Source: Pseudomonas fluorescens
Lineage (GTDB): Bacteria; Pseudomonadota; Gammaproteobacteria; Pseudomonadales; Pseudomonadaceae
Direction of reading: 5' to 3'
DNA length: 64,000 nt
Assembly (NCBI RefSeq): GCF_019212185.1
Contig: NZ_CP078138.1
Location: 4,074,501-4,138,500, forward strand
In this document: piece after piece, positions 1 through 64,000 of the stretch
How the letters are laid out: the number at the start of each line of letters is the position of its first letter
Numbering within the stretch: the stretch's first letter is position 1
Notes under the pieces: model-generated
The model's input: the letters and a program-made list of their open reading frames with translations, nothing else
Database searches by the model: none
What the model was told of the DNA's origin: nothing
Program-made: the position numbers and the translations under genes

Positions 1-599
1 CAGGTAAATGGCCTTGTTGCGTACCAGCCTTCTTCGCGGATCTTCACCCGTAGCGCATCAAAGAAAATGACCGGGTACATCGGCTCCAGCGGGCGCTGTT
101 GCCACGCGCCAATCTCTTCCATGACCTCGTCGGTCACAGAGCTGATGAAATCGGGCGAGACGTCCGTGCTGTACTGCTCAGAAAGAAACGCACGAATCTC
201 TCTGACCGTCATTCCACGGGCGTACATGGCGATGATCTTGTCATCGAAACCGGTATAACGGCGCTCATGCTTGGGGATCAGAATCGGCGAGAAACTGCCG
301 TTGCGGTCGCGCGGAATATCCAGGCGTATCGGGCCATCGCCGGTGAGCACCGTCTTGCCGCTCTTGCCGTTGCGCTGGTTGGTTTCGTCCTCCGGGCGCT
401 GCGCGCCCGATGGATAACCCAAATGGTGGCCAAGCTCGGCATTTAGGGCGCGTTCAATCAGCGCTTTCTTGAAGGCCGCAGAAGCCTCTTCGATCGCCTC
501 AGCGGTCATCAGTGTTTGAGGGAGTTGATCCAGCAGTTCCTTTGGAAGCTTCGGCAGCTCCCGCACCGGTTGGCGCTCAGATTTCTTTTTGGTTGGCAT
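1..599 (-). pseudogene. IS256-family transposase, 5' part, frameshifted
   Basis: Reading back from the ATG at 599, the frame is open (start MPTKKKSERQPVREL) and has typical IS256 transposase features: the conserved LGY box near residue 60, the NGKSGKTV segment, and the first catalytic Asp in the motif FFDALRVKIREEG around residues 180-190. Just after this the natural continuation (LVRNKAIYL) is found only in another frame. It would be restored by one extra C near 27-28, where GGC CTG is expected and only GGCTG is present. Translation would therefore run into an unrelated frame before the second and third catalytic acidic residues, so the element is probably dead unless this is a sequencing error or programmed frameshift. 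IS256 enzymes are DDE transposases of about 400 residues; only about the first half is in view. Confidence 0.75.
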
Positions 600-651
600 A
601 CATGCACCTCTTACTCATGTTATGCCCGAACACAAAATTTCTGACACCCCC
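1..651 (-). mobile_element. IS256-family insertion sequence, one end only
   Basis: The left edge of the window holds the 5' part of an IS256-family element. The transposase start lies at 599, and the terminal sequence just outside it (about 631-651, cacaaaatttctgacacccc on the plus strand) looks like the terminal inverted repeat. The other end lies beyond base 1, so the target duplication cannot be checked. The boundary at 651 is estimated from the repeat-like end, not proven. Confidence 0.7.
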
Positions 652-739
652 GGCGCTGGGGGGCGCAACCATAAGCGGCCGTTACCCCAGGAATGGATAT
701 GTACATAAACGGGATGTACACCGGAAAACCCTACCCCCC

Positions 740-1909
740 TCAAAAATACTTCAACCACCGCAAATCCCTGCGCCGCCCCTTCAACCGCGAAAACCACCGC
801 ACCGGCAGGTACAACCCCACCGCCAACCCCACCGCCACCAGCCAAACCCACCCCATCGAATCAAAGCCAAAGTAACTCCCCTGATTCAACCCAAACCCCG
901 CCACCGCTGCCAGATAGGCAAACTTCAGCACATACAAATGCAGCAGGTAGAAAAACATCGGCGCCGAGCCGAACACCGTCAGGGCGAGGATCCAGCGGCT
1001 GTTCTGGCGGCGCTCGAACCATAGCAACAACAGCAGCCCAAGACTCAAGGTCAAGGTGAGAAACAGCAGCGACGGCGGATACTTGGTGATGTTGAAAAAA
1101 CTCATCAGCGTCTGCCCCACAGCATCCGCCGACACCCACGGCTTCTCGCCATACCCATTGAGCAGGCGCAAACCGACAAAACCCGCCAACCCGCCCAATC
1201 CAGCCACCAGCAAGGCGCGCTGACGCCGCGAGGCATCGACACCCTGGGCAAACCACGGACCGAGGGCATAGCCCAAACCAATCACCCCGATCCACGGCAG
1301 CAGCGGATAGGACGTGCGCAAGCGCAAACCGTCGCCCAACTCGATCCAGCCGCGATCATGCAGCACCGCCCACGGTACGTGCATCGCCGACTCAAGACCG
1401 AAGTGCAGACCGTCCAACAGGTTGTGCCCGGCGATGATCAGCAGGCTGAGCACCAGCAACACCGCGCGCGGCAGCCAGACCATCGCCGACAAGGCGAGCA
1501 TGCTCAGGCCGATGGCCCAGATCACTTGCAGGTAGATCACGCTCGGCGGGAACTGGAAGGTCCAGGCGAAGTTGACCAGGGTGATTTCCAGCAGCACCAG
1601 GAACAGTCCGCGCTTGAACAGGAAGGTACTGACATCGGCCTTGCCGGCGTATTTCTCGCCATACAGGTAAGCCGACAAACCGGTGAGCAGGACGAACACC
1701 GGCGCGCACAAATGCGCCAGGGTGCGGCTGAGGAACAGTTCGGGTTCGGTGCTGGTGATGTCCATCGGGTCGCTGACCTGGCGATGCAGGAAAAACGTTT
1801 CGCGCACGTGGTCGAGCAGCATGAACAGAATCACCAATCCCCTCAGGGCATCGATGGACAGCAGCCGGGTGGCGGCAATGGGGCGAAGGACAGCAGAGGT
1901 CATGGGCAT
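740..1909 (-). CDS. DUF1624 / HGSNAT-like membrane acyltransferase
   Basis: A polytopic inner-membrane protein of 389 residues. The N-terminal segment R-LLSIDALRGLVILFMLLDH is the hallmark of the DUF1624 family, whose catalytic domain is related to heparan-alpha-glucosaminide N-acetyltransferase, and about ten hydrophobic helices follow. The ID-A-RG and DH residues are the conserved core. Substrate is unknown; related proteins are proposed to acetylate sugars across the membrane. The start was placed at MPMTS (1909); MTS at 1903 is equally possible and no strong ribosome binding site separates them. It is divergent from the OprD porin across a short region with a palindrome. Family call is firm, function is not. 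Confidence 0.8.
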   Translation of the reverse strand: MPMTSAVLRPIAATRLLSIDALRGLVILFMLLDHVRETFFLHRQVSDPMDITSTEPELFLSRTLAHLCAPVFVLLTGLSAYLYGEKYAGKADVSTFLFKRGLFLVLLEITLVNFAWTFQFPPSVIYLQVIWAIGLSMLALSAMVWLPRAVLLVLSLLIIAGHNLLDGLHFGLESAMHVPWAVLHDRGWIELGDGLRLRTSYPLLPWIGVIGLGYALGPWFAQGVDASRRQRALLVAGLGGLAGFVGLRLLNGYGEKPWVSADAVGQTLMSFFNITKYPPSLLFLTLTLSLGLLLLLWFERRQNSRWILALTVFGSAPMFFYLLHLYVLKFAYLAAVAGFGLNQGSYFGFDSMGWVWLVAVGLAVGLYLPVRWFSRLKGRRRDLRWLKYF

Positions 1910-1966
1910 TTCACAACGCAGAAGGTGAAGGAAGTGGCCTGCAGGCCATAAAGCTTGCAAATTTAC

Positions 1967-1984
1967 GTAATAGTATTACATTAC
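1967..1984. promoter_or_regulatory. Candidate operator between divergent genes
   Basis: The region between the DUF1624 gene and the porin contains a perfect 13-base odd palindrome (GTAATA, G, TATTAC at 1967-1979) inside an 18-base site with GTAAT and ATTAC arms. It lies in a short AT-rich island, as expected for a repressor site. It partly resembles Zur-type zinc boxes, but the match is imperfect and the assignment is a guess. Confidence 0.35.
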
Positions 1985-2083
1985 GCAACCTATTCGAAAC
2001 CCCGTCGATCGCCAACCGGAGGCTCTAGCCCCTGCCCCATGGCGATTCAGAGACTGCCGGCGGGGTCTGCAAGGAATCTCGTT

Positions 2084-3430
2084 GTGCCCAGAATCAACCG
2101 CTTCGCCCTGCCACTCGCCCTGGCTGCTCAAACCACTTCGCTGTCTGCGGCACCCTCCCAGGAACAGAGCCAGGGCTTCATCGAGGACAGCACCTGGAGC
2201 CTGCTCAATCGCACCGTCTACGACCACCGCGAATACCGCAACGGCGCGCGCAATAACGCCGCACGCAATACCTACAAACCGCGCAGCGAACGTAACGGTT
2301 ATGCCGAGGAATGGGGTTACGGATTGATGGGCAGCCTGCAGTCGGGCTTCACCCAGGGCCTGATCGGCGTAGGCCTCGACGCCCATACCTACTACGCCCG
2401 CCAACTCGACAGTGGCGGCGGCCGTGCTGGCAAGGCGCGCTTGCTGGGGGTCGACAACGAGGGTTATCCCAAGGACCAGTTCGCCCGAGGCGGCGCAGCA
2501 TTGAAGTTGCGTGCATCGAAGACCACCCTGAGCTACGGCGAACAACGGGTGAAAACCCCGGTCTTCAGTTCGTCCGACAGCCGCCTGCTGCCGGAGACCG
2601 CCACCGGGATTTTCATCAACAGTCAGGAAATCAGCGGGCTGAAAATGGTCGGCGGGCACTTCACCGAAAGCACCGATCGCAATGCGTCGAGTCATGACCA
2701 GGGGTTCGTGGTCAATTATTCCAATGGCCGACAGGGCAACGAATTCGACCTCGCCGGCGTGGTCTATGACGGTATCGACGGCCTGTCCACCAGCCTCTAC
2801 ACCTCACGCTACGCCGACAACTGGCGCCAGCATTACCTGGGTAGCAGTTACAGCTACAGCCTGGGAGGCAACCAGTCGCTGTCAGTCGATTTGAATCTGT
2901 ACCGCACCCAGGACACCGGCCGGGCCTGGTCGGGCACTATCGACAACACCACCTGGAGTTTGCTTTCCAGCTACCGTAACGGCGCCCACACCTTCAGCCT
3001 TGGCTACCAGAAGGTCGATGGCGACAGCCCTTTCGACTACGTGACCCGTGGGGCGATTTTTATCACCAATGCCTTGCAACTGTCGGACTTCAACGCGCCG
3101 AACGAGCAGTCCTGGCAGGCCCGCTACGACCTCGCCATGCAGGCTTTTGGTTGGCCGGGGCTGGTGCTCAGTGCCGCTTATGTGCGCGGCAGTGGGATCG
3201 ATGGGCGTCACGTCGACCCGGCCGGCGGCTACGCCTACCTCGGTTACGGCCAGGGCGGCAAGCACTGGGAGCGTGATCTGGAAGCACGTTACGTGGTGCA
3301 GAGCGGCCCGGCCAAGGACCTGACCCTGTCGCTGCGGCATAACTTGCACCGCGGCAACACTGCCCAGGCGGAACTCGACACCGATCAGATTCGTTTGGCG
3401 GTCGAGTATCCGCTGAGTGGGATGTTTTGA
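2084..3430 (+). CDS. OprD-family outer-membrane porin
   Basis: An outer-membrane substrate-specific porin of 448 residues. After a signal-like stretch (FALPLALAAQTTSLSAA) the mature part opens with GFIEDSTWSLLNRTVYDHRE, the usual OprD start, followed by the family's GYAEEWGYGLMGSLQSGFT, and ends as a beta-strand with terminal Phe (LSGMF). I chose the GTG at 2084 because AAGGA at 2071-2075 sits eight bases before it; the ATG at 2039 has no such site and would lengthen the N-terminus ahead of the signal sequence. OprD paralogues import basic amino acids, aromatic acids or other small carboxylates; nothing adjacent fixes the substrate. Confidence 0.9.
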   Translation: MPRINRFALPLALAAQTTSLSAAPSQEQSQGFIEDSTWSLLNRTVYDHREYRNGARNNAARNTYKPRSERNGYAEEWGYGLMGSLQSGFTQGLIGVGLDAHTYYARQLDSGGGRAGKARLLGVDNEGYPKDQFARGGAALKLRASKTTLSYGEQRVKTPVFSSSDSRLLPETATGIFINSQEISGLKMVGGHFTESTDRNASSHDQGFVVNYSNGRQGNEFDLAGVVYDGIDGLSTSLYTSRYADNWRQHYLGSSYSYSLGGNQSLSVDLNLYRTQDTGRAWSGTIDNTTWSLLSSYRNGAHTFSLGYQKVDGDSPFDYVTRGAIFITNALQLSDFNAPNEQSWQARYDLAMQAFGWPGLVLSAAYVRGSGIDGRHVDPAGGYAYLGYGQGGKHWERDLEARYVVQSGPAKDLTLSLRHNLHRGNTAQAELDTDQIRLAVEYPLSGMF

Positions 3431-3442
3431 TCGCGGTGTCGA

Positions 3443-3883
3443 TCAATCGCCGCGAATGTAATGCTCCATCTGCTGGATCAGCCTGGCCTGTTCAACGCTG
3501 GCTTCCTTGACCAGGTCGCCAATCGACAGCAGGCCGATCAGTTGTCCGGCTTCCAGCACCGGTAGATGACGCAGGTGGCTGTCGGTCATGACCGCCATGC
3601 AGCGCTCGATGCTCTGCTGGCTGTCGGCGGTGACCACCGGCGAACTCATGATTGCGCGCACCGGCGTGCCCACTGACGAACGCCCCTGCAACACCACCTT
3701 GCGCGCATAGTCGCGTTCGCTGATGACCCCGACCACCTGCCCCGCCTCGATCACCGGCAAGGCCCCGACGTTTTTCTCGGCCATGATTTTCAGCGCATCG
3801 AGCACCATCGCCTCGGGGGTGATGCTGTGCACCTGGCGGTTCTGTGCGGCCTTGAGCTTGAGCAGTTGTGCGGCTGTTTTCAT
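3443..3883 (-). CDS. Tandem CBS-domain protein
   Basis: A cytoplasmic protein of 146 residues made almost entirely of a CBS pair (about residues 18-75 and 83-140). Characteristic blocks are NVGALPVIEAGQVVGVISERDY in the first repeat and HLRHLPVLEAGQLIGLLSIGDLV in the second. Stand-alone CBS pairs bind adenine nucleotides and act as energy sensors, but no partner is encoded nearby. The start MKTAAQ at 3883 was preferred because longer frames run back through an intergenic repeat. It converges with the porin across 12 bases. Confidence 0.85.
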   Translation of the reverse strand: MKTAAQLLKLKAAQNRQVHSITPEAMVLDALKIMAEKNVGALPVIEAGQVVGVISERDYARKVVLQGRSSVGTPVRAIMSSPVVTADSQQSIERCMAVMTDSHLRHLPVLEAGQLIGLLSIGDLVKEASVEQARLIQQMEHYIRGD

Positions 3884-3950
3884 ACCTGACTCCCGTGTTT
3901 TTAGGGCGATGATGCGGGCATTCTGGATGTTCGCGGCGCTCTCTGGTTCA

Positions 3951-4038
3951 TCGCGAGCAGGCTCGCTCCTACAGGGGGTAGAGCGCCCGCACAGCTCGGG
4001 TGTCCCCGAAAATCTGTAGGAGCCGCCCGGGCAGCTCC
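3951..4038. repeat. REP-type repeat pair
   Basis: Two Pseudomonas REP-like arms in opposite orientation: tcgcgagcaggctcgctcc at 3951-3969 and ctgtaggagccgcccgggc at 4014-4032, flanking a short spacer between the CBS gene and nirD. The second arm is a variant with a CCCGGG core. Confidence 0.75.
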
Positions 4039-4073
4039 CACAGAAAGCAGTGAGCACTGAGCACTGAGCAGTG

Positions 4074-4466
4074 TCAGCTTCGCACTGCCCCAACCTGCAC
4101 CACCCCATCCTGCAACCGTACCGGCCACACACGCAAACGCTGCTGCGGGTGTTCCAGGCAGTGGCCGTCTTCCAGGCGAAAGTGCTGTTTGTACAGCGGC
4201 GAGGCTACTACCAGGTCGCCCTTGAGGCTGGCGATCAGGCCGCGGCCGATGACGTTGGCCCCCGACTGCGGGTCGTGGTTGTCGATGGCGTACAGGGTGC
4301 GACCCTCGGCATCGGGCAGGTAGAACAGCGCCACCTGGTCGCCATCGAGCCACACCACGACCCCGGAATTGCTCACCAGATCCTGCTCGCGGCACACCGC
4401 CTGCCAAGCGGTGGACGGTTCGATCACAGCTAGGGTTTCGACACGCTGGGAAGTGGACAGGCTCAT
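4074..4466 (-). CDS. nirD: Nitrite reductase [NAD(P)H] small subunit NirD
   Basis: Rieske-like small subunit of the cytoplasmic assimilatory nitrite reductase, 130 residues. Recognisable segments are WQAVCREQDLVSNSGVVVWLDGDQVALFYLP and YAIDNHDPQSGANVIGRGLI, ending in LYKQHFRLEDGHCLEHP. Like other NirD proteins it keeps the Rieske fold while lacking the paired Cys/His cluster ligands. Its ATG overlaps the nirB stop codon by one base (TGATG), so the two are translationally coupled. No nitrate reductase or nitrate transporter gene follows in this window. Confidence 0.93.
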   Translation of the reverse strand: MSLSTSQRVETLAVIEPSTAWQAVCREQDLVSNSGVVVWLDGDQVALFYLPDAEGRTLYAIDNHDPQSGANVIGRGLIASLKGDLVVASPLYKQHFRLEDGHCLEHPQQRLRVWPVRLQDGVVQVGAVRS

Positions 4467-7027
4467 CAGACAGACTCCTCGGTGACAGGGATAAGGTTGA
4501 GTTCAGCAGCCATGATCGGCCGACGCTGCCCACGCTCCTCGACAAAATGGATGGCCGGGTCGGCGCGGTCGTCGTTGACGAAGGTGCGGAAACGCTTGAG
4601 TTTTTCCGGGTCCTTGAGGGCGTTGGCCCACTCGCATTCGTAGCGGTCGACCACCAGTTGCATCTGCGACTCGAGCTCGTCGCCCAGGCCGAGGCTGTCG
4701 TCGAGGATCACCTGCTTGAGGTAGTCGAGACCACCTTCCAGGCTCTCGCGCCAGACCGAGGTGCGCTGCAATTTGTCGGCGGTGCGGATGTAGAACATCA
4801 GGAAGCGGTCGATGTAGCGAATCAGGCTGGCGTCATCCAGATCGGTGGCGAACAGCTCGGCATGACGTGGGCGCATGCCGCCGTTGCCGCAGATGTACAG
4901 GTTCCAGCCCTTCTCGGTGGCGATCACTCCGACGTCCTTGCTCTGCGCTTCGGCGCACTCGCGAGTGCAGCCCGAGACCGCGAACTTGAGTTTGTGCGGC
5001 GAGCGCAGGCCCTTGTAGCGATCCTCGATCAACAAGGCCATGGCCACGCTGTCCTGCACGCCGTAGCGGCACCAGGTGCTGCCGACGCAGGACTTCACCG
5101 TGCGGGTCGATTTACCGTAGGCGTGGCCGGTCTCGAAACCGGCCTCGATCAGCTCACTCCAGATTTGCGGCAACTGATGCAACTGGGCGCCGAACAAGTC
5201 GATGCGCTGGCCGCCGGTGATTTTGGTGTAGAGGTCGTATTTTTTTGCGACTTGACCGATCACGATCAGCTTGTCGGCGGTGATTTCGCCGCCAGCAATC
5301 CGCGGCACCACCGAGTAGGTGCCGTTCTTCTGCATGTTGGCCATGAAGGTGTCGTTGGTGTCCTGCAACGGCACCAGCGAGGCGTCCATGATCGGCTGGT
5401 TCCAGCACGACGCGAGGATCGAACCCACCGCCGGCTTGCACACTGTGCAGCCGGTGTGACCACGGCCGTGACGCGCCAGCACTTCTTCGAAACTCAACAG
5501 GCCCTCGACCCGCACCAGCCCATAAAGCTCCTGGCGGGTATAGGCGAAATGCTCGCACAGGCTCTTGTCGACACTGACGCCACGGGCGATCAGTTCGTGT
5601 TCGAAAACCTGTTTGAGCAGCCCGGCGCAACCACCACAACCGGTGCAGGCCTTGGTCTGTGCCTTGAGTTGGCCGAGGTCGCTGCAACCGCCATCGATGG
5701 CCGAGCAGATAGCGCCCTTGCTGACGTTGTGGCAGGAACAGACCATCGCCGCATCGGGTAAGGCGCCGGGGCCGAGGGTCGGTGCGCCGGCCGAGGACGG
5801 CAGGATCAGGCTGGCCGGTTCGGCGGGCAAGGCGATGCCGTTCTGCGCGTATTGCAACAAGGTATCGTAGTAGCTGTTGTCGCCCACCAGCACCGCGCCG
5901 AGGACGTGCTTGCCGCTGGCGTCGACCACCAGCCGCCGGTAGCTGGCGCTGGCCTCGTCGATGAACTGGTAGCTGCGCGCGCCCGGGGTGTGGGCATGGG
6001 CGTCGCCGATGGAACCGACGTCGACGCCGAGCAATTTCAGCTTGGTCGACATGTCCGCGCCGAGGAACGGCTCGGCCGGCTGCTCGCACAACTGCGCGGC
6101 AACGTTGCGGGCCATTTGGTAGCCGGGGGCGACCAGGCCGAACAGGCTGCCGTTCCAGGCGGCGCATTCGCCGATCGCGTAGATGTCCGGGTCGCTGCTC
6201 AGGCACTGGTCGTCGATCACCACCCCGCCGCGCGGGCCGATTTCCAGCGCGCACTGACGGGCCAGATTGTCCTGCGGACGAATCCCGGCGGAGAACACGA
6301 TCAGGTCGGTTTCCAGGTGCTGCTCGTTGGCAAAATTCATCCGGTAGCGGTACTGCTCGCCGGCAGTGATCGACTGGGTGGCGCAAGACAGGTGCACGCC
6401 AACGCCGAGCCGTTCGATCTGCGCTTTGAGCGCCTGGCCACCGAGTTCATCCAGTTGCACCGGCATCAGGCGCGGCGCGAACTCCACCACATGGGCTTCC
6501 AGGCCCAGGCTCTTGAGGGCGTTGGCCGCCTCCAGGCCGAGCAGCCCACCGCCAACCACCACGCCACGGCGGGCGTTACGGGCGGCGGCGCGGATCGCGT
6601 CAAGGTCGGCCAAGGTGCGATAGACCAGGCGCGAGTCACCGGCAGCACCTTCGACTGGCGGCACGAAAGGAAAGGAGCCGGTGGCGATGATCAGCTTGTC
6701 GTAGGCGGTGGCCCCTTGCGCGGTGAGCACCTGGCGGGCGGCGCGGTCGATCTCCAGCACCGGCACGCCCAGGTGCAGGGTCACCCCCGGCGTCTGGTAC
6801 AGCGCCGCCGCGGACAGCGCCAGCGACTCGGCATCGCGCCCGGTGAAATACTCGGACAGGTGCACGCGGTCGTAAGCGCGCATCGGCTCTTCACTGAAGA
6901 CGTGCAATTGATAGTGCTCAAGGGCACCGCGCTCGATCAACTGTTCGACACAGTGGTGACCGACCATGCCATTGCCGATCACGATCAGCGTTTGCGAGGT
7001 GTTCAACGGGGCAACATTGGGGTTCAT
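4466..7027 (-). CDS. nirB: Nitrite reductase [NAD(P)H] large subunit NirB
   Basis: Large subunit (853 residues) that reduces nitrite to ammonium in the cytoplasm with NAD(P)H. Domains in order: FAD-binding reductase (VIGNGMVGHHCVEQL near residue 17), NAD-binding motif GGGLLGLEAA, a BFD-like [2Fe-2S] domain with CSCHNV and CTGCGGC, and the sulfite/nitrite reductase domain whose siroheme/[4Fe-4S] ligands are seen in CVGSTWCRYG and SGCTRECAEAQ. The start MNPNVAPLN at 7027 follows directly after the leader terminator; the longer open frame to 7168 would read through that hairpin and is rejected. Expression is expected to need RpoN and ANTAR-mediated antitermination (see leader). Confidence 0.95.
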   Translation of the reverse strand: MNPNVAPLNTSQTLIVIGNGMVGHHCVEQLIERGALEHYQLHVFSEEPMRAYDRVHLSEYFTGRDAESLALSAAALYQTPGVTLHLGVPVLEIDRAARQVLTAQGATAYDKLIIATGSFPFVPPVEGAAGDSRLVYRTLADLDAIRAAARNARRGVVVGGGLLGLEAANALKSLGLEAHVVEFAPRLMPVQLDELGGQALKAQIERLGVGVHLSCATQSITAGEQYRYRMNFANEQHLETDLIVFSAGIRPQDNLARQCALEIGPRGGVVIDDQCLSSDPDIYAIGECAAWNGSLFGLVAPGYQMARNVAAQLCEQPAEPFLGADMSTKLKLLGVDVGSIGDAHAHTPGARSYQFIDEASASYRRLVVDASGKHVLGAVLVGDNSYYDTLLQYAQNGIALPAEPASLILPSSAGAPTLGPGALPDAAMVCSCHNVSKGAICSAIDGGCSDLGQLKAQTKACTGCGGCAGLLKQVFEHELIARGVSVDKSLCEHFAYTRQELYGLVRVEGLLSFEEVLARHGRGHTGCTVCKPAVGSILASCWNQPIMDASLVPLQDTNDTFMANMQKNGTYSVVPRIAGGEITADKLIVIGQVAKKYDLYTKITGGQRIDLFGAQLHQLPQIWSELIEAGFETGHAYGKSTRTVKSCVGSTWCRYGVQDSVAMALLIEDRYKGLRSPHKLKFAVSGCTRECAEAQSKDVGVIATEKGWNLYICGNGGMRPRHAELFATDLDDASLIRYIDRFLMFYIRTADKLQRTSVWRESLEGGLDYLKQVILDDSLGLGDELESQMQLVVDRYECEWANALKDPEKLKRFRTFVNDDRADPAIHFVEERGQRRPIMAAELNLIPVTEESV

Positions 7028-7056
7028 AGGTAGCACCAGGTCACTGTTCAAAAGCC

Positions 7057-7092
7057 AAAAAAAAACGCCTGAAACCTTGCGGTTCCAGGCGT
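7057..7092 (-). terminator. Leader attenuator upstream of nirB
   Basis: On the minus strand a 12-base-pair stem (ACGCCTGGAACC with GGTTTCAGGCGT, one G-T pair) closes a GCAA tetraloop and runs into nine T residues, 30 bases before the nirB ATG. It is a strong intrinsic terminator located in the leader, not after a gene. Its 5' arm shares bases 7086-7092 with the second ANTAR hairpin, so the two folds exclude each other. Confidence 0.9.
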
Positions 7093-7136
7093 CTTTGCCT
7101 GTTCGTCTGCGATGCCGCCGGACTGCTGTGCCCGGC
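7086..7136 (-). promoter_or_regulatory. Two-hairpin ANTAR antitermination target
   Basis: Minus-strand RNA would form hairpin 1 at 7136-7117 (GCCGGGC, loop ACAGCA, GTCCGGC) and hairpin 2 at 7101-7086 (CAGGC, loop AAAGAC, GCCTG). Both loops are hexanucleotides with A at position 1 and G at position 4, the established recognition pattern of ANTAR proteins such as NasR/NasT. Hairpin 2 overlaps the attenuator stem, so binding should let polymerase read into nirBD. No nasT gene lies in the window; the regulator is inferred. Confidence 0.85.
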
Positions 7137-7233
7137 TTGTCGCTGTTGCCCACGACCTCTGCGGCCAATCGATCGTCGTTGACCGAGGGGGCTGCCCACT
7201 CGACTGTGTTCGCGGTGGGCCTGCGGGAGGTGT

Positions 7234-7249
7234 TGCAGCGTTTGTGCCA
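7234..7249 (-). promoter_or_regulatory. Sigma54 promoter of nirBD
   Basis: Minus strand TGGCAC-AAACG-CTGCA matches the -24/-12 consensus TGGCAC-N5-TTGCW with one mismatch. Transcription would begin near 7223, giving a leader of about 195 nucleotides that contains the ANTAR hairpins and attenuator. RpoN control, presumably with NtrC, fits nitrogen-regulated nitrite assimilation. I found no convincing NtrC site. Confidence 0.75.
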
Positions 7250-7540
7250 GTTTTATGAGCGAGTGCTTTCGAACTGGCTGCGAAGCCCGTAGAGCGGCCT
7301 TTCCGGGGAATTGGCGGGTGCGCGAAGCGAGTTGCCAATCCCGGCGCTGACCCTGCGGCGTGGCTTGGCTTAGTGCACGGATGAGGGGGGCGGCTTTATA
7401 ACAGTGCATCCGTAGGGGATTTTGCGGTGACCACAGATCTTAGGATCGACCTAGAATCTAATGGGAGCCTGCTAGCGATTCAGACACCTGGGGGTGTCAG
7501 ACCCACCGCCTTCGCTGGCAAGCTCCTACAGGGTCGTACA
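7250..7540. other. Gene-free region upstream of nirBD
   Basis: About 290 bases separate the nirB promoter from the end of the methyltransferase gene. It would hold any activator sites for the sigma54 promoter; TGCAC half-sites occur near 7374 and 7403 but do not form a recognisable NtrC palindrome. A REP-like repeat fills 7477-7533. No convincing ORF. Confidence 0.5.
7477..7533. repeat. REP-like repeat with GACACC/GGTGTC stem
   Basis: Begins gattcagacacctgggggtg and ends in agctcctacaggg. The first half recurs at 15807-15832, after the TonB receptor gene, so it is a dispersed repeat. The small stem may also help end transcription of neighbouring genes. Confidence 0.5.
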
Positions 7541-8464
7541 TCAATCCGGCACATCACCAGAAAAAGCTCCCTGCAAATGCCGATGCAACTGTTCGATATG
7601 CTCCGGCCCGATGCCGCAGCAGCCGCCAACGATACTGGCCCCCGCCGCGACCCAGGTCCGCGACCACTGCAGGTAAGGTTCCGGGCCCAGGTCGGCGCGG
7701 ATCTTCAGCAAGGTGCTATTGGCCTTGGCGTCTTCAGCCACGGCCGGGAAGGCATTGGCGTAGACCCCAAGCTCGATGTCCAGGCCCAGCGCCTTGACCA
7801 CCTTGCCGGCCTCGGCCAGTGCCGCGCCCATGACTTCCGGCTGGCTGCAATTGAAGAGCACCGCCGCAGCCCCCAACCCCGCCGCCACCCGCACCGCCTC
7901 GGCCACCGGCTCGCCGGAACGCAGGCGCGGCGGTTCGCCGAGGTCATCGCTCAAGGTGAACGACAGCCACAATGGCTTGCTGTCCTCGGACAGAGCTTCG
8001 GCCACCGCCTCGACCTCGGCGATGGAGCTCTGGGTTTCCGCCAGCCAGACGTCGACATAGGCCCGTAGGCCGGCGATCAACTGGCGATGGATTGCCACCG
8101 ATTGCCGGTGATCGAACAAGTCCGGGCGATAGGAACCGAGGGCCGGCGGTAGCGAACCGGCGACACTGACCACCTCGCCACTCTGGGTCGCCGCCTGCCG
8201 CGCCAGGCGCCCCGCCCGCTCGGCCAACGCCAGGCCATGTTCGGCGAAACGCTGCTCGCCGATATGAAAGGGCACCACCGCGTAACTGTTGCTGGTGATG
8301 ATCCGCGCTCCGGCACGGATAAACGCCTGGTGCGCCTGGAGCACGTACTGCGGCGCCTCGATCAAGGCCAGCGCCGACCATTCCGGCTGGCGGAACGGGG
8401 CGCCGATGCGCGCCAGTTCCCGGCCCATGCCACCGTCGAGTAACCGCAAGGAAGGCTGGCTCAT
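7541..8464 (-). CDS. Homocysteine S-methyltransferase family protein
   Basis: Cytoplasmic methyltransferase of 307 residues resembling MmuM/BHMT-type enzymes, which move a methyl group to homocysteine to form methionine. The fold begins LRLLDGGMGRELAR; the zinc ligands are the Cys in VLFNCSQPE (about residue 209) and the CC pair in IVGGCCGIGPEHI (about residues 286-287). The start MSQPSL at 8464 overlaps the stop codon of the upstream binding-protein gene (ATGA), so it belongs to the same operon as the betaine-type importer. That coupling suggests the imported compound, or its breakdown product, is the methyl donor; glycine betaine, a sulfonium compound or S-methylmethionine are possibilities, not conclusions. 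Confidence 0.85.
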   Translation of the reverse strand: MSQPSLRLLDGGMGRELARIGAPFRQPEWSALALIEAPQYVLQAHQAFIRAGARIITSNSYAVVPFHIGEQRFAEHGLALAERAGRLARQAATQSGEVVSVAGSLPPALGSYRPDLFDHRQSVAIHRQLIAGLRAYVDVWLAETQSSIAEVEAVAEALSEDSKPLWLSFTLSDDLGEPPRLRSGEPVAEAVRVAAGLGAAAVLFNCSQPEVMGAALAEAGKVVKALGLDIELGVYANAFPAVAEDAKANSTLLKIRADLGPEPYLQWSRTWVAAGASIVGGCCGIGPEHIEQLHRHLQGAFSGDVPD

Positions 8465-9510
8465 GGGATCGCACTCACTTTCGGCGCCGCGCCCGACAAC
8501 CATTGATCCACGGTACTGGCATGGTCCTGGACCCACGCCTTGGCCACCACATCCGCCGGCTGCTGCTCTTTTTCGATCTTGAGGATCAGCTCGTTGAGCT
8601 GGGCCGGGTCGATGGCGACATTACGCAGGAACTCGGCAATTTTCGGCGCCCGCTGTTGCAGGGCGGCGGAAGCCAGCACGTGGACCCGAGCATCCGGGAA
8701 GGCGCAGGTGATCTGACTCTTGTTCAGCCAATCAGGATCGACCGTCGGGCTGATGAATTTCCAGCAACCGTCAGCCTTGTACAGTGGGTCGCCCTTCTTG
8801 TTGTCCTGGGCGTAACCGTCGAACGCCGGCTCTTCGAGGCGACGCAGGTCGTACGCGGAGAAGATCCAGTCCGGGGTGTAGGCATAGAACACCACACCGC
8901 GTTCGGCCTTGTAGGCGCTGGCCAGTTTCGAGTAAGTCACCGAGGCTTCCGTGGAGACCGCCTCAAACTTGTCGGCAAAACCATAATCCTTGGCCTTGAT
9001 CTGCCCGATGTAGGTCGACTCCCAACCGGCTGGGCCCACCAGCAACTGCGCCTTGCCACCGCCCAGCGGCTCGAAGAATTTCGCCACTTCGGGCTTCTTC
9101 AGGTCATACACTGACTTGACCCCGTACTTGTCCTGCAAGTAGCCCGGGATGTAGAAGCCCTGCTCGCCCGCATAAGGATGGACGTTGGGCACCAGCGTTG
9201 GCTTGGCGCCAGTGACGTATTTGGCCCAGGCTGCCGACTGGTTGGGCAACCAGATGTCGGTCAGCACATCCACCGAACCATCGCCCTTGGCCGCTGCGCT
9301 CAACAGCACCGCGACGTCGCCGGCCAGGTACGAGACATCGCCATCGAGACGGCTGCTGATGACCTCGCCGAGGATGTTCTGGATCGCGATGGCACCGGTC
9401 CAGTTCTGCTCGCCAATGACGATTTTTTCCTTGGCCAGCAACGTCTGTGGAGCCACCAGGGCGGCCAGTAATGCGACGGCACCCAGGGTGCGTGATAAGG
9501 GTTTGTTCAC
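8461..9510 (-). CDS. Glycine betaine-type ABC transporter substrate-binding protein
   Basis: Periplasmic binding protein (349 residues, OpuAC/ProX family). A signal peptide (LGAVALLAALVAPQTLLA) precedes KEKIVIGEQNWTGAIAIQNIL, the family's usual first strand. Trp and Tyr residues in blocks such as NWTG, YAYTPDWIFSAYDL and DPDWLNK could build the aromatic cage for a quaternary ammonium or sulfonium ligand. The GTG at 9510 was chosen because GAGG lies six bases upstream and it gives a proper signal peptide; the frame remains open far upstream only as a shadow of the permease gene. It lies 14 bases after the fused ATPase-permease gene. Confidence 0.88.
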   Translation of the reverse strand: MNKPLSRTLGAVALLAALVAPQTLLAKEKIVIGEQNWTGAIAIQNILGEVISSRLDGDVSYLAGDVAVLLSAAAKGDGSVDVLTDIWLPNQSAAWAKYVTGAKPTLVPNVHPYAGEQGFYIPGYLQDKYGVKSVYDLKKPEVAKFFEPLGGGKAQLLVGPAGWESTYIGQIKAKDYGFADKFEAVSTEASVTYSKLASAYKAERGVVFYAYTPDWIFSAYDLRRLEEPAFDGYAQDNKKGDPLYKADGCWKFISPTVDPDWLNKSQITCAFPDARVHVLASAALQQRAPKIAEFLRNVAIDPAQLNELILKIEKEQQPADVVAKAWVQDHASTVDQWLSGAAPKVSAIP

Positions 9511-9524
9511 GATAAGCCTCACGT

Positions 9525-11591
9525 TCAGGAGTAGGTCGGGGCTTGCTTGCGCAAGCTCGATTGAATGATTCGATCCGGGATCAGCGCGCACAGGACAATC
9601 GCTGCGCCGGCGAGCATGCCCTCGCCGCCCTTGATGTTGCGCAACGCGGTCATCACGTCGTAGCCCAGGCCACCGGCACCGATCAGGGCGGCGACCACCA
9701 CCATCGACAGGCTCATCACCAGGGTCTGGTTGATGCCCAGCAACAACGAGCGACGCGCCAGCGGCAGTTGCACCTTGATCAGGGTTTGCCAGGGGCTGGC
9801 GCCGTGGGCGACCGCCGCCTCGACGGCATCCTTGGGGACTTCCTGAATGCCCAGTGAGGTCAGGCGAATCATCGGCGCCAGGGCGAAGATCACCGTGGCG
9901 ATCACCGCCGGGGTCTTGCCGACCGAGAAGAACGCCACGGCCGGGATCAGGTACACGAAGGTCGGCAGCGTCTGCATCACGTCCAGCAACGGCGTAATCA
10001 GCCGGCGTGCCAACGCGCGTTTCGCCAGCAGGATGCCGGTGGGCACGCCGAGCACCAGGGCAATCAGCACCGAAGAACCGACCAGCGCCAGTGTCGCGAT
10101 AGTCCTGTCCCAGAAGCCGAACAGGCCGATATAAAGCAGCGCGAGACTGCTGGTCAGCGCCAGTGCCAGGCCCGCCGAGCGCCAGGCGAGGAACACCAGG
10201 GCCAGCGCCGCGACCGGCCACGGCAGCCAGCCGAGGACATTTTCGATGCCTTCGATCACCGTGCGCACCGCGACGATGACCCCGACAAACGCGCCCTCGA
10301 ACGTCACCTGGGACCAACTGATGAATTGATCGATGCTCTGCGCCGTCAGCAGCAGTAGCTGGCGGTTGGCCGGGAACTGAAGTAAGGCGCCACTGGTATC
10401 CGGGGTGATCACCCGCCAGACCACCAACGCCTGGCTGACCAGCAGCACCGTTAATGGCAACAGCCAATTGCTCGGACGGGCGCGCAACGGCTGGGCACTC
10501 AGCGACAGCGCGGTCCAGCGACTGGCGAGCAGCAGCAATGCGCCGATCAGCACCGGCAACCAGGACCCGGCGACCAGCCCTTGGGCCAGCGTCGCCAATG
10601 CCGCGAGTTCGCTGGCAAAGCCCAGCCAGAACAGCCCACCCTTGCCCCGCGACGCGAGCGCCGCCGGCCCCAGCAACAGCGCTTGCCACGCGGGCAGACC
10701 TGGGCTGAGGCTGTGGCTCTGAGGTTGATCGGCGACCTTGGTCGGCTTGGCTGCCTGCTGCGCACTGGCGCCCGGCAGGCAATCACGAAAGAAATCCGCC
10801 ACTTCGGCGTCGGCGGGTTGCTCCAGCAGTTGCTGCGGCGTGCCCAGTTGCACCAGTTGACCCTGGCGCAGCACGGCGATCCGGTCGGCCAGGCGCAAGG
10901 CTTCGGCCGGGTCATGGGTGACCAGCAAGGTACTGATCCCGCGCTCGCGGGCCAGGCTGAGGAAATGCTCCTGCAAGTCACGGCGGATGGTCGGGTCGAG
11001 GGCGCTGAACGGTTCGTCCATCAGCAGGATGTCCGGCTCGGTCACCAGCGCCCGGGCCAGCCCGACACGTTGGCGCATGCCGCCAGACAACTCGTGGGGA
11101 TAATGCTCACCCCAGCCTTGCAACCCCACCGCCTGCAGTTGCTGGGCGGCGGCTGCATGCCGGAGCGCTTCCGATTCGCCGCGCAACTCCAAGGGCAAGG
11201 CCACGTTGTCCAGCACCGTGCGATGGGGCAGCAGGCCGAAATGCTGGAACACCATGCCGATACGCCGCGAACGCAATTCACGTAATGCCTTGCTGTTTAA
11301 GGCACTAATGGCCTGTCCTTCGATCAACACCTCGCCACTGGACGGTTCGATCAGCCGATTGATATGCCGCAGCAAGGTCGACTTGCCGCTGCCGGAGGTG
11401 CCCATCAGGCACAGCACTTCACCGCGCCGCACCTTGAGGCTGACATTGCTCACGGCCGGGGCCTTCGACTGCAATGGCCCATAGGCCTTGGTTACATTGC
11501 GCAGCTCAAGTACCACGTCGGCGTCACGCGCAGCCAGGGTGTCGATCGAGCCACGGGCGGGAGGGGTTTGAAGAATGGTCACAAGAGTCAT
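9525..11591 (-). CDS. Betaine-type ABC transporter, ATPase fused to permease
   Basis: One 688-residue chain combines both halves of an OpuA/ProU-type importer. Residues about 30-285 are an ATPase with Walker A GTSGSGKST, signature ELSGGMRQRVGLA, Walker B ILLMDEPFSALD and switch LVTHD. After a Gln/Ala/Pro-rich linker, residues about 325-688 form a multi-span permease with the EAA-like loop (EVPKDAVEAAVAHGASPWQ). In most bacteria these are separate proV-like and proW-like genes. No frameshift or internal stop is needed, and no separate ATPase or permease lies nearby. Start MTLVTIL at 11591; a GTG four codons further in is an alternative because the upstream ribosome site is weak. It is first in the operon with the binding protein and the methyltransferase. 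Confidence 0.88.
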   Translation of the reverse strand: MTLVTILQTPPARGSIDTLAARDADVVLELRNVTKAYGPLQSKAPAVSNVSLKVRRGEVLCLMGTSGSGKSTLLRHINRLIEPSSGEVLIEGQAISALNSKALRELRSRRIGMVFQHFGLLPHRTVLDNVALPLELRGESEALRHAAAAQQLQAVGLQGWGEHYPHELSGGMRQRVGLARALVTEPDILLMDEPFSALDPTIRRDLQEHFLSLARERGISTLLVTHDPAEALRLADRIAVLRQGQLVQLGTPQQLLEQPADAEVADFFRDCLPGASAQQAAKPTKVADQPQSHSLSPGLPAWQALLLGPAALASRGKGGLFWLGFASELAALATLAQGLVAGSWLPVLIGALLLLASRWTALSLSAQPLRARPSNWLLPLTVLLVSQALVVWRVITPDTSGALLQFPANRQLLLLTAQSIDQFISWSQVTFEGAFVGVIVAVRTVIEGIENVLGWLPWPVAALALVFLAWRSAGLALALTSSLALLYIGLFGFWDRTIATLALVGSSVLIALVLGVPTGILLAKRALARRLITPLLDVMQTLPTFVYLIPAVAFFSVGKTPAVIATVIFALAPMIRLTSLGIQEVPKDAVEAAVAHGASPWQTLIKVQLPLARRSLLLGINQTLVMSLSMVVVAALIGAGGLGYDVMTALRNIKGGEGMLAGAAIVLCALIPDRIIQSSLRKQAPTYS

Positions 11592-11869
11592 CGCCCGATA
11601 GGAAGGGAAAAGCTTGGAGCGGGCACGCCTGACGCCAAAACAGCATGGCGTCCCAGGCGCAGTACACCCTGACGACATAAAGCTAATCGATCTTAAAAAT
11701 CTGAAATAAATACTTTTTTGGAATTAGCTTAGGTCGATGGCCAGTACTGAATGGGAGTGCTTTAAATAACCGAAAGGAATTAACAAATAGATAATCAGTA
11801 TTTATCGATATAACAGATCGCGAGTAGGCTCAGCCCATCCCGTCATTCATCATCACAGTGAAGTGCCCC
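11592..11869. other. AT-rich divergent promoter region
   Basis: Intergenic stretch between the importer operon (minus) and the small ORF plus XRE-cupin regulator (plus). Notably AT-rich between about 11690 and 11815, with runs such as cttaaaaatctgaaataaat. It should contain both promoters and the operator of the XRE regulator, but I could not pick out a convincing palindrome. Confidence 0.5.
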
Positions 11870-12028
11870 ATGAAGCCGACAGCCCAACTCATCGATTTCG
11901 CCCGCTACCGCACACGCAAACTGGCCCAGCAGCGGGCACGGGCCATGTGGGATATGTACGCACTTCAGGCCACCGGGCCCGCCTTCAGCTGGGCGCCCAC
12001 GTCCCTCATTCGGACCCATCACGCATGA
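11870..12028 (+). CDS. Small basic protein coupled to XRE regulator
   Basis: A 52-residue ORF beginning MKPTAQLIDFARYRTRK, rich in Arg, Lys and Gln in its first half. Its stop codon overlaps the start of the XRE-cupin gene in an ATGA arrangement (12025-12028), which argues for real translation and coupling. No family is recognised and there is no signal peptide or membrane segment. The amphipathic, basic N-terminus could bind nucleic acid or another protein. The ribosome binding site is weak (gtgaag). It may simply be a leader ORF that sets regulator levels. Confidence 0.55.
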   Translation: MKPTAQLIDFARYRTRKLAQQRARAMWDMYALQATGPAFSWAPTSLIRTHHA

Positions 12029-12672
12029 ATGCCTTCGGCCCCCTGCGCTTTCTTGCCAGCGCCGATGAACCGCTGGAGGACCTGAACAATCTGCAAACTG
12101 CGCAAGAGGAGCCAATCTGCGATCGGGTCGCGCAGAACCTGCAGCGGCTAAGGGCCAAGCGGCACCTGTCGCTGGACGCCCTTGCCCGCCAGTGTGGCGT
12201 CAGCCGGGCGATGCTGGCGCAAATCGAATCCGGACGCAGCGTGCCGTCGATCAAGGTGCTGTGCAAAATTGCCAAGGGCCTGAAAGTCTCGGTCGCGGCT
12301 TTTCTTGAGCACCGCGCATTCGAAGGTGTCGCGGTGCTGTCCGCGAGTCAGAGCAAACGTCTGGTCAGTGCCAGTGGCAGCTTCGTCAGCCGCGCGCTGT
12401 TCCCGTATGACGTGGCACGCCAATCGGAATTCTATGAGTTGCGCCTGAGCGCCTTGGGAGAGGACCACAGCGAAGGCCATGGTCCGGGGGTCCAGGAGAA
12501 CCTGGTGGTGGCGCAGGGCGTGTTGGAAATCAGCGTCAATGATGAACGCTACCTGCTATCGACGGGCGACTCGATTCTGTTCTACGCCGACCAGCCCCAC
12601 CGCTACCGCAACCCCGCCGACAGCGAGGCCGTGGCCTACCTGGTGGTGACCTATCCGGAGCGGCTGGATTAA
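12025..12672 (+). CDS. XRE-family regulator with C-terminal cupin domain
   Basis: Cytoplasmic transcription factor of 215 residues. The helix-turn-helix occupies about residues 37-92 (LDALARQCGVSRAMLAQIE then GRSVPSIKVLCKIAKGL), and a cupin sensor domain covers about 125-212, including the GVLEISVNDERYLLSTGDSI strand pair and ADQPHRYRNP. This architecture is common in regulators of amino-acid, polyamine or osmolyte metabolism. It is divergent from the betaine-type importer operon, which is its most likely target. The start MNAFG is fixed by the ATGA overlap with the small ORF before it. Confidence 0.88.
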   Translation: MNAFGPLRFLASADEPLEDLNNLQTAQEEPICDRVAQNLQRLRAKRHLSLDALARQCGVSRAMLAQIESGRSVPSIKVLCKIAKGLKVSVAAFLEHRAFEGVAVLSASQSKRLVSASGSFVSRALFPYDVARQSEFYELRLSALGEDHSEGHGPGVQENLVVAQGVLEISVNDERYLLSTGDSILFYADQPHRYRNPADSEAVAYLVVTYPERLD

Positions 12673-12698
12673 AACCCAGCCGCTGCCAAACACGTTGA

Positions 12699-13199
12699 TC
12701 AGCAGGTGCAGCACATCATCGGCATGCCGTTGCAGCTCATCATCATTGGCATGCCGCAGTCGTTCATCATTTTCATCATCAGCGCGCAGCAGTTCTTCAT
12801 CATGTCCATGTTCATGCCCGCCATCGGCATGATCTTGCACAGCATGCGGTCGTCTTGAACACTGCACTCCATCACGCATTTCATCGAAGGCATGGGCATG
12901 CCCATCACCGGCATCATGGCGCCCATCATCGGCATGCTCATGCTCGATGCCGACATGCACATCATGCTCATGTTGGCGCAGTGCATCATCATCGGCATGC
13001 CGCAGTTCATCATCATCTGCATCATTTGCGCGCTGTTGCGGAACATCCCCATGTCCATGCCAGAGGCCGGCATCATGATGCACAGCATGCCGTCGTCCAT
13101 CATTTCGCAGCTCATGGTCGCCATTATCATTGGCATGCCCATCATCGGCATTTGGCTGTTCATCGGCATCGACATTGGCATCTGCATGGCGTTCATCAT
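12699..13199 (-). CDS. Methionine- and cysteine-rich protein with internal duplication
   Basis: A 166-residue protein of extreme composition: by my count 64 Met (39%) and 15 Cys (9%). The sequence has two halves that align. About residues 29-82 contain MSCEMMDDGMLC, GMDMGMFRN, NCGMPMMMHC and MSMMC; about residues 105-166 contain CVMECSVQDDRMLC, GMNMDMMKN, DCGMPMMMSC and MPMMCCTC. The DDxMLC and CGMPMMM blocks are shared. No signal peptide is evident, so a cytoplasmic location is likely. The start is well supported: GGGAG sits seven bases before MMNAMQ. Abundant soft sulfur ligands suggest Cu(I) or Ag(I) binding or storage; an oxidant sink is the alternative. I recognise no named family. Opposite-strand frames are His-rich shadows of the same repeats. 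Confidence 0.75.
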   Translation of the reverse strand: MMNAMQMPMSMPMNSQMPMMGMPMIMATMSCEMMDDGMLCIMMPASGMDMGMFRNSAQMMQMMMNCGMPMMMHCANMSMMCMSASSMSMPMMGAMMPVMGMPMPSMKCVMECSVQDDRMLCKIMPMAGMNMDMMKNCCALMMKMMNDCGMPMMMSCNGMPMMCCTC

Positions 13200-13656
13200 G
13201 GTGTAGCTCCCTGAAGGATTGGAAAGGCAAGGTGAAGTAGATGGCGCCGATTCTAGGGACTGGCGAACGTACGACAAGAGGCCCATCCAGCAGCGGAAAA
13301 CACTGCGCCAACCGCGTTAATGCGATGACTTGCGCAGGAGTGGATGCTTTCGCTGCAGGGTGGATGTGATAACGGATAAATTGGTGACTGCGGCAGCGTT
13401 TTTGGTGTCGTGGATATGCGTCTTGTGTCTATCCAAATAACCCAGAGAAATAAACGGTCTAATACTGGAGTGGTTTTTTTGTGGGAGCTTGCAAGCGATG
13501 TACACAAACAGATCGCCTTCGCGGACAAGCCCGCTCCCACATCAATGATCATCGTCTTGTATGATGCGCCGCGTAAAAAATCAGCCGCATCGCGCAGTGG
13601 CTGACCTGTGCCCGGAGGTCGCGTGGCCAGGGATTTCAGTCATCAAGGAGCTTTAC
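13200..13656. other. Divergent region between Met-rich gene and TonB receptor
   Basis: About 457 bases holding the promoters of both genes. It contains a REP-like pair at 13481-13540 and an AT-richer patch around 13380-13470. I found no convincing Fur box or copper-responsive palindrome, and no plausible ORF. Confidence 0.5.
13481..13540. repeat. REP-like repeat pair
   Basis: Arms gtgggagcttgcaagcgatg (13481-13500) and gcggacaagcccgctcccac (13521-13540) face each other and could form a hairpin. Confidence 0.65.
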
Positions 13657-15807
13657 ATGGATTGGCTTTACCGGACTTCCCCGCTGACTTTCAGCCTGCT
13701 GCTGTCCAGCGCCCTGCCCTCGCAGGCCGCTGAAACCCTGCTGCCGGCGGTCACTGTGAACGCCGAGGAGCCGTCCGGTTACCAGGCCAGTGAGGCCTCT
13801 GTCAGCGGTTTCGAAGCAGCGCCGTTGCTCGACACGCCGGCCTCGATCACGGTGATTAACGATGCCCTGATCAAGGACCAGCAGGCCCGCCTGCTCAGCG
13901 ACGTATTGAAAAACGATGCCTCGGTGGGCCAGAGCTATGCGCCAATCGGCTACTACGAAAACTTCGTGGTTCGTGGTTTCTCGCTGAACGCGGCCAGCAG
14001 CTACAAGATCAATGGCCGGACCATCGCCGGCGAGCAGAACGTCGGTCTGGAAAACAAACAGCAGGTGGAACTGCTCAAGGGCCTCGCGGGGCTTGAGAGC
14101 GGGGTCAGCGAGCCCGGCGGGCTGGTCAATTACGTGACCAAGCGACCGACCGATGTGCGCTCGGTCACGGTCTCCACCGATGATCGCGGCAGCGGTTACC
14201 TGGCCACCGACGTCGGCGGGTTCTTCGGCAGCGAACAACAGATCGGCCTGCGCGCCAACCTCGCACACGAGGACATCCACTCTTACGTCGAGCACACCAA
14301 CGGCCAACGCGACTTTGCCGCGCTGGCCCTGGACTGGACCATCAGCGACGCGGCCCTGCTGCAACTCGACGTCGAATACCAGAACCGTCAGCAGCGTTCG
14401 GCGCCGGGCTATCAGTTGCTCGGCGGCACCGAGCTGCCGCACCACGCCTCGCCCAAAAAGCTACTCGCCCACCAGAGCGGCGCCAATCAGGTGACCACTG
14501 ACGCGCTGAACCTCAACGGCAATTTCGAATACCGCTTCAGCGACACCTGGAAAGCCAACCTCAGCGCCTCGCGCAGTCGCGTGGTGATCGATGACTACAG
14601 CTCGTTCGCCTGGGGCTGCTATGGGGCGGCCAGTTGCAGCGATGTGGCCGTGCCCAATCACTTCAGCGCCGAAGGCGATTACGACCTCTACGACTTCCGC
14701 AGCCCCGACGACACCCGACGCAACGACGAAGTGCAGGCCACCCTCAGCGGCCGCTTCGACACTGCAGGCCTCGGTCATCAGCTCACCGTTGGCAGCAGTG
14801 CCTTTCGGCGCATCGTTGACAAGCGCGAGCCGATCAACCAGATGATCGGCAGCGCCAACATCGACAGCGAACCCGAGGATTTCCCGCGTTACCAGGGACC
14901 GCTCAACGACGCCTACCGCCACCTCGACAGCCGCCAGTACGGGCTGTTTTTCAACGACCGGATCAGTTTCAACGAGCAGTGGCAGACCGTACTCGGCGCC
15001 CGCGAAGTGCGCCTCGACGAAGAAACCTTCGACAGCCAGGGCGACACCACGCGCCATACCCAGCGCTATGAGTTCCTGCCCCAGGCCGCATTGATCTACA
15101 AACCGCTGCCGGAGCTGGCGCTGTACACCCGTTACAGCAAGGGCTTGTCCTTGGGCAGCGAAGCGCCGTGGTTTGCCAGCAACGCCTTCGAAATTCTCGC
15201 GCCCAGCGTGTCGCGGCAGATCGAGGCCGGGATCAAGTACGACTGGCAGCGCATCAGCCTCGGCGCCGCGCTGTTCGAGATCCGCCAGGCCTACCAGTAT
15301 TCGCGGCCGAATGCCGACGGCAGCTTCACCTTCGTCGAGCAGGGTGACCAGAAAAACACCGGCCTGGAGCTGTCGGCCAATGGTTGGGCAAGCCAGCGCC
15401 TGCAGATTTCCGCAACTGTCGCAGCGATCCGTTCACGGGTCAGCGGCAGCGGCACGCCCGCCTATGAAGGGCACCAGACGATCAACGTACCGACCCTGCG
15501 CGCCAGCCTCTACGGCGACTACGCACTGCCCTGGATCGATGGCCTGGCGTTGCTGGGTGGCGTGCAGTACAGCGGCAGCAAATACGCCAGCCAGCAAGGC
15601 GAGGCACAAGCCGGAGCCTATGCCGTATTCAACCTTGGCAGCCGCTACAGCACGCGCATCGACGGTTATGAAACGGTGTTTCGCCTGAGCGTCGACAACC
15701 TGTTCGACAAGCGTTACTGGCGCGATGTCGGGGAATACATGGGCGACAACTACCTGTTCCAGGGTGCACCGCTGACCGCACGCCTGAGCGCGTCGGTGAA
15801 CTTCTGA
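13657..15807 (+). CDS. TonB-dependent outer-membrane receptor
   Basis: A 716-residue ligand-gated receptor. After a signal peptide (LTFSLLLSSALPSQA) comes a TonB-box-like stretch (LLPAVTVNA), then the plug domain (about residues 55-165, with LSDVLKNDASVGQSY, NFVVRGFSL and GLAGLESGVSEPGGLVNYVTKRP) and a 22-strand barrel ending in SASVNF. There is no extra N-terminal signalling domain, so it should not control an anti-sigma factor. The plug resembles ferric-siderophore receptors, but no siderophore gene is near. The ATG at 13657 has AAGGAG at ideal spacing. It is divergent from the Met/Cys-rich protein, which leaves a metal other than iron open as cargo. Confidence 0.9.
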   Translation: MDWLYRTSPLTFSLLLSSALPSQAAETLLPAVTVNAEEPSGYQASEASVSGFEAAPLLDTPASITVINDALIKDQQARLLSDVLKNDASVGQSYAPIGYYENFVVRGFSLNAASSYKINGRTIAGEQNVGLENKQQVELLKGLAGLESGVSEPGGLVNYVTKRPTDVRSVTVSTDDRGSGYLATDVGGFFGSEQQIGLRANLAHEDIHSYVEHTNGQRDFAALALDWTISDAALLQLDVEYQNRQQRSAPGYQLLGGTELPHHASPKKLLAHQSGANQVTTDALNLNGNFEYRFSDTWKANLSASRSRVVIDDYSSFAWGCYGAASCSDVAVPNHFSAEGDYDLYDFRSPDDTRRNDEVQATLSGRFDTAGLGHQLTVGSSAFRRIVDKREPINQMIGSANIDSEPEDFPRYQGPLNDAYRHLDSRQYGLFFNDRISFNEQWQTVLGAREVRLDEETFDSQGDTTRHTQRYEFLPQAALIYKPLPELALYTRYSKGLSLGSEAPWFASNAFEILAPSVSRQIEAGIKYDWQRISLGAALFEIRQAYQYSRPNADGSFTFVEQGDQKNTGLELSANGWASQRLQISATVAAIRSRVSGSGTPAYEGHQTINVPTLRASLYGDYALPWIDGLALLGGVQYSGSKYASQQGEAQAGAYAVFNLGSRYSTRIDGYETVFRLSVDNLFDKRYWRDVGEYMGDNYLFQGAPLTARLSASVNF

Positions 15808-15808
15808 T

Positions 15809-17218
15809 TCAGACACCTCGGTGTGTCAGACCCGCCGCCACACCCGCAGGCCGAGCCAGGCAGTAGTACATCACCCCCGGCACCACCAGCCCGACGATCC
15901 AGGAAATGTCCACACCACCCAACTGCGCGACCATCGCTCCGGAATAAAAGTGAGTATCGACAAACGGCAACTGGATCAGCACGCCGATCACGTACACGCT
16001 GATGCCCAGCACGTTCCAGCCGCCATAGCGCCCCGCCGGGTCGGACAGGGCCGGGATGTCGTAGCGTTCCTTGTTGATGAAGTAATAATCCACCAGGTTG
16101 ATCGCGCTCCACGGGGTGAAGAAGGTCAGCAGGAACAGGATGAAGTACTTGAACGAGTTGAGGAACGAGTACTGCCCCAGCAGCGCCAGGGTGGTGGACG
16201 CGGCGACGATCAGCAGGACGAAGACCATGCGTTGCCCGGCGCTTATTTCCAGGCGCCGGCGCCAGCCGCTGATGATGGTGGCGATGCACATGAAGCTGCC
16301 GTAGGCGTTGAGGGTCGAGACCGTGACCTTGCCGAAGACCACGCTCAGGTACAACAGCGACGCCATCACTCCAGTGCTGCCCAGGCCAACGATGGTCGCC
16401 ACTTCATGGCCACGGAAATTCGCCCCGGCCAAGGCAGCAGCGAACACCCCGAGGACCATCGACGCCTGCGCCCCGAGCACCGTGCCCAGGCCAACGGCGG
16501 CGAAGGTTTTCCAGGATGACGTGTTGCTCGGCAAGTAGCGCGAGTAATCGGCCACGTACGGGCCAAAGGCGATCTGCCAGGAAGCCGACAGCGACACCGC
16601 CAGCAGGAAGGTGCTCCAGTTGAAGTGGCGATTGTCGAGCAACAGGCCGATATCGTTAAGCGTCAACAAGCGAGTGAACAGGTAGGCAAAGGCGATGATC
16701 CCCAACACGCTGGCGACTCGCCCGACAATGTGAATCACCCGATAACCGAAGATCGTCAGGAAGGCGATGCTGGCGGCGAAGATCAGGATCCCGGCGCTGT
16801 CGCTGACGTCGATCAACTGGGCAATCGCCTGCCCGGAAAGCACTGCGCCCGTAGCGCTGAACCCGAGGTACATCAGGCACACCAGGACGATCGGGATCGC
16901 CGCGCCATAGACCCCGAACTGCACGCGGCTGGAAATCATCTGCGGCAAGCCGAGCTTCGGCCCTTGCGCGGCGTGCAGCGCGACCACCGCGCCGCCCAGC
17001 ACCTGGCCAAGCAACAGGCCGATCAGCGACCAGAACACGTCGCCCCCCAGCACTACAGCCAGGGCGCCGGTGACGATGGCGGTGATTTGCAGGTTGGCTC
17101 CCAGCCACAGGGTGAATTGGCTCCAGAGGCTGCCATGACGCTCGGCCTCGGGAATAAAATCGATCGAGCGCGACTCGATCAGTGAGTGACGCTTGGGGTT
17201 ATCGATGACCTTGGTCAT
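15809..17218 (-). CDS. NCS1-family nucleobase/cytosine-type permease
   Basis: Inner-membrane transporter of 469 residues with about twelve hydrophobic helices. NCS1 features include the N-terminal WSQFTLWLGANLQ segment, GPKLGLPQMISSRVQFG after helix 2, and GPYVADYSRYLP in the middle. Such carriers import cytosine, allantoin, hydantoins, thiamine precursors or similar heterocycles with Na+ or H+. It is the third gene of a minus-strand run behind an amidohydrolase and a porin, which suggests uptake of an amide-containing or cyclic nitrogen compound hydrolysed by that enzyme. Confidence 0.9.
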   Translation of the reverse strand: MTKVIDNPKRHSLIESRSIDFIPEAERHGSLWSQFTLWLGANLQITAIVTGALAVVLGGDVFWSLIGLLLGQVLGGAVVALHAAQGPKLGLPQMISSRVQFGVYGAAIPIVLVCLMYLGFSATGAVLSGQAIAQLIDVSDSAGILIFAASIAFLTIFGYRVIHIVGRVASVLGIIAFAYLFTRLLTLNDIGLLLDNRHFNWSTFLLAVSLSASWQIAFGPYVADYSRYLPSNTSSWKTFAAVGLGTVLGAQASMVLGVFAAALAGANFRGHEVATIVGLGSTGVMASLLYLSVVFGKVTVSTLNAYGSFMCIATIISGWRRRLEISAGQRMVFVLLIVAASTTLALLGQYSFLNSFKYFILFLLTFFTPWSAINLVDYYFINKERYDIPALSDPAGRYGGWNVLGISVYVIGVLIQLPFVDTHFYSGAMVAQLGGVDISWIVGLVVPGVMYYCLARPAGVAAGLTHRGV

Positions 17219-17236
17219 GAACGGTATTTCCTGGAT

Positions 17237-17244
17237 TTATTGTT
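17237..17244 (-). promoter_or_regulatory. CA motif (Hfq/Crc-type) before NCS1 permease
   Basis: Minus strand AACAATAA fits AANAANAA and sits immediately before the CCAGGAA ribosome binding site of the permease gene. Confidence 0.5.
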
Positions 17245-17264
17245 TTGGTGGACCGCAGGCGGCG

Positions 17265-18005
17265 TTAAAACGCCTTGCTGGCGCTGACCACGACGGTCGC
17301 CGAGCACAGGTCGTCGAAGCCGTACCAGTTGGCACATTCGCTTTTTTTCAGGTTGGTGTCGATGTAGCTCAGCCCCCAGTTGACCCCGAGAAAGTCCCGA
17401 GTGAGCTTGGCTTCCCACTCGTAGTAGGTGGAACGACTGTCGCCGTTGGGCGAGACGAAAGCTTCGTCTTTGACGTCATTGCGGCCGACCCGCAGGTCGA
17501 GGCCAAACTCGGCGGGCAAGGACAGGGTGTAGCCGAGGTAGGCGTAGAAGGTGTCCTGGTCCTCGCCAAACACATTGGGCGTGTCGCTGGAGTAATAGGT
17601 GCCGAGCTTCACGCCGTACAGATCGAGAATCGCGTAGACCTCGCTGAGGTTGAATTGGGCTTCCTTGGGATAGTCGTACTTGATGTAGCCCAGGTCGAGG
17701 CTGATGGCGTCCGTGGCCTGCCAGAAATAGCCGGCGTAGTACTCCAGTTCCTGGCGGGTCTTGAAGTCATCGCCGAAGTCCACGCTGGAGGTCCAGGCGC
17801 CGACATACAGGCCGCTGCTGTGGGTCAGGGTCGCGCCGAATTGCGCCGCCGGATCGCCGAGGCTTTGCGAGATGCCACGGGAGCGATAGTCACTGGTGGC
17901 GGTGACGATCATGTCGAGGTTGAAATCGTCGTTGAGCGTCACCGCTTGAGAAGTCAGGGGCGCGAGGACGCAACCGACCAAGGTCAGGACCGAGAATGCT
18001 TTCAT
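17265..18005 (-). CDS. TorF-family putative outer-membrane porin
   Basis: A 246-residue protein with a clear signal peptide (MKAFSVLTLVGCVLAPLTSQA). The mature start, NDDFNLDMIVTATSDYRSRGISQSLGDPAAQFG, is the signature of the TorF / Gcw_chp (TIGR02001) family, followed by alternating amphipathic strands (LYVGAWTSSVDFGDD, LDLGYIKYDYP) and a terminal Phe. Members are predicted outer-membrane channels found next to uptake and catabolic genes. Position between the amidohydrolase and the NCS1 permease suggests it admits the same substrate through the outer membrane. Confidence 0.85.
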   Translation of the reverse strand: MKAFSVLTLVGCVLAPLTSQAVTLNDDFNLDMIVTATSDYRSRGISQSLGDPAAQFGATLTHSSGLYVGAWTSSVDFGDDFKTRQELEYYAGYFWQATDAISLDLGYIKYDYPKEAQFNLSEVYAILDLYGVKLGTYYSSDTPNVFGEDQDTFYAYLGYTLSLPAEFGLDLRVGRNDVKDEAFVSPNGDSRSTYYEWEAKLTRDFLGVNWGLSYIDTNLKKSECANWYGFDDLCSATVVVSASKAF

Positions 18006-18014
18006 GGGGAACCC

Positions 18015-18022
18015 TTGTTGTT
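18015..18022 (-). promoter_or_regulatory. CA motif (Hfq/Crc-type) before TorF porin
   Basis: Minus strand AACAACAA lies directly before the AAGGG ribosome binding site of the porin gene. Confidence 0.5.
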
Positions 18023-18106
18023 ATGTGTGTGCGGGTAATTGCGGGCACGGCGTTGCCGGCCCCCGCGTGTTGCACGGGGCCCGGACGAGATGCAGCGATG
18101 GCGTGA

Positions 18107-19849
18107 TCAGGAGGCTGGGGCGTAGACCTGCTTGCCGGCGAAGAAGGTCTTGAGCACCTGGGTTTCGAACAGTTCGTCGTCGCTGACCTTGAACACGTCG
18201 CGGTCGAGGATGATCAGGTCAGCCTGTTTGCCCGGTGCCAGCGAACCGATCTGCTGTTCCAGGCGCAAGGTCTTGGCGGCGTTGAGGGTGTAGGCCTGGA
18301 ACATGCTCTGGCGATCGAGGCTTTCCTGGGCATTCAACACACCGAGTGGGCCCTTGCGGGTGCTGGCCTGGGCGATTGCATTGAACGGGTTAGGACTCGA
18401 CACCGGCCAGTCGCTGCCGCCGGCGATGGTCGCACCGGCGTCATGCAGCGACCTGGCCGGGTACTGGTAGCCATAGGCGAACGCGCTGATGTACGGCTTG
18501 ACCAGTTCGACGGTGTAGCTTTCGCCAGTGGCCCACAGCAGTTGCATCGAAGCGATGACCCCCAGTTGCTTGAAGCGCGGGAACTCCTTGGGGTTGACCA
18601 GTTGCAAGTGGGCGATGCTGTGGGGCACCGGGGTCGGGCTGAGTTTGCGCGCGTATTCGACGCCGTTCAGCACCTCGCGCACCGCACGGTCGCCGACCGC
18701 GTGAGTGTGGACGATCCAGCCGCGTTTTTCCGCCGCCACCACCAACTCGCCGAAGTGCGCCGGGTCGATCAGCAACTGGCCGTTCTTGTTGCTGTTCTTG
18801 AACGGTACGATGACCGCTGCGGTCTGGCCGGGGAATTCGAGGATGCCGTCGGCAAAGATCTTGATCCCGGGGAAGGTCAGGTTGGGCACGCCCTGGAACT
18901 GCTGCATGACCTTGGCCACGACGTCCAGATCCTTGGGCTGGCTCTTCGGATTGGTCAGCAGCAAGGCGGCGACATGGGCGTTAAGCTCGCCTTTCTGCGC
19001 CAGCGCCTGATAGAGCGGCAACACGCCGACGCTGTCCGGACCAGCCCTGAAGTCGAACAGCGAATCTTCGCTGCCGGCGTTCGCCGCGGCATCCATCCAG
19101 GCGGTCACGCCATATTGGTTGTTGACCCGGACCGCTTCGCGGGCGGCTTGCAGCATGGTTTCCTTGCTCGGGGCGGGAATTGCACCGCGCACGATGTCCC
19201 AGCGCGACTCGGCAAAGTAGCCGGTGGGAGTGAAGTCCGCTTCATGCCCGACAAAGCTGCGGTCCTGCTCCGACAGCCCCTTGACCAGCGCAGCGTCGAT
19301 CTTCAGGCGCTTGAGCATGGCGTTGTTGGCCCAGCCGGTGTGGCCGTCAATGCCGCTGAGTACGATGGGCTGATCGGCCCAACGGCCCTGATTGAAGCGC
19401 TGGCCCAGTTCGCGGGACTTTTCCCAGTAGGCCGAACTGGTCCCGGCGATGCTGATCACCTCCCCTGCCCTGGCGCGTCCGGCCTTATCCTGCTCAATGA
19501 TCCACTTCTCCAGTTCGGCCACCGGCATGACTTCGTCCTGCAAATTGGCGCCCATGCTGTCGTAGGCGGCAACCACCGGATGGCTGTGGGTGTCGATCAG
19601 GCCGGGCATCAGCACCTTGCCGGCGAGGTCGATGCGTTGGGTCTTGGCATCCGCCAGGGCGGTGATTTGCGCATCGCTGCCGACCTTGAGGATCTTGCCG
19701 TCCTGCACGGCCACGGCCTGCACCAGCGCCTGGCCGGGTTCGGCGGTGTAGACCTTGCCGTTGAACAGCACCAGGTCGGCGGCGGCCATCGCCGGAACGG
19801 CGGCCAACGCCAGTGCGGCCGCCAACAGGTTGGGAATGAATCGTTGCAT
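18107..19849 (-). CDS. Exported amidohydrolase (YtcJ-like)
   Basis: A 580-residue metal-dependent amidohydrolase of the COG1574/YtcJ type. The N-terminus (LLAAALALAAVPAMA then ADLVLFNGKVYTAEP) is a signal peptide followed by the family's first strand, so the enzyme acts in the periplasm. Metal-site residues are visible in LMPGLIDTHSHP (HxH type), the GWIVHTHAVGDRAVREVL His pair, and GGSDWPVSSPNPF near the C-terminal end with the late Asp. Homologues deacylate or hydrolyse cyclic amides and N-substituted amino acids; the substrate here is unknown. It heads the run with the TorF porin and NCS1 permease, with a LuxR-type regulator gene 185 bases upstream. Confidence 0.85.
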   Translation of the reverse strand: MQRFIPNLLAAALALAAVPAMAAADLVLFNGKVYTAEPGQALVQAVAVQDGKILKVGSDAQITALADAKTQRIDLAGKVLMPGLIDTHSHPVVAAYDSMGANLQDEVMPVAELEKWIIEQDKAGRARAGEVISIAGTSSAYWEKSRELGQRFNQGRWADQPIVLSGIDGHTGWANNAMLKRLKIDAALVKGLSEQDRSFVGHEADFTPTGYFAESRWDIVRGAIPAPSKETMLQAAREAVRVNNQYGVTAWMDAAANAGSEDSLFDFRAGPDSVGVLPLYQALAQKGELNAHVAALLLTNPKSQPKDLDVVAKVMQQFQGVPNLTFPGIKIFADGILEFPGQTAAVIVPFKNSNKNGQLLIDPAHFGELVVAAEKRGWIVHTHAVGDRAVREVLNGVEYARKLSPTPVPHSIAHLQLVNPKEFPRFKQLGVIASMQLLWATGESYTVELVKPYISAFAYGYQYPARSLHDAGATIAGGSDWPVSSPNPFNAIAQASTRKGPLGVLNAQESLDRQSMFQAYTLNAAKTLRLEQQIGSLAPGKQADLIILDRDVFKVSDDELFETQVLKTFFAGKQVYAPAS

Positions 19850-19861
19850 CGCTGCGCTCTC

Positions 19862-19869
19862 TTGTTGTT
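19862..19869 (-). promoter_or_regulatory. CA motif (Hfq/Crc-type) before amidohydrolase
   Basis: Minus strand AACAACAA directly precedes the AGAGAG ribosome binding site of the amidohydrolase gene. Confidence 0.5.
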
Positions 19870-19989
19870 ATCGGGCGATCGGCCAATGCCGCTTACCCAG
19901 GCAGGCACACCCTAGCGAACACGAGGGCAAAGCGGACCTCTGCAGATGAGGAGGGTCTGGGGTAAATCGATGATCAACACAGACCTGAA

Positions 19990-20019
19990 CTGTAGGAGCA
20001 GCCCGGGCTGCTCCTACAG
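19990..20019. repeat. Perfect 30-base REP palindrome
   Basis: A perfect inverted repeat with 15-base arms (CTGTAGGAGCAGCCC and its complement, no spacer), 14 bases from the end of the LuxR-type gene. It is a variant of the REP arm seen at 4014-4032 and could act as a bidirectional transcription barrier. Confidence 0.8.
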
Positions 20020-20033
20020 GGGGGGGACGGTTT

Positions 20034-21029
20034 TCAGGAATTCCCGCGCAGCGCCGAGCCCAGCTCAACCTTGCTCTTGACCCCCAACTGCACATAGCAA
20101 TTGCGCAAATAAGTGCGCACCGTCGCCGGACTCAGGGTGAGGATTTTGGCGATTTCCTTGTACGAGTGCCCGGCTGCAAACAGCATCGCCGCCGTGCGTT
20201 CCCGGGGCGCCAGGACCACGCCGGGCGGGGGTGCTTCGAGGGACAGAATGACGTGCTCGGCATTCGGGCTCAGGGTCAGGGCCACACGTCCCAGGCGCAT
20301 CACGCAGGGCACTGCGGGCAGTTGCGCGATCACTTCCGGCGGCAGCAGCGAGCCATTCCAGCCCGGCACTTCCCGTTCGATCGCCGCGCACAGCCGCGCG
20401 CCCACATACAGCAGGCTGCCGTCCTGGCGTGCCACGCCGAAATCGCTGGCGCCGTCGCCGGTGTCGAGGCGGATCATGTCCTGTACCTGGAAGCGCCAGA
20501 GTTGCAGCAAGTGCTCGCAAAACGCCGAGAACAAGGCGGCGTCCTGGTCGCAGAACAACGCGCCGTCGACGCCCCGGTACAGGCAGACGAAGAAATACAA
20601 ACCGCTTTCCGGCAGTTCGAAGGTGATGTTCATCAGGTGGTAAAGGTCATGGCGTCGGGCGAATACGTTGACCGGTTCGTTGGGGTCGGTGAACTCGCTG
20701 TCGCGCATGACCTCGCCCAGACGGGTAAAGCTGTCATGGGCGAAACAGTCGAGCCCCGCCACCTCGCGCCATTCGCTGACAAAGGAGTCCGGCAGATCAA
20801 TGCGCCCGTGCATCCAGTTCAGTGGCGGCGCGCTGGCGTCCGAGGCCGACATTTCGCCCCACCAGGCAGAGGCGAACGGCACCAACTGGCGAAATTCCTG
20901 CAAGCCCTCGGCGATGAAATGCGACCCGCCTCGCTCACGAGCCACCCGCGCCAACTGCAAAAGACAGCGATTGAACGCCGCAAGCGTTGCCATCGATATC
21001 TGCGCCGCACCCGCCTCACCCACCGCCAT
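20034..21029 (-). CDS. LuxR-family transcriptional regulator
   Basis: A 331-residue regulator whose last ~65 residues are a GerE/LuxR helix-turn-helix (LAPRERTAAMLFAAGHSYKE then TLSPATVRTYLRNCYVQLGV). The long N-terminal part has no domain I can name; it contains aromatic-rich segments (FASAWWGEM, LDCFAHDSFTRLGEV) and probably binds a small ligand. There is no phosphorylatable receiver domain. The start at MAVGEAG (21029) could instead be MATLAAF (20993). It lies between the amidohydrolase run and the phenol cluster, both on the same strand; control of the amidohydrolase/porin/permease genes is the more natural guess because dmpR serves the phenol genes. Confidence 0.82.
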   Translation of the reverse strand: MAVGEAGAAQISMATLAAFNRCLLQLARVARERGGSHFIAEGLQEFRQLVPFASAWWGEMSASDASAPPLNWMHGRIDLPDSFVSEWREVAGLDCFAHDSFTRLGEVMRDSEFTDPNEPVNVFARRHDLYHLMNITFELPESGLYFFVCLYRGVDGALFCDQDAALFSAFCEHLLQLWRFQVQDMIRLDTGDGASDFGVARQDGSLLYVGARLCAAIEREVPGWNGSLLPPEVIAQLPAVPCVMRLGRVALTLSPNAEHVILSLEAPPPGVVLAPRERTAAMLFAAGHSYKEIAKILTLSPATVRTYLRNCYVQLGVKSKVELGSALRGNS

Positions 21030-21133
21030 TGCCGCAACCTCGACCGCTGTTAGATATTTTTATCACGCGACCATGCCACAGGCGCGGCGGGGACGTCCAC
21101 TTGTGGCCGAATCTTGTAATCCCCCTCACCCCT

Positions 21134-21224
21134 TGTAGGAGCGAGCCTGCTCGCGATAGCGGTGTGTCAGTCTCAGGAGTTATGGATGTGCCGCCGTCAT
21201 CGCGAGCAGGCTCGCTCCTACAGG
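21134..21224. repeat. REP doublet, inverted arms
   Basis: Arms tgtaggagcgagcctgctcg (from 21134) and cgagcaggctcgctcctaca (to 21222) face each other across about 45 bases between the LuxR-type gene promoter side and the SphA-type gene. Confidence 0.8.
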
Positions 21225-21246
21225 TTGTCGGCAATGGTTGTCACGC

Positions 21247-22152
21247 CTAGAACGGCACCGTCAGCTTCACCCAATACGCATCCCCCTGCGCCCGGTTGCG
21301 CACCTGGGTTTCCTGCTCCCACTTGGCGGTGACGAACCAGCCGTTGGTGCCGCTGTATTTGACCGAAGGGCCGATGGCCAGCGCCCTGCCTTTGTTGTCG
21401 GCAATCCGTTCGCCATCCTGGCGGTCGTCGGTGGTCTGGCGGTAGTAATAACCGCCGATGCCCAGCACCCAGCCATTGCCCAGCCCCCAACCCAGGGCGT
21501 AGTCGACATGGAACTCCTGCCCGGAGCGGTAGTCGGTCGCCGGGTTTTCGCGATTGAAGTCGTACATCAGCTTGGCGTCGAGGTTCAGCCCGTTCGGATC
21601 GATATAGGACATGGCATAGACCGGCTCGATCACCCAGTAATTGCGCCCGGTATTGGCCAGGTCATCGCGGTCGTAGCGACCACTGGGGGCGATCATGTCC
21701 AAGGCGAGGGTGCTGTGGAATTTCTCGCTGTGATGAAAACCCAACGCCGGGCCGAAGATGATATCCCCCAGGCCCTGCTTGCTTTGCGACTGGCCATTGA
21801 GTTCGACCTTGAGGTCCACCAGCGGCACGATGGCATGCAGTGCGACGCTGGCGCCGAACAGGCTGTAGTCGCTGACCCAGATCAGCCGTGGGGTGATCGC
21901 GTTGGCGCGCACGCGAAAATCCACCGGCAGCTTGTCGCCATCGTTGCCGCGCAGGTTGTCGGCCTCGTAGTGATTGACGAACAACTGCCCATAGACGCCC
22001 GGTGGCGGCATGGCCCCCGACATATAGTTCTCGGCACCCAAAGGGTAGGAAGTGCCACCGCCTTCGGTGGCCTGGCTCACACCGGGCAGGCTCGCGCCGA
22101 GGCCGATCAAGGCGACAGCGCTGAGAAGAGTGTTTTGCGGTCTGCGAATCAT
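21247..22152 (-). CDS. SphA / phenol MetA-pathway type outer-membrane protein
   Basis: A 301-residue outer-membrane beta-barrel candidate with a signal peptide (LLSAVALIGLGASLPGVSQA). The mature start with EGGGTSYPLGAENYMSGAMPPPGVYGQ is typical of the Phenol_MetA_deg/SphA family, often encoded with aromatic catabolic genes and proposed to admit aromatic substrates. Alternating strands follow and the protein ends VKLTVPF with a terminal Phe. It is the last gene of the phenol hydroxylase run, 39 bases after dmpP, supporting a role in phenol entry. Confidence 0.85.
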   Translation of the reverse strand: MIRRPQNTLLSAVALIGLGASLPGVSQATEGGGTSYPLGAENYMSGAMPPPGVYGQLFVNHYEADNLRGNDGDKLPVDFRVRANAITPRLIWVSDYSLFGASVALHAIVPLVDLKVELNGQSQSKQGLGDIIFGPALGFHHSEKFHSTLALDMIAPSGRYDRDDLANTGRNYWVIEPVYAMSYIDPNGLNLDAKLMYDFNRENPATDYRSGQEFHVDYALGWGLGNGWVLGIGGYYYRQTTDDRQDGERIADNKGRALAIGPSVKYSGTNGWFVTAKWEQETQVRNRAQGDAYWVKLTVPF

Positions 22153-22161
22153 GGTTCAACC

Positions 22162-22173
22162 TTTATTGTTGTT
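22162..22173 (-). promoter_or_regulatory. CA motif (Hfq/Crc-type) before SphA-type gene
   Basis: Minus strand AACAACAATAAA, an extended AANAANAA run, lies immediately before the AGGTTG ribosome binding region. Confidence 0.55.
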
Positions 22174-22191
22174 ATCGGTGGTAAAGACTTT

Positions 22192-23253
22192 TCAGATGCG
22201 TTTGAACAGGGCCGAACGTTGTCCATCAGCGGCGCCATCGGCGGCGCTGTAGAAGCGCTCCATGAAGATGTCGCGCTCGAACAGCCGGCCCTGCATCAGG
22301 CAGGTGATCGCCGCGTCGATCATTGGCGGCGGCCCGCACAGGTAGGCCTTGTTGGCGCTGAAGCGGGCGTCGAAGTGCTGTTTCGCCGCATCGTGCACGT
22401 AGCCGCGAAAGCCCTGCCAAGCCTCGTCATCCGCGGCCTGGCTCAGGGCCGGCACATAGCGGAAGTTGCTGTGGCGCAGCGCGAGTTCCTCGAACAATCC
22501 GTGGTTGTACAGTTCGGCGCGATTGCGCGCGCCCTGGAACAGCACCATCGGCCGCTCATCGCCCTGCTCCAGCAAATCGACAATCATCGACTGCGGGCTG
22601 GACAGCCCCGAACCGCCAGCGATGAAAATCAACCCGCCCGGTTGCGAGCCGCGCACGAAGAACTGCCCATACGGCCCCGACAATTCCAGCCCGTCGCCGA
22701 CCTTGAGCGCCTGATGGATATGCCCGGTGACCAACCCGCCCTCCACCAGCCGCACATGCAACTCCAGCTCGTCGGCCCGGCTCGGCGGATTGGCCAGGGA
22801 GAACGCCCGGGTGCCCTCGATGCCCGGCAATTGCAGGTTGATGTATTGCCCGGCCTGGAACGCCATGGGCCGATCCAGCTTGAGGTGCACGCCCTTGATG
22901 GTTGGCGACAGGTCGACCAGTTGGCTGACCACCGCGCGATAGTCCTCCACCGGAAAAGCCTGGAAATCCGGATCGACGTCGATGTCGGCCTCGATCACCA
23001 GATCGCTGGTGGGCATGGCGCAACAGGCGAGGATCTTGCCCTCCTCGCGCTCCATGTCCATCAGGGCAAAGGTCGAGGCGGCGCCGATATCGACCTCGCC
23101 TTCCAGCACCTGGACCTTGCAGGTGGCGCAGGTGCCGTGGCCGCAGGCAAACGGCAGCCACACGCCCTGGCGCAACGCAGCCTGGAGAATGGTCTGGCCC
23201 GGCGACACTTCAATCTGCTCGCCGGTGGGTTCGATGGTTACCAGATAGCTCAT
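22192..23253 (-). CDS. dmpP: Phenol hydroxylase P5, FAD/[2Fe-2S] reductase
   Basis: Reductase component (353 residues) that passes electrons from NADH to the diiron oxygenase. Residues 1-90 are a plant-type ferredoxin domain with the ligands CGHGTCATC (Cys 37, 42 and 45) and the later Cys in KILACCAMP; then an FAD domain with RAFSLANPPS; then an NAD domain with GGSGLSSP and CGPPPMIDAAI. Start MSYLVTIEPTG at 23253 has AGGACAGG upstream; the open frame extends 12 codons further without a better start. Fifth catalytic gene of the dmpKLMNOP order. Confidence 0.95.
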   Translation of the reverse strand: MSYLVTIEPTGEQIEVSPGQTILQAALRQGVWLPFACGHGTCATCKVQVLEGEVDIGAASTFALMDMEREEGKILACCAMPTSDLVIEADIDVDPDFQAFPVEDYRAVVSQLVDLSPTIKGVHLKLDRPMAFQAGQYINLQLPGIEGTRAFSLANPPSRADELELHVRLVEGGLVTGHIHQALKVGDGLELSGPYGQFFVRGSQPGGLIFIAGGSGLSSPQSMIVDLLEQGDERPMVLFQGARNRAELYNHGLFEELALRHSNFRYVPALSQAADDEAWQGFRGYVHDAAKQHFDARFSANKAYLCGPPPMIDAAITCLMQGRLFERDIFMERFYSAADGAADGQRSALFKRI

Positions 23254-23263
23254 GATCCTGTCC

Positions 23264-23623
23264 TCAGTTGCTGCTGCCGGCCAGCCCATTCAGGCCGGGG
23301 GTGACCAGGTTGAGCAGGCTCTTGTGAGCAATGCCGTTGGCGATCAGGCTCAGCTGCAGCTCGGGGGTGAACGGCTGGCCGTCGAGGCGCCAGCGGGCCT
23401 CGGCGAAGTTCACCTGACGGGCCTCCGGGTGCGGGGCGATGGCTGGCTTGACCACCTGCTCGAGGAAGTCGGCGAAGGCCATGTCCGGCGGCAACGGGAA
23501 AGTAAAGGGTGCGCAGAACATCAGGTGCCGGTCCCAGCCCAGGTACACCAGTTGCGCGCCGTTGAAGTGTTGCTGGCTGTCCAGCGGTTGGGCGCTGTAC
23601 GCGCCAATGGCAGTCACGGGCAT
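23264..23623 (-). CDS. dmpO: Phenol hydroxylase P4 component
   Basis: A 119-residue oxygenase subunit equivalent to DmpO/P4 of multicomponent phenol hydroxylases. Diagnostic stretches are QLVYLGWDRHLMFCAPFTFP and FADFLEQVVKPAIAPHPEA. Together with P1 and P3 it completes the (LNO)2 oxygenase. It starts with AAGGAAA and an AATAACAA motif just upstream, 58 bases after dmpN. Confidence 0.93.
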   Translation of the reverse strand: MPVTAIGAYSAQPLDSQQHFNGAQLVYLGWDRHLMFCAPFTFPLPPDMAFADFLEQVVKPAIAPHPEARQVNFAEARWRLDGQPFTPELQLSLIANGIAHKSLLNLVTPGLNGLAGSSN

Positions 23624-23635
23624 GATGAATTTTCC

Positions 23636-23643
23636 TTGTTATT
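23636..23643 (-). promoter_or_regulatory. CA motif (Hfq/Crc-type) before dmpO
   Basis: Minus strand AATAACAA abuts the AAGGAAA ribosome binding site of dmpO. Confidence 0.5.
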
Positions 23644-23681
23644 GTCGGTGGAGGGGAAGCCGCCACGCAGGCGGCGTTCCG

Positions 23682-25196
23682 TCAGGCCGGGGCCTTGGTC
23701 TGCGGGTGCCAGGCTTGCCAGCGCTGATGCTCGGGCGAGTCCTGGTATTCGAAATTGTCCTGCCCGGGGTTGATGTTGTAGTAGTCGCGCACCACCGCCT
23801 CGACGTCGGCACCGCCGCAGTTGCCCTGGAGGATCTGGTGCACCGGCAGCCAGGCCTGGATGTACTTCATGGGCTCGTACTGGAAAATCTCGCAGCAGCC
23901 GTCGGAGCAGAAGTGGTAGCGCTCGCCCTCGTGCTCATGGCTGCGATGGCTGAGGGTGGTCGGGTCGTCCGGCTCGGTGAACGCCAGCGGGATCTGGCAG
24001 ATCTGGCACAGCATCGGCAGGCTCGGGTTGTAGAAACGCTCGCCCTTCTCCTGCAAGGCACGCCAGTGTTCGTAGCGCGGCCGATAGACCGCGTCGAAGG
24101 TGTCCGGGTACTTGGCCGACAGCCAGTCCAACTCTTCGTCGGTGGGCATCCAGGTGTGGAAGTTGGTGGCCTGGCTGTACTGGTAGAAGATCGACCAGGC
24201 CTGGTGGCTGATGTGATCCTTGCCGATCTGCGCCTGCTCGACGTACTTCGGCGGACGGATGCCATAACGTTCCAGGTCCTTGAACAGCGCGCCGCCGGCG
24301 TCTTCGAAATAGACTTTCCAGGCCTCGGCCCAGGACATGACTTTGTTCGGCAGCATGTAGTCCATCATCATCCCGACCAGGGTCAGCAGGCGGTAGCCGC
24401 GCCAGAACCACTTGTCGATCCAGCGCTGGATGATCGGCACGTTGTCCTCATGCTGTTCGAGCATGAACTTGATCACTTCCAGGCCGAGGGTCATGTGCCG
24501 GGCCTCATCGGACTGCGCCGAGAAACCGAAGGTGACCGTGGCCATGTCGCCGTTGAACGCGGCGCCGGACATGAACGGTACGAACAGCAGGTTGGTCAGC
24601 ACGTACTCGAACGAGAACGAAATTGCCGTGAGAAATTCAAACGGCCCGGCACTGCGGGCGTCCTCGAAGAACGACTTGGGCACCGAAAGAAACCACACGC
24701 GGTCGTGCATGTGGGCGAAGTCGTGCAGGCCGTTGAAGTGCTTGTTGTAATGACTCATGGCGTGGATCTGGGTCTGCACATGGCGCAGTTCGTCGATCGC
24801 CTGCATCTGGCACGCCACCCGCGCGCCGGCGCCGCCGAAGTGCCGGCCGACCCGGGCAAACCCCTGGTAGGCCTGATATTCCAATGGTGTGACGCCGGAG
24901 AGGAACAGCTTCAGCGCGTTGACATAACGGGCATCGGAGATGTTGGTGTGGCCATTGTTCTGCGAGAAGGCGTCGAGGATCGCGTAGAGCTTTTTCTCCT
25001 TCTCAGCCTGGTACTTCCAGTAGGCATCCATGGTCAGGCGGAACGGGTCTTCCCACTTATCCCAGTCGGTGATCTTGATCCCCTCGAAGCGCTCGTAGGG
25101 GAAGATGTCTTCCTTGCTCTGGTAGCTCGGCTCCCAGCCCAGGTCGCGGGTCATGCAGCGGTATTTTTCTTTCTGGTTCAGGCGTTTCGCGGCCAT
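23682..25196 (-). CDS. dmpN: Phenol hydroxylase P3, diiron oxygenase large subunit
   Basis: Catalytic subunit (504 residues) that inserts oxygen into phenol at a carboxylate-bridged diiron centre. The two EXXH-type ligand motifs are AIDELRHVQTQ (about residues 136-146) and SDEARHMTLG (about 232-241). The C-terminal YHS-like segment contains CQICQIPLAF and HFCSDGCCEIF, as in other TmoA/DmpN-type large subunits. The start MAAKRLNQKEKYRCMTRDLGWEP is the usual one for this family. Thirty-three bases separate it from dmpM. Confidence 0.96.
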   Translation of the reverse strand: MAAKRLNQKEKYRCMTRDLGWEPSYQSKEDIFPYERFEGIKITDWDKWEDPFRLTMDAYWKYQAEKEKKLYAILDAFSQNNGHTNISDARYVNALKLFLSGVTPLEYQAYQGFARVGRHFGGAGARVACQMQAIDELRHVQTQIHAMSHYNKHFNGLHDFAHMHDRVWFLSVPKSFFEDARSAGPFEFLTAISFSFEYVLTNLLFVPFMSGAAFNGDMATVTFGFSAQSDEARHMTLGLEVIKFMLEQHEDNVPIIQRWIDKWFWRGYRLLTLVGMMMDYMLPNKVMSWAEAWKVYFEDAGGALFKDLERYGIRPPKYVEQAQIGKDHISHQAWSIFYQYSQATNFHTWMPTDEELDWLSAKYPDTFDAVYRPRYEHWRALQEKGERFYNPSLPMLCQICQIPLAFTEPDDPTTLSHRSHEHEGERYHFCSDGCCEIFQYEPMKYIQAWLPVHQILQGNCGGADVEAVVRDYYNINPGQDNFEYQDSPEHQRWQAWHPQTKAPA

Positions 25197-25229
25197 GGTG
25201 GCGGCACTCCTATTCTTGTCGTTGTAGAG

Positions 25230-25499
25230 TCAGTTCCAGTGCAGGGTGAAGCTGTCCTCGTCTTCCTCGACGTTGCCGCCCAGGGTGATGACGTCGATCA
25301 GCATTTCCTGCACGTCCCAGGTCCGGCCGATTTTTTCCTCGACCGTGGCGCGCTGGATTTCAAGGCGTTGCTCGGCCTGCACGCGGATCATCGCCGGCTG
25401 GTACTGGACCTCGGCATGGGGGTTGTCCTCGGTGATGGCTTCGACGATGTAGCGCGCGTTGTCGTTGTCCTGGAAGGCGATGTAGACGAGGGAGGTCAT
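25230..25499 (-). CDS. dmpM: Phenol hydroxylase P2, effector protein
   Basis: Small regulatory component (89 residues, MmoB/DmpM family) that binds the oxygenase and is needed for turnover but carries no cofactor. MTSLVYIAFQDNDNARYIVEAI and TLGGNVEEDEDSFTLHWN are typical. Its start overlaps the dmpL stop by four bases (ATGA). Confidence 0.94.
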   Translation of the reverse strand: MTSLVYIAFQDNDNARYIVEAITEDNPHAEVQYQPAMIRVQAEQRLEIQRATVEEKIGRTWDVQEMLIDVITLGGNVEEDEDSFTLHWN

Positions 25500-26491
25500 G
25501 CTGCTGCTCCTGTCAGGCCGAGCTTTTTCAGGCGGGCGCCGAACTCGTTGTCCACGGCTTGCAGGGCCTCGTGACCCGGACCGATGGCTGCCAGCGGCGC
25601 CAAGGCTTCAAGGGCGCGGCCGCGCCAGGTGGCGATCCAGCGTTCGAGCAACTCGCGGTTGGCCGGGCTTTCTGCCGCCACGGTCTTGACCAGGGCGTCG
25701 ACCCAACGCTGGGTTTCGCCGAACCACAGGCGCATGAACTCGGTGAGCATGCCGACCTGGCCGTGGCCGGCGGCGCTCAGTTGTTCGTCGAATTTGCCGA
25801 ACAGCAGCGGGTACAAGAGGCCGTCGCTGACCAGGTTCTGCGCCAGGGTCAGTTCAAACCAGTCCTTGATCACCAGGCTGTCTTCAACGTAACGGCGCAC
25901 GCCCTGCCAGGCCGGGTCTTCGAGCCATTGCTGTTTGGCCTGGGCCAGCAGCGCCAAGCCGTCGTCTTCCAGCATCAGGCCGATGCGCGACAGGTACTGG
26001 GCGATCGCCAGGCGGTCCATGGCGTGGAACATGTGCATCTGGGTCACGCTGGTGCCGAAGCCATCAGCGGCGATCCCGCTGTTGTTCATGTTGGCGCCCA
26101 TCTCGGCGTGGCGCAGCGGCAACAGCAGGCGGGCGATCTGCTCGCGGCTGTGCGGGTCGAGGCCAGCCAGCAGGTTGCGTTTCTCGCAGAATACGAAGTC
26201 GTGTTCGGCGTTCTCCTGCATCTTCGCCCGGGTCTGCACATAGGGGCCGTAGTAGAACTGGCGCGGGTCGCTGACCGTATACCAGTCGGCCATGACCACG
26301 GCGGTACGGCTCGGATCGTTGAGCAACTTGTCCGGCTGCCACAGCGGGCGGTAGTGAAAATTGCGCGCCGATTCGAGGTCGAAACTGGCTTCCTGGTAAC
26401 GGCTCGCCGGTTTGTCGCCGAAGCGCCGACGGGTGTGGCTGAACGTGTGCCGGATCGGCTCGACGCTGGTGGTCTTGATTTCGATGTTCAT
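25496..26491 (-). CDS. dmpL: Phenol hydroxylase P1, oxygenase beta subunit
   Basis: Structural oxygenase subunit of 331 residues with the ferritin-like fold but without a diiron site. Conserved stretches include FHYRPLWQPDKLLNDPSRT, QFYYGPYVQTRAKMQENAEH and FHAMDRLAIAQYLSRIG. The start MNIEIKTTSV at 26491 follows AGGACG and a run of AAC/AAT triplets; the open frame upstream is a shadow of dmpK. Confidence 0.95.
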   Translation of the reverse strand: MNIEIKTTSVEPIRHTFSHTRRRFGDKPASRYQEASFDLESARNFHYRPLWQPDKLLNDPSRTAVVMADWYTVSDPRQFYYGPYVQTRAKMQENAEHDFVFCEKRNLLAGLDPHSREQIARLLLPLRHAEMGANMNNSGIAADGFGTSVTQMHMFHAMDRLAIAQYLSRIGLMLEDDGLALLAQAKQQWLEDPAWQGVRRYVEDSLVIKDWFELTLAQNLVSDGLLYPLLFGKFDEQLSAAGHGQVGMLTEFMRLWFGETQRWVDALVKTVAAESPANRELLERWIATWRGRALEALAPLAAIGPGHEALQAVDNEFGARLKKLGLTGAAA

Positions 26492-26502
26492 CGCTTGCGT
26501 CC

Positions 26503-26515
26503 TGTTGTTGTTATT
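26503..26515 (-). promoter_or_regulatory. CA motif (Hfq/Crc-type) before dmpL
   Basis: Minus strand AATAACAACAACA, four consecutive AAY-type units, runs straight into the AGGAC ribosome binding site of dmpL and includes the dmpK stop codon. Confidence 0.55.
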
Positions 26516-26756
26516 GGCTGTCGCCGTAACGCCACTTGTGCATGTCGTCGTCCACGGCCTGGGCCATGGCGGCATCCATGTGCCGAACGTGGTTGTGTTG
26601 GCAAAACTGCTCGAAGGCCTGCCGGGGCAGCACGAGCTCGACGAACAACTCCGGGTAGCCGATGGCGAAATCGAATTCGACAAAGGTCGCGTCCGGCTCG
26701 CTGCGTACCCGGACGTAGCGCGGCAGTTGGTCGAAGGGGGTGCCGGTGTCAGTCAT
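26511..26756 (-). CDS. dmpK: Phenol hydroxylase P0 component
   Basis: An 81-residue accessory protein of the DmpK family, implicated in assembly of active oxygenase (iron insertion). The block LPRYVRVRSEPDATFVEFDF then ELFVELVLPRQAFEQFC is typical. It is first in the operon, 26 bases downstream of the predicted transcription start from the sigma54 promoter. Confidence 0.93.
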   Translation of the reverse strand: MTDTGTPFDQLPRYVRVRSEPDATFVEFDFAIGYPELFVELVLPRQAFEQFCQHNHVRHMDAAMAQAVDDDMHKWRYGDSQ

Positions 26757-26791
26757 GCTCGAAAACTCCCAGGTGAGGTACCAGGGGCTAG

Positions 26792-26807
26792 AGCAACAAG
26801 GGTGCCA
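26792..26807 (-). promoter_or_regulatory. Sigma54 promoter of the phenol hydroxylase operon
   Basis: Minus strand TGGCAC-CCTTG-TTGCT is a full match to the -24/-12 consensus. The predicted start is near 26782. An AT-rich stretch at about 26812-26855 lies between it and the activator sites, where IHF would bend DNA, although I see no exact IHF consensus. Confidence 0.88.
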
Positions 26808-26905
26808 AGGTCTTATTTTTTGAAATTAATTGTTTAGAAACAGATAGTTAACTGAAACCTTCGACTTCCTTGACGTCTGACAGCCCGGCCACCGGCCCGC
26901 TGGAT

Positions 26906-26952
26906 TTGATCATTTGCTCAACCCGCGACCGGTCGATTGAGCAAATGAGCAA
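26906..26952. promoter_or_regulatory. Two DmpR-type upstream activating sequences
   Basis: Two inverted repeats, TTGATCATTTGCTCAA (26906-26921) and TTGAGCAAATGAGCAA (26937-26952), match the TTGA-N8-TCAA layout bound by DmpR/XylR-type activators (the second ends GCAA). Their centres are 31 bases apart, about three helical turns, and 130-165 bases upstream of the predicted dmpK start. Confidence 0.85.
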
Positions 26953-27117
26953 TGACGCCGAGATTGACTTTCGGCGCGCTTTCAGGCGCCTTAGAAAAAG
27001 GAAACCCGAGCTCGCCATGGTGTAAAAAACCGCTCGTGGGGACTGATAAAAAACCTCCGCCACCGCCTGGGCGGAACGCGTCAAACCCCACATAACTACA
27101 ATCAGGGGCGCACCTGC

Positions 27118-28803
27118 ATGATCACCACTTACAAGGCCTCGCAGCGCCCGCCCGCGCTCAAGGACCTGACCGACCAGGTTCGCTTTCTAGGGACAGAGGG
27201 CAAGATCTGGCTCGACGAGCAGCGCATGTTGCTGGTTCAGGTCTCGATGATGGCTTCGTGTCGCCGCGAGCTGATCGAGATGCTCGGCGTCGAACGCGCC
27301 AAGGGCTTTTTCCTGCGCCTCGGCTACCAGTCCGGGCTCAAGGACGCCGAGCTGGCGCGCAAGCTGAGGCCCCACGGCAGTGACGTCGAGATGTTCTTCA
27401 CCGGCCCGCAATTGCACTCGCTCAAGGGCATGGTCAATGTGCGTCCGCAAGCCATCGACATCGACCTGGAAAACGGCCAGTTCTATGCCGACATCGAATG
27501 GCAGGACTCCTTCGAAGTGGAGAACTGCCACAGTGAAAACCTGCATTCCGAGCAGCCGGTGTGCTGGATGTTGCTCGGCTATGCCATCAGCTACAGCTCG
27601 TTTTTCCTCGGCCGGCAGATCATCTACAAGGAAGTCAGTTGCCGTGGCTGCGGCGACGCGCAGTGCCGGATCATCGGCAAGCCGGCGGAACAGTGGGAGG
27701 ACGCCGACGAGATCATGCGCTACTTCCAGAGCGACCCGATCATCGATGAGTTGCAGGCGCTGCAGGTGCAGGTGGCGAACATGCGCCAGCGCCTGCAGCT
27801 CGAGGCCGGCAAGTTCTACGGCATCGGCCAGTCGGCGATCTACCGCAAGACCTGCGGCCTGATCGACAAGGTGGCTGCCGGCAAAGCTTCGGTGTTGCTG
27901 CTGGGCGAGACCGGGGTCGGCAAGGAAGTCATCGCCCGCAGCCTGCACTTGCGCAGCGAACGCGCCGGCGGCCCGTTCATCGCCCTGAACTGCGCGGCGA
28001 TCCCCGCCGACCTGATCGAGGCCGAGCTGTTCGGCGTGGAAAAAGGTGCCTACACCGGCGCCCAACAGTCGCGCATGGGCCGCTTCGAACGGGCCAACGG
28101 CGGCACTCTGTTCCTCGATGAAATCATCGAACTCACCCCACGCGCCCAGGCCTCCCTGCTGCGAGTTCTACAGGAACAGGAGCTGGAACGGGTCGGCGAT
28201 TCGCAGACCCGCCAGGTCAACGTGCGGGTGATTGCCGCCACCCATGAAGACCTGGAAACAGCCGTGCGCGAGGGACGTTTCCGCGCGGACCTGTTCTATC
28301 GCCTGAACGTCTTTCCAGTGCGCATCCCGGCCCTGCGCGAGCGCCGCGAGGACATCCCGCTGCTGATCGAACACTTCCTGGAAAAGCTCCACGCCAGCTA
28401 CAACAAAAAAACCCTCGGCCTCTCCGACCGGGCGCTGGAGGTCTGTCTGAACTATCCCTGGCCGGGCAACATCCGCGAACTGGAAAACCTGATGGAACGC
28501 GGGGTGATCATCACCGACGAAAACCAGAGCATCGCCGTCGACGCCCTCTTCCCCCACTCCCCGGAATTGCTCGAAAGCATCAGCGTGACCAGTGACGGCC
28601 GCCTGGTGGAATCCCTGCCAGGCAGCGCCAACGGCTGGATCGAGCAGATCGTCGGCAGCGGCATCAGCCTCGATTCGGTAGAAGACGCACTGATCCAGGC
28701 CGCGATGCAACGCAGCCAGCAGAACGTTTCAGAAGCCGCGCGCCTGTTGGGTTTGACCCGGCCGGCGCTGGCTTATCGGTTGAAGAAGACCGCGAAATCC
28801 TGA
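27118..28803 (+). CDS. dmpR: Phenol-responsive sigma54 activator, DmpR/MopR type
   Basis: A 561-residue activator. Residues about 15-210 form the phenol-sensing XylR-N/V4R domain, with the zinc-site cysteines in the [12 protein letters not shown] region. The AAA+ domain (about 235-465) carries Walker A GETGVGKE, the sigma54-contact loop GAYTGA (Tyr variant of GAFTGA), Walker [10 protein letters not shown] and the arginine-finger region [15 protein letters not shown] Fis-type helix-turn-helix closes the protein ([20 protein letters not shown]). It is divergent from dmpK and should bind the two UASs. Aromatic specificity cannot be read reliably from sequence. Confidence 0.93.
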
Positions 28804-28845
28804 GCGTGGCACATCGCCGCGTCGCCGCTCGGGGTGGTCAGCCGG

Positions 28846-29196
28846 TCAGTGATCATCCTGCTTGCCCGACAACGGCGAGCGATACTCGCTGGCTTCCTCG
28901 GCATCGGGCGCCTGGGGCAGGTCGCCGGGATGGAACACGTGGGTCAGCAGGTCCCGGGCATCGACTGCCATGACGCCAGGGACGCTACGGGCCAGTTCGA
29001 TGGCCCGTTCGCATTGGCGATGGGTCATGACCCGGCCGCTCAAGGTGACCGTGCCGGCGTGGGTCTTGACGTGGATCTGCAGGCTCAGCGCCTTATCGGC
29101 CATGGCCAGCGCCGACTTCACCCGGGTGGTGGTCCAGGTATCGTGGACCGCCATGCCCAGGTCCTGGGACAAATGCTGCAAGGTGTGGTTCTTCAT
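28846..29196 (-). CDS. BON-domain protein
   Basis: A 116-residue protein with one BON domain (about residues 20-90: TTTRVKSALAMADKALS, HAGTVTLSGRV, ELARSVPGVMAV). BON domains bind phospholipid or other hydrophobic ligands, usually in the envelope, but no signal peptide is visible here. The start MKNHTLQ is supported by GGAGGG eight bases upstream. The C-terminus is acidic and polar. It converges with dmpR; no functional link is apparent. Confidence 0.8.
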   Translation of the reverse strand: MKNHTLQHLSQDLGMAVHDTWTTTRVKSALAMADKALSLQIHVKTHAGTVTLSGRVMTHRQCERAIELARSVPGVMAVDARDLLTHVFHPGDLPQAPDAEEASEYRSPLSGKQDDH

Positions 29197-29277
29197 GACA
29201 AAACCCTCCGTCGCTCGACCTGGCGTACTGAGAGTCAAAGGGCTGTGGAGTACGCGCCACAGCGCTGGCAACACTGA

Positions 29278-29781
29278 TTAAGTATAGTCCTCGCGTGCAA
29301 CTGCGCCCTTGAGCGCGGCCTCGATGGTGGCGATGTCGATCTTGCTCATGGTCATCATCGCGTTGAAGGCTCGCTGGGCCGCCGCCGGGTCGGGATCGCT
29401 GATCGCCGCCATCAGCATCCGCGGGGTGATCTGCCACGACAGCCCCCACTTGTCCTTGCACCAGCCACACTCGCTGGGCGCCCCGCCGTTGTCGATGATC
29501 GCGTGCCACAGGCGGTCCGTCTCGGCCTGGTCGTCGGTCGCCACCTGGAACGAAAACGCCTCGCTGTGCTTGAACGCCGGCCCGCCGTTCAGGCCCAGAC
29601 AGGGGATGCCCATCACGGTGAATTCGACGGTCAGCACATCGCCCTGTTTGCCCGAGGGGTAATCCCCCGGCGCCCGGTGCACCGCGAGCACTTCACTGTC
29701 GGCAAAGGTCTTGGCGTAGAAGGTCGCGGCTTCCAGGGCGTTGCTGTCGTACCACAGGCAGATCGTGTTTTTACGGGCCAT
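29278..29781 (-). CDS. VOC-family PhnB-like protein
   Basis: A 167-residue vicinal-oxygen-chelate fold protein of the PhnB / 3-demethylubiquinone methyltransferase-like group (MARKNTICLWYDSNALEAATFY, LGLNGGPAFKHSEAFSFQV, GWCKDKWGLSWQITP). The function of this group is not settled; the methyltransferase name in databases is misleading. The start at MARKN was chosen over a five-residue extension. Confidence 0.82.
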   Translation of the reverse strand: MARKNTICLWYDSNALEAATFYAKTFADSEVLAVHRAPGDYPSGKQGDVLTVEFTVMGIPCLGLNGGPAFKHSEAFSFQVATDDQAETDRLWHAIIDNGGAPSECGWCKDKWGLSWQITPRMLMAAISDPDPAAAQRAFNAMMTMSKIDIATIEAALKGAVAREDYT

Positions 29782-29838
29782 ATCAAAGCTCCTCAATCAA
29801 GGAATGACCCGTTCATTCTAGACCCTGTACCCGGTGCC

Positions 29839-30243
29839 CTAGAGGGTGATGGTCGTGGCGGGATAAAACAGCACATTCAGCACCAAAAGCACGGCCCAGA
29901 AGCCGATCTCCAGGGTTTCGCTGAGCGGCTGGATACGTTTAAGCGCGCCGTAGACGTGCACCACGAACATCAGGCTGAACACCACGAAAAGGATGTCGAA
30001 GGCGTAGCTGAAACTGGTGCCGGTGGTGGACGAGCGCAGCATGGTGACTTCCACCACCAGAATGAACGCCCCCAGGCAGCGGCCAAAGTAGATTGCCAGG
30101 TGCTGGTGCTCGGGAATGGTCCAGCCCATCATCCGCGCCCAGGCAATCGGCGCGAGAAAGATCGGCAAGGCAAAAAACAGCGTGGTGACGATCATCAGGG
30201 TGGTGATGTAGTGCTGGCTGTACTGAGCGTAAACACCGAGCAT
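29839..30243 (-). CDS. Four-helix integral membrane protein, unknown
   Basis: A 134-residue hydrophobic protein with about four membrane spans (ITTLMIVTTLFFALPIFLAP, LGAFILVVEVTML, AFDILFVVFSLMFVV, IGFWAVLLVLNVLFY). No family is recognised with confidence. The start MLGVYAQYSQHY at 30243 is favoured by AAGGAG shortly upstream. Confidence 0.7.
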   Translation of the reverse strand: MLGVYAQYSQHYITTLMIVTTLFFALPIFLAPIAWARMMGWTIPEHQHLAIYFGRCLGAFILVVEVTMLRSSTTGTSFSYAFDILFVVFSLMFVVHVYGALKRIQPLSETLEIGFWAVLLVLNVLFYPATTITL

Positions 30244-30422
30244 GGCTGAACTCCTTTTCCGTGGGCGAGTCCGAAGCATTGCAGCCGGGTGAACCGGCGT
30301 CCAACGTTAACCAAGGATTCGCGACCAAAGAAAATGGGCTTGGGCCAAACGCACTACGACCCAAGTCGCAGGCGGTCGGGCAGATGCTTTAGACTCGCCG
30401 GTTTTGAGCAAGGGATCTGCTT

Positions 30423-30956
30423 ATGCAACGCATCGTGATACTGGGCAACTCTGGCAGCGGCAAGTCCACATTGGCCCGCGCCCTCGGCCAGCGCCTGGGC
30501 GTGCCGGTGGTGCATCTGGACCGACTGTTCTGGGAACCCGACTGGGTCGAAGCCAACACCACACTGTTTCGCCAGCGCGTGCGCGAGGCCGTGGCCGGCG
30601 ACGCCTGGGTCTGTGAAGGCAACTACTCGCGCAAGACTTTCGACCTGCGCCTGCCCGCCGCCGACCTGATCATCTGGCTCGACACCCCGCGCCACGCCTG
30701 CATGCGCCGGGTCATCCTGCGCAGCGTGTTGAACCGGCCACGGGCGGATAAGCCGGACGGTTGCAGCGAAAAACTCGACCGTGAGTTCCTCAAGTTCCTG
30801 CACTACGTCTGGCACTTCGATCGCGTGACTCGTCCCGGTATCGACGCGGTGCGACTGGCGGTCGCGCCGCAGGTTCCGGTGGTCCACTTGCGCAACCGCG
30901 ACGAGATTGCCGGGTTCCTGCGTGCCCTGCCCGCCGGCGTGGTGCTCAGCTCATGA
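30423..30956 (+). CDS. P-loop kinase-like protein (adenylate kinase-related)
   Basis: A 177-residue cytosolic P-loop protein. Walker A is GNSGSGKST at residues 8-16, followed by VPVVHLDRLFWEPDW and WVCEGNY, the pattern of FlaR/topology-modulation-like kinases. A later Arg-rich lid (RRVILRSVLNRPRADKP) fits nucleotide kinases. Substrate unknown. It opens a three-gene operon: the next start overlaps its stop by four bases. Confidence 0.82.
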   Translation: MQRIVILGNSGSGKSTLARALGQRLGVPVVHLDRLFWEPDWVEANTTLFRQRVREAVAGDAWVCEGNYSRKTFDLRLPAADLIIWLDTPRHACMRRVILRSVLNRPRADKPDGCSEKLDREFLKFLHYVWHFDRVTRPGIDAVRLAVAPQVPVVHLRNRDEIAGFLRALPAGVVLSS

Positions 30957-31465
30957 AGGCCATCAACATTCGCACGCTGCAAGCTGATGACGTCGAGGCG
31001 CTGCTGGCGTTCGAGCTGGAAAACCGTGATTGGTTCGAGCGCCACATCGACTCCCGTGGCTCGGCGTTCTACTCGGTGCAGGGCATCACCACGCACATCA
31101 GCGCCTTTCTGAATGGCTTTGCCACCGGCAACTGGCACCCCTTTGTCATCGAAGACCCGCAGGGCCGGATCATCGGCCGGGCCAATCTTAAGGACATCGA
31201 CCGCGCCGGATTTCGTGCCGAAGTCGGCTACCGGATCGCCGAGGAGGCCTGCGGCCAAGGTCTGGCGACACGGGCGCTGGAGCACCTGATACGGGTTGCG
31301 CAGACCCAATGGAAATTGCGCGAACTGGTGGCCAGCGTGTACGCCAGCAACCTTGGCTCGGCGAAAGTGTTGGAACGCTGCGGGTTCACGCGTGAAGCGC
31401 TCGATCGCGAAGACGGCAGCCTGCTCGATTATCGCCTTGATCTGGTTACACAGGGGATCGAATGA
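30953..31465 (+). CDS. GNAT-family N-acetyltransferase (RimJ/RimL-like)
   Basis: A 170-residue acetyltransferase. The acetyl-CoA site is in the AEVGYRIAEEACGQGLATRAL block (about residues 88-108), preceded by the usual FVIEDPQGRIIGRANL strands and followed by VYASNLGSAKVLERCGF. RimJ/RimL-type enzymes acetylate protein N-termini or small amines; the target is not evident. Overlaps the kinase-like gene (ATGA). Confidence 0.88.
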   Translation: MKAINIRTLQADDVEALLAFELENRDWFERHIDSRGSAFYSVQGITTHISAFLNGFATGNWHPFVIEDPQGRIIGRANLKDIDRAGFRAEVGYRIAEEACGQGLATRALEHLIRVAQTQWKLRELVASVYASNLGSAKVLERCGFTREALDREDGSLLDYRLDLVTQGIE

Positions 31466-31990
31466 ATGGATATCCCGCCTCGCTTCATCATTCATGAGAC
31501 CGCTCACTGGATCCTCAATCATCATATGGGGTCCGCGTTGCCTGGTTATCTGATGCTTGGCTCAAAAGTCCCTGTCCAGTCACTCAGCGACCTGCCCGCC
31601 GACGCCCTGGCTGAGCTGGGTGGTCTGCTGGCCCGGACCCAGAACATCCTGGAAAGCCAGCTGAAGCCGAAGTGGCTGTATATCAGTCGTTTTGGTCATG
31701 AGCCGGGGTTTGCGATTCATTTTCATTTCATTCCGGTTTATGCCTGGGTCGAGGCGCTGTTCTGGAAGGACCAGCGTTATCGCGCGCTGCAGACTTTCGG
31801 CTCGATCGCCGATGGCCAGCCGCTGACTGATGGGGCGGAGTTGACGTTGTTTATCTGGCGCGAGTTTGGTGAGAGTCCGACGCCACCGGCGGTGGAAGGG
31901 CCTTCGATTGGGGAGGTTATTGAAGGGTTGCGGAGAGCTTTTCGGGGGGGCGGCAATAGTCCCCTAATTGAATGCACCCCTGGCAATTGA
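31466..31990 (+). CDS. HIT-family protein
   Basis: A 174-residue HIT-like nucleotide hydrolase/transferase. The histidine triad appears as FAIHFHFIPVY (about residues 88-98), preceded by the family's FIIHETAHWILN and SKVPVQSLSDL segments. The ATG directly follows the stop of the GNAT gene, so the three genes are probably co-transcribed. The last ~30 residues are low-complexity and probably disordered. Confidence 0.78.
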   Translation: MDIPPRFIIHETAHWILNHHMGSALPGYLMLGSKVPVQSLSDLPADALAELGGLLARTQNILESQLKPKWLYISRFGHEPGFAIHFHFIPVYAWVEALFWKDQRYRALQTFGSIADGQPLTDGAELTLFIWREFGESPTPPAVEGPSIGEVIEGLRRAFRGGGNSPLIECTPGN

Positions 31991-32075
31991 CACATCCAGA
32001 ATCAGATGTGAAATTGCGACCCTGGGTGCAACCGCACTCATGGAATTCAATAACTAAAATGCTCAATGGATTGGC

Positions 32076-32522
32076 ATGATTAACAACCCAGCTTCAACCC
32101 CGTCTCCATCGATTATCTTTTCCTCAAAGCCACTGCGCACATTACTAAAAACATCGTTGCTGGCTTTAACCGGCCTGACACTCATCACTCAATCAAGCCT
32201 GTCCTTGGCCGAAAACATCAACGGGAAAAACCTGTTCACGCAAAGATGCGCCATGTGCCATGGAGCCGATATCAAGGCAACAGGCCCACTGGCCAGGAAA
32301 AGCACCCCTCCTACACCCGACCTGACAACACCTGCCTTCAAGAAACGGCTCAATGAGTATCCAGGGGTTATTGTTTCGTCGGTCATTCTCAGACCGAACG
32401 GAAACCTAATTCCGAAAACCTTGCAAGAGAATGGCGTGAAGATCGCGCCACATGCCTGGAGTGTTAAGGATTTTCGGGATTTGAATCAGTACATGAGTGA
32501 GGTGATTTCGAGAGCGCGGTGA
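32076..32522 (+). CDS. Small periplasmic c-type cytochrome
   Basis: A 148-residue exported cytochrome. A long N-terminal region with one hydrophobic segment (LLKTSLLALTGLTLITQSSLSLA) precedes NGKNLFTQRCAMCHGADIKATGP, which holds the single CXXCH haem site (CAMCH). A distal Met ligand is not obvious: no Met follows until YMSEV near the end. Its bases are noticeably more AT-rich than the surroundings, and no redox partner gene is adjacent, so recent acquisition is possible. Confidence 0.8.
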   Translation: MINNPASTPSPSIIFSSKPLRTLLKTSLLALTGLTLITQSSLSLAENINGKNLFTQRCAMCHGADIKATGPLARKSTPPTPDLTTPAFKKRLNEYPGVIVSSVILRPNGNLIPKTLQENGVKIAPHAWSVKDFRDLNQYMSEVISRAR

Positions 32523-32567
32523 GTGCCGTGTCTATTCAGCAAGCGAGCGTTATCGTTGAGGTTTTTC

Positions 32568-32717
32568 CCGAGCAGGCTCGCTCCACAGTTTTGCGGTGGA
32601 TGCTGTTCTTGTGATCAACCACAAACGTGTAGGAGCAAGACGCCAGCGAAGAAGCCCGAACAGTCGACATAAGTTGTCTGCCAGGCCGCCTTCGCGGGCA
32701 AGCCAGGCCTACAGGGA
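32568..32717. repeat. Cluster of degenerate REP-like arms
   Basis: Three fragments: cgagcaggctcgctccacag near 32569, gtaggagcaagacgccagcg near 32628, and gccttcgcgggcaagccagg near 32688. Less regular than the other pairs in the window. Confidence 0.55.
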
Positions 32718-33896
32718 GCAAGACGCCAGATTCAATCGGGCAAAGCCGTTTTCCAAGTCGACAATCAGGTCCTGCACATCTTCCAGGCCGATTTGCAGGC
32801 GCAGGCTGTAGACACCCGGTTGCCATTGGGTCGCGGTGCGGTAGTCGGCACAGTTGAACGGGATGATCAGGCTTTCAAAGCCGCCCCAGGAAAAGCCCAT
32901 GCCGAAAATCGCCATGTGATCGAGCATCCGCGCCACGTCCGCTCTTGTGTAATGCGCGTTGAGCACGATGGAAAACAGCCCCGAAGAGCCGGTGAAATCG
33001 CGCTTCCAGAATTCATGACCGGGGCAGTCGGCGAATGCCGGGTGCAGCACCCGGTCCACCTCCGGTCGCGCCGCCAGCCATTGGGCAATCTGCAGCGCAC
33101 GGGCTTCGGCTTCTTTCAAACGCAGGTGCAGGGTGCGCAAGCCGCGCAAGGCGAGGAAGCAGTCTTCGGCGCCGGGCAGCATGGCCATGGCATCGTAGGT
33201 ACGGCGCAAGGCCGGCCAGTTTTCAGCGTTGGCCGAGACCATGCCCAGTAGCAGATCGGAATGGCCGCCAAGGTACTTGGTGCCTGCTTCTACGGAAATA
33301 TCCACGCCATGGGCATGGGCCTGAAAGAACAACGGCGTGGCCCAGGTGTTGTCGAGGATGGTCTTGATCTGGTGCCGACGCGCCACGGCGACGATGGCCG
33401 GCACGTCCTGCACTTCGAAGCTTTGCGAGCCCGGCGCTTCCATGAAGATCACCCGGGTATTGGCCTTGATCAGCGACTCGATACCGACGCCGATCATCGG
33501 ATCGTAATAGCTGACTTCCACGCCATAGCGCGCCAGCAGGTTGTCGCAGAAGTTGCGCGCCGGTCGGTAGACGCTGTCGGTCACCAGCACGTGATCACCG
33601 GCACGGGTGGTGGCGAACAACGCCAGGGCAATCGCTCCCAACCCGGACGGCGACATCACCGTTCCCGCCGCACCGGTCAGTTGGGTCCAGGCGTTTTCGA
33701 GGTTTTCGATGGTCGGCGAACCGGCGGTGCCGTAGGAAAAGCGCGCCCGGCGATGTTCCAGGTCATCGAGCGAACCGTAGACGATGGTCGAGCCGCGATA
33801 GACCGGGGCGTTGACGAACCCGGCCTGCTCTTCGGGATTGCGCCCCAGCATCGTGAGTTTTGTACTGATATGGTGACGATCCACGTTTTTCTCCAT
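32709..33896 (-). CDS. metC: Cystathionine beta-lyase-like PLP enzyme
   Basis: Cytoplasmic PLP enzyme of 395 residues (Cys/Met metabolism family). The PLP lysine is in SVEAGTKYLGGHSDLLLGMVS (about residue 208), with the conserved NAPVYRGSTIVYGSLDDL start, the SGLGAIALAL phosphate region and the LDNTWATPLFF Asp. Length and motifs fit MetC, which cleaves cystathionine to homocysteine, pyruvate and ammonia; a gamma-lyase or other desulfhydrase activity cannot be excluded. The ATG at 33896 was chosen over an upstream GTG. It is divergent from a LysR gene, its likely regulator. Confidence 0.87.
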   Translation of the reverse strand: MEKNVDRHHISTKLTMLGRNPEEQAGFVNAPVYRGSTIVYGSLDDLEHRRARFSYGTAGSPTIENLENAWTQLTGAAGTVMSPSGLGAIALALFATTRAGDHVLVTDSVYRPARNFCDNLLARYGVEVSYYDPMIGVGIESLIKANTRVIFMEAPGSQSFEVQDVPAIVAVARRHQIKTILDNTWATPLFFQAHAHGVDISVEAGTKYLGGHSDLLLGMVSANAENWPALRRTYDAMAMLPGAEDCFLALRGLRTLHLRLKEAEARALQIAQWLAARPEVDRVLHPAFADCPGHEFWKRDFTGSSGLFSIVLNAHYTRADVARMLDHMAIFGMGFSWGGFESLIIPFNCADYRTATQWQPGVYSLRLQIGLEDVQDLIVDLENGFARLNLASCSL

Positions 33897-34017
33897 CACA
33901 CCCACCGAAAGCCCGAAACAAGCGGCGTAATGTAATGGATTTTACCCACGTCTGTAGGTTTCAAATGCCGGGGTCTGGCACTATCGGCCCTACCCCTCAC
34001 TGAGCAGCCGTGCCCCT

Positions 34018-34902
34018 ATGTCGATTCGCGCCCTTCGTACCTTGCTGGCCATCGCTCAACACGGCTCGTTCGCCCAGGCGGCGCAGAGCGTGCACCTGAC
34101 CCAGTCGGCGGTCAGCCTGCAGATCAAGACCCTCGAAGAAACCTTCAACGCCGCACTCTTCGATCGCTCGCGGCGCCTGCCGGTGCTGACCGACGCCGGT
34201 CATGTGGCGGTGGAGCGGGCGCGGGAAATCCTCGCGCTGTACGACGGCATCGCGGTGGAGATTGGCGGCGACAATGAACTGCGCGGCCGGCTGAAGATTG
34301 GCGTCATCCAGACCGCACTGGCCAGCGTGCTGCCCCCGGCGCTGGTTGCCTTGGGCACCCGGCATCCGCACCTGCGCATCACTGTCAACTCGGGCATGTC
34401 GGCGGAACTGGCGACCCGGGTCGAGGCCGGCGAACTGGATGTAGCCGTCACCACCGAACCGGTCAAACCCCATCCCTATGGCCTGGTCAGCACCCCGCTG
34501 TACGAAGAAGGCTTCTGGATCGTCGCGCCCGCCGCCTTTGCCGGACAGGATGCCCGGCAACTGCTGGAGCAGCAGCCGTTCATTCGCTTCGATCGCCGCG
34601 CCTGGGCCGGGCGCACCATCGAGCGCGAACTGCGCCGGCTGCACCTGCGGGTGCAGACCAGCATGGAACTGGACAGCCAGGAGGCGATCATCCAGATGGT
34701 CACCCAGGGCCTTGGGGTGGCGGTACTGCCGTTATCCAGGCGCAATCTCGAACAGCTCGGCGAGCTGGCATTGCAGCCCTTCGGCTCACCGCAACGCCTG
34801 CGCCGCGTGGTCCTGCTGGAGCGCGAAGACCGCCCGCACGCCAGACTGGCGGCCGCCCTGGCGCAGGTGATCCAGGAGCAGGTGCAGACTGACGATCGAT
34901 GA
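34018..34902 (+). CDS. LysR-family transcriptional regulator
   Basis: A 294-residue LTTR. The winged helix-turn-helix spans residues 1-60 (LLAIAQHGSFAQAAQSVHLT then QSAVSLQIKTLEE), and the effector-binding domain covers about 88-290. It is divergent from the MetC-like gene with a 121-base gap and sits upstream of an AEC-type exporter/importer, either of which may be its target. Confidence 0.92.
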   Translation: MSIRALRTLLAIAQHGSFAQAAQSVHLTQSAVSLQIKTLEETFNAALFDRSRRLPVLTDAGHVAVERAREILALYDGIAVEIGGDNELRGRLKIGVIQTALASVLPPALVALGTRHPHLRITVNSGMSAELATRVEAGELDVAVTTEPVKPHPYGLVSTPLYEEGFWIVAPAAFAGQDARQLLEQQPFIRFDRRAWAGRTIERELRRLHLRVQTSMELDSQEAIIQMVTQGLGVAVLPLSRRNLEQLGELALQPFGSPQRLRRVVLLEREDRPHARLAAALAQVIQEQVQTDDR

Positions 34903-35045
34903 GAAAAACTTGTTGGTCAGTGAATTTTTAATCGTTTTTCTTTTGCGTTCACAGTTCTTATCGTAAGGCCCATCCCCACCTTGTTGGAAGGCGCCATGCC
35001 CTGCTCAATCCTCCCTGCTCATCAACCCTTGATCGAGCTGCATCG

Positions 35046-35972
35046 ATGACCGCCCAGTTGCTGCTCGCCCTGGTGCCCATCGCCCTGCTGATCGGGCTTG
35101 GCGCCTGGCTTAAGCACAGCGCGTTTCTCGCCGACTCGTTCTGGGCCCAGGCCGAGCGCCTGGGCTATTACGTGCTGCTGCCCGCGCTGTTCCTGCACAG
35201 CCTGGCCACGGCCAAACTGCAAGACGTGCCGGTGCAAGGCATGATCGGCGTGCTGGTGTTTTCGACGGTGACAGTCGCCGCGCTGCTGGTGGGCGTCCGT
35301 CCCTTGCTCAAAGGCAACGATCCGGCATTTACCTCAGTGTTCCAGGGCGGTGTGCGCTTCAACAACTACGTCGGCGTCTCGGCGGCGGCCGGCCTGTTCG
35401 GCGCCCAGGGTATTGCCTTGGCGGCGGTGGCCAACGCGGCCATCGTGCCGACCGTGAATATCCTCTGCGTATTGGTGTTCGCCCGCTACGGCGCCGGTGG
35501 ACGGATGCCGGCGCGTCAGGTGGCCCGGCAAGTAGCCCTCAACCCTTTGGTGCTGGCCTGTTTTGGCGGGATCTTGTTGCAGGCGCTGGGCCTGGGTTTA
35601 CCGGTGGGTCTCGAACCGATGATCAAGGCGCTGGGTCAGGCTTCGCTGCCGTTGGGTCTGCTTTGTGTCGGCGCGGCACTGGATCTGGGCTCGGTGCGCA
35701 GCTGGATGCGGCCGCTGGCCTGGTCGTCGGTGTGCAAGTTCCTGATCATGCCGACGGTGACGCTGCTCGCCTGCCACCTCGCCGGACTGCAAGGCCCGGC
35801 CGCCATCACCGCCCTGCTGTTTCAGGCCCTGCCCACTGCCTCGTCTTCGTACATCATGGCCCGTCAATTGGGCGGCGATGCGCCCTTGATGGCCGGGATC
35901 ATTGCCAGTCAAACCTTGCTCGCGGCGATCGCCCTGCCCGTGGCGGTGATGCTGCTGACACCGTGGATTTAA
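35046..35972 (+). CDS. AEC-family membrane transporter
   Basis: A 308-residue inner-membrane carrier with ten hydrophobic helices in two five-helix halves, as in auxin-efflux/malonate carriers. Characteristic segments are FQGGVRFNNYVGVSAAAGLFG near the middle and ALLFQALPTASSSYIMARQLGGDA near the end. Substrates in bacteria include malonate and other organic acids; unknown here. Its stop overlaps the convergent nucleotidyltransferase-like gene by four bases. Confidence 0.9.
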   Translation: MTAQLLLALVPIALLIGLGAWLKHSAFLADSFWAQAERLGYYVLLPALFLHSLATAKLQDVPVQGMIGVLVFSTVTVAALLVGVRPLLKGNDPAFTSVFQGGVRFNNYVGVSAAAGLFGAQGIALAAVANAAIVPTVNILCVLVFARYGAGGRMPARQVARQVALNPLVLACFGGILLQALGLGLPVGLEPMIKALGQASLPLGLLCVGAALDLGSVRSWMRPLAWSSVCKFLIMPTVTLLACHLAGLQGPAAITALLFQALPTASSSYIMARQLGGDAPLMAGIIASQTLLAAIALPVAVMLLTPWI

Positions 35973-36529
35973 GGTTCGATGATCTTCAGCCAAGGCCAGC
36001 GCGCCTGGTAACTGGCGGCCTTTTGCTGGAACAGCTTCGGTTCGGGATTGATCGGATTGATGCGCAACAGACCCAGCTCGGTGTCTTCCAGGCCAAAGGG
36101 CGCATAGAGTTCGCCACTGTTCACATCGAGGCCAATACACGTGCCGGCGATCAGGTAGCGATCGACGCCGTCGCGAGTTGATTGCAGTTGCGGGTACGAA
36201 TGATTGAAGCGCTGTTTGTACCAGAGATGAACCCGCGCCTGGTTCTTGAAATCGATCTTCGCGTCGAGGTCGTGGAACAGCTTGCCGGCGGTCTCGATCA
36301 CCGCGTTTTCGGCTTCCCAGGACGTGTCCTCATCGAAGTAGAACACATCGTAATCCTTCACGCCCCACGCTGGCGGCTGTTGCGCCTGATGGTTCCACAC
36401 GGCCTGGAACAGGCAACCCGCAGTCAGCATGCATTGGTTCAAACCCAATGCCGGCAAGCGCGAAAAGACCTGCTCATTCAGCGGGTTTTCCATAGCCAGT
36501 TCGATCAGGCCTTCGGCAGTCAGCGGCAT
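35969..36529 (-). CDS. Nucleotidyltransferase-like protein coupled to RES toxin
   Basis: A 186-residue protein of the DUF925/NTP_transf_6 nucleotidyltransferase group. Supporting segments are LNQCMLTAGCLFQAVWN, VKDYDVFYFDEDTSWEAENAVI (acidic DYDVFYFD metal-site-like pair) and KNQARVHLWYKQRF. The start MPLTAEG at 36529 has AAGGA six bases upstream; an ATG two codons earlier is less well spaced. It begins two bases after the RES gene stop, so it is the third gene of the Xre-RES operon. A role with the toxin, for example nucleotidyl transfer, is speculative. Confidence 0.75.
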   Translation of the reverse strand: MPLTAEGLIELAMENPLNEQVFSRLPALGLNQCMLTAGCLFQAVWNHQAQQPPAWGVKDYDVFYFDEDTSWEAENAVIETAGKLFHDLDAKIDFKNQARVHLWYKQRFNHSYPQLQSTRDGVDRYLIAGTCIGLDVNSGELYAPFGLEDTELGLLRINPINPEPKLFQQKAASYQARWPWLKIIEP

Positions 36530-36531
36530 AT

Positions 36532-37239
36532 TCATTCCTTGAACGTGGGGGTTTGGGTGAAGCGGTTGACGCTGGTGATCTGGCCGTTCCAGATCATCTC
36601 GTAATGCTCGGTCTGCACCATCGAGGTCACCGGTTTTGGCGTCAACAGCGCCCAGCAGTGGCTGCCCGGCAGGCGTACCGAGTGGTAGCGAAAACCGGGG
36701 CTGACCGCGTCCCTGGCCGCCTTGCCGAAGATTTGAGCCTGGCTGTAGTCGTCCGGTGCGTAGATCGGATCGGTCAGCGGCAGCGGCGTCGCGTCCTGCA
36801 TCTGCGCCTGGCTGAAGCTGCAGGACAGCCCACGAAAAACAAAGCGCTCGAAGCCCAGGCCCGGCACTTTCGACCAATACTGGTTCTGGTGATAGCGCAC
36901 CTCGGCCAGCGCAGTCGGCATCGAATCGGCCAGGTACAGCACCCCGAAACGCCCATCGCTGAAGCGCGAGCCCGCCGGATTGACATGGGTAAAGGGCGCG
37001 ATGGCGTAAGAACAACCGGGGATGCCGAAGGGGATCTCGCTGCGGCGAATCAATTCAAGTTGGCCAACTTCGTTTTGCAGCCGTGGATTGGTCAGCGCCT
37101 GGATCTGATAGAGCAGTTCGAACTCATCGGCGTCGGCGACGTCATCGAACAAAGCGATCGGCGGAAACTTCGAATTGACCAGCCGATAGGCCTGCAGCGA
37201 TTCGCCTTTGAGCGTCGGCAGACGCTGCGCACTCACCAC
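36532..37239 (-). CDS. RES-domain toxin (NAD+-degrading type)
   Basis: A 235-residue RES-family toxin. The conserved Arg lies in QAYRLVNSKF and GSRFSDGRFGVLYLADS, the Glu in PTALAEVRYHQNQ, and the Ser region follows (FRGLSCSFSQAQ). Characterised RES toxins phosphorolyse or hydrolyse NAD+, halting growth. Two adjacent GTG codons could start translation (37239 or 37236); the second gives a four-base GTGA overlap with the antitoxin stop. Somewhat longer than compact RES toxins of about 160 residues because of an N-terminal extension of roughly 60 residues (DEFELLYQIQALTNPRLQNE). Confidence 0.88.
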   Translation of the reverse strand: MVSAQRLPTLKGESLQAYRLVNSKFPPIALFDDVADADEFELLYQIQALTNPRLQNEVGQLELIRRSEIPFGIPGCSYAIAPFTHVNPAGSRFSDGRFGVLYLADSMPTALAEVRYHQNQYWSKVPGLGFERFVFRGLSCSFSQAQMQDATPLPLTDPIYAPDDYSQAQIFGKAARDAVSPGFRYHSVRLPGSHCWALLTPKPVTSMVQTEHYEMIWNGQITSVNRFTQTPTFKE

Positions 37240-37637
37240 AACCCGCCCCGCAGCACATCGATACGCCGGTAGGTTTCGTAGAGGGAAATCATGTCGCCCT
37301 GGGCCATGATCTCCAGCGGACTGCGGCCGTTGAAGAACTCGTTGTGGTTGGCCAACGCGACGAAACCGTAGACGTTCTGCGGGTTGTCAAACACCAGGCG
37401 CAGGGCGGCGTGGATGTTCAGGACAAAACTGATGCGCTGCATCTGGTCGGCATCCAGGGCGACGGTCCAGGCCGGATCGCGCTGCCGGGCGCGGGTGTAG
37501 GTGCTGCGGGAAATGCGCAGGATGCGACAGGCCTGCTCGCTGCTGGCTTCCCACTTATCGAGGATCGCCACCGCAGCGCGCAAACCGGTCACACACTGCT
37601 GTTTGCTGAAGGCGGGTAAAGGTTGCGCGAGGCTCAT
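37233..37637 (-). CDS. Xre/MbcA/ParS-type antitoxin
   Basis: A 134-residue antitoxin with an Xre-like N-terminal helix-turn-helix (ILDKWEASSEQACRILRISR then STYTRAR, residues about 25-50) and the C-terminal MbcA/ParS toxin-binding region (RLVFDNPQNVYGFVALANHN then PLEIMAQGD). It precedes the RES toxin and overlaps it, the normal order. Two palindromic operators lie just upstream of its ATG for autorepression. Confidence 0.88.
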   Translation of the reverse strand: MSLAQPLPAFSKQQCVTGLRAAVAILDKWEASSEQACRILRISRSTYTRARQRDPAWTVALDADQMQRISFVLNIHAALRLVFDNPQNVYGFVALANHNEFFNGRSPLEIMAQGDMISLYETYRRIDVLRGGLW

Positions 37638-37652
37638 GATCGACGGCTCTAC

Positions 37653-37698
37653 TTGAATCTATAGAATCAAATGTAGTCTCGGTGAGTCTATAGATCAA
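37653..37698. promoter_or_regulatory. Paired operators of the Xre-RES operon
   Basis: Two sites sharing TCTATAGA (37658-37665 and 37687-37694) within TTGA/TCAA-flanked near-palindromes. Centres are 29 bases apart, and the first lies 21 bases upstream of the antitoxin start. The layout fits cooperative autoregulation by the antitoxin or toxin-antitoxin complex. Confidence 0.75.
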
Positions 37699-38129
37699 GC
37701 TGATGTTCCGGTGAGTTGCAGGGCAATCAGCACCGCCAGCTGTAACAGACTGGCCAGTCCCACGGCATAGGTCAGGGTCCGCCACGGTTGCCGGGCGCTA
37801 AGGTACATCAGCGTGTGCAGCACCCGCGCCACGGTGAACAGGCAGAAGCCCGTCACGGTCGGCAGCCAGGCAGTGTGCAAGGCCACACACAAGCCGCCGA
37901 GTACGAAGAACAGCGGAATATTTTCCAGATCATTACTCCAGGCCCTGGCAGCACGGCGCACGACCGGCAGTTCCTCGGCGTTGGCGGCACGGCGGAAAAA
38001 GCCGGCGTCCTCGGGGTTGCTGAAAGCCAGGTGGCGCAAGCGGTGGAAACCCTGATAACAGGAGATCGCCAGCATCTTCAGACACAGCACCAGTACGCAC
38101 AGGGCGTAGATCGACAAGGTGCTGCTCAT
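37695..38129 (-). CDS. MAPEG-family membrane protein
   Basis: A 144-residue protein with four membrane helices and the MAPEG signature region (FRRAANAEELPVVRRAARAW then NDLENIPLFFVLG), related to microsomal glutathione S-transferases. Bacterial members may conjugate glutathione to lipophilic compounds; activity here is unproven. It overlaps the preceding DUF2834 gene by four bases, so the two are an operon. Confidence 0.87.
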   Translation of the reverse strand: MSSTLSIYALCVLVLCLKMLAISCYQGFHRLRHLAFSNPEDAGFFRRAANAEELPVVRRAARAWSNDLENIPLFFVLGGLCVALHTAWLPTVTGFCLFTVARVLHTLMYLSARQPWRTLTYAVGLASLLQLAVLIALQLTGTSA

Positions 38130-38446
38130 GCCCGGCCCCTGCTGTCTGTGCTGAAGCCGTTGACCACGATGTACAGCAGCGGGCCGATGGAGACGAAGAT
38201 CGCAGTAATCAGCAGGTACGGCAGCACACTGAGGGTCGAGCGGCCTTTGCGGCGCGCATCGCGATACATCCAGACCGCAGCCATGGCGGCGAGTAGATAG
38301 AGGTCGATGACCACTTGGGCGGTGTCCGGACGGGACAGCAGATCGAGGCCGAACGCGAGCAGCGATTGCTCGGCGATCAACAGGGACCAGGCGGTGTACA
38401 GGGAAAAGCCCAGCAGCGCGGCAAGGGCCAGGTAGGGTCGGTGCAT
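38126..38446 (-). CDS. DUF2834 membrane protein
   Basis: A 106-residue protein with three predicted membrane spans (LALAALLGFSLYTAWSLLIA, VVIDLYLLAAMAAVWMYRD, LPYLLITAIFVSIGPLLYIV). The WMYRDARRKG loop after the second span is typical of DUF2834. Function unknown. Start MHRPYLA at 38446 follows AAGGAGG. Possibly controlled by the divergent XRE gene. Confidence 0.75.
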   Translation of the reverse strand: MHRPYLALAALLGFSLYTAWSLLIAEQSLLAFGLDLLSRPDTAQVVIDLYLLAAMAAVWMYRDARRKGRSTLSVLPYLLITAIFVSIGPLLYIVVNGFSTDSRGRA

Positions 38447-38567
38447 GCGGTCCTCCTTGGACAGCGACAGGTGTGACTGACCCGGCCACGTTAGTGCTAT
38501 GGTCGCGACGCCAGCAATGACCTGTGAGGTCATGGACGCCTTCCTTTCGCCCTGTCAGAGTCGACGC

Positions 38568-39377
38568 ATGAGCAGCCGCCCCTTCCCCCGCACCACACCC
38601 TCGACCAGCACCGGCATGCAACTGCGCCAGTTGCGCCGCCAGGCCAGCCTCAGCCAGCTCGACCTGGCGTTGATCAGCGGGATTTCCCAGCGGCACTTGA
38701 GTTGCATCGAAACCGGTCGCGCCACGCCCAGCCCTGGCACGCTGCATAATCTGCTGACAGCCCTGGAGGCGCCGCTGGTGCAGTGCAACCAAGTGTTCCT
38801 AGCCGCCGGCTATGCGCCGCGCTATGAAACCACGCCGCTGACTTCTCCGGCGATGGACGTGGTGCGTGACGCCCTGGCCCACGTGCTGCACGCCAACAAC
38901 CCGGCACCGGCGATTGTACTGGGCAGTCAGTGGCAGGTACTCGGCGCCAACGCTAGTACTGCGGTGCTGTTCGATGTGTTGGGGTTGCCAGTGGAGGCGA
39001 CTCAGGGTCTAAATTTGCTGGAGACGCTGCTCAAGCCGGGTGGTCTTGGCGATCACTTGCTCAATGCCGATGAGATTCGTAGCGTGGCCTGGCAGCGTGC
39101 AAGCCGCGAAGCCTTGGGTAATCCGGGGTTGGCCGAACTGCTGCAGAACCTGCCGCCGCCCAACAGTCACACGCCCCTCACCAGCGAACTACCACCGCTG
39201 ATGTTGACCCGGCTGGATTCGCCACAAGGCGAGCTGAATTTCCTCTCGACCTTCACCACCTTCGGCATGCCTCAGGACATCACCCTGACCTCGCTGCGCA
39301 TCGAACATCTGATTCCGGCGGATGGGCAGACGTGGGGGGTGATGACGCAGGCGTATGAGCGATCGATGACTAGTTGA
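38568..39377 (+). CDS. XRE regulator with MmyB-like ligand domain
   Basis: A 269-residue regulator. The helix-turn-helix occupies about residues 20-75 (LRQLRRQASLSQLDLALISG then ISQRHLSCIETGRA), and the C-terminal part (about 105-265: APAIVLGSQWQVLGANASTA, LNLLETLL, LEHL-like tail) is the MmyB-like PAS-related domain that binds fatty-acid-type ligands in this family. The ATG at 38568 gives the family's usual N-terminus; a longer frame starts at 38499. It is divergent from the DUF2834-MAPEG pair. Confidence 0.88.
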   Translation: MSSRPFPRTTPSTSTGMQLRQLRRQASLSQLDLALISGISQRHLSCIETGRATPSPGTLHNLLTALEAPLVQCNQVFLAAGYAPRYETTPLTSPAMDVVRDALAHVLHANNPAPAIVLGSQWQVLGANASTAVLFDVLGLPVEATQGLNLLETLLKPGGLGDHLLNADEIRSVAWQRASREALGNPGLAELLQNLPPPNSHTPLTSELPPLMLTRLDSPQGELNFLSTFTTFGMPQDITLTSLRIEHLIPADGQTWGVMTQAYERSMTS

Positions 39378-39389
39378 TGTTGTTAGCAC

Positions 39390-39492
39390 CTGTGGGAGCG
39401 AGCCTGCTCGCGAAGGATCCAAGGACACCGCGTGCATTCAGGATGTCCGCATTATCGTTGACGCCCTTCGCGAGCAGGCTCGCTCCCACAGG
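39390..39492. repeat. REP doublet, inverted arms
   Basis: Arms ctgtgggagcgagcctgctc (39390 on) and gagcaggctcgctcccacag (to 39491) flank a spacer of about 50 bases. Confidence 0.8.
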
Positions 39493-39519
39493 AACAGCAC
39501 TCCAGTGCAACCGAAAGAG

Positions 39520-39786
39520 TTACTGCGACATCGCATCCTTCTTCATCCCGTCCTTGGACATCGCGTCTTTCTTCATCCCGTCCTTGCTCATGGAATCCTT
39601 GGACATCGCGTCCTTTTTCATCCCATCCTTACTCATCGACTCCTTGGACATCGAATCCTTCTTCATCGCGTCCTTACTCATTGCATCTTTGCTCATGCTG
39701 TCATTGCTCATGGTATCGGCGGCGTACACGCTGGCGACGCCCAGAACCAGGCACAAGGACAGAGCAGCAGTAGTGAACTTTTTCAT
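39520..39786 (-). CDS. MXKDX pentapeptide-repeat periplasmic protein (MrpX-like)
   Basis: An 88-residue exported protein: a 23-residue signal peptide (FTTAALSLCLVLGVASVYAA) and a mature part made of twelve pentapeptides of the form M-S/K-K-D-A/S/G plus a final MSQ, so every fifth residue is Met (13 in about 65). This matches the MXKDX repeat family (TIGR02953). Similar Met-rich peptides (MrpX) encoded with YedY/YedZ-type genes in Azospira scavenge hypochlorite, with the oxidised Met repaired by the reductase. Here the YedY-like and cytochrome b genes lie directly upstream on the same strand, which supports that role. Confidence 0.85.
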   Translation of the reverse strand: MKKFTTAALSLCLVLGVASVYAADTMSNDSMSKDAMSKDAMKKDSMSKESMSKDGMKKDAMSKDSMSKDGMKKDAMSKDGMKKDAMSQ

Positions 39787-39848
39787 GGTGGAACTCCTTC
39801 ATCGAATGAACGCAGCGGACGCTGCGCGGTGTTGTAGTGCAGCAGTCG

Positions 39849-40640
39849 TCAACTGCCACCGAACCAGTTGTAGCCCTGGTCTTCCCAGTAGCCGCCGCTG
39901 TAGGTGTTGCTGACGAAAATCGCCTGAATATGCTTGGGGTTCTTGTAGCCGAGCTTGGTCGGCATGCGCAGCTTCATCGGGAAGCCGTATTCGCGCGGCA
40001 AAACCGCACCGTCGTAGATCAGGGCCAGCAGGGTTTGCGCATGCAGGGCGGTGGCCATGTCGATGCTGGTGTAGTAGTCGTCGGCGCATTTGAAACCAAC
40101 GTATTTAGCGTCGGTATCGGCGCCGATGCGCCGCAGGAAATCGCTGAAACGTACTCCGCCCCAGCGGCCGATCGCACTCCAGCCTTCGACGCAGATGTGC
40201 CGGGTGATCTGTTCTTCCTGGGCCATTGCCCGTAACTCGTCCAGGCGCCAGCTGCGCTTGTCGGCCACCAGCCCGGTGACCTCCAGTTGGTAGTCGGCCT
40301 CGACCACCACCGGGGCGTCCTCGATGCCGTAGAAGGCGTTGAACGGAAATGGCCGGGTAATCATCGACGCCGGATAGGTGGGCGCCATGGCATTCGGATT
40401 GAACAACCAGCCTTGCACCCGATCGTTGAACCGCGACATGCTCGACAACGCGGTTTCGACGCTGTCGCTGTCACTCAGGCTGCATCCGGAAAGCATCGCC
40501 ACGCCACCCAGGGTCAGCCCCCTGAGCAGAAACGAGCGCCGCGAACGGTCTTCTATCTGCATCTGTGGGGCGAGGATTTTCCGGGCATCGGTGAGGATCG
40601 ATTGCTCGTCCAGGCCGGTTACTGGATTGCGCTTGTTCAT
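39849..40640 (-). CDS. MsrP/YedY-like molybdopterin enzyme
   Basis: A 263-residue periplasmic molybdenum enzyme of the sulfite-oxidase fold. The Mo-ligand Cys is in RHICVEGWSAIGRWGGVRF (about residue 152), followed by YVGFKCADDYYTSIDMATAL and YGFPMKLRMPTKLGYKNPK. The N-terminus has a twin-arginine signal (RRSFLLRG) and then MLSGCS, which looks like a lipobox, so it may be a Tat-exported lipoprotein. By homology it may reduce protein methionine sulfoxide. Its start overlaps the stop of the cytochrome b gene, and the Met-rich repeat peptide follows 62 bases later. Confidence 0.85.
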   Translation of the reverse strand: MNKRNPVTGLDEQSILTDARKILAPQMQIEDRSRRSFLLRGLTLGGVAMLSGCSLSDSDSVETALSSMSRFNDRVQGWLFNPNAMAPTYPASMITRPFPFNAFYGIEDAPVVVEADYQLEVTGLVADKRSWRLDELRAMAQEEQITRHICVEGWSAIGRWGGVRFSDFLRRIGADTDAKYVGFKCADDYYTSIDMATALHAQTLLALIYDGAVLPREYGFPMKLRMPTKLGYKNPKHIQAIFVSNTYSGGYWEDQGYNWFGGS

Positions 40641-41263
40641 ACGGACTCCTTGCGGCCCACGAGCATCGCCCACAGGGTTTTCGGGACCAGCGCCACCATC
40701 AACAGATGCACTGCGATGAAGCCGGTCAACAGGGTCATGGCAATGAAGTGCACATGCCGCGCGCTGTCGTAACCGCCGAGCAATTCCCGCAGGATGGGAA
40801 ACTGCACCGACTTCCACAGGACCAGTCCGGAGATCACCAGCAGCGCCACGTCGAGCATGACGAACAGGTAGGCGACGCGTTGCACCTGGTTGTAGACGCT
40901 CAGGTTGGCGTGGCCGAGGCGTCCGCGCAGGGCCGCCCACAGGTCATGGGCGACGCCGCTGGGCGAGACCGGAAAAAAACGCCGGAACAGGCGACCGCTG
41001 GCGACATTGAGCAGCAGGTACAGCAGGCCGTTGAGACCCAGCAGCCACATCGCTGCGAAGTGCCATTGCAACGCCCCGCCCAACCAGCCACCGAGGGTAA
41101 TCGCCTTGGGGAAGCTGAAGTCGTACAGGGGCGAGGCGTTATAGATGCGCCAGCCGCTGCCAATCATCAGCAGCACGGCCAGGGCATTCAGCCAATGGGT
41201 CAGGCGCAGCCAGCGTGGATGGCTGGGCCCGGATGCGCGGGGTACGGCAGGCACGGCTGACAT
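40637..41263 (-). CDS. Cytochrome b membrane anchor for the YedY-like enzyme
   Basis: A 208-residue inner-membrane b-type cytochrome (cytochrome b561 / thiosulfate-reductase gamma type) with four spans. Haem ligand candidates are H in WLRLTHWLNALAVLLMIG, H in LQWHFAAMWLLG, and H residues in ARHVHFIAMTLLTGFIAVHLL. It would pass quinol electrons to the periplasmic Mo enzyme encoded by the overlapping next gene. Start MSAVPAV at 41263 rather than the longer frame. Confidence 0.85.
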   Translation of the reverse strand: MSAVPAVPRASGPSHPRWLRLTHWLNALAVLLMIGSGWRIYNASPLYDFSFPKAITLGGWLGGALQWHFAAMWLLGLNGLLYLLLNVASGRLFRRFFPVSPSGVAHDLWAALRGRLGHANLSVYNQVQRVAYLFVMLDVALLVISGLVLWKSVQFPILRELLGGYDSARHVHFIAMTLLTGFIAVHLLMVALVPKTLWAMLVGRKESV

Positions 41264-41465
41264 GATCGGCTCCTCGCAGGGGGTGTGCGAAGAACTATGC
41301 AGGCGTGCTGATCGCCAAATCCTCACGGAAAGTTAAATAAATCGTGATAACCCCGAGCGCGGGTTATTCATCCGTTCGCCTGGGTTGTATCACCGCTACT
41401 TATCAACGGTGACGCGGCGGGTGGACAGGCGCATGGTCGGCTTTTCCAGTGGAGGGACAAAGACC

Positions 41466-41861
41466 ATGCTCAACGCACTCAAGCAGATCAACTCGACCTC
41501 GGCCTTCAACCGCTGGGCCGGCTTCGAAGTCACCCGCGCCGAAAGCGGCGAGGCCGAACTGAGCATGGCCTTTCGCGAGGCCGACATGGCGCAGTACTCA
41601 GGCTTCCTCCACGCCGGCCTGATCGCCGCCCTGCTCGACACCGCCTGCGGCTTTGCCGCCGGTACCGTGGCCGGCAACGTCCTGGCCTCGCACTTCTCGG
41701 TGAACTGCCTGGCGCCGGCGGTTGGCGAGGTGTTTATCGCCCGGGGCAAGGTGATCAAGGCGGGGAAAAAGCAAGTGTTCGCGAGGGCGGAGTTGTATGC
41801 GCAGAGTGGCGATCAGTTGAAGCTGGTGGCGACCGGTGACGGGATACTTGTTCCCGTGTGA
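41466..41861 (+). CDS. PaaI-family thioesterase
   Basis: A 131-residue hotdog-fold thioesterase. The segment YSGFLHAGLIAALLDTACGFAAG contains the HAG-type catalytic region with the acidic Asp, followed by the typical SVNCLAPAVGEVFIARGKVI strands. PaaI-type enzymes hydrolyse acyl- or phenylacetyl-CoA thioesters; the substrate is not evident. The start MLNALKQ has GGAGGG upstream. Confidence 0.88.
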   Translation: MLNALKQINSTSAFNRWAGFEVTRAESGEAELSMAFREADMAQYSGFLHAGLIAALLDTACGFAAGTVAGNVLASHFSVNCLAPAVGEVFIARGKVIKAGKKQVFARAELYAQSGDQLKLVATGDGILVPV

Positions 41862-41882
41862 GATGTGCTATGGCAACACCCC

Positions 41883-41913
41883 CTGTAGGAGCTGGCTTGC
41901 CAGCGAAGGCGGC
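41883..41913. repeat. Single REP-like arm
   Basis: ctgtaggagctggcttgcca followed by gcgaaggcgg, an isolated copy between the thioesterase and histidine kinase genes. Confidence 0.6.
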
Positions 41914-41940
41914 AGGCCTGACACACCGCCCTGCCCGCCT

Positions 41941-43227
41941 TCACTCCAAATGCGCCCACGTCATCCGAAACGACGCCCCGCCCCACGGTGATTCCGCGAC
42001 TTCCACCTGCCCGCCATGGGACTGGGAAACCCGTCTGACCAGCGCCAGGCCGAGGCCGAAGCCGCCGGTGCGGCGGTCGCGGCTGGCGTCGAGGCGGGAG
42101 AAGGGTTCGAAGATTTTCTCCCGGCCTTCGACGGGCACGCCGGGGCCATCGTCGTTGACCCGCACTTCGTAATGATCGCCGTTGCGCACCAACGACACCT
42201 CGACCCGCTGTTCGGCGTAGCGAATGGCGTTGCGCAGCAGGTTGATCACGGCGCGGGCCATGAAGCGTGGTTCGATGCGCACCTGCTCAAGCTGACAGTC
42301 GACGATCAGCAATTGCACACCGGCCGCCTCGGCTTCCAGCGCCACGCTGCCGACCACGCTGTCGAGCCAGTGACTGGCCTGGATGTTTTCCCGGGTGATC
42401 ACCGTGGCGCCGCGCTCGAGGCTGGCGTAGGTCAGCAGCTCAGAAACCATTTCTTCCAGTTCGCCAAGGTCGGCGTACATGTCGGCGATCAGCGCTTTGT
42501 CGGCGCCGGGGTCGAGTTGCTGCTTGAGCTGGTCCAACTCGAATGACAGCCGGGCAATCGGCGTGCGCAGTTCGTGGGATACCGCGTTGGTCAGCTCGCG
42601 CTGGTTGGCGATCAGACCCTCGATACGCGCCGCCATCTGGTTGAAGTGCTCGGCCAGGTCGCGGATGTTCGAGCGCTTCGACAGCTGGATGCGCACCGCC
42701 AGGTCGTTGTCGCCAAAACGCTGGGCGGCCAGGCGCAGTTTTTCCAGGTCGCGCCAGTGCGGACGAACCCAGAAATACAGGACGATGCCCAGCAGCACGC
42801 CGAGCATGGTGTAGGCGAGGATGATGTAGATGTTCGTCCAGCTCGGTTCCTCCGGCATCTGGATGCTCAACAGTTGCTCACCCTCGTCGATCCGCGAAAT
42901 GAACTGGGTGTACTTCTCGCGGACCACCATCAGGTTGTTCGCCAGCTCGGCCTTTTCGCTGGTGCTGAGGTCCAGGTCGGCCGACTGCAGCAATTGCAGG
43001 CGCAAGCCGTAGTGCGGTCGCAGCGCCAGCAACTGCGCTTCACGCCCCGGGCCATCCAGCGCGCGCAACTGTTCCACCAGGGAATAGGCCTGGCCGCGCA
43101 CAGCCTCGCGGTTGTAGGTTTTCAGCGTGTCGTCCAGGACCGCAGTGAAGGTCCGGTCCACCACCTCGAGGGCCGCCACCAGACCAATCGCCAGCACCAG
43201 GAACAACCCCAGGAATAACCGCAGCAT
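41941..43227 (-). CDS. Sensor histidine kinase, RstB-like
   Basis: A 428-residue membrane sensor kinase. N-terminal span (LFLGLFLVLAIGLVAALEVV), periplasmic domain about residues 25-130, second span (YIILAYTMLGVLLGIVLYFW), HAMP, dimerisation domain with phosphorylated His in NAVSHELRTPIARL, and an ATPase domain with NLLRNAIRYA, NDDGPGVP and GGFGLGLALV boxes. Its ATG lies immediately after the response regulator stop, so the two are co-expressed. The input signal is unknown. Confidence 0.9.
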   Translation of the reverse strand: MLRLFLGLFLVLAIGLVAALEVVDRTFTAVLDDTLKTYNREAVRGQAYSLVEQLRALDGPGREAQLLALRPHYGLRLQLLQSADLDLSTSEKAELANNLMVVREKYTQFISRIDEGEQLLSIQMPEEPSWTNIYIILAYTMLGVLLGIVLYFWVRPHWRDLEKLRLAAQRFGDNDLAVRIQLSKRSNIRDLAEHFNQMAARIEGLIANQRELTNAVSHELRTPIARLSFELDQLKQQLDPGADKALIADMYADLGELEEMVSELLTYASLERGATVITRENIQASHWLDSVVGSVALEAEAAGVQLLIVDCQLEQVRIEPRFMARAVINLLRNAIRYAEQRVEVSLVRNGDHYEVRVNDDGPGVPVEGREKIFEPFSRLDASRDRRTGGFGLGLALVRRVSQSHGGQVEVAESPWGGASFRMTWAHLE

Positions 43228-43935
43228 CTAGAGCTCCCAGGCGAATGGATTGAACAGGTAACCCTTGCCCCACACGGTCTTGATGCACATCGGCTCGCGC
43301 GGGTTGTCGTTGAGCTTGCCACGCAGCTTGCTGATGTACACATCGACGCTGCGATTGAGGCCGTCGAAGGCAATGCCGCGCATTCGACTGAGGATATCGT
43401 CCCGGGACAGGGTCTTACCGGCGGCACTGGCCAGCAACCAGAGCAACTCGAACTCCATCGTGGTCAATTCGACCAACTCGCCGGCCAGGCGCACTTCGCG
43501 GCAACTGCGGTCGATCTGCAGAGTGCCGAACTCCAACGCGCCACGCACAGGACTTTCCGGTGCCTGGCGACGCTGCAAAGCTCGCAGGCGCGCTAACAGC
43601 ACCGGCGGCTTGATCGGCTTGATCACGTAGTCGTCGGCTCCAGACTCAAGGCCGAGGATATGGTCGAGGTCGTCTTCCTTGGCCGTCAGGATGACGATCG
43701 GGGTGTCGGCCAGCGCGCGAATTTCCCGGCACACCTGCAGGCCGCTCTGGCCGGGCAGCATCAGGTCGAGCACGACGATTTTCGGCTGGAATTCGAGGAA
43801 TGCCGACAGCGCCAGATCGCCGCGCAGCACCTGGCGCACCTCAAAACCGTGCCGAGTGAGGAATTGCGCGATCAGCCCGGAAAGCTTTTCGTCGTCCTCC
43901 ACCAGCAGTACTTTGCCAAAACCCAGGTTATCCAT
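43228..43935 (-). CDS. OmpR-family response regulator, RstA-like
   Basis: A 235-residue response regulator. The receiver domain has the acidic pair in LLVEDDEKLSG, the phosphoacceptor Asp in KIVVLDLMLPG (about residue 56) and the conserved Lys in DYVIKPIKPP. The C-terminal winged helix (LVELTTMEFELLWLLASAAG, NRSVDVYISKLRGKL, CIKTVWGKGYLF) is OmpR-type. The start MDNLGFGK at 43935 was preferred over a 27-residue extension. Confidence 0.91.
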   Translation of the reverse strand: MDNLGFGKVLLVEDDEKLSGLIAQFLTRHGFEVRQVLRGDLALSAFLEFQPKIVVLDLMLPGQSGLQVCREIRALADTPIVILTAKEDDLDHILGLESGADDYVIKPIKPPVLLARLRALQRRQAPESPVRGALEFGTLQIDRSCREVRLAGELVELTTMEFELLWLLASAAGKTLSRDDILSRMRGIAFDGLNRSVDVYISKLRGKLNDNPREPMCIKTVWGKGYLFNPFAWEL

Positions 43936-44014
43936 AACGACCGTCTGCCCAGCCTTGAGTGGAAGGGCCGGCATTATGCCGCCAATTTCTGGCGGGACGC
44001 AGATGGCAGACAGC

Positions 44015-44041
44015 AAAAACCGGCTGCAGGAGCCGGTTTTT
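44015..44041 (-). terminator. Intrinsic terminator after miaE
   Basis: An 11-base-pair stem (AAAAACCGGCT with AGCCGGTTTTT) around a GCAGG loop lies 50 bases after the miaE stop. It reads into T residues on the minus strand and works in either direction. Confidence 0.85.
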
Positions 44042-44090
44042 GGTGATCTTTCATACTCTTAAGAGTTTTTAACACGTTACTCGACGCGCC

Positions 44091-44699
44091 TCAGGCCGCA
44101 GCCGGAACACCGCTGTGGAAGCGGAATTCAACGTCCGGCGCCTCGATCAGTTCCTGCTCGGCGGCACGTACACGCTCGATCACCTGGGCAATGTCCTTGG
44201 CATCGCCATACTGATAGGCCAGCTTCAGGTAACCCTGGAAATGCCGGGCCTCGCTTTTCAGCAGGCCGAAGTAAAACTTGCCGAGCTCTTCGTCGAGATG
44301 GGGCACCAGCGCTTCGAAACGCTCGCAACTGCGCGCCTCGATAAAGGCCCCGACCACCAGGGTATCCACCAGTTTCACCGGCTCGTGGCTGCGCACCACC
44401 TTGCGCAGTCCCGAAGCATAACGACCGGCGGACAACTGGCGCAGATCAATCTTGCGCTTCTTCATCAAACGCATGACCTGTTCGTGATGCACCAGTTCTT
44501 CCCGGGCCAGACGCGACATCATGTTGATCAGATCGACATGGGAGTGATACTTGGCGATCAGGCTCAGCGCGGTGCTGGCGGCCTTGAATTCGCAGTTCTT
44601 GTGGTCGATCAGCAGGGTTTCCTGGTCGGCCAGCGCCGCCTGAATCCAGCCGTCCGGGGTACGGCAACCGAGGAACTCGTGGATCTCGGGCAGGATCAT
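44091..44699 (-). CDS. miaE: tRNA-(ms2io6A)-hydroxylase MiaE
   Basis: A 202-residue diiron enzyme that hydroxylates the isopentenyl group of ms2i6A37 in tRNA. The ferritin-like ligands are in CEFKAASTAL (Glu), LAREELVHHEQVMRLM (ExxH), AFIEARSCERFEAL and KSEARHFQGYLKLA. The length and the MILPEIHEFLGCRTPDGWI start match the family. Confidence 0.93.
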   Translation of the reverse strand: MILPEIHEFLGCRTPDGWIQAALADQETLLIDHKNCEFKAASTALSLIAKYHSHVDLINMMSRLAREELVHHEQVMRLMKKRKIDLRQLSAGRYASGLRKVVRSHEPVKLVDTLVVGAFIEARSCERFEALVPHLDEELGKFYFGLLKSEARHFQGYLKLAYQYGDAKDIAQVIERVRAAEQELIEAPDVEFRFHSGVPAAA

Positions 44700-44842
44700 T
44701 GGCTCACGTCCGACAGTTCAACAGGCGCATTGGGCAGCACGGCGACGCATTCAGGGCTAGGCAGCATGGGGCTCACGGGGCAATAGGTGGAAAGCGAGGG
44801 CGCGATTATACCGGGCTGCCGGCAGACCACCAGTCACCTGCC

Positions 44843-44885
44843 TTGATATGCGTCAAGACCCGCGCTTGCGACCAGCATCTATAGT
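44843..44885 (+). promoter_or_regulatory. Anr/Dnr box and -10 of the stress protein gene
   Basis: TTGATATGCGTCAA (44843-44856) matches the Anr/FNR site TTGAT-N4-ATCAA with one mismatch. A -10 hexamer TATAGT lies at 44880-44885, so the box is centred about 41.5 bases before the predicted start near 44891, the classical activating position. Low-oxygen induction is predicted. Confidence 0.8.
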
Positions 44886-44925
44886 TGTGAAACGACCCTA
44901 TGTTCATCCAGTGGAGATCCCGACC

Positions 44926-45792
44926 ATGCAAGACGTCCGCAGCATTCTGGTGGTGATTGAGCCCTCGCCCGACGAAAGCCTGGCCCTCAAGCGCGCCAAG
45001 CTGATTGCCGGGGTCACCCAGGCCCATCTGCATTTGCTGATCTGCGACAAGAAGCATGATCACGCCTCAATGTTGAGTGTGCTGAAGTCCGGCCTGCTGG
45101 CCGACGGTTTCAGCGTCACCACCGAACAGGCGTGGAACGACACCCTGCATGACACCATCATCGAGGTGCAGCAGGCAGAAGGCTGCAACCTGGTGATCAA
45201 GCAGCACTTCAACGACAACCCGCTGAAAAAATTCCTGCTCACCCCCGACGACTGGAAGCTCCTGCGCCAGTGCCCAAGTGCGGTGCTGCTGGTAAAAACC
45301 AAGAAACCCTGGACAGGCGGCACCATCCTCGCGGCCATCGACGTCGGCAACAGCGACCCTGAGCACCGTCAGTTGCACGCCACCATCATCGATCATGGTT
45401 TTGACATCGCTGCTCTGGCCAAGGCGCAGCTGCATGTGGTCACCGCGCACCCCTCGCCGATGCTATCGTCCGCCGACCCGGTGTTCCAGCTCAAGGAAAC
45501 CATCGAGAAGCGCTACCGCGAACAGTGCATGGCGTTCCAGGCCGAGTTCGATATCGACAACGAACACCTGCATATAGAAGAAGGCCCGGCGGATGTGCTG
45601 ATTCCGCACATGGCACATAAACTGGAGGCTGCGGTGACGGTGATCGGCACGGTGGCACGCACCGGCTTCTCCGGAACGCTGATTGGCAATACCGCAGAAG
45701 TGGTGCTGGATGCGCTGGAGAGTGATGTGCTGGTGCTCAAGACCGATGAAATCATCGATCACCTGGTGGAGTTGGCCAATCGCGAAGGCTGA
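44926..45792 (+). CDS. Universal stress protein, tandem UspA domains
   Basis: A 288-residue cytoplasmic protein with two UspA domains (about residues 5-140 and 145-285). The second has VIGTVARTGFSGTLIGNTAE, close to the ATP-binding G-2x-G-9x-G(S/T) pattern; the first is divergent (GCNLVIKQHFNDNPLKKFLL). The start MQDVRSILVV at 44926 is placed 35 bases after the predicted Anr-dependent start. Related Pseudomonas proteins support survival without oxygen. Confidence 0.9.
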   Translation: MQDVRSILVVIEPSPDESLALKRAKLIAGVTQAHLHLLICDKKHDHASMLSVLKSGLLADGFSVTTEQAWNDTLHDTIIEVQQAEGCNLVIKQHFNDNPLKKFLLTPDDWKLLRQCPSAVLLVKTKKPWTGGTILAAIDVGNSDPEHRQLHATIIDHGFDIAALAKAQLHVVTAHPSPMLSSADPVFQLKETIEKRYREQCMAFQAEFDIDNEHLHIEEGPADVLIPHMAHKLEAAVTVIGTVARTGFSGTLIGNTAEVVLDALESDVLVLKTDEIIDHLVELANREG

Positions 45793-45806
45793 CAGCGCCA
45801 ACCTAA

Positions 45807-45884
45807 TGTAGGAGCGAGCCTGCTCGCGATAAGGCCTCTAGCAACACCGCATCAACTTCATCGCGAGCAGGCTCGCTCCTACAG
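45807..45884. repeat. REP doublet, inverted arms
   Basis: Arms tgtaggagcgagcctgctcg (45807 on) and cgagcaggctcgctcctaca (to 45882) between the stress protein and DUF1289 genes. Confidence 0.8.
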
Positions 45885-45907
45885 GGTTACGGCCGCTGCC
45901 CAAGGGC

Positions 45908-46378
45908 TCAACCCCCAATCCCATCCTTGAGAAACCCCGGCGCGATGTAGCGCTGGTAGTGGGCTTCGGACAGCAGGAAAAATTCCCGATCAATGGCATC
46001 GCGCAGTTCCGGCAGGTTCCAGTCGCGAAACTCCGGGAGCAGGACCATGCCGTAAGCTTCCAGGTTGTTGATCACCCGGGCGCCCCGGGCAATCAGCTGG
46101 TAGGCCCAGCAATAGGCCGACTGGTGGGGCACGAAACGGATCTTGCGCGACTCCAGTTGCTGGCGCAGGCGCCCGGCATCGAAAATTTCCAGCTTGCCGG
46201 CCATTACCTGCACCAACAGTTGCTCAAGACGCAACCACACCGCGGTTTTCTGCTCCTCGTTGTAGCCGTTCCAGTGGATCACTTCATGGTGGAAACGCTT
46301 GCAGCCGCGGCACACCAGGTCGCCGTAGACCGTGGAGCAGAGGCCGATGCAAGGGGTCTTGATAGTCTGATTGGGCAT
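45908..46378 (-). CDS. DUF1289 domain protein
   Basis: A 156-residue protein. The N-terminal TPCIGLCSTVYGDLVCRGCK holds four Cys of the DUF1289 motif (CxxxC...CxxC), probably an Fe-S or zinc site. The remaining ~120 residues (WLRLEQLLVQVMAGKLEIFD, SAYCWAYQLIARGARVINNL) form a helical C-terminal extension. Function unknown. Confidence 0.82.
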   Translation of the reverse strand: MPNQTIKTPCIGLCSTVYGDLVCRGCKRFHHEVIHWNGYNEEQKTAVWLRLEQLLVQVMAGKLEIFDAGRLRQQLESRKIRFVPHQSAYCWAYQLIARGARVINNLEAYGMVLLPEFRDWNLPELRDAIDREFFLLSEAHYQRYIAPGFLKDGIGG

Positions 46379-46854
46379 AGGTAGGCAGGACGCGAAAAAG
46401 CAGAACAGGCCGGCATGTTAGCCCTTTGTCGGGCATTGATCACCCCTCAAACTTCAGGGCCTAAGCCACTCGGGTGCTGTCAGCGGGAAACCTATGCGGC
46501 GTCATTCTCCACCAAAGTCCAATAAGCGCCGACTTACCTTTAAATTTTTTTTGCCGTAGAATCAGCCTGCCTTTTTAGGCGCCAATGTCCGTTAGAAGCT
46601 GTTTTCAAAGCGTCACGAGCACAGTCGTTCCTTCAGAGCGGTGTTGGCGAAGGGTTTTTCCAGCGGGGAAAAGCCTGACGCCAACCCTCATCAGCTCCCC
46701 GTTCTGCAGGCGTAAAACTTTGAAAGCAGCTTCTGTAAGGAATTGTCGGTAATTCTGGCTAAGTGGCCCACAACGTCACGCAGCGCATGAGTACGGCAAT
46801 TTCGGGATGAGCGTCCCGGACACCCATTTGGGACCACTGATGAGGGTAATAACT
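46379..46854 (+). other. Structured leader region of acnB
   Basis: A 476-base gene-free region ahead of acnB. It has an AT-rich start (a run of eight T followed by gccgTAGAAT, a possible -10 at 46555-46560) and a 141-base inverted-repeat element at 46594-46734, then about 120 bases before the GTG start. No credible ORF was found on either strand. Confidence 0.5.
46594..46734 (+). ncRNA. Candidate structured RNA or hairpin repeat upstream of acnB
   Basis: Outer arms AGAAGCTGTTTTCAAAG (46594-46610) and CTTTGAAAGCAGCTTCT (46718-46734) pair over 17 bases with one mismatch. An inner stem pairs GTTGGCG with CGCCAAC and, inside that, TTTTTCC with GGGAAAA around an AGCG loop. The nested pairing over 141 bases suggests a folded RNA in the acnB leader, or a MITE-like hairpin repeat. 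No Rfam family is recognised. Confidence 0.45.
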
Positions 46855-49455
46855 GTGCTTGAAGCCTACCGCAAACATATCGAAGAGCGCGCAGCACTGG
46901 GTATCGTTCCCCAGCCGCTTAACGCCGAACAAACTGCAGGCCTGGTCGAGCTGCTGAAGAATCCCCCGGCTGGCGAAGAAGCATTCCTCGTTGACCTGAT
47001 CACCAATCGCGTTCCACCAGGAGTGGACGAAGCGGCCTACGTCAAGGCTGGCTTCCTGTCCGCCATCGCCAAAGGCGAAGCCTCTTCCCCCCTGATCAGC
47101 AAGCAGCGCGCCGTTGAACTGCTGGGCACCATGCAGGGCGGCTACAACATCGAGACCCTGGTCAACCTGCTGGACGACGCCGAGCTGGCGCCAGTCGCGG
47201 CCCAGGAACTCAAGCACACCCTGCTGATGTTCGATTCGTTCCACGATGTGGCCGAACGCGCCAAAAAAGGCAACGTTCACGCTCAAGGCGTCCTGCAATC
47301 CTGGGCTGACGGCGAGTGGTTCCTCAAGCGTCCGACCCTGGCCGACAAGATCAGCCTGCGCGTGTTCAAGGTGACTGGCGAAACCAACACCGACGACCTG
47401 TCCCCTGCTCCTGATGCCTGGTCCCGCCCAGACATCCCGCTGCACGCCCTGGCCATGCTGAAAATGGCCCGTGAAGGCATCGTGCCGGACGTTCAAGGCG
47501 TCACCGGTCCGATGAAGCAGATCGAAGAAATGCGCGGCCAAGGCTTCCCGATCGCCTACGTGGGCGACGTGGTCGGTACCGGTTCCTCGCGTAAATCGGC
47601 CACCAACTCCGTACTGTGGTTCTTCGGCGACGACGTTCCTTACGTGCCGAACAAGCGCGGCGGCGGTTTCTGCTTCGGCAGCAAGATCGCTCCAATCTTC
47701 TACAACACCATGGAAGATGCCGGCGCACTGCCAATCGAATTCGACGTATCCAACATGCACATGGGCGACGTGATCGACCTGTACCCGCATGCTGGCAAAG
47801 TCTGCAAGCACGGCACTGACGAAGTCCTCACCACCTTCGAAATGAAGACCCCTGTGCTGTTGGACGAAGTCCGTGCTGGCGGCCGCATCCCACTGATCAT
47901 CGGCCGCGGCCTGACCGAGAAGGCTCGCGCCGAACTGGGTCTGCCTGCGTTCGACCTGTTCAAGAAGCCGGAAGCTCCGGCTGAAAGCACCAAGGGCTAC
48001 ACCCTGGCGCAGAAAATGGTCGGCAAGGCGTGCGGCGTAGAAGGCGTGCGTCCTGGCACCTACTGCGAACCGAAGATGACCACCGTAGGTTCTCAGGACA
48101 CCACCGGTCCAATGACCCGTGACGAACTGAAAGACCTGGCGTGCCTGGGCTTCTCGGCTGACCTGGTAATGCAGTCGTTCTGCCACACCGCGGCTTATCC
48201 AAAGCCGATCGACGTGACCACCCACCACACCCTGCCTGACTTCATCATGACCCGTGGCGGCGTATCCCTGCGTCCGGGCGACGGCATCATCCACTCGTGG
48301 CTGAACCGCATGCTGCTGCCAGACACCGTCGGTACCGGTGGTGACTCCCACACCCGTTTCCCGATGGGCATTTCGTTCCCGGCCGGCTCCGGCCTGGTAG
48401 CGTTCGCCGCAGCCACTGGCGTGATGCCACTGGACATGCCGGAATCGATCCTGGTGCGCTTCAAAGGCGAAATGCAACCGGGCGTCACCCTGCGTGACCT
48501 GGTTCACGCCATTCCTTACTACGCGATCCAGGCTGGCCTGCTGACCGTAGAGAAGAAAGGCAAGAAGAACGCCTTCTCCGGCCGCATCCTGGAAATCGAG
48601 GGCCTGGACAACCTGAGCATCGAGCAAGCCTTCGAGCTGTCCGACGCCTCGGCTGAACGTTCGGCTGCCGGTTGCACCATCAAGCTGTCGAAAGAGTCGA
48701 TCACCGAGTACCTGCAGTCCAACATCACCCTGCTGCGCTGGATGATCGGCGAAGGCTACGGCGATGTACGTACCCTGGAACGTCGCGCCCAAGCGATGGA
48801 AGCCTGGATTGCCAACCCTGAACTGATGGTTGCCGATGCCGACGCGGAATACGCCGAAATCATCGAAATCGACCTGGCCGAGATCAAGGAGCCAGTTCTC
48901 TGCGCGCCGAACGATCCGGACGACGCCCGTCTGCTGTCCAGCGTTGCTGGCGAGAAGATCGACGAAGTGTTCATCGGTTCGTGCATGACCAACATCGGTC
49001 ACTTCCGCGCTGCCGGTAAACTGCTGGATCAGGTCAAAGGTCAGCTGCCAACCCGTCTGTGGCTGTCGCCGCCGACCAAGATGGACGCTCACCAACTGAC
49101 CGAAGAAGGCTACTACGGCATCTATGGCAAGGCTGGCGCGCGCATGGAAATGCCGGGCTGCTCGCTGTGCATGGGTAACCAGGCACGTGTAGAGCCGAAC
49201 TCGACAGTTGTGTCGACGTCGACCCGTAACTTCCCGAACCGTCTGGGTGACGGCGCGAACGTCTACCTGGCCTCGGCTGAGCTGGCGTCGGTGGCTTCGA
49301 TCCTGGGTCGCCTGCCGACCGTCGAGGAGTACATGGAATACGCGGGCAAGATTGACAGCATGGCGGCCGACGTTTACCGCTACCTGTCCTTCGACCAAAT
49401 CGCCGAGTTCCGTGAAGCTGCAGCGAACGCCAAGATTCCGGTCGTTCAAGCCTAA
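46855..49455 (+). CDS. acnB: Aconitate hydratase B
   Basis: TCA-cycle enzyme interconverting citrate and isocitrate, 866 residues, cytoplasmic. The [4Fe-4S] ligands are the Cys in [18 protein letters not shown] and the CxxC in [14 protein letters not shown]. Other AcnB features are the N-terminal HEAT-like domain ([20 protein letters not shown]), the swivel domain with [20 protein letters not shown], and [19 protein letters not shown]. The start is the GTG at 46855, which has GAGGGT upstream and gives the universally conserved N-terminus; the ATG at 46807 is not used. Codon choice is strongly biased, as expected for high expression. Confidence 0.97.
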
Positions 49456-49472
49456 GGCTGACTCGTTGTAGA

Positions 49473-49507
49473 AAACGCCGCGCGCCGTGAGGTACGCGGC
49501 GTTTTTT
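49473..49507. terminator. Bidirectional terminator between acnB and SulP gene
   Basis: A stem AAACGCCGCG with CGCGGCGTTT is followed by a T-run on the plus strand (to 49507), 18 bases after the acnB stop. The A-rich left flank lets it also end the convergent SulP transcript. Confidence 0.88.
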
Positions 49508-51152
49508 ATGCCTGCAGTTTCAGCGCGTGCTCGACGGCCCCATCCACACTCAAGCCACTGAGGATCACCCCATTGCCCTCCACCTCTGGCAGCGCCGAAA
49601 GTGCCGTCAGCGCATCGTGTTTGAGCCGTGCGAGGATCAGCCGCTGGCCTTGCTGATGCATCTGCCGGAAGAAATCCTGCATCGCCTCGATGCTGGTGCC
49701 GTCCAGGTTCGGTGACTCTTCCAGGCTGAGGATGACCGTGTGCAGCGGCACTGCTGAATGACGAACCAGACGCAGGGCGCCACCGAGGATACGTTCGACG
49801 TTGGCGAAGAACAGCGCTTCGCTGGGCCGCACGATGAGGATGCCCGGCTCGGTTTTCGCGCTCGGGTGACGCTGCAGGTCGACGAAGTCGTGGCCGTCAT
49901 CGATGCGACCGAGGATCTGAATATCCGCCGCCGACAGCTGCTTGAGCATCAACAACACGCTGATCGCCACCGATACCAGCAGGCCGTCGAGCACGCCGAG
50001 GGTCAAGACCGCCCCCACCGCGCAAATTACCAGCAACCGATCACGACGCCAGACAAAGTAGCGACCCAACGGCTGCAGACTCAAACCGCGTCCCAACGCA
50101 TGCATGACAATCGCCGCCAGCACCGGCTCGGGCGTCAAGGCGATCCACGGCAACACCGTCAGCACGATGATCAGCACCACCAACGCCGCTACGCCGCCGG
50201 CCCAACGCGACATGGCGCCCGCCGCTTCGTTGGCCGAAGTGGCCGAATACCCGGCGCCGGTCGGCATGCCATGGAACAGGCCGGACAGCAGATTGCTGGC
50301 GCCGAGCGCCAACAGGTCGCGGTTGGAGGTGACACGGTCGCCATGCTTCAGCGCATAGGCACTGATCGAGCCATAGGACTCCGCATACAGGATCATCACC
50401 AGCGCCAACCCCACCTCCCCCAGCCGCAACCAGTCGGCGAACGGCAACACCGGCAGGTTTGGCACTTCGAGGCTGAGTTCGATCACCCCGATCAGCTTCA
50501 CGCCGTGAGCAGGCAAGTCCAGCCACTGCCCGGCGGCGATGCCGATCACCACCACCAACAGGCCACCGGGCACCCGTGGGAAGCGTGAAAACAGGCCGAG
50601 CAGCAACAGGGCCGAGCCGGCCACCGCCGCAGCCGTCCAGTTCCATTGCGGCACTTGTTCCAGCAGTTGCGGGGCGAAGCGCACCAGGTTGGCGTCGGTC
50701 AAGTGCACGCCGACCACACTCGCCACCTGCTTGAGGATGATGGTCAGTGCCAGGCCGAAGGCAAAGCCGCGCAGCACCGGCTTGGCGATAAACGAGGTGA
50801 CGCTACCGAAGCGAAAGATCCCGGCCAGCACAAATAACCCGCCCGTCACCAGCACCAGGCCGACCGCCAGGGTTGACCGCAGTTGCGGGTCACCGTTGGC
50901 CAGGGTTGCCGTCGCCGCAGCCAGCACCGCCGCCGAGGATGAGGTAGCGGAGACGATGGCAAAGCGGCTGGTGCCCAGCAGGCCGTAACACAGAAGACCG
51001 GCAAACAGCGCGATCACCCCGGCCTGGGGTGCCAGCGCGGCAATGGTCGAGTAAGCCACCGCTTCCGGCAGCAGCAGGCCGGCAATCGATAATCCGGCGA
51101 GCACATCGCGCCAGCGGTTGGCGGTTTCGATAGTTTGAGGGGGGTTGGACAA
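49506..51152 (-). CDS. SulP-family anion transporter with STAS domain
   Basis: A 548-residue inner-membrane protein. The SulP core begins WRDVLAGLSIAGLLLPEAVA and contains ALKHGDRVTSNRDLLALGAS then NLLSGLFHGMPTGAGYSATS in the middle. The cytoplasmic STAS domain occupies about residues 430-545 (EPGILIVRPSEALFFANVER then NLDGTSIEAM). SulP members carry sulfate, bicarbonate or dicarboxylates. The start appears to be TTG at 51152, with GGAG eight bases before it; an upstream frame passes through the neighbouring terminator. Confidence 0.85.
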   Translation of the reverse strand: MSNPPQTIETANRWRDVLAGLSIAGLLLPEAVAYSTIAALAPQAGVIALFAGLLCYGLLGTSRFAIVSATSSSAAVLAAATATLANGDPQLRSTLAVGLVLVTGGLFVLAGIFRFGSVTSFIAKPVLRGFAFGLALTIILKQVASVVGVHLTDANLVRFAPQLLEQVPQWNWTAAAVAGSALLLLGLFSRFPRVPGGLLVVVIGIAAGQWLDLPAHGVKLIGVIELSLEVPNLPVLPFADWLRLGEVGLALVMILYAESYGSISAYALKHGDRVTSNRDLLALGASNLLSGLFHGMPTGAGYSATSANEAAGAMSRWAGGVAALVVLIIVLTVLPWIALTPEPVLAAIVMHALGRGLSLQPLGRYFVWRRDRLLVICAVGAVLTLGVLDGLLVSVAISVLLMLKQLSAADIQILGRIDDGHDFVDLQRHPSAKTEPGILIVRPSEALFFANVERILGGALRLVRHSAVPLHTVILSLEESPNLDGTSIEAMQDFFRQMHQQGQRLILARLKHDALTALSALPEVEGNGVILSGLSVDGAVEHALKLQA

Positions 51153-51169
51153 TCCACTGTCTCCAGACG

Positions 51170-51204
51170 AAAAAAAACCGCTGCGCGTGTGATACGCGCA
51201 GCGG
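51170..51204 (-). terminator. Intrinsic terminator after the serine-type permease
   Basis: Minus strand: CCGCTGCGCG, a seven-base loop, CGCGCAGCGG, then eight T. It lies 67 bases after the permease stop and just upstream of the SulP start, separating the two transcripts. Confidence 0.9.
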
Positions 51205-51270
51205 CCACTGTAGCTTAAAGCGCAGGATCGCCTGGAGCGGATCCTGCTCAATAATCGGTATTTGCGCCGA

Positions 51271-52551
51271 TCACGCGGTCAGCGAGTAGATCAGTGCGGT
51301 GATCGCCACCAGACCGACTGCGGTGACAAACACGTTGGACGCCTGGCCACGGTACTTGGCCATCGCCGGCACCTTGCGCACCGCGTACATCGGCATCAGG
51401 AACAGGATTGCCGCGATCACCGGGCCACCGAGGGTCTCGATCATGCCGAGGATGCTCGGGTTGAGGGTGGCAACGATCCAGCAGACCACCAGCATGAACG
51501 CTGCGGTCATGCGATCCAGTGCCTTGGCACCTGGGCGCTTGCCGCTTTTCACGATCAGGCCCTTGAGGCCTTCGCTGGCGCCGATGTAGTGGCCGAGGAA
51601 CGACTTGGAGATCGCCACGAAGGCAATCAACGGCGCCGCGAAGGCAATGGTCGGATTGCTGAAGTGGTTGGCCAGGTACGACAGGATCGACAGGTTCTGT
51701 GCCTTGGCTTCAGCCAGTTGTGCCGGCGACAGGGTCAGCACGCAGCTGAAGACGAAGAACAGCACCATCGCCACCATCAGCAGATGGGCACGCGAGAGGA
51801 TCTGCGAACTGCGTTCTTCGGCATGGCCGCCGTAGCGACGCTTCTGGTCCACGGCGAAGGCCGAGATGATCGGCGAGTGGTTGAACGAGAACACCATCAC
51901 CGGGATCGCCAGCCACAGGGTATGCAGCAGCGCCGAAGGCTCCGGCACAGTGGAGGCGGTGCTGAGGATGCCGCCGTTCCAGTGCGGCACCAGGAACACC
52001 GCGAGGAACAGCAGCGCGACGATGAACGGGTAGACCATCAGGCTCATGGCCTTGACGATGACCTGCTCGCCGCAGCGGACCACGGCCAGCAGGCCGAGGA
52101 TCAGCACAAAGGAGAGCACGGCCCGTGGCGGCGGCATGATGTGCAACTGGTGCTCAAGGAAGCTGCCGACGGTGTTAGTCAGGGCCACGCTGTAGATCAG
52201 CAGGATCGGGAAGATCGCGAAGAAATACAGCAGCGTGATCAGGGCACCGGCCTTGATCCCGAAATGCTCTTCGACCACTTCGGTGATGTCGGCGCCTTCG
52301 CGACCGGACAACACGAAGCGGGTCAGGCCACGGTGCGCGTAATAGGTCATGGGGAATGCCAGCAGCGCCAGGATCAGTAGCGGCCAGAAACCGCCAAGGC
52401 CTGCGTTGATCGGCAAAAACAAGGTACCCGCACCAATCGCCGTGCCAAACAGCCCGAGCATCCACGTGGTGTCCTGACGATTCCAGCCGCTGACACTGAC
52501 TGGTACCGCCGCTTCATAGCGTTCATCAACGCTATTGGCCTGATCATTCAT
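51271..52551 (-). CDS. HAAAP-family serine/threonine-type permease
   Basis: A 426-residue inner-membrane amino-acid/proton symporter with eleven hydrophobic helices, SdaC/serine transporter type. Recognisable segments are LGLFGTAIGAGTLFLPINAG (helix 1), GREGADITEVVEEHFG, and VMVFSFNHSPIISAFAVDQK. The start MNDQANSV at 52551 has GGAG ten bases upstream; MRRSDRM at 52569 is possible. Confidence 0.87.
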   Translation of the reverse strand: MNDQANSVDERYEAAVPVSVSGWNRQDTTWMLGLFGTAIGAGTLFLPINAGLGGFWPLLILALLAFPMTYYAHRGLTRFVLSGREGADITEVVEEHFGIKAGALITLLYFFAIFPILLIYSVALTNTVGSFLEHQLHIMPPPRAVLSFVLILGLLAVVRCGEQVIVKAMSLMVYPFIVALLFLAVFLVPHWNGGILSTASTVPEPSALLHTLWLAIPVMVFSFNHSPIISAFAVDQKRRYGGHAEERSSQILSRAHLLMVAMVLFFVFSCVLTLSPAQLAEAKAQNLSILSYLANHFSNPTIAFAAPLIAFVAISKSFLGHYIGASEGLKGLIVKSGKRPGAKALDRMTAAFMLVVCWIVATLNPSILGMIETLGGPVIAAILFLMPMYAVRKVPAMAKYRGQASNVFVTAVGLVAITALIYSLTA

Positions 52552-53212
52552 CCGGTCGGATCTCCGCATTCCGGTATTTGCCACTCGGTCAGGACGAGTC
52601 AGAAAATGCTGACAGGCAGCGCCCTGGCCGAAACAGGGCGCGATTGTCCGGTATTAATCAACAGAAGCAAAGACTTAGCTGAGGAGCGGTGGTGCGGATC
52701 AGATCAATGACAGGGGTTCTATTCTGCGGAAGCGGAGGCGGAGGCGGAGGCGTTGGCGTTGATACTGAAATTTGTAGCAGCGGCGTTTAAATGCTGGGCT
52801 CAGCCAATAGCTGCACATTTCTGGCTCGTTGCGGGCAATCGGCGACGACGTTCAGGATCGAGAGCAGGCGCTGATAAAGTATTCGCCAATGCTAGATGCA
52901 ACCACCTTGGCCCGAGCCACTCAGGGGAAACCGTTATTCGATGAAATCCTTGAGCAACACGGTGCTTTCTAAATCGGGACTGAACGAATTACAACGCAAC
53001 ATCATCTATCAATTTATATAGACAGGGACAACCCGACAATCCGAACACAACTAAAACAAGACAAAACATTACTTAAAATAAAAAGCACTTATTTGTTACA
53101 AGCCACCACCCCACTATTGAGCAACAGGTCTTCCAGGACTATATTTTTTGCGCTTTTAATGCTGACAGCTAATAAACAGCAATCTGCAAAATCCTGAGAA
53201 GGCGATAACCTC
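52552..53212. other. Gene-poor, AT-richer intergenic region
   Basis: About 660 bases without a supportable gene. Near 52731-52756 there is a short hexamer run (ggaggc repeated with variations), and from about 52950 the base composition turns AT-rich. A 27-codon ORF at 52889-52972 has an open frame upstream to a stop and may be a gene remnant. The 3' end should contain the promoter of the DUF4822 gene. Confidence 0.5.
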
Positions 53213-53737
53213 ATGCAAAAAAACAAGATGACGTTTAAATGCCTGCTTCTCGCGGCGCTGCTATGTCCACTTAGTAGCTTTGCGCAGCAACCCCCGGCCA
53301 CTGCTGATATCCAGGAACTGGCCTCCTCTGCTCGATGGCTGACAACCAAGGTGTATATCGAGGGCGCCCCTCAAACGGACGTGAAAGAGCATTATCCAGG
53401 CGCGGTTGGAATATCGACGTGGGACCCGAAACTAAATCGCTACGAGTTTTTTTACACTGACACAGGCGAATCCAAGTACAGCAATGGCGGCGGCGGGTAC
53501 TTTTTCATCACCGGCGATCATAAGACCCACATCCTGGTACCCGATGTCGGGCCAACCAAGACAGTGGTCAGGCGCTTGGAAACCTTGAATCGAAGTGAGT
53601 TCACTTACTCTCGTGAAGTCCCCCACCACACGGGAAAAGACACCCCCCCTGTGCGCATCTATGTCGTTCATGCCCCTTACACTGGCTCAGTAGAAACTAA
53701 ATCCGCGCTTAAGCCAGGCACACCTGCCACCAACTAA
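53213..53737 (+). CDS. DUF4822 secreted protein
   Basis: A 174-residue exported protein. Signal peptide CLLLAALLCPLSSFAQQ, then a single DUF4822 domain: SARWLTTKVYIEGAPQTDVK, YPGAVGISTWDPKLNRYEFF, YFFITGDHKTHILVP, and LNRSEFTYSREV. Function of the family is unknown. It lies in an AT-richer segment together with another small secreted protein 102 bases downstream, suggesting recent acquisition or weak selection on base composition. Confidence 0.75.
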   Translation: MQKNKMTFKCLLLAALLCPLSSFAQQPPATADIQELASSARWLTTKVYIEGAPQTDVKEHYPGAVGISTWDPKLNRYEFFYTDTGESKYSNGGGGYFFITGDHKTHILVPDVGPTKTVVRRLETLNRSEFTYSREVPHHTGKDTPPVRIYVVHAPYTGSVETKSALKPGTPATN

Positions 53738-53839
53738 TATCAATCGATCACCTTTGTGCTATCGACCTGAGAGCCCCCAGCCGAATTGCAACTTCCTTTG
53801 AAATTTCTCAACTACCAAAACAAAACATGGAGAGTCACC

Positions 53840-54280
53840 GTGCAGAAAACAATCAGAGCACTGCTGGTACCCACACTACTTGTTACTTCGGTCTTCTGCA
53901 GTGCGGCCAGCGCACAGCCCACAACAACTCCCGCCGCAAAACATGCCGCTGCTACGCCAGAAAATGCAGTTATGCTGACTGTTTTTTTAAAACATGATCA
54001 ATCAAGACCCTTGGGCGAACTGAAAGCTCAGCTTGCCAGCCAAGGATTTTACAAGACATTTCCACCTGCGGGAGTCGAAGTTGTCAGTTGGAACATCATG
54101 ATGGGCATCGGGCAAGTGGTCACAATACGACTTCCAGCCTCTCGCTTGGCTGAAGTAAATCTCGCACTCGAAAATACGGCGTGGGGAGCATACAGGACCG
54201 AGTTTTATCCGACCTATGATTTCAAAGCCATTGCACTGGCGGAGCAAAACAGGGCAAACCAGTCGCCAACAGCCCAGTGA
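53840..54280 (+). CDS. Small secreted protein, unknown family
   Basis: A 146-residue exported protein with signal peptide (ALLVPTLLVTSVFCSAASA). The mature part has an Ala/Thr/Pro-rich lead, then a compact domain (AVMLTVFLKHDQSRPLGELK, QGFYKTFPPAGVEVVSW, TIRLPASRLAEVNLALENTA). The beta-alpha-beta appearance and length suggest a ferredoxin-like fold but no family is recognised. The GTG at 53840 has GGAGA six bases upstream; longer frames lack a site. Confidence 0.65.
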   Translation: MQKTIRALLVPTLLVTSVFCSAASAQPTTTPAAKHAAATPENAVMLTVFLKHDQSRPLGELKAQLASQGFYKTFPPAGVEVVSWNIMMGIGQVVTIRLPASRLAEVNLALENTAWGAYRTEFYPTYDFKAIALAEQNRANQSPTAQ

Positions 54281-54287
54281 CATTGCA

Positions 54288-54315
54288 GCAGCACACTGCC
54301 TTTGCAGTGTGCTGC
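54288..54315. terminator. Perfect 12-bp hairpin after the secreted-protein gene
   Basis: GCAGCACACTGC and GCAGTGTGCTGC pair perfectly around a CTTT loop, eight bases after the stop codon. It lacks a T-run, so it may be a barrier or RNA-stability hairpin, not a full intrinsic terminator. Confidence 0.6.
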
Positions 54316-54492
54316 GCATAGACGTCACTGCGCTTGCGGTAGACCAGCGTCATGAATTTGCTTCTTGCGCGAAGCAGGCCAGACTGGAAAACACCGCAAC
54401 TGCGATTAACCACCATTGCCAAGTGGTTCTGGAATCAGCACTCTGAAACGACGCATGACGCCCGCCACGCAGCCGACTACAGGAGTAAAGCA

Positions 54493-55458
54493 ATGCCCGC
54501 AACCGTCCTGGTACTGGTTGAAACCATCAACGACTACCTGCCGATTCTCGAACACCAAGGCTTTCACCTGATCCTCGCCCCCACCCCCACCGAACGCACC
54601 CAGGCCATCAGCACCTACGGCGGGCAAATCGATGCCGTGCTGACTCGCGGGCCATTGGGGCTGTATGCCGAAGAAATCGCCGCCCTGCCCAACCTGAAGA
54701 TCATCTGCGTGATCGGCGCCGGCTACGAGCAGGTCGATCTGCAGGCCGCCAGCAACCGGGGCATTCGCGTGACCAATGGTGCGGGGGTCAACGCCTCATC
54801 GGTGGCAGACCATGCCATGGCCCTGTTGTTGGCACTGGTGCGTGACATTCCCCGGGCCGATTCGGCAGTGCGCCGCGGTGAATGGCCGAAAATCATGCGC
54901 CCGTCCCTCGCTGGCAAGCGCCTGGGCATACTCGGGCTCGGTGCGGTAGGCATGGCTATCGCCAAGCGCGCGGCCAGCGGTTTTGACATGAGCGTCAGTT
55001 ATCACAACCGCCAGGTACGCAACGACGTGCCCTATGACTTCTGCTCCACTCCCACCGAACTGGCGCGGGCTTCGGACTTTCTGATGGTCTGCACCCCGGG
55101 CGGCCTCGGCACCCAGCACCTGATCAACAAGCAGGCGCTGGACGCCCTCGGCCCCCACGGTTTTATCGTCAACATCGCCCGCGCCAGCGTGATCGTCACC
55201 AGCGACTTGATCAGCGCCCTGGAACACCGCCGGATCGCCGGCGCCGCCCTGGATGTGTTCGATGACGAACCCCAGGTACCGGATGCGCTCAAGGTCCTGA
55301 GCAATGTGATTCTCACGCCCCACGTCGCCGGCCTGTCGCCCGAAGCGACCCAGGGCACCGTGGAATTGGTGGGGCAGAACCTGCAGGCGTTCTTCTCCAA
55401 TCGCCCGCTGCTGACCCCCATAGAACTACCGCCGGCGATTCGGCGCGCGATGCGCTGA
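54493..55458 (+). CDS. D-2-hydroxyacid dehydrogenase
   Basis: A 321-residue NAD(P)-dependent dehydrogenase that interconverts 2-oxo and 2-hydroxy acids. The nucleotide motif is GILGLGAVGMAIA, the catalytic Arg in FIVNIARASVIV, the Glu in LDVFDDEPQVP, and the His in VILTPHVAGLSP. The start MPATVLV at 54493 has AGGAG at ideal spacing. Likely a glyoxylate/hydroxypyruvate-reductase type, but specificity is not certain. Confidence 0.9.
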   Translation: MPATVLVLVETINDYLPILEHQGFHLILAPTPTERTQAISTYGGQIDAVLTRGPLGLYAEEIAALPNLKIICVIGAGYEQVDLQAASNRGIRVTNGAGVNASSVADHAMALLLALVRDIPRADSAVRRGEWPKIMRPSLAGKRLGILGLGAVGMAIAKRAASGFDMSVSYHNRQVRNDVPYDFCSTPTELARASDFLMVCTPGGLGTQHLINKQALDALGPHGFIVNIARASVIVTSDLISALEHRRIAGAALDVFDDEPQVPDALKVLSNVILTPHVAGLSPEATQGTVELVGQNLQAFFSNRPLLTPIELPPAIRRAMR

Positions 55459-55603
55459 AGCAGTTTTCAAACGCCTGTATCAAAAACAATGATTAACCGG
55501 CAACACGCTCACCTATAACGGGACGCCATGGTTGTGGGTGCCGGGTGGGCGCATTAGATTAGCCAATAATTCCTGCCATCCAGAATAAGCAGAAGGGATA
55601 AGC

Positions 55604-56671
55604 ATGGCGCTTAACGACCAGTCCACCCGTATTCGCGAAGGCGAAGAACTCGATGCCAGCCTGATCGATCCGTATCTCAAGGCTCAGATCCCGGGTTTGA
55701 GCGGCTTGCCGCGGATCAGTCAGTTTCCCGGCGGCGCGTCGAACCTGACGTACCTGCTCGAATACCCGGAGCAGGAGTTCGTCCTGCGCCGCCCACCGTT
55801 TGGCCACAAGGCCAAGTCCGCCCACGACATGGGCCGCGAGTTCCGCATTCTCAACCAGCTCAAGGATGGCTTCCCGTATTGCCCGAAGGCTTACGTGCAC
55901 TGCACCGATGAATCGGTGATCGGCGACGAGTTCTACGTGATGGAACGGGTCAAGGGCATCATCCTGCGCTCGGAGTTGCCGCCGGAGTTGGGCCTGGATG
56001 CACCGCGCACCGAGGCGCTGTGCAAGAGTTTCATCGACAAGTTGGTGGAGCTGCACCGTGTCGATTACAGCGCCTGCGGCCTGGCCGACCTGGGCAAGCC
56101 TGAAGGGTATGTGGCGCGGCAGATCCGTGGCTGGAGCGAACGTTACGACAAGGCCCTGACCCCGGATGCGCCGAGCTGGGAGGCGGTCAAGGCCTGGCTC
56201 AACGACAAGATGCCGGCCGATCACCCGACCTCGAGCATCGTGCACAACGACTACCGTTTCGATAACGTGATCCTCGACCCGAACAACCCGATGCAAATCA
56301 TTGGGGTGCTGGACTGGGAGTTGACCACCCTCGGCGATCCGTTGATGGACCTGGGCAACAGCCTCGCCTACTGGATCGAAGCCGGCGACCCGCCACCGGT
56401 GCAACTGATGCGCCGCCAGCCAAGCCATGCCCCGGGCATGCTCAGCCGCCAGGAATTCGTCGACTACTACGCCGAACGCTCGGGTATTCGCATCGATAAT
56501 TTCGATTTCTACTACACCTACGGGCTGTTCCGCCTGGCCGGTATCGTGCAGCAGATCTATTACCGCTTCTTCCATGGCCAGACCCAGGACAAACGCTTCG
56601 CGCAGTTCATCTCGATGAACAAACTGCTGGAGCAGATGAGCCTGCAAGTGATCCACAAATCCAGCCTCTGA
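55604..56671 (+). CDS. APH-like phosphotransferase (ACAD10/11 type)
   Basis: A 355-residue protein-kinase-fold phosphotransferase. The catalytic loop is SSIVHNDYRFDNVIL (HxDxxxxN) and the metal Asp is in GVLDWELTTLGDPLMDLG. The N-terminal lobe has FPGGASNLTYLLEYPEQEFV and LRRPPFGHKAKSAHDMGREF, typical of the family linked to 4-hydroxy-acid degradation with acyl-CoA dehydrogenases. An SDR follows 38 bases later, supporting a joint role in lipid or hydroxy-acid catabolism. Confidence 0.85.
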   Translation: MALNDQSTRIREGEELDASLIDPYLKAQIPGLSGLPRISQFPGGASNLTYLLEYPEQEFVLRRPPFGHKAKSAHDMGREFRILNQLKDGFPYCPKAYVHCTDESVIGDEFYVMERVKGIILRSELPPELGLDAPRTEALCKSFIDKLVELHRVDYSACGLADLGKPEGYVARQIRGWSERYDKALTPDAPSWEAVKAWLNDKMPADHPTSSIVHNDYRFDNVILDPNNPMQIIGVLDWELTTLGDPLMDLGNSLAYWIEAGDPPPVQLMRRQPSHAPGMLSRQEFVDYYAERSGIRIDNFDFYYTYGLFRLAGIVQQIYYRFFHGQTQDKRFAQFISMNKLLEQMSLQVIHKSSL

Positions 56672-56709
56672 CTGCACTCCCGGCGCCACGCCCCTCACAA
56701 GGAAACACC

Positions 56710-57477
56710 ATGTCCAAGACTCAGTTGTTCGACCTCGACGGCAAGATCGCATTTGTCTCCGGTGCCAGCCGCGGTATCGGTGAGGCCATTGCCCGACTGC
56801 TGGCCCAGCAAGGTGCCCACGTGATCGTGTCGAGCCGCAAGCTCGAGGGTTGCCAGCACGTGGCTGACGCCATCATCGCCGACGGCGGCAAGGCCACTGC
56901 AATTGCTTGCCACATCGGGGAAATGGAGCAGATCAGCCAGGTCTTCGCCGGCATTCGCGAGCAGTTCGGCCGCCTGGATATCCTGGTCAACAACGCGGCG
57001 ACCAACCCGCAGTTCTGCAACGTGCTGGATACGGACCTGGGCGCGTTCCAGAAAACCGTCGATGTGAATATCCGGGGTTATTTCTTCATGTCGGTGGAAG
57101 CCGGCAAGCTGATGCGTGAAAACGGTGGCGGCAGCATCATCAACGTGGCGTCGATCAATGGCATCTCACCAGGGATCTTCCAGGGCATCTACTCGGTGAC
57201 CAAGGCTGCGGTGATCAACATGACCAAGGTATTCGCCAAAGAGTGCGCGCAGTTCGGCATTCGCTGCAACGCCCTGCTGCCAGGCCTGACCGACACCAAG
57301 TTCGCCTCGGCGCTGGTCAAGAACGACGCCATCCTCAATACCGCCCTGCAACAGATCCCGCTCAAGCGCGTCGCCGCACCGAGTGAAATGGCCGGCGCGG
57401 TGCTGTACCTGGCCAGTGATGCATCCAGCTATACCACTGGGATATCACTGAATGTGGATGGTGGTTTTTTGTCTTAA
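56710..57477 (+). CDS. SDR-family oxidoreductase
   Basis: A 255-residue classical short-chain dehydrogenase. Cofactor motif SGASRGIGEAIA, structural NNAATNP, catalytic Ser in NVASINGI and YSVTKAA (Tyr-x3-Lys), then NALLPGLTDTKFASAL. Probably NAD(P)-dependent oxidation of a hydroxyacyl or alcohol substrate, co-expressed with the phosphotransferase upstream. Confidence 0.9.
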   Translation: MSKTQLFDLDGKIAFVSGASRGIGEAIARLLAQQGAHVIVSSRKLEGCQHVADAIIADGGKATAIACHIGEMEQISQVFAGIREQFGRLDILVNNAATNPQFCNVLDTDLGAFQKTVDVNIRGYFFMSVEAGKLMRENGGGSIINVASINGISPGIFQGIYSVTKAAVINMTKVFAKECAQFGIRCNALLPGLTDTKFASALVKNDAILNTALQQIPLKRVAAPSEMAGAVLYLASDASSYTTGISLNVDGGFLS

Positions 57478-57500
57478 GGAAGCGCCATACCGCTTTTTTA

Positions 57501-57596
57501 GGGGCAAGCCTGCTCGCGATGAACGTTAACGATAATGCAGGCATCCTGAATGTTCGCGGAGCTCTCAGGTTCTTCGCGAGCAAGCTCGCTACAGGG
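57501..57596. repeat. REP doublet, inverted arms
   Basis: Arms ggggcaagcctgctcgcgat (57501-57520) and ttcgcgagcaagctcgctac (57573-57592) in the gap between SDR and XRE-cupin genes. Confidence 0.75.
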
Positions 57597-57612
57597 GATG
57601 CGCTGTGCCCTT

Positions 57613-58188
57613 TCAAATCACCACATTACGCACAAACCGCACCGCCTCATCCCCATCATTGCGATACACATGGGTGAAATTGCTGGCGAAGCTGATGAAC
57701 TCGCCACAGCCCAGCACTCGCACCTCATCCCCCAGCACCAGGGTCAGGCTGCCCTGGAAGACATACACCTGCTCGCTCCAGCCTTCGGCATCGGCGGCAG
57801 ACAGGTAGACCTCGCCCGGCTCCAGTTGCCACTGCCACAACTCGACCTCACGGCTGGCGTTGGCCTTGGCTAGCAGCACCGCATGGCTGCCGGGAATGGT
57901 CCCGGCCCAGGCCAGTTCGTTGATTCGGCCTGGGTCCCGTGAGTCGGGGGCCTGGATCAGATCGCTGAAGGCCACGTCCAGCGCTTCGGCCACCCGGTCG
58001 AGGGTGGTCAGGCTGACATTTTTCTCGCCGGCCTCAATCGCCACCAGCATCCGCCGGCTGACCCCGGAGATTTCTGCCAGCGCGCCCTGGCTCAGCCCGG
58101 CGGCATGGCGCAGGCGGCGGACGTTGAGGCTGACATGTTGCAGGACCGAGGCGCGCTGGCCATTTTCTTTGTGCACTATATTGCTCAT
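57613..58188 (-). CDS. XRE-family regulator with C-terminal cupin
   Basis: A 191-residue regulator. The helix-turn-helix covers about residues 20-75 (LRHAAGLSQGALAEISGVSR then RMLVAIEAGEKNVSL), and the cupin domain about 115-190 (WQWQLEPGEVYLSAAD, VFQGSLTLVLGDEVRVLGCG). The target is unknown; it is convergent with the SDR and divergent from the antiporter operon. Confidence 0.87.
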   Translation of the reverse strand: MSNIVHKENGQRASVLQHVSLNVRRLRHAAGLSQGALAEISGVSRRMLVAIEAGEKNVSLTTLDRVAEALDVAFSDLIQAPDSRDPGRINELAWAGTIPGSHAVLLAKANASREVELWQWQLEPGEVYLSAADAEGWSEQVYVFQGSLTLVLGDEVRVLGCGEFISFASNFTHVYRNDGDEAVRFVRNVVI

Positions 58189-58403
58189 CTATAAGGATTG
58201 CCCAGTGTAGCGCTTTCCCGGAAGCCGTTGATCACTGTCTTTATGCAACGACCCACGACGGATTCTTCACCTGTCAAATTGGCATCACCCCGCCCAATTC
58301 GGCTTTTTCCTTCTACTTTGTAGGATTCTGCCATAGCTTGGCAGTTGGTGATCGCTGGCACGGCACGTATGATCCCTTACAAACTTCCGCAGATTAGAAG
58401 CCT

Positions 58404-61318
<2,915 letters not shown>

Positions 61319-61319
<1 letters not shown>

Positions 61320-61663
61320 TGGAAGAAGTCATCGCAATTGCCATTGGCGTACTCGCGGCCTCCGGGGTCTGGCTGGTGCTGCGGCCCCGGACATTCCAGG
61401 TGGTCATGGGCCTGTGCCTGCTGTCCTACGGGGTCAACCTGTTCATCTTCAGCATGGGCAGCCTGTTTATCGGCAAGGAGCCGATCATCAAGGACGGCGT
61501 GCCCCAGGACCTGCTGCACTACACCGACCCGTTGCCCCAGGCACTGGTGCTCACCGCCATCGTCATCAGCTTCGCCATGACCGCGCTGTTTCTGGTGGTG
61601 CTGCTGGCGTCCCGGGGCCTGACCGGTACCGACCATGTCGACGGCCGGGAGCCTAAAGAATGA
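61319..61663 (+). CDS. mnhC: Mrp/Pha-type antiporter subunit C
   Basis: A 114-residue NuoK-like membrane subunit with three helices (IAIGVLAASGVWLVL, VVMGLCLLSYGVNLFIFSMG, QALVLTAIVISFAMTALFLV). The conserved NLFIFSMG and DPLPQALVLTAIVI segments identify it. The ATG overlaps the subunit A stop by one base. Confidence 0.92.
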
Positions 61664-63345
61664 ACTGGATGCAACATCTGATCGCCGCCCCCATCCTCCT
61701 GCCGTTGCTGACCGCCGCGCTGATGCTGTTGCTGGGCGAGAAACACCGGCCGCTGAAGGCCCGGCTGAACCTGTTCTCCAGCCTGATCGGCCTGGGTATT
61801 TCGGTGATGCTGCTGATCTGGACCCAGAAAATCGGCGAGCCAGGCTCGATTGGCGTGTACCTGCCGGGCAACTGGCAGGTGCCGTTCGGCATCGTGCTGG
61901 TGGTCGATCGCCTGTCGGCCTTGATGCTGGTGCTGACCGGGATCATCGGCGTGAGCGCGCTGCTGTTCGCCATGGCCCGCTGGGACGGTGCTGGCGCCAG
62001 TTTCCACGCGCTGTTCCAGATTCAGTTGATGGGCCTGTACGGCGCCTTCCTCACCGCCGACCTGTTTAACCTGTTCGTGTTCTTCGAAGTGCTGCTCGCC
62101 GCCTCTTACGGGCTGATGCTGCATGGTTCGGGGCGCACCCGGGTGTCCGCCGGCCTGCACTACATTGCGATCAACCTGCTGGCCTCCTCATTGTTCCTGA
62201 TTGGCGCGGCGCTGATCTACGGCGTCACCGGCACCTTGAACATGGCCGACCTGGCGCTGAAGATCCCGTTGGTACCGGAAGCCGATCGCGGCCTGCTGCA
62301 TGCCGGCGCCGGGATTCTCGCGGTGGCCTTTTTGGCCAAGGCCGGGATGTGGCCGCTGAACTTCTGGCTGGTGCCGGCCTACTCCTCGGTCAGCGCGCCG
62401 GTGGCGGCGATGTTCGCGATCATGACCAAGGTTGGCGTCTACACACTGCTGCGCCTGTGGACCCTGCTGTTCTCCGGCCAAGCCGGGGCCTCGGCGTATT
62501 TTGGCGGCGACTGGCTGATCTACGGCGGCATGGCGACCATCGTCTGCGCGGCGCTGGCGATCCTCTCGGCGCGGCGCCTGGAGCGCATGGCCAGCCTGAG
62601 CATCCTGGTCTCGGCAGGGATCCTGCTGTCGGCCATCGGCTTTGCCCAGCCCAACCTGGTGGCAGCGGCGCTGTTCTACCTGGTCAGCTCGACACTGGCG
62701 TTGAGCGCGCTGTTCCTTCTGGCGGAACTGATCGAACGCTCACGCAACGCCGTGGAACCGCCTCTGGACGACGAAAACGAAGCCCTGCCGCAGCCTCTGC
62801 CTGGCGCTCCATTGACCAAGGGCATCAACCTCGACGACGAGCAGCAGGCGGTGGTCGGCCAGGTGATTCCCTGGACCATGGCCTTCCTCGGCCTGAGCTT
62901 CATCGCCTGCGCCCTGCTGATCATCGGCATGCCGCCGCTTTCAGGCTTTATCGGCAAGCTCAGCCTGCTCGGCGCCCTGCTCAACCCGCTGGGGCTTGGC
63001 GCCTCGTCGACCCAGCCGGTGTCGGCGGCCGCCTGGAGCCTGCTGGTGTTGTTGATTGTCTCCGGGCTGACCTCGCTGATCGCCTTCTCGCGCCTGGGCA
63101 TCCAGCGCTTCTGGTCGCCGGAAGAACGCCCGTCACCCGTGCTGCGACGTCTGGAATGCGTGCCGATCTTCGCCCTGCTGGGCCTGAGCATCCTGCTGAC
63201 GTTCAAGGCCGAACCGCTGATGCGCTTCACCCAGGCCGCGGCCAATAGCCTGAACGATCCCCAGCAGTACGTGATGGCGGTGCTCGGCACCCGCGCCGTG
63301 CCCAGCCCCGAAGCCCGGGCCGCGTTGCAGGAGGTGCAACCATGA
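61660..63345 (+). CDS. mnhD: Mrp/Pha-type antiporter subunit D
   Basis: A 561-residue ND2/ND4/ND5-like subunit. The proton-translocation Lys region is LAVAFLAKAGMWPLNFWLVP and the following AYSSVSAPVAAMFAIMTKVG is diagnostic. A polar insertion near residues 365-405 (DDENEALPQPLPG) is seen before the last helices. Overlaps subunits C and E by four bases each. Confidence 0.93.
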   Translation: MNWMQHLIAAPILLPLLTAALMLLLGEKHRPLKARLNLFSSLIGLGISVMLLIWTQKIGEPGSIGVYLPGNWQVPFGIVLVVDRLSALMLVLTGIIGVSALLFAMARWDGAGASFHALFQIQLMGLYGAFLTADLFNLFVFFEVLLAASYGLMLHGSGRTRVSAGLHYIAINLLASSLFLIGAALIYGVTGTLNMADLALKIPLVPEADRGLLHAGAGILAVAFLAKAGMWPLNFWLVPAYSSVSAPVAAMFAIMTKVGVYTLLRLWTLLFSGQAGASAYFGGDWLIYGGMATIVCAALAILSARRLERMASLSILVSAGILLSAIGFAQPNLVAAALFYLVSSTLALSALFLLAELIERSRNAVEPPLDDENEALPQPLPGAPLTKGINLDDEQQAVVGQVIPWTMAFLGLSFIACALLIIGMPPLSGFIGKLSLLGALLNPLGLGASSTQPVSAAAWSLLVLLIVSGLTSLIAFSRLGIQRFWSPEERPSPVLRRLECVPIFALLGLSILLTFKAEPLMRFTQAAANSLNDPQQYVMAVLGTRAVPSPEARAALQEVQP

Positions 63346-63830
63346 GACGCCTGTTTCCTGCCCCGTGGTTTTCCCTGGCGCTGTGGCTGCTGTGGCTGCT
63401 GCTGAATCTGTCGGTCAGCCCCGGCAACCTGCTGCTCGGGGCGCTGCTGGCGTTCTGTGCGCCGCTGATGATGCGCAAACTGCGGCCGTTGCCTGTGCGC
63501 ATTCGCCGGCCTGGGGTGATTCTGCGCCTGTTCCTGCTGGTCGGCCGTGATGTGCTGGTGTCCAATGTGGCCGTGGCCTGGGGCGTGCTCAACGCCGGGC
63601 GCCGGGCGCCACGCTCGGCCTTCGTCAAAGTGCCGCTGGACCTGCGTGACGCCAACGGTCTGGCGGCCTTGTCGATGATCACCACGGTGGTGCCGGGCAC
63701 AGTCTGGTCGGAGCTGGCGCTGGACCGTAGCATTCTGCTGTTGCACGTGTTCGACCTGGACGACGAAGCGCTGTTTATCGAGCACTTCAAGACCACTTAC
63801 GAGCGCCCCCTGATGGAGATCTTCGAATGA
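63342..63830 (+). CDS. mnhE: Mrp/Pha-type antiporter subunit E
   Basis: A 162-residue subunit with two or three N-terminal helices (WFSLALWLLWLLLNLSVSPG, GVILRLFLLVGRDVLVSNV) and the conserved soluble part SMITTVVPGTVWSELALDRS. Overlaps subunit D and F genes (ATGA). Confidence 0.93.
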   Translation: MRRLFPAPWFSLALWLLWLLLNLSVSPGNLLLGALLAFCAPLMMRKLRPLPVRIRRPGVILRLFLLVGRDVLVSNVAVAWGVLNAGRRAPRSAFVKVPLDLRDANGLAALSMITTVVPGTVWSELALDRSILLLHVFDLDDEALFIEHFKTTYERPLMEIFE

Positions 63831-64000
63831 GCGCCCTGCTCTCCAACGCGATCCTCTGCAGCCTGTTCCTGTTCTCGCTGGCGATGATCCTGACCCTGAT
63901 CCGCCTGTTTAAGGGCCCGTCGGCCCAGGACCGCGTCCTCGCCCTCGACTACCTGTACATCATCGCCATGCTGATGATGTTGGTGCTGGGCATCCGCTAT
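63827..64000 (+). CDS. mnhF: Mrp/Pha-type antiporter subunit F, partial
   Basis: The first 58 residues of the small membrane subunit F run to the window edge. MSALLSNAILCSLFLFSLAM and RLFKGPSAQDRVLALDYLY are typical (the GPSxxDRVxALD block). Subunit G is expected beyond the edge. Confidence 0.9.
   Translation, partial: MSALLSNAILCSLFLFSLAMILTLIRLFKGPSAQDRVLALDYLYIIAMLMMLVLGIRY

Follow-up and report, generated by a model that had tools for sequence, protein, structure and literature searches.

The Locus

The window, the whole stretch of DNA analysed here, is a segment of 64,000 nucleotides from Pseudomonas fluorescens. It carries a gene for a protein extremely rich in Met, facing a gene for an XRE-cupin transcriptional regulator that is itself preceded by a small ORF. 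The features of the locus are collected in Table 1.

Table 1. Features of the Met-rich gene locus, in window coordinates.
Feature	Position	Strand	Description
Candidate operator copy	11765..11783	minus	TTAATTCCTTTCGGTTATT; upstream of small ORF and regulator; significance limited
Small ORF	11870..12028	plus	52 aa; ATGA overlap with regulator start; IDFxxYRxRK-like motif
XRE-cupin transcriptional regulator	12025..12672	plus	215 aa; convergent with Met-rich gene, 26 bp between 3′ ends
Met/Cys-rich protein gene	12699..13199, including stop	minus	166 aa
Regions of Met-rich protein	residues 1–20; ~23–91; ~103–166		Met-rich N-terminus (low confidence); repeat 1; repeat 2
Shine-Dalgarno-like AGGGAG	13207..13212	minus	upstream of Met-rich ATG; in consensus of 104 aligned upstream regions
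Putative sigma-70-like promoter of Met-rich gene	13250..13277	minus	TTGTCG-N16-TAGAAT
Conserved upstream block	13405..13463, approx.	minus	~205–265 bp before Met-rich ATG; TTAGAnCGATTATTTC...GGTTATT...GCATATCCAT
Candidate operator copy	13436..13454	minus	TTTATTTCTCTGGGTTATT; upstream of Met-rich gene; significance limited

By exact count, the 166 residues of the protein include 64 Met (38.6%), 15 Cys (9.0%), and a single His. The two halves align with a local score of 193, compared with 67 ± 9 and a maximum of 99 for 500 shuffles of the same composition. Lys and Arg are absent from residues 1–8, and the most hydrophobic 19-residue stretch has a hydropathy of only 1.08. Since the start does not resemble a signal peptide, the protein is probably cytosolic. 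These results bear out a sequence-only reading of the same DNA, which had reported the 64 Met and 15 Cys, an internal duplication, the lack of a signal peptide, and a strong ribosome binding site, the last being the Shine-Dalgarno-like element of Table 1. On the other strand, positions 12855–13214 (plus) hold an open, His/Ala-rich ORF of 119 codons, a by-product of the CAT/ATG repeats.

The Family of Met-Rich Proteins

One search retrieved 18 proteins, a profile search retrieved 89, and a single-domain profile gave 328 matches at E ≤ 1e-6, 120 of them listed. Named sources of these proteins include Pseudomonas, Devosia, Chelatococcus, Rhizobium, Tianweitania, Microvirga, Sorangium, and Polyangium. 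A match at E ≤ 0.001 occurs in 64 of the 298 genomes of the genus, counting that of the window, so that the gene is present in about one-fifth of the genomes sampled. Sixty-two of these matches are full and strong. One is cut by a contig end (G206), and one is weak (G194; E 2.8e-4, 23% identity) and was set aside as false, tblastn having returned no match there.

The median pairwise dN/dS of the gene is 0.20, computed for 2678 of the 2701 pairs among 74 sequences, namely 73 of the 80 named Pseudomonas loci plus the window; a filter on start pattern and length left out 7 of the 81 genes. By this measure the gene is under purifying selection. The matches across the genus show that the ORF is more than an artefact of CAT repeats. 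The sequence-only reading had called for a homologue search, and had named absence of the ORF or disruption of its frame in close relatives as the sign that it was mistaken. What the search found is a protein family that is real and conserved.

The composition is conserved as well. Over the 74 sequences, Met makes up 41% of residues (range 37–43%) and 92% of the sum of Met, Leu, Ile, Val, Phe, Trp, and Tyr, with Trp and Tyr essentially absent; His accounts for 0.4% of residues, and each protein has 14–16 Cys. All 15 columns with a Cys majority keep that residue in at least 95% of sequences, and 10 of them are invariant; among columns with a Met majority, 47 of 71 reach the same level. C40 and C74 are invariant across 32 two-repeat proteins, and the equivalent Cys residues are near-invariant in single-domain relatives, which have one repeat following a Met/Pro/Gly/Asn leader of highly variable length. 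In the 132 recovered homologues of at least 80 aa and more than 30% Met, the median content of Met plus Cys is 46%. A metagenome protein, P0025, has 36 Met in 166 residues and keeps the two-repeat layout; it may reflect an ancestral or a relaxed state.

The Predicted Fold

The AlphaFold2 model, built from a 32-row alignment, consists of two β-β-α-β-β repeats, with block pLDDT values mostly of 87–92 in the repeats and a pTM of 0.68. Strands are predicted at residues 25–33, 38–44, 70–74, and 77–82, with one helix per repeat, placing C40 in β2 and C74 at the end of β3. The Met-rich start (residues 1–20) and the linker (residues 92–102) are of low confidence. A single-domain relative, modelled with low confidence (mean pLDDT 59), shows its elements in the identical order. 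Because two such repeats are predicted in a protein of 37–43% Met, in which Met supplies 92% of the hydrophobic and aromatic residues counted above, Met has, in the model, taken over the ordinary core residues of a folded domain.

The predicted fold has no convincing PDB or viral match. The window's protein has no match at default cut-off in Pfam, NCBIfam, PHROGs, or PADLOC, and its relatives have none in Pfam save one at chance level. No account of the family was found in searches of the open PMC literature. The family and the module it forms with the regulator match no known kind in the libraries searched.

The Convergent Regulator

The partner gene has the domain architecture of an XRE-cupin protein, as follows. 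An N-terminal HTH_3 domain (E 1e-13) and a C-terminal Cupin_2 domain (E 1e-11) both score above the curated cut-offs, as they do in the regulators of loci L112, L118, and L198. The longest ORF starts at 11863, and we place the start at the ATG at 12025. Read from there, the 215-residue frame is stop-free in 76 of 77 loci, L107 being the exception; a 269-residue query instead meets one or two stops in many relatives.

The 80 named Pseudomonas loci are the top-ranking ones among 141 recovered, which include strains of P. protegens and P. fluorescens. Clustering of their flanking genes gave one near-constant neighbour, the regulator, in 64 loci; the next most frequent cluster occurs in 23. In 77 of the 80, tblastn places the regulator convergent with the Met-rich gene, the two 3′ ends facing each other. 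The sequence-only reading, which had proposed a search for conserved neighbours, did not mention this partner. The three loci lacking it are L072 and L079, which reach a contig edge less than 250 bp from the gene, and L050, with none within 8 kb. The intergenic gap is 17–340 bp in 73 of the 77 loci and 1.0–2.1 kb in the other four.

The genus census gives the same association. The regulator (E ≤ 1e-60) occurs in 64 of 298 genomes, 62 of which also have the Met-rich gene (Fisher p ~1e-60 over the 298 genomes, phylogeny uncorrected). The four genomes with only one gene comprise two contig edges (G206 and G273), one decayed cassette (G183), and the false weak match in G194. In G273, going by coordinates only, the regulator match begins 33 bases from the contig end. 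In G183 (L114, 2539–3530), the regulator frame is broken, the Met-rich gene survives only as a short remnant, and a transposase-like ORF is nearby; to judge from these remains, both genes decayed together. In G149, the two genes lie 6.7 kb apart and are still convergent. Pseudomonas sp. QTF5 has two copies of the cassette, L075 and L107; in L107 the Met-rich gene is incomplete and the regulator frame contains a stop.

Outside the Pseudomonadaceae, the convergent pair is present in 7 of the 7 loci examined, which are all such matches of the searches: two Microvirga plasmids of one strain and five genomes of another order. The gaps are 53–164 bp in six of these loci and 1.5 kb in one, and the regulators are 45–48% identical to that of the window. 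In another genus of the Pseudomonadaceae, two genomes have the pair and a third match stops at a contig edge. The module is sparse: it was found in 8 of 398 genomes across the phylum, the window included, and in 5 of 297 genomes of one order, two of the five being already among the eight. From Pseudomonas to other Pseudomonadota groups, both the convergent arrangement and the XRE-cupin lineage to which the partner belongs are conserved.

Small ORF, Upstream Regions, and Candidate Operators

The small ORF is present in at least 49 of the 80 loci, with a median dN/dS of 0.23, and matches no known family in the family-library searches. Upstream of the Met-rich gene, the TAGAATC and CTTG of the putative promoter are within the consensus of 104 aligned upstream regions. 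Of 74 upstream regions, 72 contain a recognisable left end of the conserved upstream block, though the sequence of the spacer between block and promoter varies, and we infer that the block has a regulatory role.

A 19-bp pattern was drawn from the upstream block of the Met-rich gene and the upstream region of the regulator, and its only sites in the genome with 0 or 1 mismatch are at these two promoters. With up to 3 mismatches allowed, 37 of 60 loci have copies on the Met-rich gene side as well as on the regulator side, compared with 12 hits for 60 random windows. For a matrix made from the Met-gene upstream regions alone, the top-scoring site elsewhere falls in front of the regulator gene in 36 of 58 loci (1.04 expected if uniform; 22 of the 80 loci were dropped, the gene or site not being located), with control values of 22 for the reversed matrix and 16.6 ± 9.3, maximum 44, for column-shuffled ones. 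AT-richness accounts for much of this signal, since the controls also score high. When the two upstream regions of one locus were compared with each other, as could be done for 8 of 14 loci with 6 not located, the score did not exceed the shuffle maximum save at L198 (23 versus 21, 60 shuffles), which is GC-rich. Taken together, the sites suggest an operator shared by the Met-rich gene and the regulator. No Rfam element was found in the window.

What the Regulator May Sense

The module regulator is the genome's best match to 1Y9Q, at 89.4 bits, the next proteins scoring 43.2, 38.3, and 34.3; the identity is 38% over 168 aligned residues. The H, E, and H of the cupin site, which we take to be a metal-binding motif, are kept in 12 of the 12 module regulators aligned, an alignment from which three Pseudomonas regulators and three paralogues were left out as not located. 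A second 1Y9Q-like regulator, 29% identical to 1Y9Q, is encoded in the window at 57640–58128 (minus).

In PMC7901475, XRE-cupin factors are described as local repressors of adjacent metabolic genes that sense pathway metabolites, and 1Y9Q, from Vibrio cholerae, is reported with bound D-methionine. A table in PMC2684688 gives it as a Zn-bound dimer. PMC7901475 also has 1Y9Q as the template for all eight XRE-cupins of P. aeruginosa, and therefore its ligand may not carry over to the module regulator.

Neighbouring Genes

Genes for sulfonate or Met uptake, sulfonate monooxygenase, or homocysteine methyltransferase lie within ~8 kb in 39 of 80 loci versus 1 of 60 random windows of the same genus, for markers chosen after the loci had been seen and for loci that are related. 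For 13 loci with no flanking-gene cluster in common, 3 of the 107 flanking ORFs match PF13379, 2 match PF09084, and 3 are TonB receptors; the 102 background ORFs gave 89 families, and the 25 of these that were listed include none of the three. The 107 ORFs also include 2 SsuA_fam matches, and SsuA-like proteins, below the curated cut-off, occur near both Microvirga loci. These counts weakly favour a sulfur theme among the neighbours. In the window itself, at 7541–8536 (minus) and 9525–11678 (minus), a few kb from the Met-rich gene, a homocysteine S-methyltransferase-like gene is adjacent to an ABC transporter of choline/betaine type; together they might yield methionine by way of a methyl donor.

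The sequence-only reading had placed the gene divergent from a TonB receptor. That arrangement is correct for this window; the receptor is not a conserved neighbour across the 80 loci, with a close relative (67% identity) in one and distant ones (22–24%) in five more. Among the annotated neighbour clusters, no copper, silver, or efflux gene was recognised as a recurrent neighbour. A Microvirga plasmid locus (L112, 3605–5151) has genes for an SCO-family protein and an SsuA-like binding protein near the Met-rich gene, the SCO gene being the only copper-linked gene recognised at any locus. Methionine sulfoxide reductase is absent from the neighbour families listed, which in one list are the first 25 of 89.

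A Proposed Methionine Reserve

We propose, tentatively and as a possibility short of probable, that the Met-rich protein is a regulated cytosolic reserve of methionine and sulfur. The module would be self-contained, with two genes, or three with the small ORF: the Met/Cys-rich protein and the XRE-cupin repressor that would control it. The ligand of the cupin domain would be methionine or some sulfur metabolite akin to it, probably sensed together with a bound metal. At high ligand levels, the repressor would come off and the Met-rich protein would be made, absorbing surplus methionine in compact form; under sulfur shortage, proteolysis would return it. The conserved Cys may add sulfur and may hold or protect the fold.

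Such a reserve explains the composition, with Met filling almost every hydrophobic position and hardly any His, as well as the lineage of the regulator and, weakly, the neighbourhood. Met-rich leaders of variable length and a median Met plus Cys content of 46% are what would be expected if Met content, and not exact sequence, is selected. The weakest point is the strict conservation of Cys: the Cys columns are kept more strictly than the Met columns, a pattern better suited to metal or thiol chemistry than to storage in bulk.

It follows that soft-metal binding stays the main rival. The protein would then be a cytosolic buffer in which the conserved Cys and the Met thioethers bind Cu(I), Ag(I), or similar ions, made under metal excess through the regulator. 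Cys is the most strictly conserved residue, C40 and C74 have counterparts even in the single-domain relatives, and the retention of the H, E, and H in the regulators would also suit a metal. We nevertheless think a buffer unlikely, though far from negligible, as follows. Met is a weak Cu(I) ligand in the reducing, thiol-containing cytosol, an all-Met hydrophobic core is unnecessary for metal binding, and His, which is common in known Met-rich copper proteins, is nearly missing here. There is also no recurrent copper, silver, or efflux neighbour among the annotated clusters, the SCO-family gene occurring in one Microvirga locus, and the partner is no metal sensor of a known class. The copper-storage function put forward in the sequence-only reading is therefore unsupported so far.

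A sacrificial oxidant sink, in which Met quenches HOCl or peroxide and is recycled by methionine sulfoxide reductases, seems improbable. It would account for the very high Met content and would suit the Met-rich N-termini, which are of low confidence in the model and probably flexible; against it are the probable cytosolic location, the lack of a methionine sulfoxide reductase among the neighbour families listed (a non-exhaustive list), and the description of XRE-cupin factors, in PMC7901475, as answering metabolites and not oxidants. Still less credible is a role mainly as a sensing or titrating device, for instance one that gauges Met-tRNA through the rate of translation or one that binds and titrates the regulator, with the stored sulfur incidental: the tight pairing with one regulator lineage would fit, but selection at the protein level, a predicted folded core, and convergent genes with neither attenuation geometry nor an Rfam element in the window speak against it.

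Returning to the methionine reserve, a broader proposal, which we hold with somewhat less assurance than the role of the protein itself, is that a dedicated store of methionine and sulfur, a compact protein with a near-all-Met core, exists in two or more bacterial classes, controlled by a cupin repressor that senses methionine and whose gene lies tail-to-tail with that of the store. As a store, the protein would represent a novel type of nutrient reserve in bacteria and reveal the way in which they bank methionine; as a metal binder, it would be a new cytosolic soft-metal protein. Either way, there is a predicted fold with an almost purely methionine core, and a protein–regulator pair in convergent order across bacterial classes. 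The regulator's ligand offers a direct handle on the function of the Met-rich protein.

Comparison with Known Systems

The module regulator is like the XRE-cupin repressors ErfA, PsdR, PauR, and 1Y9Q in combining HTH_3 with Cupin_2 and in having one conserved adjacent partner gene, as PMC7901475 describes for local repressors. It is unlike them in that its partner is a Met-rich protein and not a recognised enzyme or transporter, and in that the pair is convergent.

As to the Met-rich protein, the sequence-only reading had set it apart from both four-helix Csps and classical metallothioneins, and we agree. Csps are cytosolic copper storage proteins that bind many Cu(I) ions in the Cys-lined core of a four-helix bundle. 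The Met-rich protein shares with them a probable cytosolic location, a wealth of soft ligands, and conserved Cys; in contrast, the AlphaFold2 prediction has β-β-α-β-β repeats where a Csp has its four-helix bundle, and Met far exceeds Cys. Metallothioneins are short, very Cys-rich, and without a hydrophobic core, whereas the protein of the window has 9% Cys and 39% Met in predicted folded repeats, and no Pfam match.

MrpX is reportedly a periplasmic methionine-rich peptide, proposed to be an oxidant sink and linked to a methionine sulfoxide reductase gene. The extreme Met content is common to both. The Met-rich protein differs in its predicted folded repeats, its conserved Cys, its different conserved neighbour, and a start that does not look like a signal for periplasmic export, with no Lys or Arg in residues 1–8 and no strongly hydrophobic stretch.

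The nearest parallel in proposed role is with the Met-rich seed storage proteins of plants, the 2S albumins and zeins, which are likewise a protein store of sulfur amino acids. The window's protein is bacterial and ~39% Met, and the likeness drawn here is one of proposed role and not of ancestry. If the proposal is true, the Met-rich reserve would be the sulfur counterpart of cyanophycin.
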